From contig NZ_CP114039.1 in assembly GCF_026965535.1 (NCBI RefSeq), forward strand, positions 5,642,001-5,706,000: a DNA stretch of 64,000 bases, given 5' to 3'. This stretch comes from Corallococcus sp. NCRR. GTDB taxonomy: Bacteria > Myxococcota > Myxococcia > Myxococcales > Myxococcaceae. Below the pieces are notes generated by a model. It did no database searches. It had not been told where the DNA came from and was given only the letters and a program-made list of their open reading frames with translations. The translations under genes and the position numbers were made by a program. Within the stretch, counting starts at the first letter, position 1. Each line of letters begins with the position of its first letter. This document shows, in pieces, positions 1-64,000 of this stretch.

Positions 1-142
1 CCGCGATGTAGTTGAGGAGGTCGAACCCCAGACACAGCACGAACAGGGGCTTCAGGTGCGCGCGCCAGAACGTCGCCGCGCGGTCGATGATTTCTCCGAT
101 GGCGAGCGGGCGCAGCTCGACGGAGGTCGGGGAGGGCGTCAC
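1..142 (-). CDS. Membrane protein, N-terminal fragment (gene runs off the left edge)
   Basis: Only the first 47 codons lie in the window, reading leftward from a GTG at 142. The fragment contains LRPLAIGEIIDRA, a phrase typical of the start of multi-pass proteins related to the membrane domain of glycerophosphodiester phosphodiesterases (YciC-like). It is followed by the beginning of a hydrophobic segment (LFVLCLGFDLLNYIA). The rest of the protein is missing, so the family is an inference from the N-terminus. It reads in the same direction as the thi genes, 43 nt downstream of thiE, and could be the last gene of that transcript. Confidence 0.55.
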   Translation of the reverse strand, partial: MTPSPTSVELRPLAIGEIIDRAATFWRAHLKPLFVLCLGFDLLNYIA

Positions 143-185
143 GGCCGCGCAGCATAGCGCCGCCTTCAGCGCCCGGGTTCACCCA

Positions 186-818
186 TCACGAACAATGCCC
201 GGGCCGCCCGTGAGGCTTCGCGTGGGCGTCCAGCAACGCGAGTGCCGCTGCACGTGGATCCTCCGCCTCCAGCACGGCGGAGATGACCGCGACACCCCAG
301 GCCCCCGGCACCTCGCGGGCCCGCTCCGGCGTCATCCCCCCCAGCGCCAGGGCAGGGCAGGGCAACCGCTCCGCGAGCCCCCTGAACCCGTGAGGCCCCA
401 GCGTGTCGCGCGTATCCCCCGGCTTGGACCCCGGAGCGAACACGGGGCTCACCAGCGCCAGGTCCGCGCCCACCGCGCCTTCCGCCTCGCGCGCGTCATG
501 CACCGCCACGCTCACCCACCGGCCCGCCGGCAGGAACGGGCGCACGTCGCGGGGCGAAGGGCCGGAGGCGGGCAGATGCAGGTGCGAGCCTACGAGTAGC
601 GCGACATCCAGCCTGCCGTTCACGAACAGCGCCCGGCCCCGGCACATGTCCGCCAGGAGCCGAGCCTCCTCCAGGAACAGCCGCCCGGAGGCCTCCGGGT
701 GACGGTGCTGCACGGCGACGTCCGGCCCCGCCTCCAGCGCCCGCTCCAGCGCGGTGAGCAACCGCGTCCGGGGCAGCCGCCAGTCCGTGATGACCACGAG
801 GCGGGGCAGGGCGGGCAC
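186..818 (-). CDS. Thiamine phosphate synthase / thiazole tautomerase family protein (ThiE/TenI)
   Basis: 210-residue TIM-barrel protein of the ThiE/TenI superfamily. ThiE joins hydroxymethylpyrimidine diphosphate to thiazole phosphate; TenI isomerises the thiazole phosphate made by ThiG. Family landmarks are the N-terminal VVITD, a FVNGRLDVALLVG strand, the LVSPVFAPGSKPG phosphate loop and ALGGM near the end. The residues after the third strand (HLHLPASG, then VAVHDAREA with a His) resemble TenI at least as much as ThiE, so the exact reaction is uncertain. It lies 2 nt downstream of thiG on the same strand, which fits either role in thiazole-moiety maturation. No other HMP-side gene is in the window. 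Confidence 0.8.
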   Translation of the reverse strand: MPALPRLVVITDWRLPRTRLLTALERALEAGPDVAVQHRHPEASGRLFLEEARLLADMCRGRALFVNGRLDVALLVGSHLHLPASGPSPRDVRPFLPAGRWVSVAVHDAREAEGAVGADLALVSPVFAPGSKPGDTRDTLGPHGFRGLAERLPCPALALGGMTPERAREVPGAWGVAVISAVLEAEDPRAAALALLDAHAKPHGRPGHCS

Positions 819-820
819 CG

Positions 821-1606
821 CTACTCCACGAGCCCTTCGATGGGGCTGGACGCGGAGCCGTACGCCTTGCGCGGGATGCGGCCCGCCAGGAACGCGTCGC
901 GGCCGGCCTCCACCGCCTTCTTCATGGCCACGGCCATGCGCACGGGGTCCTTCGCGCCCGCGATGGCGGTGTTCATGAGCAGCGCGTCCACGCCCAGCTC
1001 CATGGCGATGGCCGCGTCGGACGCCGTGCCCACGCCCGCGTCCACGATGACCGGCACCTTCACCACTTCACGGATGAGCCGCAGGTTGTGCGGGTTGCGG
1101 ATGCCCAGGCCGCTGCCGATGGGCGCCGCCAGCGGCATCACCGCTGCGCAGCCCGCGTCCTCCAGCTTGCGCGCGGTGATGGGGTCGTCGCTGGTGTATG
1201 GCAGCACCGTGAAGCCCTCCTTCACCAGGATACGAGCGGCCTTCACCGTCTCCTCGACGTCCGGGTAGAGCGTCTTCTCGTCGCCGAGCACCTCCAGCTT
1301 CACCCACTTGCTCATGCCCAGCTCTTCCGCCAGCCGGCAGGTGCGCACCGCGTCCTCGGCCGTGTAGCAGAGCGCCGTGTTGGGCAGGAGGCGCATCTTG
1401 TTGCGGTCGATCCAGTTCATCAGCGACGCCTCGCCCGTCGCCTTCAGGTCCAACCGCCGCACCGCCACCGTGACGAGCTCCGCGCCCGACGCTTCGTGGC
1501 ACTGCTTCATCACCTCGTGACTGGGGTACTTCCCCGTCCCGACGATGAGCCGCGAGGTGAACGTCACCCCCGCCAGCGTGAAAGGCTTGTCCGCGATGCC
1601 GCTCAT
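821..1606 (-). CDS. thiG: Thiazole synthase ThiG
   Basis: 261-residue ThiG, which forms the thiazole phosphate of thiamine from deoxyxylulose 5-phosphate, dehydroglycine and the ThiS thiocarboxylate. The sequence starts [20 protein letters not shown] and carries the family's [26 protein letters not shown] and [13 protein letters not shown] segments. The open frame continues upstream to 1828, but the ATG at 1606 is preceded by GAGGAGA at a suitable distance and matches the normal N-terminus, so the upstream part is not coding in this frame. Its start is 26 nt after the end of thiS, and thiE/tenI follows after 2 nt, making a compact thiazole operon. Confidence 0.95.
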
Positions 1607-1632
1607 GACCGTCTCCTCTCCAGGGCCTGCGC

Positions 1633-1836
1633 TCACCCGCCACCCACGAAGGTGACGATCTCCACCCGGTCCCCGTCCTGGAGCCGGTGCTCGGGATGAC
1701 GGGCGCGGCGCACCACCTCCGCGTTCACCTCCACCGCCACCCCCGGGCCGCTGCCCAGCTCCAACAGCGCCAGCAGGGACGAAAGGGTGCTGCCCTCCGG
1801 CAGCGTCCGCGCTTCTCCGTTGACCCACACGTTCAC
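1633..1836 (-). CDS. thiS: Sulfur carrier protein ThiS
   Basis: 67-residue ubiquitin-like protein that carries sulfur as a C-terminal thiocarboxylate to ThiG. It starts at a GTG ([16 protein letters not shown]) and ends in FVGGG, giving the C-terminal Gly-Gly needed for adenylation and thiocarboxylation. [10 protein letters not shown] and [10 protein letters not shown] match the ThiS fold. The frame is open far upstream, but the protein family begins here and GGAAGGAG lies about 10 nt before the GTG. First gene of thiS-thiG-thiE. The activating enzyme ThiF and the oxidase ThiO are not in the window. Confidence 0.92.
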
Positions 1837-2160
1837 GGCCTCACGGCTCCTTCCGGCTCCCTTCGGACGGGACCCGCCGGTGCCAGTACAAGGGCGGTTC
1901 TGCCCTGTCAACGCACAGCCTCCCCCGTGCAACAGGCCTGCTTCAGCGCACCGGAACGGATTTTTCGCGCTCCTTTGCGTTTTGTTCCGCTTCCCCAGCA
2001 GGCGGGCGACCAGGGCCTCCCTCGTGCGCGGGACGCCCCTGCTCATGGCTGCCTGCGTTGCCAAGCGCTGTGCAGGTACGGGGGGAGCGACCAGTTTCTG
2101 CCCAACGCCGGGGAACAAATCACCGGCACTCAAGAACACACTCACAGGGGGCGGTCACAC
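1837..2160. other. Divergent intergenic region between thiS and the lipoprotein gene
   Basis: A 324 nt spacer between two diverging genes. On the minus strand the thiS frame is open through most of it, but the translated residues resemble no protein and the ThiS family starts inside, so I treat it as non-coding. It holds one promoter-like pair for the thi operon (listed separately). I looked for the conserved arms of a TPP riboswitch on the minus strand and did not see them. A slightly AT-richer patch lies at about 1960-1995. Confidence 0.6.
1883..1911 (-). promoter_or_regulatory. Candidate promoter of the thi operon
   Basis: Reading leftward, a consensus -35 hexamer TTGACA (1911-1906) is followed after 17 nt by TACTGG (1888-1883), or after 15 nt by TGTACT (1890-1885). 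Transcription would begin about 40 nt before the thiS GTG, leaving too little leader for a TPP riboswitch. The -35 is perfect but the -10 is weak, so this is tentative. Confidence 0.4.
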
Positions 2161-2757
2161 ATGCGGAAGCTCATGATTGCGGTCACGGCGGTCGCGGGTC
2201 TGACGATGGTCACCGGTTGCAAGAAGGATGACGTCCAGTCGCAGCGCGAGGATGTCGCCGAGGCCCGTCAGGAAGCGGCGCAGGAGACGGCGGAGGCGCG
2301 CCAGGACGAGAGCAAGGAGCTGGCGTCGGCGCAGCAGGACGCCAACGAGGACATCGCGGAGGCGCGCCAGGACGCGAACGACAAGATCGCCAGCGCCAAC
2401 GAGGACGTCCGTGACGAGGAGCAGGACCTGGCCGAGGCCCGGGCCAACCGGAACGAGGACCTGGCCGAGGGCGGCTCCGGTATGGCCGGCACCACCAGCG
2501 CCGCGGCGGCCACCACCGTCAACGGCCGCGTGCTGTCCAAGTCCGGCGACACGCTGACGCTGGTGGACAGCACCAACAAGGAGCTGAAGATCAAGACCAA
2601 TGACAAGACCGCGGTGATGGACAACGGCAGCCGCGCGGTGAAGCTGGACGACATCCAGGAGGGCTCGCAGGTGCGCGCCTCCTACGTGATGGACGGCAAG
2701 GACATGGTCGCCCGCGACGTCACCCTGGTGGCGCCGGTGAAGAAGATGGACAAGTAA
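2161..2757 (+). CDS. Lipoprotein with a charged coiled-coil repeat and a small C-terminal beta domain
   Basis: 198 residues. The signal peptide ends in the lipobox VTGC (Cys20), so this should be a lipoprotein. Residues about 25-100 are a highly charged, Ala/Glu/Asp/Gln-rich segment in which EARQD-like units recur every 11-14 residues, predicting a long helix or coiled coil. Residues about 120-195 (VNGRVLSKSGDTLTLVD to ARDVTLV) look like a small beta-barrel of the DUF5666 kind. I do not recognise a specific function; a periplasmic spacer or cell-envelope protein is a guess. A strong terminator follows, so it is likely monocistronic. Confidence 0.75.
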   Translation: MRKLMIAVTAVAGLTMVTGCKKDDVQSQREDVAEARQEAAQETAEARQDESKELASAQQDANEDIAEARQDANDKIASANEDVRDEEQDLAEARANRNEDLAEGGSGMAGTTSAAAATTVNGRVLSKSGDTLTLVDSTNKELKIKTNDKTAVMDNGSRAVKLDDIQEGSQVRASYVMDGKDMVARDVTLVAPVKKMDK

Positions 2758-2814
2758 CCCCGCGCCTCACGCGCCTGACGTCCTCCGGGACTGGGGAAAA
2801 TACTTGAAGGCGGC

Positions 2815-2850
2815 GGCTCCCACCCTCGCGGTGGGGGCCGTTTCCTTTTT
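2815..2850 (+). terminator. Intrinsic terminator after the lipoprotein gene
   Basis: GGCTCCCACC pairs with GGTGGGGGCC across a short loop (2815-2839), and a T-rich run (tttccttttt) follows at 2841-2850. It lies 58 nt downstream of the stop codon. Confidence 0.75.
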
Positions 2851-2976
2851 AGTCGGGGAAACGCCCGGTGGGGTCGGATGGGGATGTCTGACCCGGGTGG
2901 TAGGACGCGGGCGTGAGGAGTTCCTCATGCCTTCCCACCCCCGGGAAGCGCCTCTTCGTCAGGAGCGTCACCCACG

Positions 2977-4110
2977 ATGGCCACCCATCCCCCCGCGTCC
3001 TCCGCGTCCCGGCCCTTCATCCTCTTCACCACCGGGGCCACGTCCTATGAGCTGGTGCGCTACCTGGGGTCGCGCGCCGGAGGGGAGCTGCTGCTCGCCC
3101 GCAGGCACTACGCGCGCACGCCGGGCGGGCTGGTGCTCATCAAGCGCCTGCGCGACGTGACGGATGACGTGGCGCGGGCGCGGCTGCGGGAAGAGGTGAA
3201 GCTGCTCATGCGGCTGTCCCACCCGGCCATCGCGCCAGTGTATCTGGTGCGGGTGCATGACGGCGCGCCCCACCTGGTGACGGAGTTCGTGGACGGGCCG
3301 TGCCTGGAGACGCTGGCCAGCTTCGCGGCGCTGCGGCGGCGGCCCTTCTCGGAGGCGTTCGCCGCGTACGTGGGCGCGGAGGTGGCGGACGCGCTCCATC
3401 ACGCGCATTCGCTGGAGGACGCGCGCGGCCTGCCCGTGGGCGTGGTCCACCGCGACATCAGCCCCCGCTCCCTGCGCGTGGACGTGCACGGGCGGGTGCG
3501 GCTGTCGGACTTCGCGCTCGCGTGGTCGCGGACGCCGGGGCGAGTGGTGACGGAGCCGGGGCTCGTGCGCGGGGACGTGGCCTATGCGTCGCCAGAGGCG
3601 CTGGAGGGCCTGCCGCTGGATGGCCGCGCGGACCTGTTCTCCCTGGGGATGGTGCTGCTGGAGCTGCTCACCGGACTGCACCTGCTGGACCTGGACGACG
3701 TGGAGCGCGCCGCGCAGCAGGCCCAGCCCGTGCCCGGAACGCGCGGGCTGTGCGCGGAGACTCCCAGCTGGCTGCCCGCGCCGCTGATGGCCGCGCGCAT
3801 GGCGTGCCTGACGCCGATCCACGTGGAGCAGGCCACGCGGGGGCTGTCGCCGGGCATGCGGGCGGTGCTGCAGCGGGTGCTCCAGCGCGACCGCGACCTG
3901 CGCTTCCAGACGGGCGCGGAGCTGCGGGACGCGCTCCGGGATCTGCTGATCGCTTCAGGACGGCCCTATGGCCCGCCGGAAGCGCTGCGCGAGGTGGCGG
4001 AGGTGCGCACGGACGCGCTCGTGGACCCCGCGGGGGCGGCGGAGGCCGGGCTTCCGCTGGAGGACGACCTCTGGGACGGCTGCGATGATGACGGCGCGGA
4101 CTGGACGTGA
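2977..4110 (+). CDS. Serine/threonine protein kinase-like protein, divergent active site
   Basis: 377 residues with a eukaryotic-type kinase fold at about 20-310. Visible elements are Lys56 in VLIKRL, the catalytic loop HRDISPRS (158-165), the metal motif SDFAL (Asp178) and the APE-like YASPEAL, followed by helix F (DLFSLGMVLLELLTG). Two positions depart from consensus: the catalytic-loop Asn is Ser165, and the Gly of DFG is Ala180. It could be a weak kinase or a pseudokinase. The C-terminus is a short acidic tail (DLWDGCDDDGADWT) with no membrane segment or sensor domain, so it should be cytoplasmic. The ATG at 2977 follows AGGAGCG. The M19 dipeptidase gene lies just downstream. Confidence 0.85.
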   Translation: MATHPPASSASRPFILFTTGATSYELVRYLGSRAGGELLLARRHYARTPGGLVLIKRLRDVTDDVARARLREEVKLLMRLSHPAIAPVYLVRVHDGAPHLVTEFVDGPCLETLASFAALRRRPFSEAFAAYVGAEVADALHHAHSLEDARGLPVGVVHRDISPRSLRVDVHGRVRLSDFALAWSRTPGRVVTEPGLVRGDVAYASPEALEGLPLDGRADLFSLGMVLLELLTGLHLLDLDDVERAAQQAQPVPGTRGLCAETPSWLPAPLMAARMACLTPIHVEQATRGLSPGMRAVLQRVLQRDRDLRFQTGAELRDALRDLLIASGRPYGPPEALREVAEVRTDALVDPAGAAEAGLPLEDDLWDGCDDDGADWT

Positions 4111-4185
4111 GGCGTGACGTCCGGACATCGCCAGACGCTTGGGGGGCGCTTGTCTTCGCGGGAGGCCGTGGCGAAGACTGCTGGC

Positions 4186-5193
4186 ATGGGTGACGTGAAG
4201 GAGCTGCACCGGCAGTGGTGCATCGCGGATGGACACGCGGATTCGCTGATGTGGAACCGCGACCTGTGCGAGCGGTCGACGGAGGGGCACGTGGACTTCC
4301 CCCGCCTGCGCGAGGCGGGGGTGAAGCTGCAGTGCTTCACGCTGGTGACCCGGGGCTTCCCTTTCATTGGCGGCTTCCCGCTGTTCGCCGCGTGGCGCAA
4401 GTGGCCCCGAGAGGCGCGCGGGAGCGAGTGGACCCGCGCGCTCTGGCAGATTGAAAAGCTGGACGCCTTCTGCGCCCGCTCCGGAGACACCGTGCGCGTC
4501 GCCACCACCGGGGCGGGGCTGGAGGACAACCTCGCGCACGGGCGGCTCTCAGCGGTGCTGGGCGTGGAAGGCGGCCACGCGATTGAAGGGCAGGTGGAGC
4601 GGCTGGCGGAGCTGCACCGGCGCGGGGTGCGCTTCATGGGGCTCACGCACCTGTCCAACAACGACCTGGGCGGTTCGTCCTTCCCCATGATGGGCAACCG
4701 GGGGCTGACGCCGCTGGGGCACCAGGTGATGGAGGAGATGGCCCGCCTGGGGATGAGCGTGGACGTGGCGCACGCCTCCGAGCAGACGCTCACGGACCTC
4801 TTCGCGCACCCCACGGTGCGCTACTTCTGCTCGCACACCGGCGTGCGCGCGGCGGGCGGCGGCTGGCGCAACCTGTCCGACGCGGCCCTGCGCACCATCG
4901 CCCAGCGCGGCGGCGTGGTGGGCATCATCCTGGCGCCGGTGTACCTGGGCGGCGACACGTGGGACGACGTGGTCCGCCACGTGGAGCACGCCGTGGACGT
5001 GATGGGCGTGGAAGGGGTGGGCGTGGGCAGCGACTACGACGGCATGGTGGCGCTGCCCCGGGGCATGCGGGATGTGACGGATCTGCCCCGGCTCACGGAA
5101 GCGCTGCTCAAACGACACCCGGAGTCCTGGGTGGAACGTGTGATGGGTGGCAACTTCCGGCGTTACTTTCGAGAGACGCTCGGCGGCGGTTGA
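4186..5193 (+). CDS. Membrane dipeptidase family protein (peptidase M19)
   Basis: About 335 residues of the M19 (renal dipeptidase) family, zinc enzymes that cleave dipeptides. Family motifs in order: DGHAD (metal His17 and Asp19), VEGGHAI with the bridging Glu, LTHLSNND, DVAHAS, a CSHTGVR metal-His segment, GVGSDYDG and the C-terminal MGGNFRRYF. All usual metal ligands appear present. The start is uncertain: in-frame GTGs exist at 4114 and 4168, but the ATG at 4186 gives the family's usual N-terminus just before DGH. No signal peptide is evident, so a cytoplasmic or non-classical location is inferred. Confidence 0.9.
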   Translation: MGDVKELHRQWCIADGHADSLMWNRDLCERSTEGHVDFPRLREAGVKLQCFTLVTRGFPFIGGFPLFAAWRKWPREARGSEWTRALWQIEKLDAFCARSGDTVRVATTGAGLEDNLAHGRLSAVLGVEGGHAIEGQVERLAELHRRGVRFMGLTHLSNNDLGGSSFPMMGNRGLTPLGHQVMEEMARLGMSVDVAHASEQTLTDLFAHPTVRYFCSHTGVRAAGGGWRNLSDAALRTIAQRGGVVGIILAPVYLGGDTWDDVVRHVEHAVDVMGVEGVGVGSDYDGMVALPRGMRDVTDLPRLTEALLKRHPESWVERVMGGNFRRYFRETLGGG

Positions 5194-5229
5194 CAGCGAA
5201 ATACCTGTCGAAAAGAGTCGCCGGCACCC

Positions 5230-5610
5230 ATGAAACGTCTTCCCCTCGCGCTCCTGTCCCTCGTCGGTTTCTTCCTTCTTTCTGGCTGTGGCGGGCCGGG
5301 TTCGGGCGACTCGTGTGACGGCGGCGACTACGTGTGCCAGGACGACGCACAGGCCCTGGAGTGCCGTAACGGCACCTGGCGTCCGCTCGCGTGCCGAGGG
5401 CCGCTGGGCTGCCGGGAGCTCGCGGACAGCGTGCGGTGCGACACGTCCCTCAACCAGGAGAACGATGGCTGCGCCATCGCCGCGGAAGGCAAGGGCGTGT
5501 GCAGCCCCAACGGCGCCGCGCTCCTCACGTGCCAGCAGGGCGTGCTGGTGAAGACGGCGGATTGCTCGTCCTGCGCCGTGCAGGACAACCAGGCCGTCTG
5601 CCAGCCCTGA
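5230..5610 (+). CDS. Cysteine-rich lipoprotein with two similar Cys modules
   Basis: 126 residues. A typical lipoprotein signal (MKRLPLALLSLVGFFLLSGC) places Cys20 as the lipidated residue. Twelve further Cys fall into two similar modules, each of the form C-(8-9)-C-(9)-C followed by more Cys: one around DYVCQDDAQALEC and one around GVCSPNGAALLTC. This suggests internal duplication and a disulfide-stabilised surface or periplasmic protein. Cys-rich lipoproteins of this kind are common in myxobacteria, but I know no function. It starts 36 nt after the dipeptidase stop and ends 3 nt before the convergent selenoprotein gene. Confidence 0.75.
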   Translation: MKRLPLALLSLVGFFLLSGCGGPGSGDSCDGGDYVCQDDAQALECRNGTWRPLACRGPLGCRELADSVRCDTSLNQENDGCAIAAEGKGVCSPNGAALLTCQQGVLVKTADCSSCAVQDNQAVCQP

Positions 5611-5613
5611 GCC

Positions 5614-6273
5614 TCAGCGCTCCGGTTCCCCTCCGGACTTCGGCGGGGAACCGGGCGGGGGCGCGGGCAGGTATCCGCCTGCGGCCATGCGCTTCGCGGA
5701 CCGTTCGTACATGGCCGGTGAGAGGCCCTGCACGCCGGTGCCGTCAATCCACCGGTTGTAGAAGTTGAAGAGGGCGCAGACGGAGATGGCGTCGTAGACG
5801 GCCTCGTCCGACCAGCCGGCCGCCTTCAGGCGATTCACGTCCTCGCGGCGCACGTCTCCGGGCGCGTCGTTGAGTTGGTCCACGAAGGCGAACAACGCCT
5901 TCTCGGCCTCTGGGATGGGGGCCGTCTTCACATTGTCCAGCACCGCCTGGACGTGCTGCGTGCTGCCCAGCAATTCCGCCGCGACCGCGGCGTGGGAGCC
6001 CGTTCAAAATACGCAGGCGTTGCGCCGCGACGTGTACGCGGCGATGAGCTCCCGCAGCCCGGCCGACAGCGGGGACGGGCCGCTCATCACCTCGTGGGTG
6101 AAGGCGGACAGCGCGTCCGTCATGCGCGGCTTGAACGCGAACAGGTGCCAGATGCCCGGCGGCGTCATGCCCCCGGCCCGCGCCATGGCGATCATCTTCC
6201 CGTAGTGCCCGTCGGACTCGTGCGACTCCACGTCGGGCAGGTACATGTTTTCCGGAGCGGGGGACTTCGGCAT
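5614..6273 (-). CDS. AhpD-like (carboxymuconolactone decarboxylase family) selenoprotein, UGA read as Sec90
   Basis: 219 residues if the in-frame TGA at 6006-6004 is read through. The frame before and after the TGA is the same, and both halves belong to one AhpD-like alkylhydroperoxidase. The AhpD active site is E-x11-C-x-x-C-x3-H; here it is Glu75, Cys87-Val-Phe-Sec90 and His94, so UGA stands exactly at the second redox Cys. A hairpin with a GGUC apical loop follows the UGA at SECIS distance (listed separately). AhpD-like CxxU selenoproteins are a known bacterial class. The start ATG (6273) follows AGGGAAG. The C-terminal half continues as a normal helical CMD domain (ALFNFYNRWIDGTG). The gene lies 38 nt after an alpha/beta hydrolase and corA. 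The alternative is a Cys-to-stop mutation. Confidence 0.82.
5978..6006 (-). promoter_or_regulatory. Putative bacterial SECIS element with its UGA codon
   Basis: On the minus strand, the UGA (6006-6004) is followed by 12 nt and then GCCGC-GGTC-GCGGC (5991-5978). One further C-G pair (5992/5977) makes a 6-bp stem under a 4-nt GGUC loop. The loop GG lies 17-18 nt after the UGA, inside the range I recall for bacterial SECIS elements. E. coli fdhF also has GGUC in its loop. The stem lies in coding sequence (His-Ala-Ala-Val-Ala-Ala), so coincidence at this GC content is possible. Confidence 0.65.
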
Positions 6274-6311
6274 CGCGCACTTCCCTGGCAAAAGGACGGG
6301 GACGCCGTCCA

Positions 6312-7097
6312 TCAGGCCAGCGACGCGAGGAAGCTGTCCAGCACCGAGTTGAACGCCTCCGGCTGTTCCTGGTTGGGCAGGTGCGCCGCGCCGGGGATGA
6401 CCTCCAGCCGCGCGCCCTGCACCAGGTCCGCCATCTGCTTCGCCTTCGCCAGCGGCGTCACGGCGTCGTGCTCACCCACGACAATCAGCGCGGGCCCCGC
6501 GTAGCGCGCGAGCAGGTCCTTGCTGTCCAGCCGCAGCGCCATGCCCCGCTGCGCGGCGGCGATGGACTCCGGCGACACGGACAGCCCCAGCTTCGTCACC
6601 TCGCGGCCCACCGGTGAGTCCGGCCCCGCGTGGACCAGCTTGGGCACCAGCCCCTGGACGACGGACGCCGTGCCTTCCTTCAGCGCCTGCTGCGCGGTGG
6701 CCTCGCGCTTGTCCTTGCCAGCGGCGTCGTCCGCGGTGCACTGCGTGTCGGAGAGCACCAGGCCGCGCACCCGGCCCGGATCCTCGCGCAGGAGCGCCAG
6801 GGCCGCGTAGCCGCCCATGGACACGCCGCCCACCACCGCCGTGTCGAGGTTCAGCGCGTCCAGCAGCGCGAGCGCGTCCTGCGCCAGCTTGCGCATCTCC
6901 GTGGGGCCTTCACCCAGCCGGCTCTGCCCGAAGCCGCGCAGGTCCGGCACGAGGAAGCGGTAGCGCCCGGACAGCGCGGCCACCTGCCGGTCGAACGCGG
7001 AGCCATCCAGCGGGAAGGCGTGCATGAGCAGCACCGGCAATCCCTGGCCCACGTCCCGGTAGTGCAGCGCGACCCCATCCACGGCGACCGTCAGCAT
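6312..7097 (-). CDS. Alpha/beta-fold hydrolase
   Basis: 261 residues of the alpha/beta hydrolase fold with a complete triad: nucleophile elbow GVSMGG (Ser about 93), acid in VVGEHDAVTP and His in GAAHLPNQEQP. The oxyanion strand reads LLMHAFPLDGSAF. It resembles the 3-oxoadipate enol-lactonase group of hydrolases, but the substrate cannot be read from sequence. The ATG at 7097 has GAGGAGG upstream. It is the middle gene of corA - hydrolase - AhpD-like selenoprotein. Carboxymuconolactone-decarboxylase-like proteins and enol-lactonase-like hydrolases often neighbour each other, which fits a shared catabolic or detoxification role (inference). Confidence 0.88.
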   Translation of the reverse strand: MLTVAVDGVALHYRDVGQGLPVLLMHAFPLDGSAFDRQVAALSGRYRFLVPDLRGFGQSRLGEGPTEMRKLAQDALALLDALNLDTAVVGGVSMGGYAALALLREDPGRVRGLVLSDTQCTADDAAGKDKREATAQQALKEGTASVVQGLVPKLVHAGPDSPVGREVTKLGLSVSPESIAAAQRGMALRLDSKDLLARYAGPALIVVGEHDAVTPLAKAKQMADLVQGARLEVIPGAAHLPNQEQPEAFNSVLDSFLASLA

Positions 7098-7132
7098 GCG
7101 TGCCTCCTCGCGGCCCGTCGCAGGGGACGGCG

Positions 7133-8074
7133 TCAGATCCACTTCTTGTACTTGAACCAGCCGACGAGCCCCAGGGGGAAGCCCACCATGGTCACCCACA
7201 TGGCGGTGTACCAGCCTCCTCCCGTCAACTGTTCGAAGTTCTGCCCGAAGAACCCCACGATGAAGGACAGGGGCAGGAAGAGGGTGGCGAAGATGGTGAG
7301 CTGCTTGCTGATGTCGTTGGTGCGCTGGGCCACCATGGACAGGTAGCCGTCCATCACGTTGCCCACCACGTCGCGGCTGGCGTCGATCTGCTCGTAGAGC
7401 CGCACCAGGTGATCATAGACGTCGCGGAAGTACAGCGTCGTCTTCTCCTGGATTTGCGGGATGCCCCGGCGCGACAGCATGCCCACCACGTCCCGCTGCG
7501 GGGACAGCACGCGGCGCAGCGTCACCAGCGCGCGCTTGAGCTGGAAGATGCGCTGCAGGTGCTCCGGATCCGGATCGGCGAAGATGGCGTCCTCCAGGTC
7601 GTCCAGCCGGTCGCCGAAGTCGTCCATGATGGGGAACTGCGCGTCCACGAGCGCGTCCGCGAGCAGGTAGAGGATGACGTCCACGCCCCGGCCCAGCGTA
7701 CCCGCGGGGTCGTCCTTCACGCGCCGCAGGATGGCGTCGTGGCCCGGCAGGCGCAGTGCGTGCACACTGATGAGCCAGTCCTGCGCGAGGAAGTAGTGCT
7801 GCTCGTGCAGCGTGAGCTCCGTGACGTCCGAGCCGCAGCTGAAGCCCTGCATCACGATGAACTGGTGGTGTGGGTATTCCTCCAGCTTGGGCCGCTGGTC
7901 CAGGTGCAGGCAGTCCTCCACGGCCAGGCGGTGCAGTTGGAAGCGCTCGGCCAGTCGGCCCATCACCTCCGCGTCCGGCTCCAGGACGTCGATCCACTTG
8001 GGCCCCGGCCTGTCGAGCAGTTCTTCACCCCCCGAGACCACCCTGCCGTCTTCCCACAGACAGACCTGGATCAT
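7133..8074 (-). CDS. corA: CorA-family divalent cation transporter
   Basis: 313 residues. A large soluble domain with long helices (about 1-245) is followed by two C-terminal membrane helices (LTIFATLFLPLSFIVGFFG and WYTAMWVTMVGFPLGLVGWF) and a basic tail, the CorA layout. The pore signature, normally GMN, reads GQN in VGFFGQNFEQL, so ion preference may differ from classical Mg2+/Co2+ CorA. The ATG at 8074 follows GGGGAG; the open frame extends further upstream, but conserved sequence begins here. It is the first gene of a three-gene minus-strand unit and diverges from the 8163 gene across 88 nt. Confidence 0.88.
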   Translation of the reverse strand: MIQVCLWEDGRVVSGGEELLDRPGPKWIDVLEPDAEVMGRLAERFQLHRLAVEDCLHLDQRPKLEEYPHHQFIVMQGFSCGSDVTELTLHEQHYFLAQDWLISVHALRLPGHDAILRRVKDDPAGTLGRGVDVILYLLADALVDAQFPIMDDFGDRLDDLEDAIFADPDPEHLQRIFQLKRALVTLRRVLSPQRDVVGMLSRRGIPQIQEKTTLYFRDVYDHLVRLYEQIDASRDVVGNVMDGYLSMVAQRTNDISKQLTIFATLFLPLSFIVGFFGQNFEQLTGGGWYTAMWVTMVGFPLGLVGWFKYKKWI

Positions 8075-8162
8075 TTCCGTGGACTCCCCGGCCCACCTCT
8101 CGGGCCCGGGACGCTTGCTAGAACTCCCCGGACGCGATGTCGAGCGGTAGAGTGGGGGCAAC

Positions 8163-9305
8163 GTGTCCGCTGCCGCCGAGAATCCACCGCCGGCCTCCCT
8201 GACCCCGAGGCTCGAACAAATCCTCCAGTCGCTGCCCGACCGCGCCTTCGCCGCGCGGCTGCGAGCGGTGTATCTCGCCGCGGCCCAGGCCATCTCCCGG
8301 CTGAGCGACCTGGACCTGGTGAAGTACGAGACGCCCGTCGTCGACGCCAGCCCCGACCTGTCGCTCTGGGAGGAGATGGCGCCCGTCATCCGCGACACGG
8401 TGATGGACGTCAACGCGCTGCTCAACGTCATCCGGGAGCAGTTCCCCGGCACGCCGCCGCCGGCCGCGTCCGGCAAGGGCCCCGGGGACGTGCCCGCCAT
8501 GCTCCAGGAGGGCATGGCCCGGCTGGCCCAGAGCATCACCCAGCTGGGTGAGGCCATGCGCAACCCGTCCGTGGTGAGCGACCGCTGGCAGCTGTTGGCG
8601 GAAATCCAACGCTTCCGGTCCGACTACCGCGAACAGATGAGCCAGCTCGTCTTCGAGTCCGCGAGCACCTTCGGCGAGGTGTCCCGCGCCCAGGTGGTGC
8701 CCGGCTACGAGGCGGAGGTGAAGGCGGCCGTCACGGTGCGCGCCATCACGTCCGACCTGTCGCGCATCGTCACGGCGCGGCTCAACAAGGTGCGCGACGC
8801 GAAGCCGGAGGAGGTGCTGTGGAACGCGCAGCAGCTCCAGACGGAGCTGGACGCCTTCGGCCGCACCGCCGCGTACCGGAACCTGCGCGCGCAGGACAAG
8901 CGCCACATCGTGGAGGCCCGCGCGGAGATTGGCGCGCTCGCACTCGAGTCCGCCCCCGAGCAGGCGCGGCTGCTGACGGTGACCGAAGGGCTGGATGAGC
9001 TGGTGCGGAGCCTGTCCGCGGTGAACCAGCGCCAGCTGCTCATCCTCCACGACCGCGAGGTGTGGGCCGCGTGCGGCGTGCGGCTGGAGCGCGCGCTGAT
9101 GCAGTCGAAGAAGGATCCGGTCGCGTCCGCGAAGGCGCTGGCGGAGGCCGCGGCCAGCGCGCAGTCGCTCTATGGCCGGGACCCCACCATGGACGCGTTC
9201 CTGCGCAAGGCGCGCAAGCTGAAGCTCGCCACGCTCACGGGGCCGGAGCTGCTCTCCACCATCGAGTCCTTCCAGTCCCAGCTCGCGCAACTGGACGTGA
9301 TGTGA
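8163..9305 (+). CDS. Uncharacterised, mostly helical protein
   Basis: 380 residues from a GTG at 8163. The protein is almost entirely helical and Ala/Leu/Glu/Arg-rich, with no signal peptide, no membrane segment and no motif I recognise. A Pro/Gly-rich linker lies at about 97-112 (TPPPAASGKGPGDVP). Its stop overlaps the start of the HAD phosphatase gene by the GTGA arrangement, implying translational coupling and a shared transcript with the phosphatase and the methyltransferase. It begins 88 nt from corA on the opposite strand. Function unknown; a cytoplasmic myxobacterial-specific protein is the most I can infer. Confidence 0.75.
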   Translation: MSAAAENPPPASLTPRLEQILQSLPDRAFAARLRAVYLAAAQAISRLSDLDLVKYETPVVDASPDLSLWEEMAPVIRDTVMDVNALLNVIREQFPGTPPPAASGKGPGDVPAMLQEGMARLAQSITQLGEAMRNPSVVSDRWQLLAEIQRFRSDYREQMSQLVFESASTFGEVSRAQVVPGYEAEVKAAVTVRAITSDLSRIVTARLNKVRDAKPEEVLWNAQQLQTELDAFGRTAAYRNLRAQDKRHIVEARAEIGALALESAPEQARLLTVTEGLDELVRSLSAVNQRQLLILHDREVWAACGVRLERALMQSKKDPVASAKALAEAAASAQSLYGRDPTMDAFLRKARKLKLATLTGPELLSTIESFQSQLAQLDVM

Positions 9306-10147
9306 AGCCAGCGAATGGGAAGGCCGTGGAGCCGCGCCCCCTGCGGCAGGCGGACCTGTCCGGCGTGCAGGGCGTCTTCACCGACGTGGACGGCACGCTG
9401 ACGACGGGCCACAAGCTGCGCAGCCAGACGGTGCGGTCCCTGGAGCAGCTGTCCGCGTCCGGGCTGCGCGTGGTGCTGGTGAGCGGAAGGCCGGCGGGGT
9501 GGGGCGAGGCGTGGGCCCGCCAGCTCCCCGTGGACGGCGTCATCGTGGAGAACGGCGGGCTGTTCTTCCTCAAGGACGCCAGGGGGAAGCTGCTCAAGGT
9601 GTACCTGGAGCCGTCCGCCCAGCGCGTGGCGAACCGCCAGCGCCTGGAGAAGGAGGTCGAGCGCGTGCTCGCCCAGGTGCCCGGCGCGCGGCTGTCCGTG
9701 GACAGCCGGTACACGGAAGTGGACCTGGCGGTGGACTACAACGAGGAGGCCCGGCTGGGCGACAAAGGGGCCTCCCGCATCGAGTCGCTGCTGAGGGCCC
9801 GGGGCGTGACGGCGGTGCGTTCGTCCGTCCACGTCAACTGCTGGCTGGGCCGCTTCGACAAGCTCTCCGCGTCGCGCCGCTTCGCGAAGGTGGCGTGGGG
9901 GGAGAAGCTGGACCCCGCGGACGGCCGGTACGTCTACGCGGGGGATTCTTTCAACGACGCTCCGATGTTCCAGGCGTTCAAGCTGGGCGTGGGCGTGGCC
10001 AACGTGCGCGCGGTGCTGGACCGCATCGACGCGCCGCCGGCCTTCATCACCCGGGCGCCCGAGGGGCGGGGCTTCGAGGAGCTGGCTTCCGCCCTCCTCG
10101 CCCGCCGCCGGACGGCCCGCAGTCGCAGTCGAGGAGTTTCAACGTGA
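9302..10147 (+). CDS. HAD-superfamily phosphatase (type IIB, Cof-like)
   Basis: 281 residues starting at a GTG that overlaps the previous stop. HAD motif I is DVDGTLTTG with the two catalytic Asp, motif II is VLVSGRPAGW, and motif IV is AGDSFNDAPMF, giving a complete phosphatase active site. The cap placement and the NDAPMF signature suit HAD-IIB enzymes such as Cof and mannosyl-3-phosphoglycerate phosphatase; a sugar phosphate is a likely but unproven substrate. The last 15 residues are Arg/Ser-rich (ARRRTARSRSRGVST). Its TGA overlaps the GTG start of the downstream methyltransferase gene. Confidence 0.88.
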   Translation: MKPANGKAVEPRPLRQADLSGVQGVFTDVDGTLTTGHKLRSQTVRSLEQLSASGLRVVLVSGRPAGWGEAWARQLPVDGVIVENGGLFFLKDARGKLLKVYLEPSAQRVANRQRLEKEVERVLAQVPGARLSVDSRYTEVDLAVDYNEEARLGDKGASRIESLLRARGVTAVRSSVHVNCWLGRFDKLSASRRFAKVAWGEKLDPADGRYVYAGDSFNDAPMFQAFKLGVGVANVRAVLDRIDAPPAFITRAPEGRGFEELASALLARRRTARSRSRGVST

Positions 10148-11340
10148 ATGTCGTGAAGCTGGAGCTGGCCCGAGGCCTGGGGCGTCACCTGCGTGCGGGG
10201 CACCCCTGGGTGTTCCGCAAGGCCCTGGAGCACACGCCGCGGATTCCGGCCGGCAGCGTGGTGGACCTGACGGAGAACGGGAAGTTCGTCGCGCGCGGGT
10301 ACTACGACCCGCACTCGGCCATCGCGGTGCGCGTGCTCACGCGGGACTCGCGCGAGACGGTGGACTCGCGCTTCATCACCCAGCGCGTGCAGCGGGCCCT
10401 GGCCGCGCGCACGGCGCTCATCGACCTGAAGGACACGGACAGCTACCGCCTCATCCACGGCGAGGGCGACGGCCTGCCCGGCGTGGTGGTGGACCTGTAC
10501 GCGGGCTGGGCGGTGATGAAGCTCTACTCCGCCGGCCTCACCCCGTACCGTCCCCTCATCGTGGAGGCGCTGAAGGCGGGCGTCCCGGGCCTCAAGGGCA
10601 TCCTCGGCCGCGACGAGGTGGGCCGCGACGACGTGGAGGAGGACGACGGGCGCGGCAGCGGGAAGATGTTGTGGGGCGAGGAGGCCCCGGAGCTCATCCC
10701 CATCCGCGAGCGCGGCGCCATCTTCCTGGTGGACGCGTGGAAGGGGCAGAAGACGGGCTTCTTCCTGGATCAGCGAGAGAACCGCTACCTCATCCGCCGG
10801 CTGGGGCAGGGCAGGGACGTGCTCAACTGCTTCAGCTTCAGCGGCGGCTTCTCCGTGAACGCGGCGCTGGGCGGGGCCAACAGCGTCTTCTCCGTGGATC
10901 AGGATCCGGAGGCCATCGCCCTGGCGCGGGAGAACTTCACGCGCAACGGGCTGCCGGCGGCGAAGCACGACTTCCTGGCGGCGGACGTGTTCGCGCTCAT
11001 CCAGTCGTTCAAGGAGGAGGGCCGCACGTTCGACCTCATCATCCTGGACCCGCCCGCCTTCGCGAAGAGCCAGCGCGCGGTGGAGGCGGCCGTGGACGGC
11101 TACGCGTCCCTCAACCGGCAGGCCCTGGCGCTCCTGCGTCCCGGAGGCCTGCTGGCCACGGCGTCGTGCTCCGCGCGCGTGACGGGCGACATGTTCATGG
11201 GCGCCGTGCGCGAGGCGGGCTTCAAGGCCGGCGTGGACCTGGCGCTCGTGGAGGAGCGCTACCAGCCGCCGGACCACCCCGTGCGCCTGCAGTTCCCGGA
11301 AGGGAAGTACCTCAAGTTCTACGTGATGCAGTCGGTGTAG
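10144..11340 (+). CDS. Class I SAM-dependent RNA methyltransferase, RlmI-like
   Basis: 398 residues. The N-terminal PUA-like domain (GHPWVFRKAL) and a central EEHP-like domain lead into a Rossmann methyltransferase. The SAM segment is DVLNCFSFSGGFSVNAA with acidic SVDQD, and the catalytic motif is ILDPPAFAKS, followed by TASCSARV with the Cys expected of 23S rRNA m5C methyltransferases related to RlmI. GQKTGFFLDQRENR is a strong family signature. An acidic stretch (DDVEEDDGRGSG) lies in the middle. The GTG start at 10144 overlaps the upstream TGA and follows GAGGAG. Ribosomal RNA is the probable substrate. Confidence 0.9.
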   Translation: MNVVKLELARGLGRHLRAGHPWVFRKALEHTPRIPAGSVVDLTENGKFVARGYYDPHSAIAVRVLTRDSRETVDSRFITQRVQRALAARTALIDLKDTDSYRLIHGEGDGLPGVVVDLYAGWAVMKLYSAGLTPYRPLIVEALKAGVPGLKGILGRDEVGRDDVEEDDGRGSGKMLWGEEAPELIPIRERGAIFLVDAWKGQKTGFFLDQRENRYLIRRLGQGRDVLNCFSFSGGFSVNAALGGANSVFSVDQDPEAIALARENFTRNGLPAAKHDFLAADVFALIQSFKEEGRTFDLIILDPPAFAKSQRAVEAAVDGYASLNRQALALLRPGGLLATASCSARVTGDMFMGAVREAGFKAGVDLALVEERYQPPDHPVRLQFPEGKYLKFYVMQSV

Positions 11341-11359
11341 CGGCAGGGCCCGGCCCCGG

Positions 11360-11383
11360 GGCGCGCCTGACATGGGGCGCGCC
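11360..11383. repeat. Paired GGCGCGCC palindromes between convergent genes
   Basis: GGCGCGCC occurs at 11360-11367 and 11376-11383. Each copy is self-complementary, and together they can fold into a GC hairpin with an 8-nt loop. There is no T-run. The position between two convergent genes suggests a bidirectional transcript end. Confidence 0.4.
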
Positions 11384-11404
11384 TCCGGTGGTGCTCGGGA
11401 GTGC

Positions 11405-11911
11405 TCAGGTGCCGAAGACCTTGTGGGCCACGCGGTCCAGCACGTCCTTGCCCCAGACGACGCTGGCCTTGCCCAGCCGGTCCAGGTCGCGGGTGAACTC
11501 GCGGCCGTCCGGCACGACTTCGTAGGTGCGGGTCAGGAAGAGATTGCCGGTGTCGGGCTCGAAGTCGACGTTGCCGCCGCCCGTGTCCGTGCCTTCTTCC
11601 TGCTGCTGCTGGAAGCCCTCGATGATGCCGGGCTTGGGCGGTTCGCGGAACCGGTAGATGAGGGCGCTGCACTTGAGCGCCGGGGGCGACTCGACGTGCT
11701 CGAAGGCGTACTGGCCTTCGCCGTTCATCATGCCGCCCAGCCCCTGCTCGTTGAGGCCCTCGGTGACGCCGGCGCCCTGCGTCTGGAGGTACCACTTCAC
11801 CAACTGCCGGGCCGCGTCGCGCGTCATCGGCCCCCCCGAGGGCGGCGCGGGACGCGCCAGGCCCATGGAGGACAGCAGCCACTGAATCTTGCTGGAGAAC
11901 GTGCTGATCAC
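11405..11911 (-). CDS. Uncharacterised protein, downstream member of a tandem paralogue pair
   Basis: 168 residues from a GTG at 11911 that overlaps the stop of the upstream paralogue (GTGA). The two proteins share ALKCSALIYRFR, then a PGxIxGF segment, a GTDxGGG turn, FLxRTYxVVP and a C-terminal V-VWG--V--RVA segment, so one arose by duplication of the other. This copy has extra N-terminal residues (WLLSSMGLARPAPPSGGP) before the shared part begins. No signal peptide or membrane helix. The compact alpha/beta sequence is faintly reminiscent of secretion-chaperone-like folds, but I cannot support a family assignment. Confidence 0.7.
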   Translation of the reverse strand: MISTFSSKIQWLLSSMGLARPAPPSGGPMTRDAARQLVKWYLQTQGAGVTEGLNEQGLGGMMNGEGQYAFEHVESPPALKCSALIYRFREPPKPGIIEGFQQQQEEGTDTGGGNVDFEPDTGNLFLTRTYEVVPDGREFTRDLDRLGKASVVWGKDVLDRVAHKVFGT

Positions 11912-12348
11912 TTCGCGGGGATGACGCGGTCCGCGACGCGGTTGAACACTTCGTCGCCCCACACGAGGCTGGCTTCCACGAGCCGGTCCACGTCTTCCTT
12001 GAACTGCTGCTCCGACGGCACCACGCCGTACGTGCGGCTCAGGAAGAGGGACTTGTTCTCGGTCTCGTAGTCCACCTTGCCGCCGCCGGCGTCCGTGCCC
12101 TTCTTCTCTTCGTCACGGAACCCGTCGATGACGCCCGGCCGGGGCGCGTCGCGGAAGCGGTAGATGAGGGCGCTGCACTTCAGCGCCCCCGAGTCCTTCA
12201 TGTGTTCGAAGTAGACCTGCGCGTCGCCGAGCGCGGCGCCGCCAAATCCCTTCGCGTTCAGCCCGGAGGCCTGCGCATCGCCTCCGTGGGCCCGGATGAA
12301 TGACTGCACCAGTCGCTGGGCTTCTTCGAGCGTCATACGTGCAGTCAT
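11908..12348 (-). CDS. Uncharacterised protein, upstream member of a tandem paralogue pair
   Basis: 146 residues. It is paralogous to the gene that follows it: ALKCSALIYRFRDAP, DAGGGKVDYE and FLSRTYGVVPSEQQF all have counterparts there. The N-terminus (MTLEEAQRLVQSFIRAHG) is a helix; a second in-frame ATG four codons in could also serve as the start, and neither has a clear ribosome-binding site. Conserved Gly and hydrophobic positions suggest a folded cytoplasmic domain. Function unknown. It lies 24 nt downstream of the lipase-like gene on the same strand, so the three may be co-transcribed. Confidence 0.7.
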   Translation of the reverse strand: MTARMTLEEAQRLVQSFIRAHGGDAQASGLNAKGFGGAALGDAQVYFEHMKDSGALKCSALIYRFRDAPRPGVIDGFRDEEKKGTDAGGGKVDYETENKSLFLSRTYGVVPSEQQFKEDVDRLVEASLVWGDEVFNRVADRVIPAK

Positions 12349-12372
12349 ACCAGTCCGGACCCGGGATTAGAA

Positions 12373-13311
12373 CTAACCGGCGCGCGCCTGGTCGAACGGG
12401 ACGCGCTGGTTGAGGTAGGTGTCGTTGATGTTGTGCGCGCCGGAGAAGATGCTCTTCTCGGAGAAGTAGCGGATCTTCGCGTCCTTGCCCGCGTGCTTGA
12501 GCAGGTCCAGGGGGCCCTTGCCGCTGGTGCCCAGACCGAACAGGCCCGGCACGGGGTCCTTGTCGTTGACGTAGTGGACGTACTTGGGGCCGTCCGGGTA
12601 GGTCGCCGCCGCAGCGCCGAAGGTCTCCACGGAGACCTTGCCCAGCTTCTCCTGCACCTGGGCGGGGGACAGCCCGTCTTCGATGCGCAGCCGCTTGGCC
12701 ACGTCGTTCAGCGCGCGGCTGGTGATGAGGCCACCCTGGCTGTGCGCCATCAGGTGCACGTCACGGCCGGCCTTCAGCTCCGTGTAGAGCGAGTCCGCCA
12801 GCGTGTCCACGGCCGGGTTCTTGCCCTTGTCCATCTTGTCCGTGATGCACTGGCCCAGGTCCTTGAAGAAGCCCTCGGTGGAGTTGTGGATACCGATGGT
12901 CTTCTGGCCCGTCTTGTCCGCGATGGCCTGCATCGTGGTCTCCTGGCCCGCCTTGTCCGTCATCATCCCGTTCACGTAGATGATGGTGCCCGGCTGCTTC
13001 ACGCCGCCCTTGGGCTCGTAGGCCGGGATCTGGCTCAGCGGGGTGCTGGCGTCGAAGGCCTGCCCGCCCTTGCCCATGATCTTGCCGTCATAGGCCTTGT
13101 CCTTCGCGCCCGCCGGGGCGGTGAACACGGCCGCCGGGGCCGCGGTGCGCACCGCGCTGTTCGACGCCTTGGTGTCGAAGCCGTCCTTCACGGTGTTGGC
13201 CGGCTTCGCCGTGACCGGGGTGGCCGTCTTGGCAGGGGCGGCCGCGCCGGTCCCCGTGGTCGTGGTGGTGCGCGCGATGGTGTTGTTGGAGGTGCGCCCG
13301 ATGGTTCCCAT
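12373..13311 (-). CDS. Alpha/beta-hydrolase (lipase-like) with a disordered N-terminus
   Basis: 312 residues. Residues 1-75 are Thr/Ala/Pro/Lys-rich and probably disordered (NNTIARTTTTTGTGAAAP). The rest is a serine-hydrolase domain: TIIYVNGMMTDK, a nucleophile elbow LMAHSQGGLITS (Ser about 193), a possible acid in YVNDKDPVPG and a late His in SGAHNINDTYL. The AHSQG elbow fits lipase- or thioesterase-like enzymes and some secreted effectors. There is no classical signal peptide, yet the low-complexity N-terminus is unlike cytoplasmic enzymes, so non-Sec secretion is possible (inference). The ATG at 13311 follows CAGGAG. Confidence 0.72.
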   Translation of the reverse strand: MGTIGRTSNNTIARTTTTTGTGAAAPAKTATPVTAKPANTVKDGFDTKASNSAVRTAAPAAVFTAPAGAKDKAYDGKIMGKGGQAFDASTPLSQIPAYEPKGGVKQPGTIIYVNGMMTDKAGQETTMQAIADKTGQKTIGIHNSTEGFFKDLGQCITDKMDKGKNPAVDTLADSLYTELKAGRDVHLMAHSQGGLITSRALNDVAKRLRIEDGLSPAQVQEKLGKVSVETFGAAAATYPDGPKYVHYVNDKDPVPGLFGLGTSGKGPLDLLKHAGKDAKIRYFSEKSIFSGAHNINDTYLNQRVPFDQARAG

Positions 13312-13487
13312 GGCTTGAGGCTCCTGCGGTGTGCGGATTATTGAAGGGGGGAGGGAAAGCTTGCTGCGTTGATCCATTCTCACCCGAAGCGCCGAAAAGT
13401 TGCGAGCAGGTCACGGAATGTGTGCAACGCACTGCGTTGCCGGAAGTCGGGCCGGGTAGGACAGGAGGGGAGGATTATGGTGGGGCC

Positions 13488-14123
13488 ATGGTCCAGAAAG
13501 GTCAGTTCCTGGAGCGCTCCACGCTCATCCCCGTGGGCTCGGACGGCGCGGTGATGGAGGGCACGGTGCACCGGGGCCAGAAGTCGCCGCCGCTGCTCAT
13601 CCTCCCGCCCCGGCCGGAGGAGGGGGGCGGGATGGATCACGTCCTGGCGGCGGAATTGGCGTTCGCGGTGGCGCGGGCGGGCTTTCCCACCCTGCGCTTC
13701 AACCACCGGGGCGTGGGGGCCAGCCAGGGCGTCCGGGGCACCGGTGGGGCGCTGGTGGAGGACGCGGAGGCCGCCATGCGCGTGGCGCTGGAGAACGCGG
13801 GCACGACGGCACTCGCGGTGGCGTCCCTGCACGGCGGGGCCCGGGTGGCGCTGGCGCTCCAGGAGCGGCACCCGGCCGTGGGCGGACTGTGTCTGGTGGC
13901 GCCGGATGTGGACCCGCTGTCACTCGTGCGACTGTCGTGTCCGCTGCTGGTGATCGTGGGGGCACAGGACACCCGGGTGCCCCGGGCGGCGCTGGCTGCG
14001 GCTGTCGCGGAGGCCGGGGGCGATTTAGAGGTCATCGACGATGCCGGGGCGACCTTCCATCGCAACCTTCCCCAGGTGGGGCGGGCGGCGGCGGCGTGGC
14101 TCCAGCGCCTGTCGGGCGGGTAG
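13488..14123 (+). CDS. Alpha/beta-hydrolase-like protein, nucleophile apparently missing
   Basis: 211 residues of the short alpha/beta-hydrolase type. RFNHRGVGASQG is the strand-4 region typical of the family, VIVGAQDTRVP holds the usual acid position and ATFHRNLP a possible His. The nucleophile elbow, normally G-x-S-x-G-G, reads A-S-L-H-G-G (VASLHGGARVAL), which aligns Leu with the catalytic Ser. The protein may therefore be inactive as a serine hydrolase, or Ser one position earlier may be used. AGGAGGGGAGG precedes the ATG at 13488. It diverges from the lipase-like gene. Confidence 0.75.
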   Translation: MVQKGQFLERSTLIPVGSDGAVMEGTVHRGQKSPPLLILPPRPEEGGGMDHVLAAELAFAVARAGFPTLRFNHRGVGASQGVRGTGGALVEDAEAAMRVALENAGTTALAVASLHGGARVALALQERHPAVGGLCLVAPDVDPLSLVRLSCPLLVIVGAQDTRVPRAALAAAVAEAGGDLEVIDDAGATFHRNLPQVGRAAAAWLQRLSGG

Positions 14124-14281
14124 GGCGTTGGCGTGCAAACCGTTGGACTTCTTCACCTTTCTTCATCCCCGGCGCCTTGCACGGCCGGCCGGGAGGCGGA
14201 CAGACTGAAAGCGCAGACCCAATCGTCCCGCCGTGCGTTCGTAGTGGGTCTTCGAGGCGTCTTCGTTCAAGGAGTGTCCCG

Positions 14282-16096
14282 ATGCGGATGAGGCGATGGA
14301 ACGTGGTTCTCGCGGCGCTGGCCCTGTCGGCCTCGGCGTGCGCTTCCGCGTCGCGGGAGCCGGAGGCGCCGGCCGGGGAGGACCTGGCGGCAGCCCGGGC
14401 GGAGGTGTCCCGGGCGGTGGCGGAGGGCTCGGATGACGTGGTGTCCGGCGCCATCGTCGTGGACTTCAAGGACGGCACCACCAAGGAGCAGTTCGACGCC
14501 TGGGAGCAGGAGTGGGGCGTGGACCTGGAGTTCAACTCCCTGGAGGGCCCCCGCACGGGCGTCACGCTGGCGGTGGGCGTGGACGACGTGGAGGACGTGC
14601 TCCAGCGCATCCGCCAGAACCCGGCCGTGGAGTCCGCCGAGCCGCTCATGCAGGTGCGCACCAGCTACACGCCGAACGACCCCCAGTTCGAGTCCCAGTG
14701 GAACCTCCGGATGATCGACATGCCGAAGGCCTGGGACGGCAACCGGGGCAAGGGCGTGGTGGTGGCGGTCATCGACACGGGCATCGCCTACGAGGATTAC
14801 GACGACTTCAAGCAGGTGCCGGACCTGAAGGGCGTGTCGTTCGTGAAGGGCTATGACTTCGTCAACGACGACGAGCACGCCAACGACGACCACGGCCACG
14901 GCACGCACGTGGCGGGCACCATCGCGCAGGCCACCAACAACGGAGAGGGCGTGGCGGGCGTGGCCTTCGACGCGACGCTGATGCCGCTCAAGGTGCTGAA
15001 CCACTTCGGCAGCGGCACCTCCGCGGACATCGCGGACGCCATCCGCTTCGCGGCGGACCACGACGCGAAGGTCATCAACATGTCGCTGGGCGGTGGCCTG
15101 TATTCGCAGGTCATGGCCAGCGCGGTGGACTACGCGCGCAAGAAGGGCGTCACCGTGGTGGCCGCGGCGGGCAACACCGGGCGCGGCAGGGTGGAGTTCC
15201 CCGCGGCGTACCCGGGCGCGGTGGCGGTGAGCGCGGTGGGCCCGTCCGGCACGCGCGCGCCGTACTCGTCCTACGGCAAGGAGCTGGACATCGCGGCGCC
15301 CGGTGGCGACAAGCGCCAGGGCGACTCGGGCGGCATCCTGCAGAACACCATCGACCCGCGCGACCCGTCGCGCTCCATCTACGCCTGGTACCAGGGCACC
15401 AGCATGGCCGCGCCGCACGTGGCCGCCGTCGCCGCGATGCTCTACGGCGCGGGCGCCACCACGCCGGACGAGGTGGAGCAGGCGCTCTACGCGGGCGCCC
15501 GGGCGACAGAGAACCAGGCCTGGTCGGAGGAGTACGGCCATGGCGTCCTCAACGCGAACGCCTCGCTGAAGGCCTTCAACGGCGCTTCGCCCCGGTGGCC
15601 GGCGCTGGGCTGGGCCGCCGCGCTGCTCGCGCTGGTGCTGCTCACGCTGCGCGGCCGCGAGCGTCCGGGCTACCTCAACGTGCTCTTCCGCCCGGCGTTC
15701 CTCGTGCCGCTGGTGCTCTCCACGGTGGGCTTCTTCTTCCTGCGCACCTGGTTCGCGGGGGCGGCGGGCGCGGCCCAGGACGTGGTGAGCGTCGCGGCGC
15801 TGCCCATCCCGGACTGGCAGAAGATCATCTTCGGGCGGAGCGCGGTGAACCCGCTCTTCTACAGCGCGCTCATCCCCCTGGTGTTGTCGCTGCCGGCCAT
15901 CGCGTGGCGGGGCTTCCGGCCGGCGGTGGGCGGCCTGGCGTTGGGCTTCGCGGGCTTCCTGGCCTACGCGGCGTGGGTGGGCGCTCCGGCGCTGGCGTGG
16001 ATGCCCTTCACGTTCCTGGCGAAGCCGTGGCTCGGCTTCAACACGGTGGTGTGCCTCGTCATCGCCCGCGCGATGCTCAAGCGGGAGGACGCATGA
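14282..16096 (+). CDS. Subtilisin-like serine protease (S8), probable lipoprotein with C-terminal membrane helices
   Basis: 604 residues. The N-terminal signal ends in SASAC (Cys20), a plausible lipobox. Residues about 50-125 look like an inhibitor_I9-type propeptide. The S8 domain (about 135-430) has the full triad: Asp165 (VIDTG), His206 (HGHGTHVAG) and Ser374 (GTSMAAPHV), with oxyanion Asn298 (AAGN). The region after about 440 is unusual: roughly five hydrophobic segments (for example WAAALLALVLLTL and LVPLVLSTVGFFFL) form a membrane domain. The protease would act in the periplasm, tethered to membrane. AAGGAG precedes the ATG. Its TGA overlaps the ATG of the small gene downstream. Confidence 0.88.
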   Translation: MRMRRWNVVLAALALSASACASASREPEAPAGEDLAAARAEVSRAVAEGSDDVVSGAIVVDFKDGTTKEQFDAWEQEWGVDLEFNSLEGPRTGVTLAVGVDDVEDVLQRIRQNPAVESAEPLMQVRTSYTPNDPQFESQWNLRMIDMPKAWDGNRGKGVVVAVIDTGIAYEDYDDFKQVPDLKGVSFVKGYDFVNDDEHANDDHGHGTHVAGTIAQATNNGEGVAGVAFDATLMPLKVLNHFGSGTSADIADAIRFAADHDAKVINMSLGGGLYSQVMASAVDYARKKGVTVVAAAGNTGRGRVEFPAAYPGAVAVSAVGPSGTRAPYSSYGKELDIAAPGGDKRQGDSGGILQNTIDPRDPSRSIYAWYQGTSMAAPHVAAVAAMLYGAGATTPDEVEQALYAGARATENQAWSEEYGHGVLNANASLKAFNGASPRWPALGWAAALLALVLLTLRGRERPGYLNVLFRPAFLVPLVLSTVGFFFLRTWFAGAAGAAQDVVSVAALPIPDWQKIIFGRSAVNPLFYSALIPLVLSLPAIAWRGFRPAVGGLALGFAGFLAYAAWVGAPALAWMPFTFLAKPWLGFNTVVCLVIARAMLKREDA

Positions 16097-16308
16097 AGCT
16101 CTCCGGCACGGTGCAGTACCAGGACCTGGAGGGCGGCGTGTGGGTCCTGAAGGCCGACGACGGCCGGACGTACCAGCTCGCGGGCGGTGACCGGAAAATC
16201 AAGAAGGACGGTCAGCGCATCTCCGCCGAGGGCAGCATCCAGAGCGACGCCGTCACCACCGCCATGGTGGGGCCGGTGTTCCACGTCAGCTCGTACAAGG
16301 CAGAGTGA
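16093..16308 (+). CDS. Small protein, possible OB/beta-barrel, coupled to the protease gene
   Basis: 71 residues, starting at an ATG that overlaps the protease TGA (ATGA). The alternating pattern (LSGTVQYQDLEGGVWVLKADDG, then GQRISAEGSI) suggests a small five-strand barrel similar to DUF5818-like proteins. No signal peptide or Cys. Translational coupling to the membrane-tethered protease implies a related role, but I recognise no function. Confidence 0.72.
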   Translation: MKLSGTVQYQDLEGGVWVLKADDGRTYQLAGGDRKIKKDGQRISAEGSIQSDAVTTAMVGPVFHVSSYKAE

Positions 16309-16318
16309 CAGGGGTGGT

Positions 16319-16344
16319 GCCCGGGGGGAGCCATCCCTCCGGGC
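16319..16344. terminator. Hairpin between convergent genes
   Basis: GCCCGGGGGG pairs with CCCTCCGGGC around a 6-nt loop, with one G-U pair. It sits between the convergent 16308 and 16346 gene ends with no T-run, so it is probably a bidirectional terminator or mRNA-end structure. Confidence 0.5.
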
Positions 16345-16345
16345 C

Positions 16346-17518
16346 TCAGCGGCGGGGCTTGTTCTTGCCGGGGCCATGGGCCTCCGACTGGCGCAGCCGC
16401 TCTTCTTCGTAGGCCTCCATGGGCACCTCGCCCTTGCGGACGGCGTCACGGAGCTGCCGCATGGCCTTGCGCTCGGCCTTGAGCGCCGGGTCCGCGTCCT
16501 TGGGCAGCGGATCCACCGGGTGCTGGACGTCGTAGACGCTCAATGACACGCCACGTCCATCCACCAGGCCCAGCCCCACCAGGGACAGCGTGGCCGCCGT
16601 CACCCAGGGCAGCAACTGGAGGGCGAAGAGGGGCACGGGCTTCGTGGCGCGCACCTCCTCGTCGCCGGGCGGAGTGCCGCGTCCCCACACGGCGGGGAAG
16701 TGCCGGGAGGCCGCGCGCAGTCCGAGCAGCGCCGTCCAGCCCACCAGCACCAGGCCCAGCACCGCGCGCCAGTCCGTCACGTCGTCCGTCGCCCCGTCCT
16801 TCGCGAGCCTCGAATGCGTGGCGATGAGGAACAGCGCGGACGACACGATGTTGTTGGCCGCGTGCGCCGCGATGCCCGGCCACAGCGAGCCGGTGCGCCA
16901 GAAGAGCCAGCCGAACAGCAGTCCCAGCTCCACGCGGGCGAGGAAGCCCACCGGATCCAGGTGGAACGCGCTGAACACCACGGACGAGATGATCAACGCG
17001 CGCCAGGGGGACGCGGGGGCCGGCGGCGTCAGGGAGCGCTGGAAGAGGCCACGGAAGAAGAACTCCTCGCACAGCGGCGCGGCCACGGACACGCCGCCCA
17101 ACAGCAGCGCCAGCTCCACCGGCGTCTGGCCCTCGAAGAGGCGCGAGGCGTCGAACATCTCGCGCAGCCACGCGGGCGCCACCTTCTGCGCGAGGAACTG
17201 AACCGGCACCACCACGCCGACGAAGTTGGCCACGCCCAGCAGGAAGCCGAACAGCGTGGGCGCGCCCAGGAACGGCGTGAAGCCCACGTACGCCGCGGGC
17301 CGGTACCCGGAGCGGCGCAGCATGATCCACGCGAGCCCCAGGAAGAGGAACACCTCCGTGAACCACACGCCGAAGGCGGGGTTGAGCAGCTGGGTGACGG
17401 CGCCCACCGTCATGAAGAGCCCGAAGGCCAGGGCCGCGGCGAGCACGGGGTGGGGCGGCGACAGCGGCGCGGGGGCCTCCGCCGGCCGCGGGTCGCTGGA
17501 AGGGGGGGCTTCGTCCAC
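16346..17518 (-). CDS. CPBP-family intramembrane glutamic endopeptidase
   Basis: 390 residues from a GTG at 17518 with AGGAG upstream. About eight hydrophobic segments span 25-320. The CPBP (Abi, Rce1-like) motifs are present: CEEFFFRGLF (EExxxR), FSAFHLD (FxxxH) and WPGIAAHAANN with the third catalytic His/Asn. The N-terminus is a Pro/Ala-rich cytoplasmic tail, and the last 60 residues are a charged soluble tail (KAERKAMRQLRDAVRKGE) ending in GKNKPRR. It should cut substrates within the inner membrane; the target is unknown. It follows plsB by 81 nt on the same strand. Confidence 0.88.
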   Translation of the reverse strand: MDEAPPSSDPRPAEAPAPLSPPHPVLAAALAFGLFMTVGAVTQLLNPAFGVWFTEVFLFLGLAWIMLRRSGYRPAAYVGFTPFLGAPTLFGFLLGVANFVGVVVPVQFLAQKVAPAWLREMFDASRLFEGQTPVELALLLGGVSVAAPLCEEFFFRGLFQRSLTPPAPASPWRALIISSVVFSAFHLDPVGFLARVELGLLFGWLFWRTGSLWPGIAAHAANNIVSSALFLIATHSRLAKDGATDDVTDWRAVLGLVLVGWTALLGLRAASRHFPAVWGRGTPPGDEEVRATKPVPLFALQLLPWVTAATLSLVGLGLVDGRGVSLSVYDVQHPVDPLPKDADPALKAERKAMRQLRDAVRKGEVPMEAYEEERLRQSEAHGPGKNKPRR

Positions 17519-17599
17519 CGTGTCGTCTCCTGCCCCCTCTCCGTCAGGCGGAGAGGGGTGGGGTGCCGCGTTCGCTTCGAGGCGCTGCGAGGAGCTTCG

Positions 17600-20155
17600 T
17601 CAGGCCCGGTGGAGGTAGCCGCGGATCTCCTCCGCGAGCGGGTTCTTCCGGGGCAGCTCCGCCGCCGAGGCCGGGTCGCCCAGCCGCAGCTTCTTGTCCT
17701 CTTCCACGAGGATGCGCTGATCCAACAGGTACTCCACCGCGTTCTCCAGCGTCGTCTTCGCCAGGGACTCCGCGGCGGTGATGCGGCCGGCGTTGTACTC
17801 GCCGCGCCCCGTCTCCAGCGCCAGCTTGACGAACGTCTTGCGGTCGGTGGCCACGCCCGCGGCCACGTCCGGCAACGTCATGGCGGCCAGCAGGTAGGCC
17901 TCCAGGAAGTCACGCAGCAGGTCCGCCAGGAACTCCAGGTCCGGCTGGGCGTGGGCCTCCGGCGCGCGCGTGAGCGTGTCGCCCTCGTGGATGACCAGAC
18001 CCATGCGCACGAGCCGCTCCACGCACTCGGCGAAGATGGTGTCGAACGACGCGCCCACCCGGTAGATGAACTCCACCTTGAAGAGGCGCGACAGGAACAG
18101 CGCGCGGGCCTTCACGGTGTCGTACGGCGCTGGCGTGCCCGCGAGCAGCGCGTTGGCCACCAGGCTGCGCGCGGCCACCAGGTTCATCAGCGTGTTCTTG
18201 TAGAAGGACATCTCCGGACGGCGCGAGTCCTCGACCTGGTAACTGACCTCGCCGCGCGCCTCCCGCGTCTGCACCATCTCGTCGGAGATGAACTCGCGCA
18301 TCGCGTCCTGGATGGGGCCCAGCGTCTCCGGGTTGCTCGGCGCGTTGGCCAGCTCCTTGGAGAGCCGCGCGCCGTCCTCGGAGGCGATGCGGCGCAGCAG
18401 GCTGATCCGGTCCGTGAGCTCGCGCTGGGTGAGGCCGCGCCGGCGGTGGGCCAGCAGCGACGCGCTCACCAGCGCGTGCGGCGTGACGGTGGACACCTTG
18501 CTGATGCCGTACATCACGCGGTTGCCCAGCGCGCGCACCAGGCCCTTCTTCTGCTCGTCCGTCACCGGCTCCTGCGGCGACAGGCCACGCGCCTTCATGA
18601 ACTCCACCAGCGACAGCGGCTCGTCGAAGGTGAGGTGGATGCGGCCGTAGCGCGCGGCCAGCACCTTGGGCGCGCTCAAGAGGGCCTTCAGGTCCTCTGG
18701 CTTCTTCTCCCCGCCGGCCAGCTCCTTCGAGTAACTGTCGGACTCCACCACCTTCTCGTAGTCGATGGAGACGGGCACGAAGTAGAGGTCGTTGCGCGCG
18801 CCGTCCAGCACCGCTTCGACCTGCCACGTGAGCATGCCCAGCTTGGGCGTGAGCAGCTTGCCCGTGCGCGAGCGGCCACCCTCCGGGAAGAACTCCTGGT
18901 GGATGCCGTCATGCACCAGCTTCTTGATGTACGCCTTGAAAGACGCGGCGTAGACCTTGTCGCCCTTGAACGAGCGGCGCAGGAAGAACGCGCCGCAGCG
19001 GCGGAACAGCACGCCCAGGGGCCAGAAGGACAGGTTCGCGCCCGCGGCGACCAGCGGCGCGGTGTAGCCCCGGTTCCAGAGCACCCAGCTCATCACCAGG
19101 TAGTCCACGTGGCTCTTGTGGCTGGGGCAGAGCACCACCGGCGCCTTGCCCGCGGCCTTGAGCGCGCGGTGCAGGCCGGCCTCGTCCACGCCAATGCCGT
19201 CGTAGATGCGGTTGAACACCCACTCCAGCATCGGCGCGATGAGCGCCAGCACGGACGGGTTGGGCTTGGCCGCGATGGCCTCCAGGTTGCGCTGGGCCTC
19301 GCGGTACACGCTGGAGGGCTTGCGGCCCGTGGCGGCGGCGTGCTCGTCCAGCACCTTGCGCAGCTGCCGGTCGCGCAGCGTCTCTTCAATCAGCCGGTCC
19401 GTGGGCTTCTGCGGAGGGCCGAACACCGCGCGCGTCTCCCGCGCGAGGAACACGTGCAGCGTGCTGCGCACCTTGCGCGCCAGCACCTCGTCGCTGACGC
19501 CCGGGTTCTCCTCGATGAACTTGCGCAGGTCGATGGGCTCTCCCACGCGGAACTGCGCGCGCTTGTAGTTGCGGAAGAACGCCACCATGGAGTGCACGAA
19601 GCCCGGCGCCTCCGGGCTCCCGAACAGCGCGTCGCGCCAGCCCGGCTTGAGCTTCGCGGGGCGCTTCTCCCAGACGAACAGCTCCGGCACCAGGAACACC
19701 GGGCGCTCGGAGCCGCGCGCCAGCCGCACCAGCTCGGGGAAGGGGTCCTCGCGCGTCTCCTTGCCGGAGGCGTGCAGGAGCGCCGTGCGGCGCAGGAACA
19801 CCAGGCCGCTGCCGCCCTGCTCGCGGGCGTAGCGGAAGCGCTCCTCCACCGCGCCGCCCTGGGCCGTCTGGCGCCAGGGGCGGGTGAACCACGGACGCAG
19901 GTTCACCACCGCGCGGATGGGCGGCATGGCCCGGCGGACCATGGCCCACGCGATGTAGAGGAAGTTGATCCACGCGGTGGTGCGCATGACGTGCACCACG
20001 AAGCCCCGGGCGCTGAGCGCGCGCAGCTCGTTCTCGGCCTCGGGGGGGAAGTGCACCCCGTCGAAGTACCGAGCCCCGAGCACCCGGGACATGGGACCGA
20101 ATTCCTCCTTCAAGGCCTCTCCTTGCGTCGCGACCTGCGCCAGCGCGGTGTCCAT
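17600..20155 (-). CDS. plsB: Glycerol-3-phosphate 1-O-acyltransferase PlsB
   Basis: 851 residues, close to the length of E. coli PlsB. It transfers an acyl group to sn-glycerol 3-phosphate, the first step of phospholipid synthesis, at the inner membrane. Acyltransferase block I is CPSHKSHVDYLVMS (HxxxxD) and block III is FFPEGGRSRTGKLL; RRSFKGDKVYA and VPVSIDYEKVVE match PlsB specifically. An N-terminal region of about 290 residues and a C-terminal helical region of about 300 flank the catalytic core, as expected. The ATG at 20155 lies 14 nt after argS, so the two are likely co-transcribed. A PlsC-like enzyme for the next step is encoded at 50999. Confidence 0.93.
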   Translation of the reverse strand: MDTALAQVATQGEALKEEFGPMSRVLGARYFDGVHFPPEAENELRALSARGFVVHVMRTTAWINFLYIAWAMVRRAMPPIRAVVNLRPWFTRPWRQTAQGGAVEERFRYAREQGGSGLVFLRRTALLHASGKETREDPFPELVRLARGSERPVFLVPELFVWEKRPAKLKPGWRDALFGSPEAPGFVHSMVAFFRNYKRAQFRVGEPIDLRKFIEENPGVSDEVLARKVRSTLHVFLARETRAVFGPPQKPTDRLIEETLRDRQLRKVLDEHAAATGRKPSSVYREAQRNLEAIAAKPNPSVLALIAPMLEWVFNRIYDGIGVDEAGLHRALKAAGKAPVVLCPSHKSHVDYLVMSWVLWNRGYTAPLVAAGANLSFWPLGVLFRRCGAFFLRRSFKGDKVYAASFKAYIKKLVHDGIHQEFFPEGGRSRTGKLLTPKLGMLTWQVEAVLDGARNDLYFVPVSIDYEKVVESDSYSKELAGGEKKPEDLKALLSAPKVLAARYGRIHLTFDEPLSLVEFMKARGLSPQEPVTDEQKKGLVRALGNRVMYGISKVSTVTPHALVSASLLAHRRRGLTQRELTDRISLLRRIASEDGARLSKELANAPSNPETLGPIQDAMREFISDEMVQTREARGEVSYQVEDSRRPEMSFYKNTLMNLVAARSLVANALLAGTPAPYDTVKARALFLSRLFKVEFIYRVGASFDTIFAECVERLVRMGLVIHEGDTLTRAPEAHAQPDLEFLADLLRDFLEAYLLAAMTLPDVAAGVATDRKTFVKLALETGRGEYNAGRITAAESLAKTTLENAVEYLLDQRILVEEDKKLRLGDPASAAELPRKNPLAEEIRGYLHRA

Positions 20156-20169
20156 CGCAGCCCCCCAGG

Positions 20170-21891
20170 CTACATGTTTTCCGGCGTCGGGATGCCCAGC
20201 AAGGTGAGCCCCGCCGCCAAGGTGATGCGCGTCGAGTCCGTGAGCGCCAGCCGGGCCGCGCGCACCGCGTCATTCCCCTCCACGAGGATGCGCTTGTCGC
20301 GGTCCTTGTTGCCGGCCGTGTAGTAGCGGCTGTACGCCGCCGCCACGTCCAGCAGCAGGCGCGCCACCAGGCTGGGCTCGTACAGCTCCGCCGCCGCCTT
20401 CACCGTGTCCGGCAGCCGCATCAGCTCGCGCACCAGGGCCTGCTCCTCCGGGAGCGTGAGCAGCGCCGGATCATACGCCGTGGGCACGCCGCCGCCCCTG
20501 CGCAGCACGTTCGCGCACCGGGCGTGCGCGTACTGGAGATAGGGCCCCGTGTGCCCCTCCAGGCTCGTCACCTCGTCCCAGTCGAACGTGTAATCGCTGG
20601 CGCGGTTGTGCTTGAGGTCGCCGAAGACGATGGCGCCCAGGCCGATCTGCTCCGACAGCGCGTCCGCGTCGGCCGTCTCCAGGTTGCCCTGCGCGATGTT
20701 CTCCTTCACGCGCTGGAGCACGCGCTCCTTCGCCTCGTCCAGCACCTGGTCCAGCTCCACCACCTGGCCCTTGCGCGTGCTCATGCCGTGGATGCGGCCG
20801 AACGGCACGTGCACGCACATGTCCGCCCACGGCTGCCCCATCTCCTTCAGGGTGCGGAACACCTGCCGGAAGTGCAGCGCCTGGTCCTGCGCGACGACGT
20901 AGAGCGACTTGTCGAAGTTGAAGCGCGCGTGGCGGTCCTCGGCGGCGGCCAGGTCGCGCGTGGCGTAGAGCGTGCTGCCGTCGTTCTTCTTGAGGAGCAC
21001 GGGCGGCTCGCCGTCCGCGTAGGGCATGTCCACGATGATGGCGCCCTGGGACTCCTTCACGCCGGGCTTCTTCGCGATCTGGTCGATGACCGCGTCCATC
21101 TTGCCCTGGTAGCGGCTCTCGCCCTCGATGTGCTCGAAGTCGATGCCCATGCGCGCGTAGACGCGCTTGAAGCCCTTGAGGCTCGTCTCCCGGAACTGGT
21201 TCCAGAGCTTCATCGCCTCCGGCTCGTTGGCCTCCATGCGGCGGAAGAACTCGCGGGCCTTCTCGTCGAAGGCCGGGTCCTCACCGGCGCGCTTGTTGGC
21301 CTGCACGTACACCTGGACCAGGTGCGCCATGTCGTCGATGCGCGCCGGGTCGCCGTACTCCTGGAAGCCCACGGCCACGAGGCCGAACTGCTTGCCCCAG
21401 TCACCCAGGTAGTTGATGCCCTCCACGCGCCAGCCCAGCGCGCGGTACAGGTTCGCGATGCAGTGGCCCAGGAACGTGGTGCGGATGTGGTGGAAGCCAA
21501 TGGGCTTGGCGATGTTGGGCGACGAGTAGTCGATGACCACCGTCTTGCCCTTGCCGTCCTCCGCGTCGCTGCCATAGGCGAGCCCCGCCAGGCGCACGCC
21601 GTCGATGACCTCCTGGGTGAAGGGGAGGGGGAGGAAGCGCGCGTTGACGTAGGGGCCCACGGCCTTGACCTCCAGGCCGGGGACCTGGAGCGCCTGCGCG
21701 AGCTGCGCGGCGATGGCGGGGGGCGCCTTCTTCTGCGCCTTGGCGAGGGGGAAGGTGGCGAAGCTCAGGTCGCCGTGCGCGGGATCCGCGGGCTTGACCT
21801 GGGGCTCGATGTCGGCGGCGGGGACACCCAGCGCCCCAGCGAGGGCCTGGGCGAACGCGGCGCGATAGCGGCTATAGACAGAAGTGCTCAT
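20170..21891 (-). CDS. argS: Arginine-tRNA ligase
   Basis: 573-residue class Ia aminoacyl-tRNA synthetase charging tRNA-Arg. The N-terminal Add-1 domain (about 1-95) precedes a Rossmann domain with DYSSPNIAKPIGFHHIRTT, the ArgRS form of the HIGH signature. GMSTRKGQVVELD stands at the KMSKS position, and the C-terminal anticodon-binding domain includes QYAHARCANVLRR. The TIGHT end LLGIPTPENM is typical of ArgRS. The frame is open upstream to 21930, but the ATG at 21891 gives the usual start (MSTSVYSRYRAAFAQAL). It is followed by plsB and lies 74 nt after the hybrid kinase gene. Confidence 0.95.
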   Translation of the reverse strand: MSTSVYSRYRAAFAQALAGALGVPAADIEPQVKPADPAHGDLSFATFPLAKAQKKAPPAIAAQLAQALQVPGLEVKAVGPYVNARFLPLPFTQEVIDGVRLAGLAYGSDAEDGKGKTVVIDYSSPNIAKPIGFHHIRTTFLGHCIANLYRALGWRVEGINYLGDWGKQFGLVAVGFQEYGDPARIDDMAHLVQVYVQANKRAGEDPAFDEKAREFFRRMEANEPEAMKLWNQFRETSLKGFKRVYARMGIDFEHIEGESRYQGKMDAVIDQIAKKPGVKESQGAIIVDMPYADGEPPVLLKKNDGSTLYATRDLAAAEDRHARFNFDKSLYVVAQDQALHFRQVFRTLKEMGQPWADMCVHVPFGRIHGMSTRKGQVVELDQVLDEAKERVLQRVKENIAQGNLETADADALSEQIGLGAIVFGDLKHNRASDYTFDWDEVTSLEGHTGPYLQYAHARCANVLRRGGGVPTAYDPALLTLPEEQALVRELMRLPDTVKAAAELYEPSLVARLLLDVAAAYSRYYTAGNKDRDKRILVEGNDAVRAARLALTDSTRITLAAGLTLLGIPTPENM

Positions 21892-21965
21892 GGACCGCGC
21901 GGATACTACCCAAGGCGGGGCGCCTTCCATCCACCTCTTCTGTGGGGAAGGCGCCGGAGCGTCGT

Positions 21966-23687
21966 TCAGGGCACGGCGGGGCCGCGGCTCTTGGGGCGCA
22001 CCACCGAGGCCACGGTGTCCAGCAGCTTGGGCAGCTTCAGCGGCTTCTCGAAGTACCCGTCGATGCGGTCCGGCCCTTCACCCGAGGTGAGGGACGCAAC
22101 GTCGCTCGCGCCGGAGATGATGTAGACGACCACGTCCGCCAGCGACTCCGTGGTGCGGATGTAGTGGAGCACGGAGCGTCCGTCCTCCCCCGACAGCCGC
22201 AGGTCCAGCAGCACCATGGCCGGCCGGATGTGGGACAGGATGGAGCGCGCCTCGGCGGCGCCGGAGGTGGCCATCACCCGGTAGCCCTCCTGCTCCAGCA
22301 CCTGCTCCAGCACCTCGCGGCAGTCCACGTCGTCCTCGACCAGGAGGATGCCGCCCGCCTTGGGCGCGGCCTGGTTCACGTCCGCCGGGGCGCTCACGGC
22401 GCTCGCGAACAGGGGCAGGACCATCTGGAACGTGCTGCCCTCGCCCAGCACGCTGGTCGCGTCCACGCGGCCGCCGTGCAGCGCGACGATCTTGGCGACC
22501 AGCGGCAGGCCCAGGCCCGTGCCCGGCGGACGGGGCATGCCCGGCTGCGCGCGGTAGAACGAGTCGAACACGTGCTCCAGGGCCTCCGCCGTCATGCCCT
22601 GGCCGGAGTCCTTCACGGTGAGGATGCCCAGGCCCTCGCTGGACGACACGCTCACCTCGACGACGTCGTCCGTCTCGCTGTGGTGGATGCCGTTCTCCAC
22701 GAGGTTGTGGATGGCCTCGGAGATGCGCTCGCGGTCGCCCCGGACGAACACCTCCGGGCAGGGGGGAATCACCACGCGCACGCGGCTGTGCTCCGCGACG
22801 GCGCCCAGCCCCCGCACCACCTCTTCCGCCACGGCCTTGAGGCCGAAGGGACGCTGGTTGAGCTGCATCTTCCCGGACGACAGCCGGGACATCAGCACCA
22901 GGTCGTTCACCTGCTGGAGCAGCCGGTCCGCGTTCCGGTCGCAGATCTGCACCGCGCGGCGCTGCCCGTCCGTCAGCGTGCCCAGCTTCTCCCGGCCCAG
23001 CATGGCCAGGTAGGCCTTGATGGTGGTGAGCGGGTTCTTCAAGTCGTGGGACACATTGCCGAGCAGCTCCTCGCGGTTCTGCTCCAGGCTCTTCAGGCCC
23101 GCGATGGCCGTCTGCAGGTCCTTGTTGCGGCGGGCGCTGTCATCGCGCAGCCGGGCCACCTCGTAGGCGGCGGTGAGCTGCGACGCCAGCGACTGCATCA
23201 GCACGTCGGACGCCTTGCGGCGCGCGCCCAGCACCACGAGCACGCCCGTCACGCCCTGCGGCCCCTCCAGGGGCACGGCGACGGTGTCGTCCTCGCGCAG
23301 GAGCGCCTTGTCGGTGAAGCACCGGCCCACCACGCCCTCGCCCGGGACGGCGGCGGTGACGCGCTCGTCGTAGCGTCCGCGCACGTGCTCCACGTGCAAC
23401 TGGTTGCGCGACGGGAAGTGGCGCGCGACGTAGCAAACCTTCGGTTTGAGCAGCGTGTGGAGCGTCTGCAGCTGCGCGCGCAGGGCCTCGGTGGGGCCCG
23501 CGTTGTCGGTGAGCTGCCGGCCCATCTCCAGCAAGGCCTGGGCGGCGGCGTCGGTGTCCACCGGAGGAGGCGGTTTCGCCGCCCGCTTCGGTGGGGCCTT
23601 CTTCGCGGTGGTGGCGGGACGCAGCTGGACCACCTCTGCGAGCTGCGGACCCTTCTTCTTCGATGGCACGCGCGAATCCTGCTTCAT
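21966..23687 (-). CDS. Hybrid sensor histidine kinase / response regulator with a GAF domain
   Basis: 573 residues, soluble. After a Lys/Pro/Ala-rich start (1-45) comes a GAF sensor domain (about 50-190), a short coiled coil, a HisKA domain with phospho-His in NVSHDLKNPLTT (about 214), an ATPase with the N box NLVENGIHH, G1 KDSGQGM and G2 GTGLGLPLV, and a C-terminal receiver domain with VEDDVD, the phospho-Asp in LLDLRLSG and the Lys of YFEKPLK. Phosphate may pass from His to the receiver internally and then to an unknown partner. The ATG at 23687 lacks a clear ribosome-binding site; a GTG at 23711 with GGAGGG upstream is an alternative start. Confidence 0.88.
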   Translation of the reverse strand: MKQDSRVPSKKKGPQLAEVVQLRPATTAKKAPPKRAAKPPPPVDTDAAAQALLEMGRQLTDNAGPTEALRAQLQTLHTLLKPKVCYVARHFPSRNQLHVEHVRGRYDERVTAAVPGEGVVGRCFTDKALLREDDTVAVPLEGPQGVTGVLVVLGARRKASDVLMQSLASQLTAAYEVARLRDDSARRNKDLQTAIAGLKSLEQNREELLGNVSHDLKNPLTTIKAYLAMLGREKLGTLTDGQRRAVQICDRNADRLLQQVNDLVLMSRLSSGKMQLNQRPFGLKAVAEEVVRGLGAVAEHSRVRVVIPPCPEVFVRGDRERISEAIHNLVENGIHHSETDDVVEVSVSSSEGLGILTVKDSGQGMTAEALEHVFDSFYRAQPGMPRPPGTGLGLPLVAKIVALHGGRVDATSVLGEGSTFQMVLPLFASAVSAPADVNQAAPKAGGILLVEDDVDCREVLEQVLEQEGYRVMATSGAAEARSILSHIRPAMVLLDLRLSGEDGRSVLHYIRTTESLADVVVYIISGASDVASLTSGEGPDRIDGYFEKPLKLPKLLDTVASVVRPKSRGPAVP

Positions 23688-23807
23688 GTGTCGCGTGGGA
23701 GGGAACCGCACCGGGGCCCGGTGCCCTCCATCAACGCCGAGCGTGTCAGGTGCCCGACAGCCCCCCGGCCCCCCCGGCCGCTTCCCTGCCTGGGGTCCAG
23801 GAATGAC

Positions 23808-24536
23808 TCAGGCCCGGCGCTGGATGCGGCCGTCCTTGTCCAGGCTGTAGGGCTCCACGAGGGCGGCCTGCACCTTGTCCTGGTAGCCCTGCACGGCGAA
23901 CCCGCTCTCCGCCAGCGCCGCCAGCGCCACGGTCTGCACGCGGCGCGCGGTGTCGTCGTTGGTGAGCAACTGGAGCAGGGGCTCGCGCGCCGGCTCGTGC
24001 TTCAAGGGGCCCAGGACGTTGATGGCGGCGATCTTCACGTCGTCGGACATGTCCTCCAGGAAGGGGAGGACGGCCGGGGCGACGCGCGGGTCCTGCTTGC
24101 CCAGCACGTGGTGGAGCAGCACGACCTTCTTCTCCGGGTCGCGCGTGTAGCGGGAGGACAGGTGCTGGAGCGTGTCGGTGATGACGCCCATGAGCGCGTC
24201 CTCGGACAGCAGCTCCTGGAGGATGCGCAGCGCCCAGGACGTGGCCTGATCGCTCGTCTTGAGGAAGGCGCTCACCGGCGCGACGGCGTCCTGGCCGAAG
24301 TGCTTGATGAGCTCGAAGGTGTGCTCCTTCTCGTCCGCGTCGGTGGTGAGCGGGTCCACGGTGATGGTGAACCGGCTGAGCAGCACCGTGACGGCCTCGG
24401 GGTACTTCATCTCCCCCAACTGCTGCAGGGCCTTCTGTCGCGTGGACGGCTCCCCGTACTTCTGGGTCACCTTGGACTTGAGCTTGAGGGCTTTTTCGGG
24501 GCCCGAGCCGCCCGTGAGGAAATCAAAGAGACCCAT
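23808..24536 (-). CDS. HEAT-repeat protein
   Basis: 242 residues, almost entirely helical. Repeats of about 32-37 residues with the HEAT pattern are visible, for example APAVLPFLEDMSDDVKIAAI and REPLLQLLTNDDTARRVQTV. A short N-terminus (MGLFDFLTGGSGPEKALKLK) resembles the membrane- or partner-binding start of similar small proteins. HEAT repeats mediate protein contacts; no catalytic motif is present, so a scaffold or regulatory role is inferred. It lies between dnaJ (81 nt upstream) and the hybrid kinase (120 nt downstream), all on the minus strand. Confidence 0.82.
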   Translation of the reverse strand: MGLFDFLTGGSGPEKALKLKSKVTQKYGEPSTRQKALQQLGEMKYPEAVTVLLSRFTITVDPLTTDADEKEHTFELIKHFGQDAVAPVSAFLKTSDQATSWALRILQELLSEDALMGVITDTLQHLSSRYTRDPEKKVVLLHHVLGKQDPRVAPAVLPFLEDMSDDVKIAAINVLGPLKHEPAREPLLQLLTNDDTARRVQTVALAALAESGFAVQGYQDKVQAALVEPYSLDKDGRIQRRA

Positions 24537-24617
24537 AGGTACGTACCCGCTCCGGATTCGGAAGAGTGGAGGCGCCATGTAGGACGGTGCGCCTTCCAGG
24601 ACAAGTGGCAACGACAA

Positions 24618-25799
24618 CTACAACGCGAGCTCCCGGCGGACGTCGCCCCGGTAGGCCCGCGCCAGCGTCTCCGCGGCGGCCCGGACCTCGTCCGTGGCCT
24701 CCTCGGGGACCTTCACCTGGAGCAGCAGGTACATGTCGCCCGGAGTGCCGCCCCGGAGCGACGGCACGCCGCGTCCCTTGAGCCGCATCTTGCGGCCGGA
24801 CTGTGAACCCGCGGGCACCTTCAGCGTCACCTCCCCCTGGAACGTAGGCACGCGCACCTCGCCGCCCAGCAGCGCCTCGGACACCGTCACCGGCAGGTCC
24901 AGGTAGAGGTCGTCGCCCTCGCGGCGGACCAGCGGATGCTCGGCCACCTCCGTCTCGATGTAGAGGTCCCCCGGAGGGCCCCCCTGGATGCCCGCCGCGC
25001 CCTGGCCGGCAAGCCGCACCTTGGAGCCCGTGACGACGCCCGCCGGAATCTTCACCGTCAGCCGGGTCGTCTCCTCCTTGATGCCGCTGCCACCGCACTG
25101 GGAGCAGGGCTCCGGCGCCTTCCCGCTGCCGCGGCAGGTGGGGCACACGCCGGAGCCACCGAACATGGCGCCGCCCCGCCGGGCCCGCCCCGTGCCGTTG
25201 CAGGTGGGGCACGTCACGAGCTTCCCGGTGTTGCCCTCGCCGTGGCACTTGGAGCAGCGGCCCGGCCGCTGGAGCGTCAACGTGCGCTCGGTGCCGGTGA
25301 CGGCCTCCGCCAGGGTTATCTGCACGCGGGTCGTCAGGTCATCGCCGCGCTCGGCCGCGGTGGACCGGCTGCCGCCCCGGCCTCGGCCGAAGAGGTCGTT
25401 GATGTCGAAGCCGCCGGCCCCGCCGCCTCCACCCGAGCGCCCGAAGATGTCGTTGAAGAGGTCCCCCAGGTCCACGCCCTCGGTGCTGAAGGGGATGCCG
25501 CCGCCGCCGCTGCCCCCGGCCGCCTGGGCTGCGCGGTACTGGCGGTAGGCCGCGGCCTTCTTCTCGTCGAAGCCGATCTTCTCCGCGTCCTCGCCGAACT
25601 CGTCGTAGAGCGCGCGCTTCTTCGGGTCTCCCAGCACCTCGAAGGCGGTGTTGATGCGCTTGAACTTCTCCTCCGCCCCCTTGTCGCCGGGGTTGACGTC
25701 CGGGTGGTGCTGGCGCGCCAGCTTCCGGAAGGCCTTCTTGAGGTCGTCCGCCGAGGCCGTCCGTGGCACGCCCAGAATCTGGTAGTAGTCGTCAGCCAT
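24618..25799 (-). CDS. dnaJ: Chaperone protein DnaJ (Hsp40)
   Basis: 393 residues, type I DnaJ. The J domain (1-70) has the HPD motif in QHHPDVNPG, which stimulates DnaK. A Gly/Phe-rich region follows ([20 protein letters not shown]). The zinc domain has four CxxCxGxG motifs ([32 protein letters not shown]), then two C-terminal substrate-binding domains ([26 protein letters not shown]). All residues for a functional co-chaperone are present. dnaK and grpE are not adjacent, so this may be one of several DnaJ paralogues. It diverges from the SurA-like gene. Confidence 0.93.
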
Positions 25800-25920
25800 A
25801 GGTTTTTAGGGTGGTGCAGTACCCGACAAGGGAGAACGTAACCAGCGGTGCGGTGAGCGCCAGCACGGGATGTCCGGACAGCACCGCGATGGTTACAGTC
25901 GCCGCAAGATGAGGAAGGCC

Positions 25921-26643
25921 ATGCCAGCACCGCGCGCCCGCCGGAAGGCCCCCCTGTGGCTGGCGTGCGGGCTGCTCCCCGCGGCCCTGGGGTCTGGGGG
26001 GACCGCCCACGCCGCCCCCCCGCCGCCCGCTCCCGCCGTGGAGGAAGGCAGGGTGGTGGACCGCGTCGTGGCGGTCATCGAAGGCCAGGTCCTCACCCAG
26101 AGCGAACTGGAGATGGAGGCCCGGGTGGCGCTGATCCAGCGAGGGGCCGTGCAGGCGGCCGCCCTGCCCCTGGACGAGCAGTTGCTCCGGGGGGCGCTGG
26201 AGCTTTCCATCAACCAGCGCCTCCAGGTCCTGAGCGCGGACCGCCTGCAGGCCTTCCCGGCCGAACCGGCGGAGGTGGAGGCCCGGCTGGACGCCGTCCG
26301 TGCGAGGCTGGGCGGGGAGGAGGGGCTCCGGCGCTTCCTGGACCGGCATGGCGTGAACCGCGAGGCCCTGGAGGCCGTGCTGGCGCGGGGGCTGCGAGCG
26401 GAACGAATCCTCGACAGCCGGGTCCGGTTGAAGGCACAGGTGAGCGAGGCGGAGGTCCGTCACCATTATGACGCCCACCGGGACCTGTACCCCGGTGAGT
26501 TCGACCAGGCGGCGCGCACGGCCATCCGCGAGGAGCTGGTCCGGGCGCGCTATGGAGAGCTGGCGGCCCAGGCCCTGGCTGAAGTACGCAAATCGGCGCA
26601 GGTGCGGCGGGTGGCGCCCTTCGCGCGGGAGGCACGGCGATGA
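25921..26643 (+). CDS. SurA-like periplasmic protein lacking a PPIase domain
   Basis: About 240 residues. A basic start and hydrophobic stretch (APLWLACGLLPAALGSGG) ending in THAA predict Sec export. The mature part begins like SurA family chaperones: VVDRVVAVIEGQVLTQSELE, with the helical SurA_N region through about 190 and a C-terminal helix (ARTAIREELVRARYGELA). The parvulin PPIase domain normally between them is absent. A role in outer-membrane protein folding is an inference from the domain. The ATG at 25921 has GAGGAAGG upstream; an in-frame ATG at 25909 is an alternative. Its stop overlaps the start of rimI. Confidence 0.78.
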   Translation: MPAPRARRKAPLWLACGLLPAALGSGGTAHAAPPPPAPAVEEGRVVDRVVAVIEGQVLTQSELEMEARVALIQRGAVQAAALPLDEQLLRGALELSINQRLQVLSADRLQAFPAEPAEVEARLDAVRARLGGEEGLRRFLDRHGVNREALEAVLARGLRAERILDSRVRLKAQVSEAEVRHHYDAHRDLYPGEFDQAARTAIREELVRARYGELAAQALAEVRKSAQVRRVAPFAREARR

Positions 26644-27134
26644 GACGGCTGCGGGATGACGGGACGCCCGACAAGGGGAAGGGCTTCCTGATCCGGCAGA
26701 TGACCGTGGACGACATGCCGGCGGTGATGGCGCTGGAGAAGGCGTCCTTCAAGAACCCCTGGTCCACGGAGCTGCTCGGGCGAGAGCTCCAGCACGACTG
26801 GTCCACCATCCTCCTCGTGGAGGAGCCCCTGCCCGAAGGCGGCGTCGCCCTGCTGGGCCTGGCCATCTTCTGGATCGTCCACGACGAGGTCCACGTCCTC
26901 AACGTCGCCACCGCCCCCGTACACCGCCGCCGGGGCGTCGCGCGCACCGTGATGGAGGAAGTCCTGCGCCGGGGCGTGGCCCGCCGCTGCTCGCTGGCCA
27001 CCCTGGAGGTGCGCCGGGGCAACGAGTCCGCCCTCAACCTCTACCGCTCGCTGGGCTTCCGGCCGGTCGGCATCCGTCCGAACTACTACGCGGACGAGGG
27101 CGAGGACGCGATCGTGATGGTCCTCGACTTCTAG
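26640..27134 (+). CDS. rimI: Ribosomal-protein-alanine N-acetyltransferase (RimI, GNAT)
   Basis: 164 residues of the GNAT fold. The acetyl-CoA pyrophosphate loop is HRRRGVARTVM (R/Q-x-x-G-x-A), preceded by VHVLNVATAPVHR and followed by LEVRRGNESALNLYRSLGF and GIRPNYYADEGEDAIVM, all characteristic of RimI, which acetylates the N-terminal Ala of S18. The N-terminal 15 residues are charged and variable. The ATG overlaps the upstream TGA (ATGA). Placement just before the ribosomal protein supercluster is suggestive but may be chance, because a clear promoter separates it from rpsL. Confidence 0.87.
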   Translation: MRRLRDDGTPDKGKGFLIRQMTVDDMPAVMALEKASFKNPWSTELLGRELQHDWSTILLVEEPLPEGGVALLGLAIFWIVHDEVHVLNVATAPVHRRRGVARTVMEEVLRRGVARRCSLATLEVRRGNESALNLYRSLGFRPVGIRPNYYADEGEDAIVMVLDF

Positions 27135-27242
27135 TCCCCTAAGGGAGTAGAGCGTCCGGCCGTCGTCGCAGTCCCAGGTTTTTCGGGTGTGAGGGATGCA
27201 CCCGGGTCCTCTGGCCGGTTCTGGCCCAGGGGCAGGCCATGC

Positions 27243-27270
27243 TTGACACCCGGGGGGCCCTCCCTATACT
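27243..27270 (+). promoter_or_regulatory. Promoter of the str-S10 ribosomal cluster
   Basis: A perfect -35 TTGACA (27243-27248) and a near-perfect -10 TATACT (27265-27270) are separated by 16 nt. This is the strongest sigma70-type promoter I see in the window and lies 84 nt upstream of the rpsL GTG. The spacer is a G/C run. Confidence 0.8.
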
Positions 27271-27354
27271 CGCGGGCCTTTTGTGTAGCCTGTAGGTAGA
27301 TATGCTCCGCTTTCGTGTAGCCGGACGCGGGGTTCCCACGAAGAAGAGGTTTCA

Positions 27355-27726
27355 GTGCCGACCATCAGCCAGCTCGTCCGCAAGGGCCGCGAGAAGCTCA
27401 ACATCAAGGGCAAGAGCCCTGCCCTGAAGGAGTGCCCCCAGAAGCGCGGTGTCTGCACGCGCGTCTACACCACGACCCCGAAGAAGCCGAACTCGGCCCT
27501 CCGCAAGGTGGCCCGCGTGCGTCTCACCAACGGCATCGAGGTGACTTCCTACATCCCCGGCGTGGGTCACAACCTCCAGGAGCACTCGGTGGTCATGATC
27601 CGCGGTGGCCGTGTGAAGGACCTCCCGGGCGTTCGCTACCACATCATCCGCGGCACGCTGGACTCCGTGGGCGTTGCCGGTCGCAAGCAGAGCCGCTCCA
27701 AGTACGGCGCCAAGCGCCCCAGCTAG
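27355..27726 (+). CDS. rpsL: 30S ribosomal protein S12
   Basis: 123 residues, the decoding-centre protein of the 30S subunit. It starts at a GTG preceded by AGAGG. Signatures are [16 protein letters not shown] and [13 protein letters not shown]. Lys43, Lys44 and Lys88 (GRVKDLPGV) are the common forms, so no streptomycin-resistance substitution is visible at these sites; the Asp of KDLPG is the usual beta-methylthiolation site. It is the first gene after the strong promoter; rpsG follows after 171 nt, which is long for this operon. Confidence 0.97.
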
Positions 27727-27897
27727 TCCGGTTCTCCCGCGCGTCGTTGGCGCGGAACACCTTCGCGGTACCTGAAGAAGTGTCGGACGCTGGCCCCACA
27801 CCCTGGGGAGTGTCCCTGGAAGTTCCCAAGCAGTCGTTCTTGAAGCCCCTGAACAAGGCTTTCCTCCAGGCGAGGAGAGTGGGGCGTAAGGGAAGAG

Positions 27898-28368
27898 ATG
27901 CCTCGTCGTCGCGTAGTCGCCAAGCGGAAGATTCTCCCGGATCCGAAGTTCCAGGACCGGCTCGTCACCAAGTTCGTCAACGACCTGATGCGCAAGGGGA
28001 AGAAGTCCATCGCGGAGGGCGTGTGCTACGGCGCCTTCGCCCTCATGGAGGAGCGCGCGAAGGAAGACCCCCTCAAGACGTTCAAGAAGGCCCTGGACAA
28101 CGTCAAGCCCGTCCTCGAGGTGAAGAGCCGCCGCGTCGGTGGCGCCACCTACCAGGTTCCCGTGGAGGTCCGTCAGGACCGCCGCGTCGCGCTGGGCATG
28201 CGCTGGATCATCTCCTACGCCAAGGCGCGCGGTGAGAAGACCATGCAGGAGAAGCTGGCCGGCGAGATCATGGACGCCGCCAACAACCGCGGCAACGCGG
28301 TGAAGAAGCGTGAAGACACGCACAAGATGGCGGAAGCCAACAAGGCCTTCGCTCACTACCGCTGGTAG
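27898..28368 (+). CDS. rpsG: 30S ribosomal protein S7
   Basis: 156 residues, the primary assembly protein of the 30S head that binds the 3' domain of 16S r[38 protein letters not shown] and the C-terminal [24 protein letters not shown] identify it. It is separated from rpsL by a 171 nt spacer with no gene. A strong intrinsic-terminator hairpin follows its stop, before fusA. Confidence 0.97.
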
Positions 28369-28392
28369 GTCCCGAAAGGGGCTTCGCGGTTG

Positions 28393-28431
28393 CCGCCCGG
28401 ATGCGCTGCCAGCGTCCGGGCGGTTTTGTTT
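28393..28431 (+). terminator. Strong terminator-like hairpin between rpsG and fusA
   Basis: CCGCCCGGA (28393-28401) pairs perfectly with TCCGGGCGG (28415-28423), with an inner CGCT/AGCG helix, and TTTTGTTT follows at 28424-28431. By form this is a full intrinsic terminator, yet it stands inside the ribosomal cluster with no clear promoter between it and fusA at 28478. It may act as a partial terminator or processing site. Confidence 0.75.
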
Positions 28432-28477
28432 ATCTGCCCTGGCAGAAGCCTAAGAGAAGTCCGGAAGGAACCGAGTC

Positions 28478-30559
28478 ATGGCCCGTGAGTTCCCCCTCGA
28501 GCGCTACCGCAACATCGGCATCATGGCGCACATCGATGCCGGCAAGACGACCACCACCGAGCGGATCCTGTTCTACACAGGCGCCATCCACAAGATGGGC
28601 GAGGTGCACGAAGGCACCACCACCACGGACTGGATGGTGCAGGAGCGCGAGCGCGGCATCACCATCACCTCCGCGGCCATCAGCGCCTTCTGGGAGCGGA
28701 TGGGCCAGCGCTACCGCGTGAACATCATCGACACGCCGGGGCACGTGGACTTCACCATCGAGGTGGAGCGCTCGCTGCGCGTGCTCGACGGCGCCATCGC
28801 CGTGTTCGACGCGGTGAACGGTGTCGAGCCGCAGTCGGAGACGGTGTGGCGCCAGGCGGACCGCTACAAGGTCCCGCGCATCTGCTTCATCAACAAGATG
28901 GACCGCGTGGGCGCGGACTTCGAGATGTCCGTCGGCACCATCAAGGAGAAGCTGGGCGCGCGTCCCGTGCGCATGCAGCTGCCCCTGGGCGCCGAGGACA
29001 AGCACAAGGGCGTCATCGACCTGGTCCGCATGAAGGCGCTGGTGTTCCAGGACGCGGAGCAGGGCAGCCGCTTCGAGGTCGTGGACATCCCGGAGGAGTA
29101 CCGCGACGCCGCGGAGGCCGCGCGCGGGGAGCTGCTGGAGGCCGCCGCCGAGCAGGACGACGCGCTCACGGAGAAGTTCCTCAACGGCGACGAGCTCACC
29201 GAGGACGAGGTTCGCGGCGCCATCCGCAAGGGCTGCGTGGGGCTGAAGCTGTTCCCGGTGTTCTGCGGCTCGGCGTTCCGCCACAAGGGCGTGCAGCCGC
29301 TCCTGGACGCAGTGGTGGACTACCTGCCCAGCCCGCTGGAAGTCCCGCCGATCCACGGCAAGACGCCCAAGGGTGAGGACGCCATCCGCGAGACGCGCGA
29401 CGACGCGCCCTTCAGCGCGCTGGCGTTCAAGATCATGAACGACCCGTCCTTCTCCTCGCAGACGCTGACGTTCCTGCGCGTCTACTCGGGGAAGCTGGAG
29501 GCGGGCACGGCGGTGTGGAACTCCGTGAAGGGCAAGCGCGAGCGCGTCAGCCGGCTCGTGCAGATGCGCGCGGACAAGAAGGATGAACTGACGGAGTGCT
29601 ACGCCGGCGATATCTGCGCGGTGGTGGGCCTGAAGCTGGCCACGACGGGCGACACGCTCTGTGACGACAAGCAGCAGATCATCCTGGAGCGGATGGAGTT
29701 TCCGGAGCCCGTCATCGACATCGCCATCGAGCCGAAGTCGACCGCGGATCAGGACAAGATCATCCAGGCCCTGCAGCGGCTGGCCATGGAGGACCCGTCC
29801 TTCCGCGTGCGCTCCAACGAGGAGACGGGCCAGACGCTCATCGCCGGAATGGGCGAACTGCACCTGGAAATCATCGTCGACCGGCTCCTGCGCGAGTTCA
29901 AGGTGGACGCGAACATCGGCAAGCCGCAGGTGGCCTACCGCGAGACGGTGACCACGACGAAGGAGGCGGAAGGCAAGTACATCCGCCAGGCGGGCGGCAA
30001 GGGGCAGTACGGCCACATCAACCTGCGCGTGTCCCCGAACGAGCCCGGCAAGGGCTTCGAGTTCGTCAGCACCATCACCGGCGGCGCCGTGTCCAAGGAG
30101 TTCGTGGACGCCGCGCGCGACGGCGCGAAGGAGGCCATGCAGAACGGCCCCGTCGCCGGCTACCCCATGGTGGACGTGAAGGTGGAGGCCTACGACGGCT
30201 CCATGCACGACGTGGACTCGTCGGAAATGGCCTTCAAGATCGCCGGCTCCATGGCCTTCAAGGACGCGGTCCGCGCGGCGAACCCCGTCCTGCTGGAGCC
30301 CATCATGGCCACGGAGGTCGTCACCCCGGAGGCCGCCATGGGCGACGTCATCGGTGACCTGAACGGCCGGCGCGGGAAGATCCTGGGCATGACCCCCCGG
30401 CCTGGCGGCGTGCAGGCCATCCAGGCGGAGGTGCCCCTGGCCGCCATGTTCGGGTACTCGACCGACCTGCGGAGCAAGAGCCAGGGAAGGGCGACCTACA
30501 CCATGCAGTTCAAGCACTACGCACCGGCGCCGAAGTCAGCGCTCAACCCGAGCTACTGA
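28478..30559 (+). CDS. fusA: Elongation factor G
   Basis: 693-residue translational GTPase that drives tRNA-mRNA translocation. G1 is AHIDAGKT (17-24), the switch I region [17 protein letters not shown]3 DTPGHVDF and G4 NKMD; domains II-V follow, ending with the [19 protein letters not shown] loop of domain V. Sequence and length are standard for EF-G rather than a Tet(M)- or LepA-type factor. The ATG at 28478 follows GGAAGGA. It is located between rpsG and tuf as in most str operons. Confidence 0.97.
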
Positions 30560-30698
30560 CCTCCCGCCCGCTGAGGAAGCCGCCGGGCGAATTCTGTTGA
30601 CGTTCCAGCGCCTTTGAAGCACACGCAGCACCCTTCGGAAGTTCTCCCGAAGTCCTATACCGCCGGGGTCGCACCGGCGGCGTCGTGAGGAGCGGTTC

Positions 30699-31889
<1,191 letters not shown>

Positions 31890-31955
31890 TACTCAGGCTG
31901 CCAGCTCTCCGGTAGGGCCCTTGGGGGCCGTTCCGGGGAGCCGGTGGGAATCCAG

Positions 31956-31984
31956 TTGCAACCCACGGGGTGTGGTGGTACACA
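31956..31984 (+). promoter_or_regulatory. Weak candidate promoter upstream of rpsJ
   Basis: TTGCAA (31956-31961) and TACACA (31979-31984) are 17 nt apart in the 195 nt spacer between tuf and rpsJ. The hexamers are only partial matches, so internal initiation here is tentative. Confidence 0.3.
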
Positions 31985-32084
31985 CCGCGCCCCTTCGTTC
32001 CGAAGAAACGGTTCTCTGAAATCCAGGCGTTGACGGGCGTACCGCCTCACGGTTCCCAGAGGTCGTTCAAAGAGGTTCTTGCGA

Positions 32085-32393
32085 ATGGCGACACAGAAGA
32101 TCCGCATCCGGCTGAAGGCGTACGACTCGAAGCTCCTGGATCAGAGTGCTGGGGAGATCGTCGAGACGGCCAAGCGCACGGGCGCCAAGGTGGCCGGTCC
32201 GATCCCCCTGCCGACGCGCATCAACAAGTTCACCGTGTTGCGTTCGCCGCACGTGGACAAGAAGAGCCGCGAGCAGTTTGAGATCCGCACGCACAAGCGC
32301 CTGCTCGATATCCTCGAGCCGACCCAGCAGACGCTGGACGCGCTGATGAAGCTGGATCTGTCTGCCGGCGTTGACGTCGAGATCAAGTCCTAG
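32085..32393 (+). CDS. rpsJ: 30S ribosomal protein S10
   Basis: 102 residues. S10 is a 30S head protein that also serves as NusE in antitermination. [36 protein letters not shown] and [17 protein letters not shown] are diagnostic. The ATG at 32085 is chosen over an in-frame TTG at 32079 because AGAGG is correctly spaced and [10 protein letters not shown] is the usual start. The next gene is rplD, 51 nt away; the usual rplC between them is missing. Confidence 0.97.
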
Positions 32394-32444
32394 GAAGCGG
32401 GATGGCGTCGGAGTGGTTTCACTCTGACCCCCGAGGAAAGTGCC

Positions 32445-33068
32445 ATGGCGAAGTTTGACGTAGTCGACCTGGATTTGAAGAAGGTGTCGGAGATCGAGCT
32501 CTCCGACGAGATCTTCGGCGCCGAGCCGAACACCCACCTGTTCTACGAGGTGGCGAAGATGCAGCAGATCAACCGGCGCCGCGGCACGGTCGGGGTGAAG
32601 AACACCTCGCTCGTCAGCGGCGGCGGCAAGAAGCCCTGGAAGCAGAAGGGCACCGGCCGCGCCCGTCAGGGCTCGATCCGCGCCTCCCACTGGGTGGGCG
32701 GCGGTAAGGCGATGGCCCCCAAGGCCCGTGACTACTTCTACCGGCCGCCCCGCAAGGTCCGCCGCGGTGCCCTGCGCGCCGTGCTGTCCCTGCGCGCCCG
32801 GGAGAAGCAGCTCATCATCCTGGACGGCTTCAAGCTGGACGCCCCGAAGTCGAAGCAGGCCTTCGAGGTGCTCACGCGCCGGATGAAGCTCCAGAACGCG
32901 CTGGTCATCGACGAGCGTGGCAACACCAACCTGCACCGCAGCGTGCGCAACCTGGCGAAGTTCGACGTGCTGCCGCCCGAGGGTCTCAATCTCGAGTCCG
33001 TGCTCAAGCACTCGCACATCGTCCTGACTTCCGCCGCCGCGAAGACGCTCGAGGGGTCCCTGTCATGA
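32445..33068 (+). CDS. rplD: 50S ribosomal protein L4
   Basis: 207 residues. L4 binds 23S rRNA and lines the exit tunnel with its extended loop, here KPWKQKGTGRARQGSIRASHWVGGG in part (about 64-88). The N-terminal FDVVDLDLKKV and C-terminal LVIDERGNTNLHRSVRN regions fit the family. In E. coli L4 also represses the S10 operon; no comparable leader is evident here. It directly follows rpsJ, where rplC would normally be, and its TGA overlaps the rplW ATG. Confidence 0.96.
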   Translation: MAKFDVVDLDLKKVSEIELSDEIFGAEPNTHLFYEVAKMQQINRRRGTVGVKNTSLVSGGGKKPWKQKGTGRARQGSIRASHWVGGGKAMAPKARDYFYRPPRKVRRGALRAVLSLRAREKQLIILDGFKLDAPKSKQAFEVLTRRMKLQNALVIDERGNTNLHRSVRNLAKFDVLPPEGLNLESVLKHSHIVLTSAAAKTLEGSLS

Positions 33069-33358
33069 ATCTGAACGACGTCATCAAGGGCCCGCTCATC
33101 ACGGAGAAGCTGGACAAGGCCCGGGAGAAGTTCCGCCAGTACTCGTTCATCGTGGACCGCAAGGCCACGAAGCACGACGTGTCCCGCGCGGTCCAGTCCC
33201 TGTTCAAGGTCACGGTGGAGGGTGTTCGCACCAACATCGTGCGTGGCAAGACGAAGCGGGTGGGCAAGAGCATCGGCCAGCGCCCCAACTTCAAGAAGGC
33301 GGTCGTCACCCTCAAAGAAGGTGACAAGATCGAACTCTTCGAAGGGGGAGCGGTCTGA
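33065..33358 (+). CDS. rplW: 50S ribosomal protein L23
   Basis: 97 residues, located at the exit-tunnel mouth where trigger factor and SRP dock. VIKGPLITEKLDKAREKF and RAVQSLFKVTVEGVRTNIV are typical. The start overlaps the rplD stop (ATGA), and rplB follows after 37 nt. Confidence 0.96.
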   Translation: MNLNDVIKGPLITEKLDKAREKFRQYSFIVDRKATKHDVSRAVQSLFKVTVEGVRTNIVRGKTKRVGKSIGQRPNFKKAVVTLKEGDKIELFEGGAV

Positions 33359-33395
33359 CGCCACTGGCGACAGATCCGCCTGAGAGGAACACACC

Positions 33396-34241
33396 ATGGG
33401 CATCAAGAAGTACAAGCCGACCAGCGCCGCCCGCCGTCTGATGACGGTGTCCGACTTCGCGGACATCACCAAGGACTCGCCGGAGAAGGCCCTCACCGAG
33501 CCGCTCAAGCGCTCGGGTGGCCGCAACGTTCACGGCCACATCACCCGTCGTCACCAGGGTGGCGGTCACAAGCGCCGCTACCGCACGATCGACTTCAAGC
33601 GTCGTGACAAGGACGGCGTGCCGGCCAAGGTGGTCGCGGTCGAGTACGACCCGAACCGCACGGCCAACATCGCCCTCCTGCACTACGCTGACGGCGAGAA
33701 GCGCTACATCCTGGCCCCCGTGGGCCTGAGCGTGGGCGACACCGTGTTCGCCGGCGCCACCGCCGACATCCGGCCGGGCAACAGCCTGCCGCTGCAGAAC
33801 ATCCCGGTGGGTACGGTCATCCACAACGTGGAGCTGAAGCCGGGCCGTGGCGCCCAGGTCATCCGCTCCGCGGGCACCTCCGGCCAGCTGATGGCCAAGG
33901 AAGACCGTTACGCCCAGGTTCGCATGCCTTCCGGTGCCGTGCGCAAGGTGCTCATCGAGTGCCGCGCCACCGTCGGCCAGGTGGGCAACATCGAGCACGA
34001 AATCATCCGCATCGGTAAGGCGGGTAAGAGCCGGTGGCTGGGCATCCGGCCCACCGTCCGCGGTCTGGCCATGAACCCTGTCGACCACCCGCACGGTGGT
34101 GGTGAGGGTAAGTCCGGCCAGGGTAACCCGCACCCGGTGTCTCCGTGGGGCAAGAAGACCAAGGGCCTCACCACGCGCACCAACAAGCGCACCGACAAGT
34201 TCATCGTGAGCGGCCGCCGCCAGGGCGCGCGCAGCCAGTAA
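33396..34241 (+). CDS. rplB: 50S ribosomal protein L2
   Basis: 281 residues, close to the peptidyl-transferase centre and needed for subunit association. The conserved [13 protein letters not shown] segment near the C-terminus carries the important His. N-terminal [14 protein letters not shown] and [20 protein letters not shown] also match. GAGAGG lies upstream of the ATG, and rpsS follows after 13 nt. Confidence 0.97.
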
Positions 34242-34254
34242 GAGGATTTGAAAC

Positions 34255-34542
34255 ATGGCTCGTTCGATCAAGAAGGGTCCGTTCGTTGACGATCACCTCC
34301 TCAAGAAGATCGAGGGGATGATCGCCGCGAACAAGAAGGCGGTCGTCAAGACCTGGTCCCGGCGCTCCACGATTCTCCCTGAGTTCGTGGGTCACACCTT
34401 CGCCGTGCACAACGGCAAGAAGTTCATTCCGGTGTTCGTGACGGAGAACATGGTGGGCCACAAGCTCGGCGAGTTCGCTCCTACGCGCACCTTCGGCGGG
34501 CACTCGGCGGAGAAGAAGGTCGCCAAGGCCCCGGGCAAGTAG
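34255..34542 (+). CDS. rpsS: 30S ribosomal protein S19
   Basis: 95 residues, a 30S head protein near the A-site finger. [40 protein letters not shown] and [13 protein letters not shown] are hallmark sequences. Normal length, no extension. Confidence 0.97.
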
Positions 34543-34577
34543 CCCGTACCTACGCCTGAGAGCCTGAGGAGATGACC

Positions 34578-34922
34578 ATGGAGTCGACTGCACATCTGCG
34601 TCACCTGCGCATGAGCCCGCGCAAGCTGTCCCTCGTCGCGGCGCTCATCCGGGGCAAGCCTGTCGAGGCCGCCCTGAACATCCTGAAGTTCACCCCGCGC
34701 GCTGCTGCGCGGCCGGTGGAGAAGCTCATCAAGAGCGCCGTCGCCAACGCGACGGACCTGTCCAAGGGCCAGGTCGACGTGGATACCCTCTACGTCAAGA
34801 CCATCTCCGTGGACCAGGCCGCCACCCAGCGCCGGTTCATGCCGCGCGCCATGGGGCGCGCGACGCCCATCCAGAAGAAGTCTGCCCACGTCCACGTCGT
34901 GCTGGCCGAGGCCAAGAAGTAG
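34578..34922 (+). CDS. rplV: 50S ribosomal protein L22
   Basis: 114 residues. L22 contributes a beta-hairpin to the exit tunnel; its tip region here is [40 protein letters not shown] marks the start of the fold. Two in-frame ATGs lie 6 nt apart (34572 and 34578); the second is correctly spaced from GAGGAG. Confidence 0.96.
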
Positions 34923-34963
34923 GACCCGTCGGGCCCCGCCCGGACGCACCAAGGAGATTCAGT

Positions 34964-35626
34964 TTGGGACAGAAAGTACATCCGATCGGGTTCCGGCTCG
35001 GCGTCATCAAGACCTGGGACTCCAAGTGGTTCGAGCACAAGAACTACGCCCAGTGGCTCCACGAGGACATCCGCATCCGCGAGTTCGTGAAGAAGTCGCT
35101 GAACCACGCGGGCGTGTCCAAGGTGGAGATTGAGCGCGCCGCCAACAAGGTGAAGGTCAACGTCCACACCGCGCGTCCGGGCATCGTCATCGGCAAGCGC
35201 GGCGCTGGCATCGAGACCGTCAAGAAGGACCTCCAGCAGTTCACCAAGAACGAGGTCTTCCTGAACATCGTCGAGGTCCGCAAGGCCGAGACCGACGCGC
35301 AGCTCGTGGCGGAGAACATCGCCACGCAGCTTGAGCGCCGCATCGCCTTCCGCCGCGCCATGAAGAAGGCGCTGCAGACCGCGATGAAGTTCGGGGCCAA
35401 GGGCATCCGCGTGGCCTGCTCTGGCCGCCTGGGTGGCGCCGAGATGGCCCGCTACGAGTGGTACCGCGAGGGCCGCGTGCCCCTGCACACCCTCCGCGCG
35501 GACATCGACTTCGGCTTCGCCGAGGCCAAGACGACCTACGGCAAGATTGGCTGCAAGGTCTGGATCTGCAAGGGCGAGGTCCTCCCCGGCAAGGGCGGCC
35601 AGGCCCCCCAGGCCACCAACCGGTAA
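34964..35626 (+). CDS. rpsC: 30S ribosomal protein S3
   Basis: 220 residues at the mRNA entry channel. It has a type II KH domain with [14 protein letters not shown] (GxxG loop) and the C-terminal [20 protein letters not shown] region. The start codon is TTG (34964-34966), with AAGGAG 7 nt upstream; the encoded [12 protein letters not shown] is the invariant S3 start, which settles the choice. Confidence 0.97.
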
Positions 35627-35690
35627 GACGCCCCTGTGGGGCGGGCCCTAAGAAGCCCGCCCTGCACGCGAGGCACGAAGGACATCGACC

Positions 35691-36110
35691 ATGCTTCAGC
35701 CTGCTCGAACCAAGTACCGCAAGATGCAGAAGGGCCGCATGTTCGGCTCGGCCCACCGCGGCAGCGACCTCACCTACGGTGAGTTCGGCCTGGTGAGCCT
35801 CCAGCCGGGATGGATCACCTCGCGCCAGATCGAGGCGGCCCGTATCGCGATGACCCGCCACGTGAAGCGCGGCGGCAAGATCTGGATCCGGATCTTCCCG
35901 GACAAGCCCATCACGAAGAAGCCCGCCGAAACCCGTATGGGTACCGGTAAGGGTGGCGTGGAGTACTACGTCGCGGTCGTCAAGCCGGGACGCGTGCTCT
36001 ACGAGATGGAGGGCATGACGTCGGAGATCGCCACCGGTGCGCTGAAGCTGGCGCAGGCGAAGCTGCCGGTGCTCACCAAGATCGTGCGCCGCAGCGAGCT
36101 CTCGCTGTAG
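35691..36110 (+). CDS. rplP: 50S ribosomal protein L16
   Basis: 139 residues. L16 supports tRNA accommodation at the A site. [39 protein letters not shown] and [19 protein letters not shown] are diagnostic. Arg81 lies in the [10 protein letters not shown] neighbourhood that is hydroxylated in some bacteria. Confidence 0.97.
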
Positions 36111-36184
36111 TCACGCACCGCCGGGACGGGCGCTCCACCTGGTGACAGGGGAGGACGCCCGCATCCCGCGCCGAGGAGACCAAG

Positions 36185-36391
36185 ATGGCGACTGCGAAGG
36201 AACTGAAGGAACTGTCGACGGACGACCTGCAGAATCGCGCGAAGGAGCTGCGCGACACGCTGGTCCAGGATCGGCTCAAGCGTCGGACCGGCTCGCTGGA
36301 CAGCCCTGCGGAGGGCGTGCAGCACCGCCGTGATCTGGCCCGCATCCTCACCGTCCTGGGCGAGAAGGCCCGGGCCGCGAAGGCGGGGTAG
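36185..36391 (+). CDS. rpmC: 50S ribosomal protein L29
   Basis: 68 residues, two helices next to the exit tunnel. ELKELSTDDLQNRAKELRDT and HRRDLARILTVLGEKARA fit the family. GAGGAG lies upstream of the ATG. rpsQ follows after 95 nt. Confidence 0.95.
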   Translation: MATAKELKELSTDDLQNRAKELRDTLVQDRLKRRTGSLDSPAEGVQHRRDLARILTVLGEKARAAKAG

Positions 36392-36486
36392 TAGTAGCAG
36401 TGCATCCGCGGGCATCCGGGCTCACCCGGGTGTCCGTGGCCATCCGGGCAGAGGGCCCGGGTGCATGACAGACAGTGAGAACCAAC

Positions 36487-36801
36487 ATGGCTGAAGCGAC
36501 CGAAACGCCCGCTGCCGAGACCTCCACCCGGGGTCGTCCCAAGACCCGCGTGGGCATCGTCACCTCCAACAAGATGCAGAAGACGGTGGTCGTCACCGTC
36601 CAGCGTCGTGCTCCCCACCCGAAGTACGGGAAGATCATGAGCCTGCGCGAGAAGTACAAGGCGCACGTCGAGGATCACGACTACCCGAAGAAGGTCACCA
36701 TTAACGAGGGTGACCGGGTGCGCATCGCCGAGACCAAGCCCGCTTCGAAGGACAAGCGTTGGCGCGTGGTCGAGGTGCTGGAGAAGAGCAAGAACGTCTA
36801 G
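36487..36801 (+). CDS. rpsQ: 30S ribosomal protein S17
   Basis: 104 residues, an OB-fold primary 16S rRNA binder. The core starts at [20 protein letters not shown] and includes [15 protein letters not shown]. About 20 Ala/Glu/Thr-rich residues precede it ([16 protein letters not shown]), longer than the usual 84-residue protein. An upstream in-frame start at 36475 is possible but adds only four residues. Confidence 0.95.
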
Positions 36802-36866
36802 GTAGGCCACACCGCGTCCGTGCGCCATGAAGCGCGTGGACGGGTTCGAGCAAGAGGAGACTTCAC

Positions 36867-37235
36867 ATGATTCAGATGCAGAGTGTGCTCGATGTGGCCG
36901 ACAACTCGGGCGCCAAGAAGGTGTTTTGCATCAAGGTTCTCGGCGGCTCCAAGCGCAAGTACGCCTCCATCGGCGACGTCATCGTCGTGTCGATCCGCGA
37001 GGCCCTGCCCAACTCCAAGGTGAAGAAGGGTGACGTGGCCAAGGCCGTCATCGTCCGCACCCGTCGCGAGGTGGGTCGTGCGGATGGCAGCTACATCAAG
37101 TTCGACGGCAACTCGGCGGTCCTCATCAACAAGGACCTGGAGCCCATCGGGACGCGCATCTTTGGGCCGGTGGCCCGTGAGCTGCGTGCCCGCAAGTTCA
37201 TGAAGATCATCTCGCTGGCGCCCGAGGTCCTCTAA
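36867..37235 (+). CDS. rplN: 50S ribosomal protein L14
   Basis: 122 residues at the subunit interface. [40 protein letters not shown] and [13 protein letters not shown] are invariant family elements. AAGAGGAG precedes the ATG. First gene after the S10-type block. Confidence 0.97.
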
Positions 37236-37277
37236 GAGGACGCAGGCCTGACGGCGAACAGCCAGAGTGAGGAAGCC

Positions 37278-37607
37278 ATGCAGAAGCTGAAAGTCGGTGA
37301 CACCATCCAGGTCATCTCCGGGTCTGAGCGCTCGGAGAAGACGCCGGCGACCAAGCGCGGCAAGGTGCTGAAGGTTGACCGGGAGGCGGGCCGCGTGACG
37401 GTCGAGGGCCTGCGCCTGGTCAAGCGCCACCTGCGCAAGACGCCGCAGTCCCCCGAGGGCGGCATCATCGAGAAGCCGGGCACCATCGCGCTCTCGAACG
37501 TCCAGGTGGTCTGCGCCAAGTGCGACAAGCCGACCCGCGTCGGCATCCGCAAGGAGGGAGAGTCCTCCAAGCGGTTCTGCAAGCAGTGTGACGCCCTGAT
37601 TGACTAG
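37278..37607 (+). CDS. rplX: 50S ribosomal protein L24
   Basis: 109 residues with a KOW motif at the start (KVGDTIQVISGSERSEKTP) and a C-terminal zinc-ribbon-like part, CAKC and CKQC, around KPTRVGIRKEGE. L24 initiates 50S assembly. A 175 nt spacer with a perfect hairpin separates it from rplE, although the two are normally close. Confidence 0.95.
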   Translation: MQKLKVGDTIQVISGSERSEKTPATKRGKVLKVDREAGRVTVEGLRLVKRHLRKTPQSPEGGIIEKPGTIALSNVQVVCAKCDKPTRVGIRKEGESSKRFCKQCDALID

Positions 37608-37637
37608 GGGTCGGTGTTCGGGCATGTATGCGCGCCC

Positions 37638-37663
37638 CTTGCCCCACCTCGTGGTGGGGCAAG
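37638..37663 (+). other. Perfect RNA hairpin between rplX and rplE
   Basis: CTTGCCCCACC (37638-37648) pairs perfectly with GGTGGGGCAAG (37653-37663) around a TCGT loop, and flanking GCGCCC/GGGCGT can lengthen the stem. There is no T-run, so termination is unlikely. A regulatory or processing structure in the rplX-rplE leader is possible. Confidence 0.5.
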
Positions 37664-37782
37664 CGGGCGTGCACGTCCAGAGAGCTGAAATGGTTGAGCG
37701 CTCTGGGTGTTTCCACGTTCTAGACGCAGGACTGATCGGGCGCGCTGGGTCATGACGGCGTTCCGAAGCAGAGGACTGAAAG

Positions 37783-38436
37783 ATGGCTGACGAGAAGAAG
37801 GCCGACTCGAAGGAAAAGAAGAGCAAGAAGCGCGGCAAGGAAGAAGCCAAGAAGGTCGGCTTCGCCGCGAACATCGAGGAGGGCCTGAAGGCCCGCTCGG
37901 CGCGGCTCAAGGACCGCTTCCGCGCGGAAGGCGTTCCTGCGCTGATGAAGGAACTGGGGCTCGGAAACCCCATGGAAGTGCCGCGGCTGGAGAAGATCGT
38001 CGTCAACATGGGTCTGGGCGAGGCGCTCGCCAACAACAAGATCCTGGAGTCGGCGGTGGACCAGCTGGCCGCCATCACCGGTCAGAAGCCGGTCGTGACC
38101 CGCGCGCGCAAGTCCATCGCGAACTTCAAGCTGCGCCAGGGCCAGGCCATCGGTGCCGCCGTCACGCTGCGCGGCGACCGCATGTTCGAGTTCATGGACC
38201 GCCTCATCACCGTCGCGCTGCCCCGCGTTCGTGACTTCAAGGGCGTGTCTCCGAAGGCCTTCGACGGGAAGGGCAACTACACGCTCGGCGTGCGTGAGCA
38301 GATCATCTTCCCGGAAATCAACTACGATCAGATCGAAAAGGTGAAGGGGCTCAACATCAGCTTCGTCACCACCGCCCGGAACGACGAGCAGGGCCTCGCG
38401 CTGATGCGTCACTTCGGCATGCCGTTCCGTCAGTAA
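37783..38436 (+). CDS. rplE: 50S ribosomal protein L5 with a Lys-rich N-terminal extension
   Basis: 217 residues. L5 binds 5S rRNA in the central protuberance. The core matches the family ([49 protein letters not shown]). It is preceded by about 35 extra residues, strongly Lys/Glu-rich ([18 protein letters not shown]), which are absent from the usual 179-residue protein. The ATG at 37783 has GAGGACTGAAAG upstream and no better downstream start is seen, so the extension appears real. Confidence 0.95.
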
Positions 38437-38460
38437 CCGAGCCCAGGACTCCCATCGATC

Positions 38461-38646
38461 ATGGCCAAGCTCTCCAAGATTGCCCAGGCGAAGCGCAAGC
38501 TGAAGTTCCCCGTGCGTCAGTACAACCGCTGCGGTCTCTGCGGTCGTCCTCGCGCCTTCCTGCGCAAGTTCAAGATGTGCCGTATCTGCCTGCGTCACCG
38601 CGCCCTGCGCGGTGAGATCACCGGCGTCACCAAGTCGTCCTGGTAG
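38461..38646 (+). CDS. rpsN: 30S ribosomal protein S14, zinc (type Z) form
   Basis: 61 residues. The short, zinc-binding S14 with C-x2-C (CGLCGRPR) and C-x2-C (CRICLR). The starting ATG lies 24 nt after rplE. A 168 nt spacer follows before rpsH, containing an imperfect hairpin near 38662-38692. Confidence 0.96.
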
Positions 38647-38814
38647 GCGCTGGACCCGGAACCCCGTCCCTGTCCTGAAGAGGGCAGGGCGGTGTCCGGT
38701 TGAAGTGGATGTGAAGTGGCGGTTGTCGCGAACCCCCGGGATGGGCCCGGCAGGCGCGGTGGCCGCGGATGCGGTGAGTCCCCATGGGACCGCTGCTTTG
38801 CTTGAAGGTGCTTC

Positions 38815-39213
38815 ATGCCGGTCAATGATCCCGTCGGCGACATGCTGACCCGCCTGCGCAATGCCTCGCGTGCGCGGCACGACAAGGTCGTCATCCCCCA
38901 CTCGAAGCTCAAGGTGGAGATCGTCAAGGTCCTCAAGGACGAGGGCTACATCGGGGATTTCACCATCCACGAGGTCGCTCCGCAGAACGAGATCACCGTC
39001 CAGCTGAAGTACGGCCCGGATCGCAGCCCGGCCATCACCGGCATCCGCCGCGTGTCCAAGCCCGGCCTGCGTCGCTATGTCGCGGTGCGCGACATCCAGC
39101 CGGTGCTCGGCGGCATGGGCATCTCCATTCTCTCCACCTCGCGCGGCATCCTGGTGGACACCGAGGCGCGGAAGCAGAAGGTCGGCGGCGAGCTGCTCTG
39201 CACGGTCTACTAG
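38815..39213 (+). CDS. rpsH: 30S ribosomal protein S8
   Basis: 132 residues, a primary central-domain 16S rRNA binder and, in E. coli, the spc-operon repressor. [20 protein letters not shown] and the C-terminal [20 protein letters not shown] with GGELLCTVY are diagnostic. It ends 64 nt before rplF. Confidence 0.97.
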
Positions 39214-39277
39214 CCAGGAGCCTGGGTGTAGCGCTCCGAGAGGAGCGCGCCCCGGGCGACGACAGCACGAGGCAATC

Positions 39278-39844
39278 ATGAGTCGGATTGGAAAACTGGC
39301 GATCAAGCTTGGCGACAAGACGAAGGTCAACGTCGCCAACCAGCAGGTCAACTTCGAAGGCCCCAAGGGCAAGCTGTCCGTCAAGCTCCCCGCCAAGGTG
39401 AAGGTGGAGGTGAAGGACGGCCAGGTGACGGTTCAGCGTGAGGATGACTCGCGCGAGGCCCGCAGCCTGCACGGCCTGACGCGGACCATCCTCGCCAACG
39501 CGGCGAAGGGCGTGTCCACGGGCTTCGAGAAGCGCCTCGACATTCGCGGCGTTGGTTTCCGCGCGGAAGTAAAGGGCAAGGCCATCCACTTCTCGCTCGG
39601 CTACTCCCACCCGGTGGTGTTCAACCTGCCGGAGGGCGTGACGGCGGAAGTCGACAAGACCTCCCGCACCGAGGACAGCCTTCCCACGGTGGGGCTCACG
39701 CTCCGCTCGGCGGACAAGGAAGTCCTGGGCGCCACGGCGGTCAACATCCGCTCGCTGCGTCCGCCGGAGCCCTACAAGGGCAAGGGCATCAAGTACGCCG
39801 AGGAGCGCATCCGTCGCAAGGAGGGCAAGACCGGTACGACCTAG
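39278..39844 (+). CDS. rplF: 50S ribosomal protein L6
   Basis: 188 residues, two similar domains binding near the sarcin-ricin loop. Starts MSRIGKLAIKL and contains EGPKGKLSVKLP, FEKRLDIRGVGFRAEVKG and the C-terminal SLRPPEPYKGKGIKYAEE. The open frame reaches upstream to 39077, but the family start is the ATG at 39278. Confidence 0.96.
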   Translation: MSRIGKLAIKLGDKTKVNVANQQVNFEGPKGKLSVKLPAKVKVEVKDGQVTVQREDDSREARSLHGLTRTILANAAKGVSTGFEKRLDIRGVGFRAEVKGKAIHFSLGYSHPVVFNLPEGVTAEVDKTSRTEDSLPTVGLTLRSADKEVLGATAVNIRSLRPPEPYKGKGIKYAEERIRRKEGKTGTT

Positions 39845-39952
39845 TCGTCGCCGCGTCTTCGCCGAGCATTCAACCCCGCCGGACCTTGAGGTCTGGCGGA
39901 ATCATCCGGCGGCGGAAGGCCGCATCGCCGCCGGACGGAAAAGGAAGCAGCC

Positions 39953-40309
39953 ATGTCCAAGACTGTCGAGCAGCGCCTCAAGAGGAAGAACCGCATCCGC
40001 AAGAAGCTCTCCGGAACCACGGAGCGTCCGCGGCTGTCGGTCTACAAGAGCCTCAAGCACATCTACGCGCAGGTGGTGGACGACTCCACCGGTCGCACGC
40101 TGGCGTTCGCGTCGTCCCTGTCCAAGGAGCTGAAGGGCAAGGACGAGGGCGACAAGAAGGCCGACGCGAAGCGCGTGGGCTCCCTCATCGCGGAGAAGTG
40201 CAAGGCCGCCAACGTCGATGCGGTGGTGTTCGACCGCAACGGCTTCCCTTACCATGGGCGCATCGCCGCCGTGGCTGACGCCGCGCGCGAGGCCGGCCTG
40301 AAGTTCTAG
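39953..40309 (+). CDS. rplR: 50S ribosomal protein L18
   Basis: 118 residues, a 5S rRNA-binding protein. [36 protein letters not shown] and [20 protein letters not shown] fit the family. AAGGAAGCAGCC precedes the ATG. The 108 nt spacer before it holds no gene. Confidence 0.96.
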
Positions 40310-40331
40310 GTACCAGAAAGGAATTCCTCAA

Positions 40332-40853
40332 GTGGCAACTCCGATCAATCCGAACGATCTGGACCTGACCGACCGCGTGGTGAACATCAACCGTGTGGCC
40401 AAGGTGGTGAAGGGTGGCCGCCGGTTCTCGTTCGCCGCGCTTGTCGTGGTGGGCGATGGCAACGGGCACGTGGGCGTGGGCCTGGGCAAGGCCAACGAAG
40501 TCCCCGAGGCCATCCGCAAGGGCGGCGAGAACGCGAAGAAGAACCTGTTCCGCGTTCCTCGCATGGGCCACACCATCCCGCACGAGATCCTGGGGCACTT
40601 CGGTGCCGGCTGGGTGCTCCTGAAGCCGGCCTCCGAAGGTACCGGCGTCATCGCCGGTGGCGCGGTGCGTGCGGTGCTGGAGGCGGCGGGCATCCGCAAC
40701 ATCCTGACCAAGAGCCAGGGTTCGCGGAATCCTCACAACGTGCTGAAGGCCACGGTCGCGGGCCTGAAGCTGCTGCGGAGCGCGGAGCAGGTCGCGCGGC
40801 TGCGTGGCAAGGACGTCGAGACTCAGAAGCTCGCGGGCGAGGCGAGGGGTTAG
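40332..40853 (+). CDS. rpsE: 30S ribosomal protein S5
   Basis: 173 residues from a GTG with AAAGGAA upstream. S5 guards decoding accuracy. [40 protein letters not shown] and the C-terminal [16 protein letters not shown] are conserved. The loop around KGGRRF, where spectinomycin resistance arises, is unaltered. Confidence 0.96.
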
Positions 40854-40855
40854 TC

Positions 40856-41125
40856 ATGGCGCTCAAGGTGAAGCTGACGAAGAGCTACTCGGGTTCTTCC
40901 GAGGACATGCTGGCCACCATCAAGGGCCTCGGTCTGAAGAAGTTCGGCGACGAGCGGCTGTTGAAGGACACCCCGGCGGTGCGCGGCATGGTGTTCAAGG
41001 TGAAGCACCTGGTCTCCCTGGAGACGGTCAGCCAGGAGGCCCCGGCGCCCAAGCGCCGCAAGCCCCGGAAGATTGTCGCCCGGGACCGCGCCCTGGAGCG
41101 CCTGGCCGCCACGGCCAAGGCCTGA
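40856..41125 (+). CDS. rpmD: 50S ribosomal protein L30 with a C-terminal extension
   Basis: 89 residues versus about 60 in most bacteria. The L30 fold (VKLTKSYSGSSEDMLATIKG to VRGMVFKVKHLVSLE) ends near residue 58. About 30 further residues rich in Lys, Arg and Ala follow (KRRKPRKIVARDRALERLAA) and could contact rRNA. The ATG lies 2 nt after rpsE. Confidence 0.94.
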   Translation: MALKVKLTKSYSGSSEDMLATIKGLGLKKFGDERLLKDTPAVRGMVFKVKHLVSLETVSQEAPAPKRRKPRKIVARDRALERLAATAKA

Positions 41126-41141
41126 GAACTGAGGATCCAAC

Positions 41142-41669
41142 ATGAGCATCCTGACCAATCTGAAGCGCCCTGAGGGCTCCTGGCACCGCAAGAAGCGCGT
41201 GGGCCGTGGCCAGGGTAGCGGCCTGGGCAAGACGGCCGGCCGCGGCGGCAAGGGCCAGAAGGCCCGCTCCGGCAACATGCGGTTCGAGGGCTTCGAAGGC
41301 GGCCAGAGCCCGCTGCAGCGCCGCCTGCCGAAGTTCGGCTTCAACCCGCCCAACCGCACCGTCTACGCGGTGGTGAACCTGGGCGACCTGGAGCACACGT
41401 TCGACGCCGGCGCCACGGTGGACGAGGCCGCGCTGAAGCAGGCGGGCCTGGTCAAGGGCCGTTATGATGGCGTGAAGGTCCTGGCTCACGGCGAGCTCGC
41501 CAAGAAGCTCACCGTGAAGGTGAACAAGGTGTCCGCGGCGGCTCGCGAGAACATCGAGAAGGCGGGCGGCTCCGTGGAGGAGCTCCCCCTGGTGGCGCAC
41601 AAGCCGGAGGCGGCCGCCAAGGCCCACGCCGGCAAGGGCGTCAAGGCTCCTCGCCAGCCCCGGGCGTAG
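41142..41669 (+). CDS. rplO: 50S ribosomal protein L15
   Basis: 175 residues. [20 protein letters not shown] with [20 protein letters not shown] marks the Gly/Arg-rich N-terminal tail that enters 23S rRNA. A C-terminal Ala/Lys-rich extension ([17 protein letters not shown]) goes beyond the usual length. Last gene before a terminator-like hairpin; secY follows. Confidence 0.96.
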
Positions 41670-41729
41670 GCGTGACCGGCGCGCATCACGGTGATGTGGT
41701 GCGCGCCCCCAGCCTTGTGTAGGCTTCCG

Positions 41730-41767
41730 CGCCCCTTTCCGGAACCGGAGAGGGGCGTTTGTTGTTG
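41730..41767 (+). terminator. Terminator-like hairpin between rplO and secY
   Basis: CGCCCCTTTCCGG pairs with CCGGAGAGGGGCG (41730-41757, one G-U pair), followed by TTTGTTGTTG. An additional GC hairpin (GGCGCGC/GCGCGCC, about 41679-41707) lies upstream. It has intrinsic-terminator form 33 nt before the secY start, so it probably lowers expression of secY and downstream genes relative to the ribosomal genes. Confidence 0.7.
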
Positions 41768-41800
41768 CTGGCAGAACCTCTTGAAGAGGATGGCATTACC

Positions 41801-43147
41801 GTGGCCTTGAACGCCTTCGCCAACGTCTTCCGCATCGCGGAGCTGCGCAGCCGGCTTGCGTACACGCTCGTGCTGCTGTCCGTCTACCGCATCGGCATTT
41901 TCATCAACACGCCGGGCGTGGACCGCTCCGCGATGAACGCGTTCATGGACGCCCAGAAACAATCGGGCGGCCTCGTATCGCTGTTCAACCTCTTCTCCGG
42001 CGGCGCGCTGGAGCAGATGTCCATCTTCGGCCTGGGCATCATGCCGTACGTGAGCGCCTCCATCATCATCCAGCTCTTGGCGGTGGTCGTGCCCAGCCTG
42101 GAGCGCCTGCAGAAGGAAGGCGCCGCGGGCCGCCAGAAGATCAACCAGTACACGCGCTACGGCAGCATCGTGCTGTCCATCGTGCAGGGCGTGGGCATCT
42201 CGCGGTGGCTGGCCTCGCTGGGCCGCTCCGACGCGGGGCAGGGCGGCTTCAACCAGGTGGTGGTGCCCAACGACAACCTCTGGTTCACCTTCATGACGGT
42301 GGTGAGCCTCACGGCGGGCACGGCCTTCATCATGTGGCTGGGTGAGCGCATCACCGAGCGCGGCATCGGCAACGGCATCTCGCTCATCATCTTCGCGGGC
42401 ATCGTGGCGCGCGTGCTGCCCGGCGCGAAGACGCTGCTGGACCTGACGACGCAGGAAGTGGTGAACGTGGCCGCGGTGCTGGGCCTGCTCTTCTTCATGC
42501 TCCTCATCATCGGCGTGGTGGTCTACGTGGAGCGGGGCATGCGGCGCGTGCCCATCCAGTACGCCAAGCGCATGGCGGGCCGGCGCATGTTCGCGGGCCA
42601 GGCCACGTACTTCCCCATGAAGGTGAACGCCTCGGGCGTGATTCCCCCCATCTTCGCCGGCGCGGTGCTTTCCTTCCCGGCGACGCTGGGCGCGTGGTTC
42701 CCCTTCCTGCAGGGCTTCCAGCGCAGCATCGAGGGCAACCTCTGGGTCTACAACGGCCTGTTCGTGCTGCTGGTGGTGTTCTTCTCCTACTTCTACACGG
42801 CGCTCACGTTCCGGCCGGATGACGTGGCGGACAACATCAAGAAGCAGGGCGGCTACATCCCCGGCATCCGCCCGGGCCGTCAGACGGCGGAGTTCATCGA
42901 GCGCACGCTCAACCGCCTCACGTTCGGTGGCGCCATCTACCTGGCCGTCATCTGCGTGATTCCGTCCGTCATCAGCAGCGTGCTGGGTGTGCGGTTCACC
43001 TTCGGCGGTACGGCGCTCCTCATCGTCGTGGGCGTGGCGCTGGACACGGTGCAGCAGATCGAGGGTCACCTCATCAGCCGCAACTACGAAGGCTTCGCGG
43101 GTCCTCGCGGTCCGCGCATCCGTGGTCGGGTCCGCGTGGCGGCCTGA
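41801..43147 (+). CDS. secY: Protein translocase subunit SecY
   Basis: 448 residues, ten predicted membrane helices, the channel of the Sec translocon. The GTG at 41801 gives ALNAFANVFRIAELRSRLAY, the normal SecY N-terminus; the open frame upstream (to 41759) overlaps the terminator and is not used. VNASGVIPPIFAGAVLSFP, FYTALTFRPDDVADNIKKQGG and PSVISSVLGVRF are conserved. secE and secG are not in the window. Confidence 0.95.
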   Translation: MALNAFANVFRIAELRSRLAYTLVLLSVYRIGIFINTPGVDRSAMNAFMDAQKQSGGLVSLFNLFSGGALEQMSIFGLGIMPYVSASIIIQLLAVVVPSLERLQKEGAAGRQKINQYTRYGSIVLSIVQGVGISRWLASLGRSDAGQGGFNQVVVPNDNLWFTFMTVVSLTAGTAFIMWLGERITERGIGNGISLIIFAGIVARVLPGAKTLLDLTTQEVVNVAAVLGLLFFMLLIIGVVVYVERGMRRVPIQYAKRMAGRRMFAGQATYFPMKVNASGVIPPIFAGAVLSFPATLGAWFPFLQGFQRSIEGNLWVYNGLFVLLVVFFSYFYTALTFRPDDVADNIKKQGGYIPGIRPGRQTAEFIERTLNRLTFGGAIYLAVICVIPSVISSVLGVRFTFGGTALLIVVGVALDTVQQIEGHLISRNYEGFAGPRGPRIRGRVRVAA

Positions 43148-43167
43148 CGGCAGTCGGTTGTGTTCCG

Positions 43168-43199
43168 GGCGCCTCTCTCCATTGGTGGGGAGGGGCGCC
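43168..43199 (+). other. Hairpin between secY and adk
   Basis: GGCGCCTCTCTCC pairs with GGGGAGGGGCGCC through G-C and G-U pairs around a 6-nt loop (43168-43199). Only a few T residues follow, so it is either a weak terminator or a processing structure. It lies 20 nt after the secY stop. Confidence 0.45.
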
Positions 43200-43237
43200 T
43201 CGTCGTTCAAGGGTGGACGTAGGTACAAAGGAGCGAC

Positions 43238-43888
43238 ATGAACCTCATCCTCTTGGGGCCGCCGAACGCCGGGAAGGGAACCCAGGCGAAGAAGCTCTAC
43301 GCGGACTTCCAGATCCCGCAGATCTCCACCGGCGACATCCTGCGCAAGGCCGTGAAGGAGGGCACGCCGCTGGGCAAGGTGGCCGGTCCTCTGATGGCCG
43401 CGGGGCAATACGTCCCGGACGATGTCGTCATCGGCATCGTGGAGGAGCGGCTGAAGGAGTCGGACGTGGCCCAGGGCTTCGTGCTCGACGGCTTCCCCCG
43501 CACGCCGGGACAGGCGGACGCGCTGGACCGGATGCTGGAGCGTCTGGGCAAGCAGCTCAACGCCGTGGTGTCGCTCGAGGTCCCGCACTCGACGCTGGTC
43601 GAGCGTGGCTCCGGCCGGCGTGTGTGCCCCAATGACGGGGCCGTCTACCACGTCACCCAGAGCCCGCCGAAGCGCGCGGGGCTGTGCGACAGGTGCAGCA
43701 CGGAGCTCGTGCAGCGTCCGGATGACACGCCGGAGGTCATCGAGAAGCGCCTGCAGAAGTACGACGCGGAGACGTCCCCGCTGAAGGACTTCTACGCGAA
43801 GAAGGGGCTGCTCAAGAGCGTGGACGGCGTCGGGTCTCCGGAGGGCATCTACGAGGAGATCAAGAAGGCCGCTGGCCGTCCTGCCTGA
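43238..43888 (+). CDS. adk: Adenylate kinase
   Basis: 216 residues. It interconverts 2 ADP with ATP and AMP. P-loop GPPNAGKGTQAKKL, AMP site QISTGDILRKAVKEG and LDGFPRTPGQADAL are present. The long LID domain has a zinc-like arrangement C-x2-D (CPND) and C-x2-C (CDRC), so one usual Cys is Asp, a substitution known in other adenylate kinases. AAAGGAGCGAC precedes the ATG. Position after secY is common in bacteria. Confidence 0.96.
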   Translation: MNLILLGPPNAGKGTQAKKLYADFQIPQISTGDILRKAVKEGTPLGKVAGPLMAAGQYVPDDVVIGIVEERLKESDVAQGFVLDGFPRTPGQADALDRMLERLGKQLNAVVSLEVPHSTLVERGSGRRVCPNDGAVYHVTQSPPKRAGLCDRCSTELVQRPDDTPEVIEKRLQKYDAETSPLKDFYAKKGLLKSVDGVGSPEGIYEEIKKAAGRPA

Positions 43889-43990
43889 GTCTGGGGCAGC
43901 CAGCGCGGCGAGGGCAGGGCCGGTCAGGACTGCCACCCCACCGGTCACGGGTTCCCGACAGAGCAGTGGGCCGATAGGGGAAAGGGGCGA

Positions 43991-44749
43991 ATGAACCCGG
44001 TTGCGCTCAAGGGTCCGGATGAGATCTCCCTGATGCGGGAAGCAGGGCGGATCGTCTGTGAAATCCTGGACGAACTGGAGAAGGCAGTGGCGCCCGGCGT
44101 CTCCACGTGGGAGTTGGACGCCCTGGCCGAGCAGCTCATCGCCAAGAAGGGCGCCCGGCCAGCGTTCAAGGGCTACCACGGTTTTCCGGGCGTTCTGTGC
44201 GCCTCCGTGAACCAGGAGGTCGTCCACGGCATCCCCAACCGGAAGCGCAGGTTGGTGGCCGGGGATCTGATGAAGCTGGACTTCGGGGTGGTCTTCCGGG
44301 GCTTCTTCGGGGACTCGGCACGCACGGTCCCGGTGGGGAAGGTGACGCCAGAGGCCCAGGCCCTGGTGGATGTCACCAGGCAGTCCCTGGAGAAGGCCAT
44401 CCAGGCGATGCAACCGGGCAACCGGATTGGCGACATTGGCCACGCGGTACAGAGTCACGTGGAGGCCCGGGGGTTCTCCGTGGTCCGGGACTTCACGGGG
44501 CACGGGATTGGCCGGAAGCTGCACGAGCCGCCGCAGGTGCCCAACTACGGGCAGGCGGGCTCCGGGATGAAGCTGCGGCCAGGCATGGTCCTGGCGGTGG
44601 AACCGATGGTGAACCAGGGGATGCCCGACGTGGAGGTCCTGGAGGACGAGTGGACGGCCGTCACCGTGGACGGCAAGTTGTCCGCCCACTTCGAGCACAC
44701 CATCCTGATCTCGGAGCGGGGGCCGGAAGTGCTGACCCGGCGTCGATGA
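43991..44749 (+). CDS. map: Methionine aminopeptidase type I
   Basis: 252 residues. It removes the initiator Met from new proteins. The five metal ligands are visible in order: Asp in LMKLDFG, Asp in FFGDSART, His in GHGIGRKLHEPP, Glu in VEPMVN and Glu near the end (VLEDEWTAVTVD followed by FEHTILI). No N-terminal zinc-finger extension, so it is the short bacterial form. AGGGGAAAGGGGCGA lies before the ATG. Confidence 0.95.
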   Translation: MNPVALKGPDEISLMREAGRIVCEILDELEKAVAPGVSTWELDALAEQLIAKKGARPAFKGYHGFPGVLCASVNQEVVHGIPNRKRRLVAGDLMKLDFGVVFRGFFGDSARTVPVGKVTPEAQALVDVTRQSLEKAIQAMQPGNRIGDIGHAVQSHVEARGFSVVRDFTGHGIGRKLHEPPQVPNYGQAGSGMKLRPGMVLAVEPMVNQGMPDVEVLEDEWTAVTVDGKLSAHFEHTILISERGPEVLTRRR

Positions 44750-44826
44750 GGGCCCCCGGACCCCGGGTGAAATAGGGTGATGTCAGAGGGTGTTGATAGA
44801 GGTCCAGATTTCAGATCGCGCGGCGC

Positions 44827-44854
44827 TTGCTACTTACGGACCAAAGTGTTATCC
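44827..44854 (+). promoter_or_regulatory. Candidate promoter upstream of infA
   Basis: TTGCTA (44827-44832) and TTATCC (44849-44854), 16 nt apart, in a locally AT-richer patch 46 nt before the infA TTG. It could drive infA-rpmJ-rpsM-rpsK-rpsD-rpoA separately from the genes upstream. Partial matches only. Confidence 0.4.
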
Positions 44855-44899
44855 CGCCGCGCTTCCAGAAGGTTCGTGGTCCGGGAAGAAGGTTGACGC

Positions 44900-45118
44900 T
44901 TGCCGAAGGATGATTCCATCGAAGTCGAGGGGACCGTCATGGAACCCCTACCGAACGCGATGTTCCGCGTGGTGCTGGACAACGGCCACAAGGTGCTCGC
45001 GCACATCTCGGGTAAGATGCGGATGCACTTCATCCGTATTCTCCCGGGCGACAAGGTGAAGGTCGAGTTGTCGCCGTATGACCTGACCCGTGGACGGATC
45101 ACGTACCGGGCCAAGTAA
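44900..45118 (+). CDS. infA: Translation initiation factor IF-1
   Basis: 72 residues, a single S1/OB fold that blocks the ribosomal A site during initiation. The start codon is TTG (44900), coding [20 protein letters not shown] after Met; the conserved end [20 protein letters not shown] confirms the full-length factor. GAAGAAGG lies upstream. A TTG start may reduce translation. Confidence 0.95.
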
Positions 45119-45185
45119 TTCGCGCCGGCCGCCTGTGCGGACCGGCTGTCGTACTTTTCACCGCTGAAGGAAGGAAGTTCGCTCC

Positions 45186-45302
45186 ATGAAGGTTCGGGCG
45201 TCCGTCAAGAAGATCTGCGACAAGTGCAAGGTTGTTCGCCGCAAGGGCATCGTGCGCATCATTTGCGCCTCCAACCCCCGGCACAAGCAGCGCCAGGGCT
45301 AA
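45186..45302 (+). CDS. rpmJ: 50S ribosomal protein L36
   Basis: 38 residues, the smallest 50S protein. Zinc ligands are Cys11, Cys14, Cys27 and a late His: [20 protein letters not shown] then [14 protein letters not shown]. This is the zinc-containing (C+) form. The ATG is at 45186, 67 nt after infA, and GGAAGG lies upstream. Confidence 0.96.
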
Positions 45303-45359
45303 AGAGTCCCCAGGGACTCTTCAGCCTCAGACCAACTCCACAACGAAGGAAGACCGAAG

Positions 45360-45743
45360 ATGGCTCGTATCGCCGGCATCGATCTGCCGCCCAACAAGCG
45401 TGCGGTGATCTCGCTTCAGTACATCTACGGGATCGGTAACAAGACCGCGCACGACATCATCGAGGCGGCGGGCATCGATCTCACCACCCGGACCAAGGAC
45501 CTCACCGAGGACCAGGCTCGAAAGATCCGCGAGATCATCGAGGCCAACTACAAGGTCGAGGGTGACCTCCGGCGCGAGGTGACCATGAACATCAAGCGGC
45601 TGATGGACCTGGGTTGCTACCGGGGTCTGCGTCACCGCAAGGGTCTTCCGGTCCGCGGCCAGCGCACCCACACCAACGCGCGCACCCGCAAGGGCCCCAA
45701 GCGCGGCATCGTTCGCGCGAAGCCGGCCGCTCCGGCCCGCTAA
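45360..45743 (+). CDS. rpsM: 30S ribosomal protein S13
   Basis: 127 residues, bridging the 30S head to the 50S subunit. [33 protein letters not shown] and the C-terminal [19 protein letters not shown] are conserved. AAGGAAGACC precedes the ATG. Confidence 0.97.
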
Positions 45744-45818
45744 ACCCTCTGGCGCCCGCCGCCTCACCCCGTGTGAGGCGCGGGCGTTGATCACCTACTC
45801 CCAGGAGCAGCGATTCAC

Positions 45819-46259
45819 ATGGCTGACGAGATCAATACCGCCGCCGCGCCGGCCGGTGCCGAGGGTGGCGAGACCCCTGCGGCGAAGAAGAGCAAGCGCA
45901 AGGGCAAGAAGAACATCCTCAACGGCGTGGTCCACATCCAGTCCACGTTCAACAACACCATCATCACGATCACGGACGTGTCCGGGAACGTGATCTCCTG
46001 GTCGTCGGCCGGGGCGCGCGGCTTCAAGGGCAGCCGCAAGTCCACGCCGTTCGCGGCGCAGGTGGCCGCAGGCGACGCCGCGGCGAAGGCGATGGAGCAC
46101 GGCCTGAAGACCGTGACGGTGTTCGTGAAGGGCCCGGGCGCGGGCCGTGAGTCGGCGCTGCGCGCGCTGGCCGCCGCCGGCCTGAAGATCAGCCTCATCC
46201 GCGACGTGACGCCCATCCCGCACAACGGCTGCCGTCAGCCCAAGCGCCGCCGCGTCTAA
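45819..46259 (+). CDS. rpsK: 30S ribosomal protein S11 with an N-terminal extension
   Basis: 146 residues versus the usual 129. The core begins at [20 protein letters not shown] and ends at the typical [18 protein letters not shown]. About 25 residues rich in Ala and Lys precede it ([20 protein letters not shown]). S11 lies near the platform and contacts mRNA in the E site. Confidence 0.96.
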
Positions 46260-46328
46260 TCACCGCTTCGGGCCGGGGACCTGCCTCGCGGCGGGCCCGG
46301 CTCCAGACCATCTGCAAGGAGAGTTTCC

Positions 46329-46955
46329 GTGGCTCGTTATACCGCGAGCGCCTGCCGTATCTGCCGGCGCGAGAACCTGAAGATGTACCTCAAGGGCGAC
46401 CGTTGCTACACGGACAAGTGCGCCATCGAGCGCCGCCCCTATCCCCCCGGTCAGCACGGCCAGGGCCGCGTGAAGTTCTCCGGCTACGGCGTGCAGCTGC
46501 GCGAGAAGCAGAAGGTCAAGCGCATGTACGGCCTGCTCGAGAACCAGTTCCGCGGGTACTACCACCGCGCGTCCGCGGCCAAGGGCAAGACGGGTGAGAA
46601 CCTGCTGCAGCAGCTGGAGCTCCGTCTGGACAACGTGGTGTTCCGCATGGGCTTCGCGGACACGCGCAACGAGGCGCGCCAGCTGGTGCGTCACGGTCAC
46701 TTCCAGGTCAACGGCCGCCGGGTGAACATCCCGTCGTTCGCCGTGAAGCCGGGCAGCGCGGTGGAAGTGGCGGAGAAGAGCCGCAAGGTGCTCCGCATCT
46801 CCGAGGCGCTGGAGACGGTGGACCGCCGTGGCGTTCCGCAGTGGATCGACCTGGACAAGAAGGCGTTCAAGGGCACGGTCAAGACGGTCCCGAACCGCGA
46901 GGACCTGACGATGCCCATCCAGGAGCAGCTCATCGTCGAACTGTACTCGAAGTAA
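46329..46955 (+). CDS. rpsD: 30S ribosomal protein S4, zinc-binding form
   Basis: 208 residues from a GTG. S4 nucleates 30S assembly. An N-terminal zinc site is formed by C-x2-C (CRIC) and C-x4-C (CYTDKC), followed by [12 protein letters not shown]; the S4 RNA-binding domain reads [20 protein letters not shown] and [20 protein letters not shown]. Length and signature match the C+ type. A 220 nt spacer separates it from rpoA. Confidence 0.96.
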
Positions 46956-47000
46956 GCAGGGATGCCGGGCCCGCTTCGCGGTGGGCCCCTCCCGCGGTGG

Positions 47001-47028
47001 ACGCCCTGGCCGACGAGGCCGGGGCGTT
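47001..47028 (+). other. Hairpin in the rpsD-rpoA spacer
   Basis: ACGCCCTGGCC pairs with GGCCGGGGCGT around GACGA (47001-47027, one mismatch). It is followed by TGTCGCTTTGTCG, only weakly T-rich, so it may be a partial terminator before rpoA. Confidence 0.4.
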
Positions 47029-47175
47029 GTCGCTTTGTCGCCTGTCGTTTCATCGCCTGGAGGGCGCGTCCTGCGCGCACCGGGCGAGGCTGTTACGCAG
47101 TCCCCCCGCGTGCCCGTCCTCCCGTCACCCTGACGGGGAAGTCGGTGATGGCGCACGACCAGAGGAGCAGTCCCC

Positions 47176-48198
47176 ATGGCCGACACGTTTGTTGCGAAGA
47201 ACTGGCGCGACCTCATCAAGCCGCGCCGCATGGAAGTGGACCAGGACTCGCTGAGCCCCACGTACGGCAAGTTCGTGGCGGAGCCGCTGGAACGCGGCTT
47301 CGGGACGACGCTGGGCAACTCGCTGCGGCGGGTGCTGCTGTCGTCGCTGCAGGGCGCGGCCATCACCTCCGTGAAGATTGAGGGCGTGGACCACGAGTTC
47401 ACGACCATCCCCGAGGTGGCCGAGGACGTCACGGACGTCGTGTTGAACCTGAAGGAGGTCCTCCTCCGGATGCACACGAACGAGACGAAGACGCTGCGCA
47501 TCGAGGTGGAGGGCCCCAAGGAAGTGAAGGCGGGCGACCTCATCGCGGACCAGGACGTGGAGATCCTGAACCCGGGTCACCACATCTGCACCGTGTCCGA
47601 GGGTGGCAAGGTGCGCATGGAGCTGTCGTGCCGCCGGGGCCGGGGCTACGTGCCGGCGTCCACCAACAAGGTGGCGGGCGCGCCCATCGGGACCATCCCC
47701 ATCGACTCGCTCTTCTCGCCCATCCGCAAGGTGAACTACCAGGTCACCAACGCGCGCGTCGGTCAGGTCACGGACTACGACAAGCTGTCGCTCGAGGTCT
47801 GGACGGACGGCTCCGTGGTGCCGCAGGACGCGGTGGCGTACGCGGCGAAGATCATCAAGGAGCAGCTCACGGTGTTCGTGAACTTCGACGAGACCGAGGA
47901 GCCGGTCGTCGCCGAGGCGCCGAAGGAAGAGGCCAAGCTCAACGAGAACCTGTTCCGCTCGGTGGACGAGCTGGAGCTGTCGGTGCGCTCCGCCAACTGC
48001 CTGCAGCAGGCGAATATCAAGTCCATCGGTGACCTGGTCCAGCGCACCGAGGCGGAGATGCTCAAGACGAAGAACTTCGGCCGCAAGTCCCTGAAGGAGA
48101 TCAAGGAGATCCTCGCGGAGATGGGCCTGTCGCTGGGCATGAAGCTGGAGAACTGGCCGCCGAAGAACGCGCCGGCTCCCGCGGCCCCCAAGGCCTGA
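47176..48198 (+). CDS. rpoA: DNA-directed RNA polymerase subunit alpha
   Basis: 340 residues. The N-terminal assembly domain (1-230) holds [22 protein letters not shown]-type sequence and the [19 protein letters not shown] dimer region. After a linker ([10 protein letters not shown]) the C-terminal domain (about 255-325) contains [20 protein letters not shown] and the K/E helix [17 protein letters not shown], which binds UP elements and activators. GAGGAGCAGTCCCC precedes the ATG. Confidence 0.97.
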
Positions 48199-48393
48199 GA
48201 AGCGTCGTCGTTTCCTGAAGCACCTGCCCTGGCTGTCCACTGACACGGCTTCACGGTGGCGCGATGGCAGGGGGCCCTGGTACACAGGGCCCGATTCAAC
48301 GGCGGCCCCTGGTGTCGGGGCCGTCCTTCCCACCCGGTACCTGATACGGCCGGAGTGGTGGGGCACTCAGCGAGAGGCCCCGGAGCACGCGCC

Positions 48394-48813
48394 ATGCGTC
48401 ATAAGGTCGGACAGAGGAAGCTGCACCGCACCACGAGCCACCGTCTCGCGATGCTGAACAACATGGTCACGTCCCTGCTGGAGCACGGGGCCATCCGCAC
48501 CACCGTTCCCAAGGCGAAGGAAGTCCGTCCGCTGGCCGAGCGCATCATCACGCTCGCCAAGCGCGGTGGCCTGTCCAACGTGCGCCTTGCTGCCCGCACC
48601 GTGAAGGACCGCACGGTCCTCCAGAAGGTGTTCAGCGAGTACAAGGAGCGTTACGCCTCCCGTCCGGGTGGCTACACCCGCATCGTGCGCCTGGGCTTCC
48701 GCCGGGGCGACGCCGCGGAGATGGCCCTCATCGAGCTGGTGGACCGTCCCGCGAAGGCTCCGGCCGCCGCCGAGACGACCGAGGCTCCCGCCGAGGCGAA
48801 GACCGAGGGTTGA
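48394..48813 (+). CDS. rplQ: 50S ribosomal protein L17 with a C-terminal tail
   Basis: 139 residues. [20 protein letters not shown] and [20 protein letters not shown] identify L17. The fold ends around [12 protein letters not shown], followed by an Ala/Glu/Pro/Lys tail ([20 protein letters not shown]) absent from the common form. Last gene of the ribosomal supercluster; a strong terminator follows. Confidence 0.96.
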
Positions 48814-48870
48814 GCCGTTCCCCGTGCCCGGGTCTCACGTGAGTGAGGCCCGGCCGGGCTGAAGCAGCAC

Positions 48871-48912
48871 AAAGGGCGCCTTCCTGCTTCAGGAGGGCGC
48901 CCTTCGTGTTTC
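48871..48912 (+). terminator. Intrinsic terminator of the ribosomal cluster
   Basis: AAGGGCGCC...TCCT pairs with AGGA...GGCGCCCTT (48872-48904) to form a long hairpin, followed by CGTGTTT. It lies 58 nt after rplQ and between convergent genes, so it can serve both directions. Confidence 0.8.
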
Positions 48913-48939
48913 CGGCGTCTGGGGAGACGCGCGCGGCGC

Positions 48940-49572
48940 CTACTTCTTCGGCGCGCGGAGACGCTCCCACTCCTCCTGGAGGGAGGGCGTGAGGTCGGCC
49001 TTGTCGTCCGCGCTCTTCATCGTCAGTGCCTGGAAGCGCAGGTCCGCGGGCGCGGAGCCGCCGTTCTTCCCCAGCAGCTGCTTGGGCGTGATGGTGACGA
49101 AGTTGCCGGGCAGCACCTCGGCCACCACCGCCTTGTACTCGTTGTTCACGGTGATGATGACGTCGCGCCAGGCGTCCTTGCTCTCGTTCCAGATGGTGAC
49201 GGAGGGCCGGTCCAGCTTGTCGCTGAGCACCAGGCGCGCGTCCATGTCACCGGTGTCCATGGAGCTGCCCGGGCACGCGATGCCAAGGCTTGCGACGGAC
49301 AGGACGAGCCAGCCCGCGACGATGCCGGCCTTGTACTTGAAGAAGCGGTCACTCGCGCGGAAGTCCGCGAACTGCTCCTTCAGGATGGAGAAGGCGTTGA
49401 GGACGACGTTGGACGTCTCCGCGGCGACACGCTTGCCCAGGGGACCTTCCGGCTTCGGCTTCTCCAGGGGGGCCGCGCGGGCGGCGCTCACGGCGCGCAT
49501 GCCGGGGCTGGTGGCCGCGCGGGGCTGGGTGCCGGGGTTGCTGGGAGGGGAGGGTTTGCGCGCGTCGCTCAT
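48940..49572 (-). CDS. Single-pass membrane protein of unknown function
   Basis: 210 residues. The first 75 are Pro/Ala/Lys-rich and probably cytoplasmic; one membrane helix follows (AGIVAGWLVLSVASLGIAC, about 82-100). The remaining 110 residues form a soluble, probably periplasmic beta-rich domain (RPSVTIWNESKDAWRDVIIT, FVTITPKQLLGKNG) with an immunoglobulin-like character. I do not recognise a family. It lies 36 nt downstream of the TPR lipoprotein on the same strand and converges on rplQ. Confidence 0.75.
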   Translation of the reverse strand: MSDARKPSPPSNPGTQPRAATSPGMRAVSAARAAPLEKPKPEGPLGKRVAAETSNVVLNAFSILKEQFADFRASDRFFKYKAGIVAGWLVLSVASLGIACPGSSMDTGDMDARLVLSDKLDRPSVTIWNESKDAWRDVIITVNNEYKAVVAEVLPGNFVTITPKQLLGKNGGSAPADLRFQALTMKSADDKADLTPSLQEEWERLRAPKK

Positions 49573-49608
49573 CGGAAGTCGAGTGTAGAGGGGGCGGTGC
49601 GCTGGTGG

Positions 49609-50991
49609 CTACTGGCCCTTGAGCACCTGCAGGGCCTTGCTGGCCACCGCGTTGTCGGGCTGGGTCTCCAGCACCTTCCCCAGCCAGCGCTCCGCTTCGC
49701 TCGCGGCCTTCTGGCGGTCCTCGGGACGGCGGGCCTTCTGGGCCTCCTCGGTGTAGAGCAGGCCCAGGCGCAGGGCGAATTCGGTGTTCTCCGGGTCCTT
49801 GTCCGCCACGGCCTTCAGCTCGCGCTGCGCGGCCGCGTAGTCCCCCTGCAACTGGTACACGAGCGACAGCTTGCCGCGCGCGGCCACCGAGTCCGGCGTC
49901 AGCGTCACCGCCACCAGGAAGGCCTCCTTCGCGGTGTCCAGGTCCCGGGCCTCCAGGCGCAGGTCACCCAGGCGGAACCAGGCCAGGTCCAGCAGCGGGT
50001 TGAGCGTCACGGCCTTCTCGAAGGCGGTGCGTGCCGCGTCCGTGCGCTGACGCGTCAGGTACAGCTCCCCCAGGTAGAGCTGGTTCTTGCCGTCCTGGGG
50101 CGCGCGCTCGATGGCCTGTTTGAACTCGTCCACGGCGCGGCCGGCGTCATCCAGGCGCTGGTAGGCCAGCCCCAGCAGGGCGTGCACCACGGCCAGGTCC
50201 GGGTAGTCGTGGAGGATCTCCTCGAAGGCGATGACGGCGTGCTGGGGCGCGTCCAGCTCGTGCAGGTAGCGCATGCCCTCCTCGAGCTTCGCCTCCGCCG
50301 CCTTGGGGAAGTTCTGGAACGGGTCCGCCAGCGGGTTCATCAGCGCCCGCGCGGTGGCGACCTCCGCGGGGGTGGGGTTGCCGCGCACGACGGTGCCCAG
50401 GGCCTCCACGGCGCCCGCGGTGTCGCCCGTGCGGGCCAGGGCCTTGGCCAGGGGCAGCTTCCAGCCCGCGCGCTCCGGGGCCAGCTCCACGGCCTTGCGC
50501 AGCGGGCCCAGGGCGGCGGCGTACTGCTCGGACTCCAGGCGCGCCACGCCCAGGCGGTAGTGGAACTCCGCGGTGGTGGGGGACAGCGCGATGGCGCGCT
50601 CGAAGGCGGCCACGGTGGGGGCGCCGGCGTCGCGGGCCCTCGAGAAGAGCGTCAGGCCCAGCATGTACTGGTCCACCGCGCGCTCGTTCTTCGCGATGGC
50701 CTGGCGCAGCTCCTCCGTCCAGGCGTCCGCGCGGCCGGCCTTCACCTGGGCCTCGGTGAGAGCGCGGGCCACGTCCACGTCGTCCGGCGTGCGCGCGTGC
50801 AGCTCCCTCAGGAGCTTCACCGCCTCATCCGGCTGGTTGCCGTCCAGGTACGCGCGCGCCTGGGCCTGGGGCGACAGCGCGGGGGCCTGGGCCTGGCCAT
50901 GGCCGCAGCCGGTGGCGAGCAGCCCCAGGCCCAGGAGGGCGGCGGGCCAGCGGAGCGTGCAGAGGCGGTTCGAGGGCGGCGTCAGGGGCAC
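49609..50991 (-). CDS. TPR-repeat lipoprotein
   Basis: 460 residues from a GTG at 50991. The signal (WPAALLGLGLLATGC) ends in a lipobox, so Cys29 is lipidated. The rest is tandem tetratricopeptide repeats of 34 residues from about 40 to 455, for example AEFHYRLGVARLESEQYAAA, AVVHALLGLAYQRLDDAGRA and LAWFRLGDLRLEARDLDTA. TPR solenoids bind partner proteins; an envelope assembly or scaffold role is inferred, with no enzyme motif. No clear ribosome-binding site precedes the GTG, which lies 7 nt after the plsC-like stop, suggesting coupling. Confidence 0.85.
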   Translation of the reverse strand: MPLTPPSNRLCTLRWPAALLGLGLLATGCGHGQAQAPALSPQAQARAYLDGNQPDEAVKLLRELHARTPDDVDVARALTEAQVKAGRADAWTEELRQAIAKNERAVDQYMLGLTLFSRARDAGAPTVAAFERAIALSPTTAEFHYRLGVARLESEQYAAALGPLRKAVELAPERAGWKLPLAKALARTGDTAGAVEALGTVVRGNPTPAEVATARALMNPLADPFQNFPKAAEAKLEEGMRYLHELDAPQHAVIAFEEILHDYPDLAVVHALLGLAYQRLDDAGRAVDEFKQAIERAPQDGKNQLYLGELYLTRQRTDAARTAFEKAVTLNPLLDLAWFRLGDLRLEARDLDTAKEAFLVAVTLTPDSVAARGKLSLVYQLQGDYAAAQRELKAVADKDPENTEFALRLGLLYTEEAQKARRPEDRQKAASEAERWLGKVLETQPDNAVASKALQVLKGQ

Positions 50992-50998
50992 GGGGAGC

Positions 50999-51799
50999 TC
51001 AGGAGGCCTTGGAGGTGACGGAGGAGGCAAGCTGCGCGACGCCCTCGCGGTTCGGCGCGGCGACGGCGGTGTCCGGATCCCCGCCCTTGCCGCCCAGGGA
51101 GAGGCTGTCGGCGATGACCTGCGCGCGCACGGCGCGGGCCAGGCCCTCGCGGTCGTTGTCCGCGAAGCCGGTGGTGTCGATGGGGCGGCCAATCTTCACG
51201 CGCACCGGGCCCGGGGTGATGTTCCACGAGTTCTTGGGCATCACGTTGTCGGTGCCTTCGATGGTGACGGGGCAGATGGGCACCCGGGCCTTGAGCGCGA
51301 GCGCGAAGGGGCCCTTCTTGAAGGGCAGCACGCGGCCGTCCGGGGAGCGGGTGCCCTCCGGGTACAGGAAGATGCTGGTGCCCGCGCGGATCTTCCGGGC
51401 GGCCTTCTCCAATGACGCGATGGCCGACGCGCGGTCCCCACGGTTGATGAAGATGTGGCCCGCGAGCCAGAGGTACCAGCCGATGAACGGGACGAAGCGC
51501 AGCTGCGACTTGGCGACGAAGCGGAAGTCCACCGGCACGGCGAGGAAATGGGCCGGGATGTCGAGCGTGGACAGGTGGTTGCCCACGTAGATGGTGGGCC
51601 GCTTCGGGTCCACGTTCTCCCCGCCAATGACCTCCAGCTTCGCGCCCCCGGCCCAGAGGAGCACGGGCGACCAGAGCCTGCGGGCGACGGCGACCGAACG
51701 CGACGGGTTGAGCGTCACCAGCATGGCGAGGCAGGCCAGCGGGAAGCAGACCATGGACCAGACCGTGACCACGAAGATGCACCACAGCTTGCGCAGCAT
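50999..51799 (-). CDS. plsC: 1-acyl-sn-glycerol-3-phosphate acyltransferase (PlsC-type)
   Basis: 266 residues. It acylates lysophosphatidate, the second step of phospholipid synthesis. Two N-terminal hydrophobic segments (WCIFVVTVWSMVCFPLACLA) anchor it. Block I is VGNHLSTLDIP (NHxxxxD), block II INRGDR, block III FLYPEGTRSPDG and block IV CPVTIEGTD. All active-site residues are present. The last 35 residues are a variable Ala/Ser-rich tail. It is upstream of the TPR lipoprotein, and is a separate locus from plsB. Confidence 0.9.
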   Translation of the reverse strand: MLRKLWCIFVVTVWSMVCFPLACLAMLVTLNPSRSVAVARRLWSPVLLWAGGAKLEVIGGENVDPKRPTIYVGNHLSTLDIPAHFLAVPVDFRFVAKSQLRFVPFIGWYLWLAGHIFINRGDRASAIASLEKAARKIRAGTSIFLYPEGTRSPDGRVLPFKKGPFALALKARVPICPVTIEGTDNVMPKNSWNITPGPVRVKIGRPIDTTGFADNDREGLARAVRAQVIADSLSLGGKGGDPDTAVAAPNREGVAQLASSVTSKAS

Positions 51800-52010
51800 G
51801 CGTCGCCTTTCCTCCTACCGGGGGACCTGCGTGCCGGAAGGACCCCGGGGGTGCCGCTCCCCCGTCGTGCAGGCAGGCGGCGCGGCATGGGCGCCGGCTC
51901 GGGCTCCTGGACGTGCGGAACGGGGCGGGGGCATGCACTTTATCTACCATGGCTCCCCTCGCCATTGTTTCTGGTGAATGCCGCTCGCTGGGGTTACAAG
52001 CAAGGGTGGC

Positions 52011-52625
52011 GTGGCCAGGAAAAAGTTCATCGCCATCGCGGGCAACATCGGGGCCGGAAAGACGGAGCTCACGTCCTTCCTGTGCCGGAAGTACGGCCTC
52101 ACGCCGTCCTTCGAGCCCAATGACCAGAACCCCTACCTCGCGGACTTCTACAAGGACATGAAGACGTGGGCGTTCCGCTCGCAGCTCTTCTTCCTGACGC
52201 ACAAGTTCCGCCTGCACCGGGAACTGGAGCGCACGCCGGGCACCGTGCTCCAGGACCGGACCCTCTACGAAGACGCGGAAATCTTCGCCAAGAACCTCCA
52301 CCGGCAGCGGCTCATCGACAAGCGCGACTGGTCCACCTACTGGGAGCTGTACCAGACCATCTCCCAGGCGCTCCGGCCGCCCGACCTGATGATCTACCTG
52401 CGCTGCCCGGTCATCACCCTGAAGGAGCGCATCCGGCTGCGCGGCCGGTCCATGGAGAAGGACATCCCGACCGCCTACCTGAAGCGCCTCAATGCCCTCT
52501 ACGAAGAGTGGTTCGAGGGCTACTCGCTGTCACCGGTGCTGGTGCTGGGGACGGACAAGCTGGACTACCTCACCGACCTGGTGGACCGCGTGGACCTCTT
52601 CCGACAGATTGAGAAGCACCTGTGA
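52011..52625 (+). CDS. Deoxynucleoside kinase
   Basis: About 204 residues from a GTG at 52011. The P-loop is AGNIGAGKTELTSFL; EPNDQNPYLADFYKD, LQDRTLYEDAEIFA (DRx catalytic region) and LRCPVITLKERIRLRGRSME (LID-like Arg cluster) match the dNK/dGK/dCK family, which phosphorylates deoxynucleosides for salvage. Specificity (dA/dG versus dC) cannot be decided. An ATG at 51978 would add 11 residues. It overlaps the next gene by GTGA. Confidence 0.88.
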   Translation: MARKKFIAIAGNIGAGKTELTSFLCRKYGLTPSFEPNDQNPYLADFYKDMKTWAFRSQLFFLTHKFRLHRELERTPGTVLQDRTLYEDAEIFAKNLHRQRLIDKRDWSTYWELYQTISQALRPPDLMIYLRCPVITLKERIRLRGRSMEKDIPTAYLKRLNALYEEWFEGYSLSPVLVLGTDKLDYLTDLVDRVDLFRQIEKHL

Positions 52626-53797
52626 AGGAGGTCTATGTCCTGGCCACCGAGCAGTCCGTGCCGCCCTCTCTTGACGCGCTGCGCGCGGTGTTCGCCACGG
52701 ACGAGGTGGAGTTCGTTCCGCACGAGGGCGACTGGGGCTTCACCGTGCGGGCGGACGGCTCGGAGGTGAAGGTGGTGCTCAAGCCCCTGAGCGACGGCCG
52801 TCCTCGCGTTCCCCAGGAGCTGTTCAGCGGCAGCCCGGAGGCCTTCGCTCGCGTGGAGAAGTCTCAGGCCTGCTATGCGTTCCTCCTGGAGCCGGGCGGC
52901 GCGCAGCCCACGCTGCCCGTCTTCGAGGCGCTGTGGACCGTGCGCACGCTGATGGAGCAGGCGCCGGGCGTGCTCGTGGACCTGACGGCGTTCAAGCTTC
53001 ACGAGCCCGAGGACGTGGTCGAGATCACCGAGCTGGACTTCGACATCCGCGACCACGTGCACCTGCACGCCATCGAGCTGGCGGAAGGGGACACGCCGCT
53101 GTGGGTGCACTCGCACGGGATGGAGAAGTTCGGCGCGCGCGACGTCGAAATCTTCCACCTGGGCGAGGGCGACCTGCTGGCCGCGGAGAGCTTCCTCCAC
53201 GAGCTGTGCACGGACCTGGCGTTCGCGCAGGGGCCGGCGCTGCGCTCGGAGGTGGCCACCAGCGAGGGGCAGAGCTTCACCCTGGTGCCATCGGAAGAAG
53301 CCCGCGCGAACCTGCTGGGCGTGCCGCTGGATGCCTTCGAGGGCCACGAGGGGCTGTTCCTCACGGTGGTGTCGCCCCTGGGCCGGCACAACACGGCGGA
53401 GCTCCTGGCGACGTACCGGGAGCGCTTCGCCAAGGAGCCGGCCGAGCAGACCCAGGCCATGCACGAGGAGGCGCAGGCGCTGCTGCCCGCGTTCCTGGCG
53501 CGCTTCCAGCGCAAGGGGTTGATGGAGCCCCTCACGTTCCTGGTGCGGGCCCCCTTCGAGACGCACCCGGAGGGCGAGGTGGTGGTGGAGAACCTGTGGC
53601 TGGAGGCGGTGACCCGGGACGAGGGCTCCGTCGTGGGCCGGCTGGTGGATGGCGCGGTGCACACCACGGAGTGGCGCAAGGGGGCCCACGTGGAGGTGGA
53701 GGAGAAGCAGATCAACGCCCTGGCCATCGCCCGGGAGGGCCGCGCGCTCAACGAGTCCGAGCTGCGCGCTCTTTTGAACGCCGAACGCCCCATGTAG
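52622..53797 (+). CDS. DUF2314-containing protein of unknown function
   Basis: 391 residues from a GTG that overlaps the kinase stop. Residues about 300-380 resemble the DUF2314 domain (PLTFLVRAPFETHPEGEVVV, LWLEAVTRDEGSVVGRLVDG, IREG-like IAREG). The first 290 residues are an acidic alpha/beta region with no signal peptide (VYVLATEQSVPPSLDALRAV; HVHLHAIELAEGDTPLWVHS) resembling DUF4261-like domains in character. No catalytic motif is evident. Coupling with the deoxynucleoside kinase may be incidental or may indicate a shared nucleotide-related function; I cannot tell. Confidence 0.75.
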   Translation: MKEVYVLATEQSVPPSLDALRAVFATDEVEFVPHEGDWGFTVRADGSEVKVVLKPLSDGRPRVPQELFSGSPEAFARVEKSQACYAFLLEPGGAQPTLPVFEALWTVRTLMEQAPGVLVDLTAFKLHEPEDVVEITELDFDIRDHVHLHAIELAEGDTPLWVHSHGMEKFGARDVEIFHLGEGDLLAAESFLHELCTDLAFAQGPALRSEVATSEGQSFTLVPSEEARANLLGVPLDAFEGHEGLFLTVVSPLGRHNTAELLATYRERFAKEPAEQTQAMHEEAQALLPAFLARFQRKGLMEPLTFLVRAPFETHPEGEVVVENLWLEAVTRDEGSVVGRLVDGAVHTTEWRKGAHVEVEEKQINALAIAREGRALNESELRALLNAERPM

Positions 53798-53863
53798 CGC
53801 CGCGCGTCCAACCCGACGCGTCTTGCGGGCGCCCCTCGGGGCACTGCTAGGCTGTTCGTCCGC

Positions 53864-55600
53864 ATGCCGGCATTGCTGCTGCTCACGGGCCCCTCGGCGG
53901 GGCGCCGGTACGAGGTCGTCTCCCAGCTGACCCTCGGCCGCAGCCCCTCCTGCGACATCCCGCTGGAAGACGACCAGGTGTCGCGCCGCCACGCGCAGCT
54001 GTTCCTGGACACCGTCGCGGGACAGGTGCGGCTGCGCGACCTGGGCTCCACCAACGGCACGCTGCTCAACGGGCAGCGGCTGGCGCTCCAGGAAGAGGCG
54101 GTGCTGCGGCCGGGTGACCGGATGCGCGTGGGCGCCACCATCGCGGTCTATGAGCCGCCGCCGGTGTCCATCGTCGACGAGCCCTCTGGCGTGGTCGCTC
54201 CGGAGCCGGAGCACGTGCCCATCGAGGAGGTGCTGCCGCACGTGGGCGCGGCCGCGGCGATGTACTCGGCGGGGACGGCGCTGCTGGGGGCCACCAGCGA
54301 GGCCATGGTGCTGCGGCGGCTGTCGGAGGAGACGGTGCACGCGCTCAACGCGGACCGCGCCGCGGCGCTCCTGAGCGGGCCGGAGGGGCTTCGCACGGCG
54401 GCGGTGTCCGGCGCTGCTTCCGTGGAGGTGCCTCGCTCGCTGGTGCAGGCGGCGCTGGAGCGCAAGGAATTGGGGCGGACGGACACGGCGCTGTGCTCGC
54501 CGCTGGTGGCTTCGGGTGGGATGCCGTTCGGCGTGCTGTACGTGGAGCGCGAGGAGTCGCCGTTCACCGAGGGTGAGGGGCAACTGCTCGCATCGCTGGG
54601 GCGCCTGGGCGGCGAGGCCTATACGGCGGTGCGCTCGCGCGGTGAAGCGGAGGCCGCGGAGACGCCGTGGGTGACGCCGCTGGGAACATCGCGGGCGTTC
54701 CGGGGCGTGGTGGAGGAGGCGCGGCGTGCGGCGGGCAGCGCCGCCCCGGTGGTGCTGTACGGCGAGCCGGGCACGGGCAAGGCGCTGCTCGCGCACTTCA
54801 TCCACGGGAAGTCTCCGCGCGCGCTGGGGCCCTGGGTGACGGTGGAGTGCCGCCAGTCCCTGGAAGCCGTGGAGGTGGCGCTCTTCGGCCGTGCGGGCGC
54901 GCCCGGCCAGCCCCCGGTGACGTCCGCGGTGCTGCGCGCGGACGCGGGCACGCTGCTGCTTCGCCACGTGGAAGCGCTGCCCCGTCCGGCGGCGGAGCGG
55001 CTGGCGCGGATGCTGGCCCGTCGCGCGGCTCCGGCACGGCAGGGCGGAGAAGAGCCGGTGGACGTGCGCATCGTCGCCACCAGTGCTTCACCGGTGTCGC
55101 GGCTCGCGTCCCGGGGAGAGTTCGACGCGGCGCTGGCCCGGGGGCTCACGGGCTTCGAGCTGGAGGTCCCACCCCTGCGGGAGCGGCGAGGGGACGTGCC
55201 GGTACTGCTGGAGCACTTCGCGCTGCGCGGAGCCCGGCAGGGCGGGCGGGAGGCGCCAGTGCTGGGACCGGAGGCCCGGCGCCTCCTGGCCGAGTATCCG
55301 TGGCCGCAGAACGTGCGCGAGCTGGAGTTGGTCGCGGAGCGGCTGGGGCGCGTGTACGCGGCGGGTCACGTGGGCATCCCGCAGCTGCCTCCGGAGGTGC
55401 GCGAGGGCGCGGTGGGGCAGGCGCCCCGCACGTTGCAGGAGCAGGTGGCCCGGCTGGAGCGTGACGCCATCGCGGAGGCGCTTCGCGAGTCCGGCTGGAA
55501 GAAGGTCCGCGCGGCGGAGCTCCTGGGCATCAGCCGGCCCACGCTCGACCGGAAGATGGAGGAGTACGGGCTGACGCTGGAGCGGGGGACTCGCGGCTGA
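53864..55600 (+). CDS. FHA-GAF-AAA+ regulator of the sigma54-activator family, lacking GAFTGA and Walker B residues
   Basis: 578 residues. An FHA domain (about 1-95; LGRSPSCDIPLEDDQVSRRH, DLGSTNGTLLNG) binds phospho-Thr. A GAF-like domain follows (about 125-255). The AAA+ domain has Walker A GEPGTGKALL (about 300), but the GAFTGA loop that contacts sigma54 is missing (after ALFGRAGA comes PGQPPVTSAV). Walker B, usually LFLDE, reads LLLRHVE. The C-terminus has a Fis-like HTH (ELLGISRPTLDRKMEEYGL). It is therefore unlikely to be a normal ATP-driven sigma54 activator and may act as a DNA-binding or signalling protein. Kinase signalling through FHA is an inference. Confidence 0.87.
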   Translation: MPALLLLTGPSAGRRYEVVSQLTLGRSPSCDIPLEDDQVSRRHAQLFLDTVAGQVRLRDLGSTNGTLLNGQRLALQEEAVLRPGDRMRVGATIAVYEPPPVSIVDEPSGVVAPEPEHVPIEEVLPHVGAAAAMYSAGTALLGATSEAMVLRRLSEETVHALNADRAAALLSGPEGLRTAAVSGAASVEVPRSLVQAALERKELGRTDTALCSPLVASGGMPFGVLYVEREESPFTEGEGQLLASLGRLGGEAYTAVRSRGEAEAAETPWVTPLGTSRAFRGVVEEARRAAGSAAPVVLYGEPGTGKALLAHFIHGKSPRALGPWVTVECRQSLEAVEVALFGRAGAPGQPPVTSAVLRADAGTLLLRHVEALPRPAAERLARMLARRAAPARQGGEEPVDVRIVATSASPVSRLASRGEFDAALARGLTGFELEVPPLRERRGDVPVLLEHFALRGARQGGREAPVLGPEARRLLAEYPWPQNVRELELVAERLGRVYAAGHVGIPQLPPEVREGAVGQAPRTLQEQVARLERDAIAEALRESGWKKVRAAELLGISRPTLDRKMEEYGLTLERGTRG

Positions 55601-55606
55601 GCGCGG

Positions 55607-56533
55607 TCAGGCCTTCGTGATGGCGCTGTCCTTGCGGCGGCTGATCAACACGCCCGTGAGGATGAGCGCCGCGCCGAGCACCTGGAGCAGGGTGGGGCGC
55701 TCACCGCGGACGGCCCAGGCGGTGAGGGCGGCCACCACGGGGATGCCGGTGCCATAGAGCGTCGTGCGGTTGGTGCCCACCTGCTGCACGCTGCGGAACC
55801 ATACGAAGTACGCGAGCACCAGCGGCACCAGCGCCGAATACACGAGCGCGACCCAGCCCGCGGCGCTCACGCGCGACGCGTCCATCCCGACGACCTGGGA
55901 CGCGCCGGCCAGCACGACCCCCGGGGCTCCCGTGAGCATGGTGATGGCGGTGACGCGCAGCGCGGAGATGCCCTCTCCCACGGCCCGCGTGCCCACCGTG
56001 TAGATGGCCCAGCACAGCGAGCTGCCGACGATCAGCGCATCGCCCGTCCACGTCGCCGCGCCCAGGTTCGGGCCTCGTGCACCGACGACCAGCAGCGTGC
56101 CCACCACCGCCAGCGAGAGCCCCGCGACGACCGGGCGCCGCAGCCGTTCGATGCCCAGCGCGGCTCCAAGCGCCGCCGTCACCACCGGGCTCACCGCCGT
56201 GAGCATGCCGCTGTTGGCCGCCGTGGTCCGGGCGAGCCCTTCGATGAAGCACAGCTGGTACAGCGTGTTGCCCACGAACCCCAGCGCGGTGAGCCGCAGG
56301 AACGCCTTCCACGGCATCGGCTTGTGGCCCTCCACCGCGAGCAACACGAGCCCCATCGCGAGCGCGGCGAGCCCGAAGCGCAGCGACATGAAGGCCCGCG
56401 CCGGCATGCCCTCCAGGGCGTCCTTCACCAGGGTGTAGTTCGTCCCCCAGACGACCACGACGGCGATCATCGCCAGGTCGGAGGCGGAGAGGAGACGGGC
56501 AGGCGCTGCGACCGCGGGCGACGAGGTGCTCAC
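55607..56533 (-). CDS. EamA/DMT-family transporter
   Basis: 308 residues from a GTG with ten predicted membrane helices in two homologous halves, the drug/metabolite transporter layout. VVWGTNYTLVKDALEGMPAR and the second-half GSSLCWAIYTVGTRAVGEG are the paired EamA signatures. Likely substrate is a small metabolite or amino acid for export; not determinable. The C-terminus (RRKDSAITKA) is cytoplasmic. It converges on the FHA regulator with a 6 nt gap and diverges from psuG. Confidence 0.88.
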   Translation of the reverse strand: MSTSSPAVAAPARLLSASDLAMIAVVVVWGTNYTLVKDALEGMPARAFMSLRFGLAALAMGLVLLAVEGHKPMPWKAFLRLTALGFVGNTLYQLCFIEGLARTTAANSGMLTAVSPVVTAALGAALGIERLRRPVVAGLSLAVVGTLLVVGARGPNLGAATWTGDALIVGSSLCWAIYTVGTRAVGEGISALRVTAITMLTGAPGVVLAGASQVVGMDASRVSAAGWVALVYSALVPLVLAYFVWFRSVQQVGTNRTTLYGTGIPVVAALTAWAVRGERPTLLQVLGAALILTGVLISRRKDSAITKA

Positions 56534-56705
56534 GGCGGCGGGGCATAGGGCGGCGCGGGTCCGGATGCAACCGACGGGGCTGCAATGAACGCACAGGCCC
56601 GCACCGCTGCCCTGTCAGGTGACACGCACGCGCGGTGCTCCGGGCCGACGTTTCCCCACGCCCGTGCTTGTCCGGCCGCCCGGGCCGTGGCGTAAATGCC
56701 CGCCC

Positions 56706-57623
56706 ATGGACTTCCGTTATTCGGACGAGGTGCGGCGCGCGAAGGACTCCGGGCAGCCGCTGGTGGCGCTGGAGACGAGCGTCGTCGCGCAGGGCCTGCC
56801 GTACCCCGACAACCTGGCCGCCGCTCGCGCGTGCGAGGAGGCCGTGCGCCGCGCTGGCGCCGTGCCCGCGCCCATCGCGCTCGTGGACGGCGAGGTGTGG
56901 ATTGGCCTGGAGGACGCCACGCTGCGCCGCCTGGCCGAGGGCAAGGAGAAGCTGCTCAAGGTGGGCTCGCGCGACCTGGCCGTGGCGGTGGCCACCCGCT
57001 CCAGCGGCGGCACCACGGTGAGCGCCACGTGCGAGCTGGCCGCGGCGGCGGGCATCCGCGTCTTCTCCACCGGTGGCATCGGCGGCGTGCACCGGGGCGC
57101 TTCCGAGCACTGGGACATCTCGCAGGACATCGCGGCCCTGTCGCGCTACCCCGTCGCCGTGGTGTGCGCGGGCGCCAAGTCCGTGTTGGATCTGCCCAAG
57201 ACCATGGAGCTGTTGGAGACGGCGGGCGTGCCCGTCATCGGCGTGGGCACGAACGAGCTGCCGTCCTTCTACAGCCGCGAGTCCGGCCTCTCCCTGGAGC
57301 ACCGCGCGGACGACGCGGAGACCGCCGCGCGCATCGCCCACGCTCGCTTCGAGATGCTGGGGCAGGGCGGCGTGCTCTACACGGTGCCGCCTCCGGTGGA
57401 GGCCGCGCTGCCCCGCAACGACGTGGAGCTGCACATCGCGTCGGCGCTGGCGGACGCGGACCGGCAGGGCGTGCGCGGCAAGGCCGTGACGCCGTTCCTC
57501 CTGGGCGAGATGGCGAAGCGCACCGGGGGCAAGACGCTCAAGACGAACCTGGCGCTTTTGGAGAACAACGCGCGCTTCGCGGGGGCGCTGGCCGTGGCCT
57601 ACGCCCGCCTCGCGAAGCGCTGA
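56706..57623 (+). CDS. psuG: Pseudouridine-5'-phosphate glycosidase
   Basis: 305 residues. It splits pseudouridine 5'-phosphate to uracil and ribose 5-phosphate in nucleoside catabolism. ALETSVVAQGLPYPDN, GSRDLAVAVATRSSGGTTVS (catalytic Lys just before), FSTGGIGGVHRGA, WDISQDIAAL and PVIGVGTNELPSFYSRESGL are strong signatures. The kinase partner psuK is absent from the flanks, so the substrate phosphate must come from elsewhere. It converges with the GAF reductase gene (16 nt gap). Confidence 0.92.
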   Translation: MDFRYSDEVRRAKDSGQPLVALETSVVAQGLPYPDNLAAARACEEAVRRAGAVPAPIALVDGEVWIGLEDATLRRLAEGKEKLLKVGSRDLAVAVATRSSGGTTVSATCELAAAAGIRVFSTGGIGGVHRGASEHWDISQDIAALSRYPVAVVCAGAKSVLDLPKTMELLETAGVPVIGVGTNELPSFYSRESGLSLEHRADDAETAARIAHARFEMLGQGGVLYTVPPPVEAALPRNDVELHIASALADADRQGVRGKAVTPFLLGEMAKRTGGKTLKTNLALLENNARFAGALAVAYARLAKR

Positions 57624-57639
57624 ACGCCGCGGACGGCGC

Positions 57640-58134
57640 TCAGGCCGTGCGGTGCTGGAACCAGGACATCAGGTCTTCCAGCGCCGCGCGGTCCACGTCG
57701 TCGAAGGTGTTCTTGTGCTCGGAGTCGATGTCGAGCACCGCGATGAGCTCGCGGTTTCGCCCGTACACCGGCACCACGATTTCAGACGCGGAGCGCCCGT
57801 CGCAGGTGATGTGGCCCGGGAACGCGTGCACGTCCGGCACCACCACCGTCTCACCCTTTGCCGCGGACGTGCCGCACACGCCCTTGCCGAAGGTGATCTC
57901 CAGGCACCCGAGCGTCCCCTGGTAGGGGCCCACGCGCAGCAGCTTCCCGGGCGTCACCACCCGGTAGAAGCCGGTCCACAGGTGGCCGAAGGCGTTGTGC
58001 AGCAGGCAGCTCATCGTCGCCATCGCGCAGATGTCGTCATCCACGCCTTCGAGGATGGCGAGCGCGTGGGTCGTCAGCTCCGCGTATGCCTCGGTCTTGG
58101 GCTGACCGCGCAGATCCAGGGTGACTTCGGCCAT
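57640..58134 (-). CDS. Free methionine-(R)-sulfoxide reductase (GAF-type fRMsr)
   Basis: 164 residues, a single GAF domain. All three catalytic Cys of the fRMsr family are present in the expected pattern: LGCLEITFGKGVCGTSAA and PGHITCDGRSASEIVVP, with the substrate-binding VLDIDSEHKNTFDDVD. It reduces free Met-R-sulfoxide with thioredoxin. No signal peptide, so cytoplasmic. It diverges from the sirtuin gene with 75 nt between them. Confidence 0.9.
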   Translation of the reverse strand: MAEVTLDLRGQPKTEAYAELTTHALAILEGVDDDICAMATMSCLLHNAFGHLWTGFYRVVTPGKLLRVGPYQGTLGCLEITFGKGVCGTSAAKGETVVVPDVHAFPGHITCDGRSASEIVVPVYGRNRELIAVLDIDSEHKNTFDDVDRAALEDLMSWFQHRTA

Positions 58135-58209
58135 GATGGGATCCTCTGTCAGGAATTACGACCCGCCCCTTCTAACAACCCCCGTGCCGGCTGGCACTCT
58201 GGAGGTCGT

Positions 58210-58941
58210 GTGGAACCGCTCGTCCTGGATTCGAAAACCCGCCTGCTCGTCCTCACCGGCGCCGGAGTCTCCGCGGAGAGCGGGGTGCCCACCTTCCGGG
58301 GCATGAACGGGCTCTGGGAGAACCACCCCGTGGAGGCGGTGGCATCCCCGCAGGGCTTCGAGTCGAACCCCGCGCTCGTCTGGCGCTTCTACTCGCAGCG
58401 CCGGGCGGGGGCCGCGGACGTGAAGCCCAACCCGGGCCACGACGCGCTGGTGCACTGGGAGCAGCACCTGGGGGACCGCTTCCTCCTGGCCACGCAGAAC
58501 GTGGACGGCCTGCACACGAAGGCGGGCAGCCAGCGCGTGGTGGACATGCACGGCAACCTCTTCCGCACGAAGTGCGCGGACTGCCAGCGCGCGCCCTTCG
58601 CGGACACCACCGTGCATCCGTCGGGCACCGTGCCGAAGTGCGACAGCTGCGGGGGCCGGCTGCGGCCGGACATCGTCTGGTTCGGGGAGATGCTGGACCC
58701 CAAGGACCTGGCGCGCATTGGCGACTTCATCACGCGCGACGACGGCACGCGGCTGGTGTTCCTGGCCGCGGGCACGTCCGGAGCGGTATGGCCCGCGGCG
58801 GGCATCGTGGACGAGGTGCGCTCCGTGCGCGGGGATACGTGGCTCGTGAACTATGAGTCCGCCGCGAACACGGAGCGCTTCCATCACTTCGTCCAGGGAA
58901 TGAGCGGACAGGTGCTGCCCACCCTGGCGAAGCTCGCCTAA
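58210..58941 (+). CDS. NAD-dependent protein deacylase, sirtuin family
   Basis: 243 residues from a GTG just after GGAGG. GAGVSAESGVPTFRG binds NAD; ATQNVDGLH and the catalytic His in VDMHGNLFRTKC follow. The zinc site is C-x2-C (CADC) and C-x2-C (CDSC). WRFYSQRR carries the Tyr-x2-Arg of class III sirtuins, which favours succinyl/malonyl-lysine removal as in CobB/SIRT5 (inference). Alternative starts are limited because no Met/Val lies upstream near this site. Confidence 0.91.
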   Translation: MEPLVLDSKTRLLVLTGAGVSAESGVPTFRGMNGLWENHPVEAVASPQGFESNPALVWRFYSQRRAGAADVKPNPGHDALVHWEQHLGDRFLLATQNVDGLHTKAGSQRVVDMHGNLFRTKCADCQRAPFADTTVHPSGTVPKCDSCGGRLRPDIVWFGEMLDPKDLARIGDFITRDDGTRLVFLAAGTSGAVWPAAGIVDEVRSVRGDTWLVNYESAANTERFHHFVQGMSGQVLPTLAKLA

Positions 58942-58994
58942 GCCGTCAAGCGAGATAAATCCGCCCGCCTTGTTACTCCGGGTATGCTCTGGGA

Positions 58995-61900
58995 ATGTTA
59001 TTTTCCAGCCATGCCCGGAATCCCGGGGCGGATGCCTCTGTCGGCACCGAAGCCCTCGACGCGATTCTTCAGGGCGACCCGGTGGGCGCCTACGTCCTCC
59101 TGGATGAAGACACGCGTGCCCGGTACCGGGCGGCCTGTCTGGAGATGGCGCTCGCGTCAGGGAAGTCACCCGCCCAGGTCGCGAGCGCGGCGGTCCAGTG
59201 GAGCGGGGAACGCCCGGTGGTGGATCCCCGGGACCGTCACGTGGGTGAGGTCCTGCTCTCTACCGGGCGGCGGGAGTTGGAGGTCCGGCTCGGGTGCCGG
59301 ATTCCGGCGAAGACGCGCGTCGCACGTTGGATGTCGCGACACGCGGGGCCCCTCTATGTCGGCACCTTCTGTCTGCTGACGCTGCTCACGCTGGTGCAGG
59401 TGGAGCGCATGCTCGCGGCGAGCGGCGTCGTGCTCCTGGAGCGGCTGATCCTGGTGGGGCTGCTCATCCTCCCGGTCCTCGCGCTCCTCCAGGAGATCAT
59501 CAACGTCGTGGTGTGGCGCCTGTGCGCGGAGCCGCCGCCGCTCCCCCGGCTGGATCCGGACCGGGTCCTCACCCCTGAGACGCGCACCCTGGTGGTCACG
59601 CCCCTGCTCGTGACACGCCTGGAGGACATCGACGCCCAGTTGCGGCGGATGGAGCTCAACTACCAGGGCAATGTTTCACCGGAGCTCTTCTTCGCGCTGC
59701 TGACCGACTTCCCCGATGCGCAAGCGAAGGACCTGCCTGGGGAGCAGGATTTGTTGCAGCACCTGGAGCGTGGCATCCAGGCACTCAACGCGCGGCAGGG
59801 GGCCTCCAACGCGCCGCGCTTCTTCCTCCTTCATCGCGAACGCCGCTGGAATCCGGTGGCGCGCCGTTGGATGGGCTGGGAGCGCAAGCGCGGCAAGCTG
59901 GAGGAACTCAATCGCTTGCTGCTTGGAGCGGCGGACACGAGTTACGTGGCGCCCGTGCCCCAGGTGCTACGCTCGGTCCGTTATGTGATTACTCTGGACG
60001 CGGACACCCAGTTGCTGCCCGGCACCGCGGCGCAACTGGTCGCCGTCCTCCACCATCCGTTGAACCAGGCCCGGTTCGCGGCGGACGGGCAGCGGGTCGT
60101 GTCTGGCTATTCGATGATCCAACCCGCGATGGAGAGTGAGCCCACGAAGTCCGCGTGGAGCGCGTCGCGTCACCCGAAGATGTCCATCCTCCGCAGGAAG
60201 CCGAAGCAGCGCTCCACCTTGAGCCAGAGTGCCTTCGGCGTGGACGACTTCGTCGGCAAGGGCATCTACGACGTCAAGGCCTTCTCCCGAGCCCTGGAAG
60301 GACGCATCCCGGAGAACCTCGTCCTCAGCCACGACAAGCTGGAGGGAAAGTTCTCGCGCGTCGCCTTCGCGCCAGAAATCCTGCTGTTCGAAGCACGGCA
60401 GTCCGACCTCGCGAATGACGCGCGCGTCTGGCACCGCTGGACTCGCGGCGACTGGCAGTTGCTGCCCTGGCTGCTGCCGTGGGTCCCGGCCCATGGAGGC
60501 CGTTGGGTGTCCAATCCGCTGAGCGTCCTCGACCGGTGGAAGATCCTCGCGGACATGCGCTACAGCCTGAACCTGCCTGCGTTCCTGGTCCTGCTGACCT
60601 ACGGGTGGGCGTGTGCTCCCGGTGGCGGCAGTCCCTGGGCCTGGACGCTGGGCGGCGTGTTGTATCTCTGCCGCCGCTCACTGCTCTTCTTCGTCTCGGT
60701 CGTGTCGCGCAGGCTCTTGAACCACGCCTCCGCGCTTCAGCGCATGCGGGCCTTCGCGGCGGGGGGCTTCCAGACCGTGCTGTTCGCTGGAATGGAGTTG
60801 GCGAGCACGCTCCCGTTGGCTGGCATCAACCTGGATGCGATCCTCCGCGCCCTCTACCGGCTCGGCGTCGACCGGTCCCGGAGCCTCGAGTGGACCACGA
60901 ACTCCCAGTCGAGCCGTGAGGTGCACGGCCGCTCCTCGCTGATGCTCCCCGAACTCTGGCGGGCCGCGGGGCTGGCGCTGCTCATCGCGGGTACGCTCGC
61001 CTTGAAGAACCCGGGCGCGCTTCCGTGGGCGGCGCCGGTGCTCGTCTCATGGATTCCCATGGTGTTCCTCGTCCGCCGGAGCCGGGCCCCTTCCTCGACG
61101 GAGGATGGCGCGACGGCGGAGCTGCGGGCGCTGGCACGACAGTGCTGGGCGCTCCATGAACAGCACGCCTCACGTGTGGCGCCCTCTCCGGACGGCGTCG
61201 CGGAGCTCACCCCCGTCGACGCGGCCCTCGGGTTGCTGACGCCGTTGAGCGCGTATCACCTGGGCTGCCTGGAGGCGCCGGAGCTGGAGCCGAGGCTCGC
61301 GGAGGCCCTGGCCCTCATCGAGTCGCTGGAGCGCTTCCGGGGGCATCTGTACGCCCGCTATGACGCCCGGACGCGGCGTCCACTCGAACCTGCGTCCATC
61401 TCCACCTCGGAGAGCGGGATGCTGGCCGCGGCGCTCCTGTCCATCGAGAGCGCTCTGCACGCGATGCGCCTCGCGGGCCGGGCGTCAGCGGTGTCCCTGG
61501 ATGAGGGAGGCGCTGCGCGCCTGGAGGCCCTGGAGGGCCGGGCGCACGTGCTTCGGGAGGCCATGGACTTCACCTTCCTCCATGACGCGTCCATGGGCCT
61601 GTTCCACGTTGGATACGACGTGGCGGCGCGCACTCCCTCCGCCGGTCACCACGACGAGCTCGCCTCGGCGGGTCTCCTGGCGGGCTTCATCGCGGTGGCC
61701 CAGCGGCAGGTGCCCCTGCGCCACTGGCGCGCGCTGCTGGAGTCGCACATGCGGGTCCGCGCTCCTGGGACAGCGCGGGCCCCTCCACCGGCGGACGAGC
61801 AGCTGTCGCCCTTCGTGTTCCTCGACTCGCCCCCGGCGACGCTGTTGGGGGACGCGGCACGCTCGGGCGTGGACGCGAGGCTCGAGGCGGAAACGCCTGT

Positions 61901-62123
61901 CCATGTCCAGGCGCTCACGCTGCGCTTCAACGCCCGGGATGCGGGAGCTCGCCTCCAGCGGAGCTTGAGCGCCCTGCCGGAGGTCCCGCGCCGTTCCCTG
62001 GGCATGGCCCTGCTGGCACTGACCAACGCCGCGTGTGACGACATCCTGGTCCAGCAGTTCCACCAGCATTGGCGGACCGCCTGGCTCGAGGCACTGGTGT
62101 ACGAGACGAAGGAGGCGCCATGA
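58995..62123 (+). CDS. Cyclic beta-glucan synthase-like protein (NdvB GT84-type), short form
   Basis: 1042 residues. The N-terminus has two membrane helices (about 120-165). A GT84-like domain spans about 190-480: WMGWERKRGKLEELNRLL, YVITLDADTQLLPG (DxD-like) and LSHDKLEGKF, characteristic of NdvB cyclic beta-1,2-glucan synthases. More membrane helices follow (FLVLLTYGWACAPGG and after). The C-terminal half (about 710-1035) resembles part of the glucoamylase-like region, but NdvB proteins are usually over 2,800 residues, so the phosphorylase-type C-terminus is missing. It may make a linear or differently sized glucan. A rare TTA codon is second. Its TGA overlaps the ATG of the ABC exporter. 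Confidence 0.82.
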   Translation: MLFSSHARNPGADASVGTEALDAILQGDPVGAYVLLDEDTRARYRAACLEMALASGKSPAQVASAAVQWSGERPVVDPRDRHVGEVLLSTGRRELEVRLGCRIPAKTRVARWMSRHAGPLYVGTFCLLTLLTLVQVERMLAASGVVLLERLILVGLLILPVLALLQEIINVVVWRLCAEPPPLPRLDPDRVLTPETRTLVVTPLLVTRLEDIDAQLRRMELNYQGNVSPELFFALLTDFPDAQAKDLPGEQDLLQHLERGIQALNARQGASNAPRFFLLHRERRWNPVARRWMGWERKRGKLEELNRLLLGAADTSYVAPVPQVLRSVRYVITLDADTQLLPGTAAQLVAVLHHPLNQARFAADGQRVVSGYSMIQPAMESEPTKSAWSASRHPKMSILRRKPKQRSTLSQSAFGVDDFVGKGIYDVKAFSRALEGRIPENLVLSHDKLEGKFSRVAFAPEILLFEARQSDLANDARVWHRWTRGDWQLLPWLLPWVPAHGGRWVSNPLSVLDRWKILADMRYSLNLPAFLVLLTYGWACAPGGGSPWAWTLGGVLYLCRRSLLFFVSVVSRRLLNHASALQRMRAFAAGGFQTVLFAGMELASTLPLAGINLDAILRALYRLGVDRSRSLEWTTNSQSSREVHGRSSLMLPELWRAAGLALLIAGTLALKNPGALPWAAPVLVSWIPMVFLVRRSRAPSSTEDGATAELRALARQCWALHEQHASRVAPSPDGVAELTPVDAALGLLTPLSAYHLGCLEAPELEPRLAEALALIESLERFRGHLYARYDARTRRPLEPASISTSESGMLAAALLSIESALHAMRLAGRASAVSLDEGGAARLEALEGRAHVLREAMDFTFLHDASMGLFHVGYDVAARTPSAGHHDELASAGLLAGFIAVAQRQVPLRHWRALLESHMRVRAPGTARAPPPADEQLSPFVFLDSPPATLLGDAARSGVDARLEAETPVHVQALTLRFNARDAGARLQRSLSALPEVPRRSLGMALLALTNAACDDILVQQFHQHWRTAWLEALVYETKEAP

Positions 62124-63955
62124 CGGCGGTGAGCAGGACGGAGAAGTCGGAGGAGGTGTCCGATCAGCAGGGACGCCTGGCCGCGCTCCGCAACATCCTT
62201 CCCGTGCTCCGCATCGTGTGGGAGGCGGGGCCCCGCACGGTGGTGGCGCACGGAGTGCTCCGCTCGCTCGCGGCGTTGTGTCCGCTGGCGGTGTTGCTCG
62301 TGGCCCGGTGGATCGTCGATGGCGTCGTGGCCACGGCCGGAACGGGGCAGGGCATGACGCCCCGGCTCTGGGGCCTGGTCGCGCTGGAGTTCGGCCTCGC
62401 GATCCTGGGGGCGGTGCTGAACCGGGGCATCGAGCACATGAACGTGGTGCTGCGTGAGCAATACACGCGGCACATCAGCCTGCGTCTGATGGACCAGGCG
62501 TCGCGGCTGGACCTGTCGACCTACGAGGATCCGGGCTTCCATGACCGGCTGGAGCGGGCGCGGGCCCAGGCCACGGACCGGCTGATGATGGTTGCCGCCA
62601 TCGCCCGCTTCCTGCAACTCGGGCTGACCACGGTGAGCCTGTGCGCGGGCATCGTGCTGTATTCGCCGTGGCTGCTCCTCAACATCGCGGTGTGCCTGGT
62701 GCCCGCCGCGCTGGGCGAGGCCTGGTTCGGGGCGCGCGGCTACGCGATGAACTTCCGGCACACGCCCAGGCGGCGCGAATTGGACTACCTGCGGCAGTTG
62801 GGGGCGAGCCGGGAGAACGCGAAGGAGCTGAAGATCTTCGGGCTCAGCCCCTTCCTGATGCATCGCTATGACGCCGTGTCGAAGGAGCTCATGCGGGACG
62901 TCGTGGGGTTGTCGGGGCGCGCGCTCTTCGGGCTCTCGCTGCTCTCGGTGGTGAGCTCGTTCGGCTACTACGGCGCCTATGCCTTCGTCATCCACCAGGC
63001 GGCGAGCGGCGTGTTGTCCGTGGGCGAACTCACGTTCCTGGCGGGCGCCATCGCGGGCGCGAACCGGACCCTCCAGGAGCTCTCCATCACCGGGGCGGGG
63101 ATCGCGGACCAGTCGCTCTACCTCCGCGACATGCTGTCTTTCTTTGCCCTCAAGCCCTCCATCCATTCCCGGCCCGACGCGCTCCCGGTGCCCCGGCCCA
63201 TCCGCAAGGGCCTGGAGTTCCGCGACGTGACATTCATCTATCCGGGCCGGCCGGAGCCCATCCTCCAGGGCGTCAACTTCCACATCGCTCCCGGCGAGCG
63301 CATCGCGCTCATTGGAGAGAACGGCCAGGGCAAGACGACGCTCGTGAAGCTGCTGATGCGCCTCTACGAGCCGACCTCCGGGCAGATCCTCCTGGATGGA
63401 GTGGACCTCAAGGACTACCGCCTGGAGGACCTGTGGAACGAGGTGGGGGTCATCTTCCAGGACTTCGCCCGCTATGAGATGTCGGCCCGCCAGAACATCG
63501 CGGTGGGGCGCATCGAGCAGCACGAGGACGACGAGCGCATCGTGGACGCCGCCCGCAAGAGCCAGGCGGACACCGTCATCGACAAGCTGCCGGCCCGCTA
63601 CGCGCAGATGTTGGGGCGGCGCTTCGACGGTGGGCTCGAACTGTCGGGAGGCGAGTGGCAGCGCATCGCGCTCGCCCGCGCTTACTTGCGCGACGCGCAG
63701 ATCCTCGTGCTGGACGAACCCACCGCCGCGCTCGACGCGCGCGCCGAGCTGGATGTGTTCAACCGCTTCGGCGAGCTGTCCAGCGGGAAGATGGCGCTGC
63801 TCATCTCGCACCGCTTCTCCACGGTGAAGATGGCCGACCGCATCTTCGTCCTGGCGAACGGGAAGATTGTCGAAGAGGGCCACCACGAGCACCTGATGGC
63901 GGCGGGTGGGCGCTACGCGACGATGTACGAGCTTCAGGCCTCCCGCTACCGCTGA
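62120..63955 (+). CDS. ABC transporter, fused membrane and ATPase domains (NdvA/MsbA-like exporter)
   Basis: 611 residues: six-helix exporter domain (about 30-330), then the ATPase (about 370-600). Walker A GENGQGKTT, Q-loop VGVIFQDFAR, signature LSGGEWQ, Walker B ILVLDEPTAALD and the switch His in LISHRFSTV are all intact, so a functional half-transporter that dimerises. The ATG overlaps the GT84-type synthase stop, with GGAGG upstream. In Rhizobiales an ABC exporter, NdvA/ChvA, exports the cyclic glucan made by NdvB/ChvB; the same pairing here suggests glucan export. The last 45 nt of the window after it hold nothing recognisable. Confidence 0.88.
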   Translation: MTAVSRTEKSEEVSDQQGRLAALRNILPVLRIVWEAGPRTVVAHGVLRSLAALCPLAVLLVARWIVDGVVATAGTGQGMTPRLWGLVALEFGLAILGAVLNRGIEHMNVVLREQYTRHISLRLMDQASRLDLSTYEDPGFHDRLERARAQATDRLMMVAAIARFLQLGLTTVSLCAGIVLYSPWLLLNIAVCLVPAALGEAWFGARGYAMNFRHTPRRRELDYLRQLGASRENAKELKIFGLSPFLMHRYDAVSKELMRDVVGLSGRALFGLSLLSVVSSFGYYGAYAFVIHQAASGVLSVGELTFLAGAIAGANRTLQELSITGAGIADQSLYLRDMLSFFALKPSIHSRPDALPVPRPIRKGLEFRDVTFIYPGRPEPILQGVNFHIAPGERIALIGENGQGKTTLVKLLMRLYEPTSGQILLDGVDLKDYRLEDLWNEVGVIFQDFARYEMSARQNIAVGRIEQHEDDERIVDAARKSQADTVIDKLPARYAQMLGRRFDGGLELSGGEWQRIALARAYLRDAQILVLDEPTAALDARAELDVFNRFGELSSGKMALLISHRFSTVKMADRIFVLANGKIVEEGHHEHLMAAGGRYATMYELQASRYR

Positions 63956-64000
63956 GGATGCCTTGTCGTGGATGTCATTGACTACTTGTTGTTTCGGGAA

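Follow-up and report, generated by a model that had tools for sequence, protein, structure and literature searches.

The window analysed here is a stretch of 64,000 nucleotides of the Corallococcus sp. NCRR genome, and its minus strand carries a predicted AhpD-like selenoprotein gene preceded by a gene for an alpha/beta hydrolase (table 1). Translated from 6273 to 5614, the first of these reads as a single frame (M...CVF-TGA-TGSH...ER-stop) whose sole internal stop is the TGA at 6006-6004, codon 90. The initial annotation had described this in-frame TGA with AhpD-like protein on both sides of it, and the reading stands, as does the spacing it gave for the active-site residues. Glu75, Cys87, codon 90 and His94 match the pattern E-x11-C-x-x-[C/U]-x3-H, and the TGA occupies the exact place of the second Cys in E-x11-C-x-x-C-x3-H. 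Conservation of the hydrolase in the more distant genus starts near residue 34-35, so its start may lie near 7097. The two genes are possibly co-transcribed. A CorA-like transporter gene (7133-8563) lies next to the hydrolase and is kept at the same loci.

Table 1. Features of the AhpD-like selenoprotein locus, in window coordinates
Feature	Position	Strand	Remarks
AhpD-like selenoprotein gene (predicted)	5614..6273	minus	219 codons plus TGA stop (5616-5614); ATG at 6273-6271
In-frame TGA, predicted selenocysteine codon (residue 90)	6004..6006	minus	TGA common to relatives at codon 90
Cys87 codon, partner of predicted Sec90 in C-x-x-U	6013..6015	minus	Invariant in 30-row alignment
Glu75 codon, acidic residue of AhpD proton relay	6049..6051	minus	Invariant in 30-row alignment; relay as in the available text of PMC3141380
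His94 codon, histidine of AhpD motif	5992..5994	minus	Invariant in 30-row alignment
Shine-Dalgarno-like AGGGAAG, 5' of ATG	6280..6286	minus	By sequence reading, without a score
Bacterial SECIS-type hairpin	5977..5992	minus	Conserved codons 94-99; covariation in 111 rows
Alpha/beta hydrolase, PcaD-like, below PcaD cut-off	6312..7199	minus	Directly upstream of the selenoprotein gene, 38-nt gap

For all protein queries, the TGA of codon 90 was taken as selenocysteine (Sec) and entered as C. The protein scores 110.9 bits against the NCBIfam model TIGR01926 'peroxidase-related enzyme' (cut-off 81.8) and 36.1 bits against Pfam CMD (cut-off 23). AlphaFold2 predicts an all-helical protein (pLDDT 89.9), with the active-site motif on a two-helix hairpin made of helices 71-84 and 88-102. 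The top PDB structure matches of the model are the AhpD-like proteins 6k40, 2prr, 3c1l, 2pfx and 2oyo, which are again the top five in a sequence-profile search; the debrominase Bmp8 is found among both the fold and the profile matches. The best structural match, 6K40, is judged from the titles to be the AhpD-like DR1765 of Deinococcus radiodurans, a Cys enzyme with 28% identity to the window protein. Loss of DR_1765 renders D. radiodurans more sensitive to H2O2, and both Cys residues of its CxxC matter, as described in the available text of the study (PMC8945050). The relay of Mycobacterium tuberculosis AhpD consists, in the available text, of Glu118, Cys130, His132, Cys133 and His137 (PMC3141380). 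Four of these (Glu118, Cys130, Cys133 and His137) correspond to Glu75, Cys87, predicted Sec90 and His94 of the window protein, whereas Phe89 stands at the position of His132 and the second Cys of AhpD is matched by the predicted Sec. Whole-chain similarity between M. tuberculosis AhpD and the window model is weak (best E 0.31).

Among 96 genomes of the family Myxococcaceae, 62 match the protein, and the DNA was read for the 51 strongest match rows (at least 51.7 bits) and for 19 weaker ones. TGA stands at codon 90 in 49 of the 51 strongest rows, which come from 49 different genomes; 40 of these TGA rows are 57-100% identical to the query and nine are 31-40% identical. All 40 rows at 57-100% identity keep the TGA with conserved flanks, and no random frame disruption at codon 90 was seen among the 51 strongest family rows, so that the comparison with close homologues proposed in the initial annotation came out in favour of a selenoprotein. 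The two remaining strong rows are one with Cys (L061) and one fragment that lacks the site (L065), and all 19 weaker rows read have Cys and are distant paralogues. Within the genus, nine comparisons gave dN/dS values of 0.23-0.38 before the TGA and 0.11-0.33 after it, indicating that both parts are under purifying selection. A search of the phylum (195 genomes, E up to 1e-10) returned 55 matching genomes, the 49 of the family and six outside it, the latter known by their scores only (best 94.8 bits). One genome, G003, holds the Sec gene together with the Cys paralogue L061 (41% identity) and the C-terminal fragment L065 (about 50% identity); duplication or gene transfer is possible as the origin of these copies.

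The host genome, one contig of 9.79 Mb, contains the machinery for Sec insertion whose presence had been set as a check on the claim: tRNA-Sec at 70.5 bits (cut-off 47; anticodon TCA according to ARAGORN; one clear copy), and selA (567.8 bits), selB (328.3 bits) and selD (388 bits), all three over their curated cut-offs. A second tRNA-Sec match of 47.6 bits, against the same cut-off of 47, was not accepted as tRNA-Sec. In 14 control genomes the searches for tRNA-Sec, selB and selD returned matches in 14 of 14, with scores above cut-off in five, two and two genomes, and selA matched in four and exceeded its cut-off in one. The presence of tRNA-Sec by E-value alone is uninformative, since all 96 family genomes and all 14 controls match, and the tRNA-Sec evidence was limited to scores well above the cut-off and to the ARAGORN anticodon of the genome's own gene. 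With these limits, selA above cut-off and a tRNA-Sec of more than 60 bits occur in 49/49 family genomes with the TGA gene, and none of the eight family genomes without selA above cut-off has the TGA gene among the rows read (Fisher p 0.0024). Of the 88 family genomes that have selA, 39 lack a TGA gene among the rows read; the gene is therefore dispensable. The family genome G009 has a tRNA-Sec of 68.1 bits and no selA match; its assembly is 80% complete, and the absence of selA is probably an assembly gap. Two translation-GTPase genes on the plus strand of the window, at 30735-31841 and 28511-28954, score 178 and 40 bits against the selB model, below its cut-off, and are presumably EF-Tu and EF-G.

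A short hairpin follows the TGA, with the stem halves CGCCGC (5992-5987) and GCGGCG (5982-5977) around the loop GGTC (5986-5983). The 6-bp stem and GGUC loop claimed at the outset are exact: the stem begins at the 12th nucleotide after the TGA and the loop starts after 17 nucleotides. Constraints given for bacterial SECIS elements in the available text of a recent survey are a loop of 3-9 nt, a stem of 4-16 bp, a G in the first two loop positions, a spacing of 16-37 nt and a minimum free energy of -7.5 or lower (PMC13188914); the element lies within them, with its 4-nt loop, 6 bp, 17 nt and -12.4 kcal/mol for the 22-nt hairpin. Folding energy was unconvincing as evidence in this GC-rich genome. 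For its composition, the 39-nt fold is not unusually stable (z = -0.63, with 42 of 200 shuffles as good), and bSECIS-like stems of 6 bp or more follow 313 of the 1,499 TGA triplets of the window (both strands, any frame), which in so GC-rich a window makes a stem alone weak evidence. When the stem of 6 bp or more must also carry a GGTC loop at a distance of 16-19 nt, a single TGA of the 1,499 remains, that of codon 90 itself.

The significance of the hairpin rests on conservation and covariation and not on folding energy. Codons 94-99 are identical at the nucleotide level in 40 of 40 close family rows, which are kin and hence not independent observations, and they have the lowest mean entropy of all six-codon stretches, in a tie with codons 95-100. 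In the same rows, 25 other conserved four-fold codons have a mean entropy of 0.95 bits and a minimum of 0.17. Covariation was examined in 111 Sec rows (49 from the family and 62 from the contig scan described below; 85 distinct), 13 Myxococcaceae contig rows having been left out as their contigs match in length family genomes already counted. The rows are related, and the shuffle counts that follow are not probabilities. Stem pairs form in 98.0% of cells, compared with 91.3% in shuffles (0/500 as high), and 43 cells are changed on both sides against 11.5 in shuffles (0/500 as high). The covariation score is 0.239 vs 0.115 in shuffles (0/500 as high), with 0.103 for the best slid version. Changes on both sides occur in five of seven pairs, where shuffles give 2.2 (1/500 as high); the control slid by +3 has four pairs with double changes, in 16 cells. 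Three of the covarying pairs (columns 15-30, 18-27 and 21-24) fall at third codon positions, and in the codons observed their changes leave the amino acid as it is, so that they cannot be put down to the protein sequence. Of the 85 distinct rows, 54 close the loop with G-C and 27 with A-U, and the second loop position is an invariant G. With its silent-site constraint and covariation, the hairpin is well suited to studying which features of a SECIS loop SelB requires. All six stem pairs also form, with other letters, in two of 25 Cys rows (L151 and L170), and such a stem is thus not exclusive to TGA genes; the 25 include 19 distant paralogues and make a poor control, and the two stems are possibly SECIS remnants.

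Relatives beyond the family were sought in a genome_contigs scan, in which the 80 of 520 relatives most like the query were kept. Codon 90 is TGA in 75 of these best 80 and Cys in five. Two search patterns were used, and one of them includes a Cys codon and favours Cys matches, so the excess of TGA was not produced by the patterns. The closest named relative among the matches listed is Corallococcus sp. AS-1-6, whose protein is 97% identical. By their record labels, the best 80 of 520 belong to Myxococcota, Acidobacteriota, Planctomycetota and Gemmatimonadota, with single metagenome-assembled genomes (MAGs) of Chloroflexi and Cyanobacteria, and MAG labels may err. The five Cys orthologues among the 80 (L136, L151, L161, L170 and L177) are all from Acidobacteriaceae. 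A quick tree, built without bootstrap from 100 of the 135 rows prepared, places them in one clade (SH-aLRT 100) nested within Sec rows, and the branches above it have supports of 97, 89 and 87; L061 and L071 have long branches and are placed unsurely. SelA was compared for all five Cys loci and for 19 of the 75 TGA loci: it exceeds the cut-off in 19/19 TGA assemblies vs 0/5 assemblies with the Cys orthologue (Fisher p 2.4e-5). The genomes behind the Acidobacteriota and other contigs are mostly MAGs of unstated completeness, and the absence of SelA could partly be a gap. Reversion from Sec to Cys upon loss of the machinery is the simplest reading of the Acidobacteriaceae orthologues. As Sec or Cys at codon 90 tracks SelA in 24 of the 24 assemblies tested, the gene is a good case for studying such reversion.

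Decoding of codon 90 as selenocysteine is strongly supported on computational grounds that extend from the frame, motif, machinery and conservation to RNA covariation, the Cys found where SelA is missing, and the fold. We regard it as almost certain that the gene encodes a complete AhpD-like enzyme (CMD superfamily, TIGR01926) in which UGA at codon 90 is read as Sec, and residue 90 of the protein would then be Sec. In the proposed scheme, SelA and SelD would produce Sec-tRNA(UCA), SelB would bind the GGUC-loop hairpin 17 nt 3' of the UGA, and the ribosome would insert Sec. The residue would sit on the active-site helix where the AhpD C-x-x-C pair has its second Cys, with Cys87, Glu75 and His94 close by; the catalytic role of each of these residues is presumptive. 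The protein would most likely act as a thiol/selenol redox enzyme that cycles via a Cys87-Sec90 selenenylsulfide and either reduces peroxides or hands electrons to a peroxidase. By analogy with AhpD-like enzymes, it would most likely be a peroxide- or disulfide-reducing selenoenzyme working through the Cys87-Sec90 bond. If it is a selenoprotein, a part in redox defence appears quite probable, a role in peroxide and thiol chemistry that is read from Cys homologues of at most 28% identity.

The alternative that survives best, though it is unlikely, concerns function: the selenoprotein might do its main work in a specific pathway alongside the PcaD-like hydrolase and not in peroxide reduction. 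In two genera, all 30 genomes that carry the gene have the hydrolase next to it in the same orientation, the top models of the hydrolase are PcaD and PcaD-PcaC fusions that join PcaD-like and CMD domains, and Bmp8, as noted above, is among the matches of the selenoprotein. However, the CorA-like gene is kept as well, so the neighbourhood may simply reflect synteny, the sequence around the gene in rows of other genera showed no such hydrolase, and the hydrolase scores far under the cut-offs (139.8 bits vs 255.85 for PcaD; 145.4 vs 390 for the PcaDC fusion). The pair may accordingly be a lineage-specific partnership or synteny. According to the available text of PMC3141380, members of the gamma-CMD family do not have the CxxC relay of AhpD, and a PcaC-like role is therefore unlikely. 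PcaC/PcaD was set aside as the main reading, given the low scores, the intact AhpD relay and the CorA-like gene kept at the same loci. A wider version is equally doubtful, namely that the gene represents a selenoenzyme subfamily of its own, found mainly in soil bacteria (Myxococcota, Acidobacteriota, Planctomycetota and Gemmatimonadota by record labels) that is more than the Sec form of a generic peroxidase. Its myxobacterial PcaD-like hydrolase would belong to a dedicated pathway, its SECIS loop would have the form N1-G[G/U]-N2 with a covarying closing pair, and gene and SECIS would have spread jointly between phyla.

Against our preferred reading of a Sec-containing redox enzyme, it might also be argued that a suppressor or near-cognate tRNA inserts Trp or Cys at the UGA and that no selenium is involved. 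Cys seems to be tolerated at codon 90, to judge from the five Acidobacteriaceae orthologues, but these come from assemblies without SelA above cut-off, the hairpin shows the silent-site conservation and the covariation of a SECIS, the genome has the full Sec machinery, and the same gene terminates with TGA, so UGA is not simply reassigned; ordinary readthrough is very improbable. Least credible of all is a true stop, giving a nonsense pseudogene or two short genes: a standard ORF listing does return two ORFs (6312-6004 and 5973-5614), but the TGA is kept in nearly all of the strongest family rows and best contig loci, across several phyla by label, selection is purifying before and after it, the active-site motif spans it, and the downstream ORF would begin at a TTG, codon 101, without Cys87 and His94. 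The gene is neither a pseudogene nor two genes.

AhpD-like selenoproteins with CxxU are known from other bacteria, as the initial annotation had stated. The family (COG2128) was described from the Sargasso Sea in 2005 (PMC1088965) and is treated in reviews and surveys (PMC9312934, PMC1794560, PMC2398784 and, most recently, PMC13188914, with the model TIGR01926), all cited here from their available text. TIGR01926 and the CxxU motif are common to the Sargasso family and the window protein, and tie the latter to the family with no closeness within it implied; a predicted bacterial SECIS was reported for a Sargasso member, and one is predicted for the window gene. The members described in the available texts are from marine metagenomes and, in one case, from Alkaliphilus, with no Myxococcaceae named, and the main texts of PMC13188914, PMC1794560 and PMC9312934 contain no instance of 'Myxococc'. 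No title in the literature searched, which covered few subscription papers, reports an AhpD-like selenoprotein for Myxococcaceae, for other myxobacteria or for Acidobacteria. The family is known, and its myxobacterial member seems to be unreported in that literature; with it the Myxococcaceae gain a selenoprotein gene, present in 49 of the 96 family genomes examined. The window protein stays below the cut-off of every (seleno)protein model in NCBIfam, and automatic annotation may consequently miss the gene. With NF041238 (AhpD_rel_CFYUT, alkylhydroperoxidase-related (seleno)protein) it scores 52.1 bits vs a cut-off of 175, over positions 181-334 of 357 only, and is not a member; with NF053654 (YciW-related (seleno)protein) it scores 28.7 bits vs 310.

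A formate dehydrogenase-like gene elsewhere in this genome (C1:1950317-1953139, L094) is likely to encode a second selenoprotein. Its in-frame TGA, at L094:1921, lies in the context RI-U-H, and a hairpin loop that opens with GGUC follows 18 nt downstream. The gene scores 174.6 bits, where the cut-off of the Fdh-alpha model is 666.25; another formate dehydrogenase-like gene of the genome is above that cut-off and has no internal stop.
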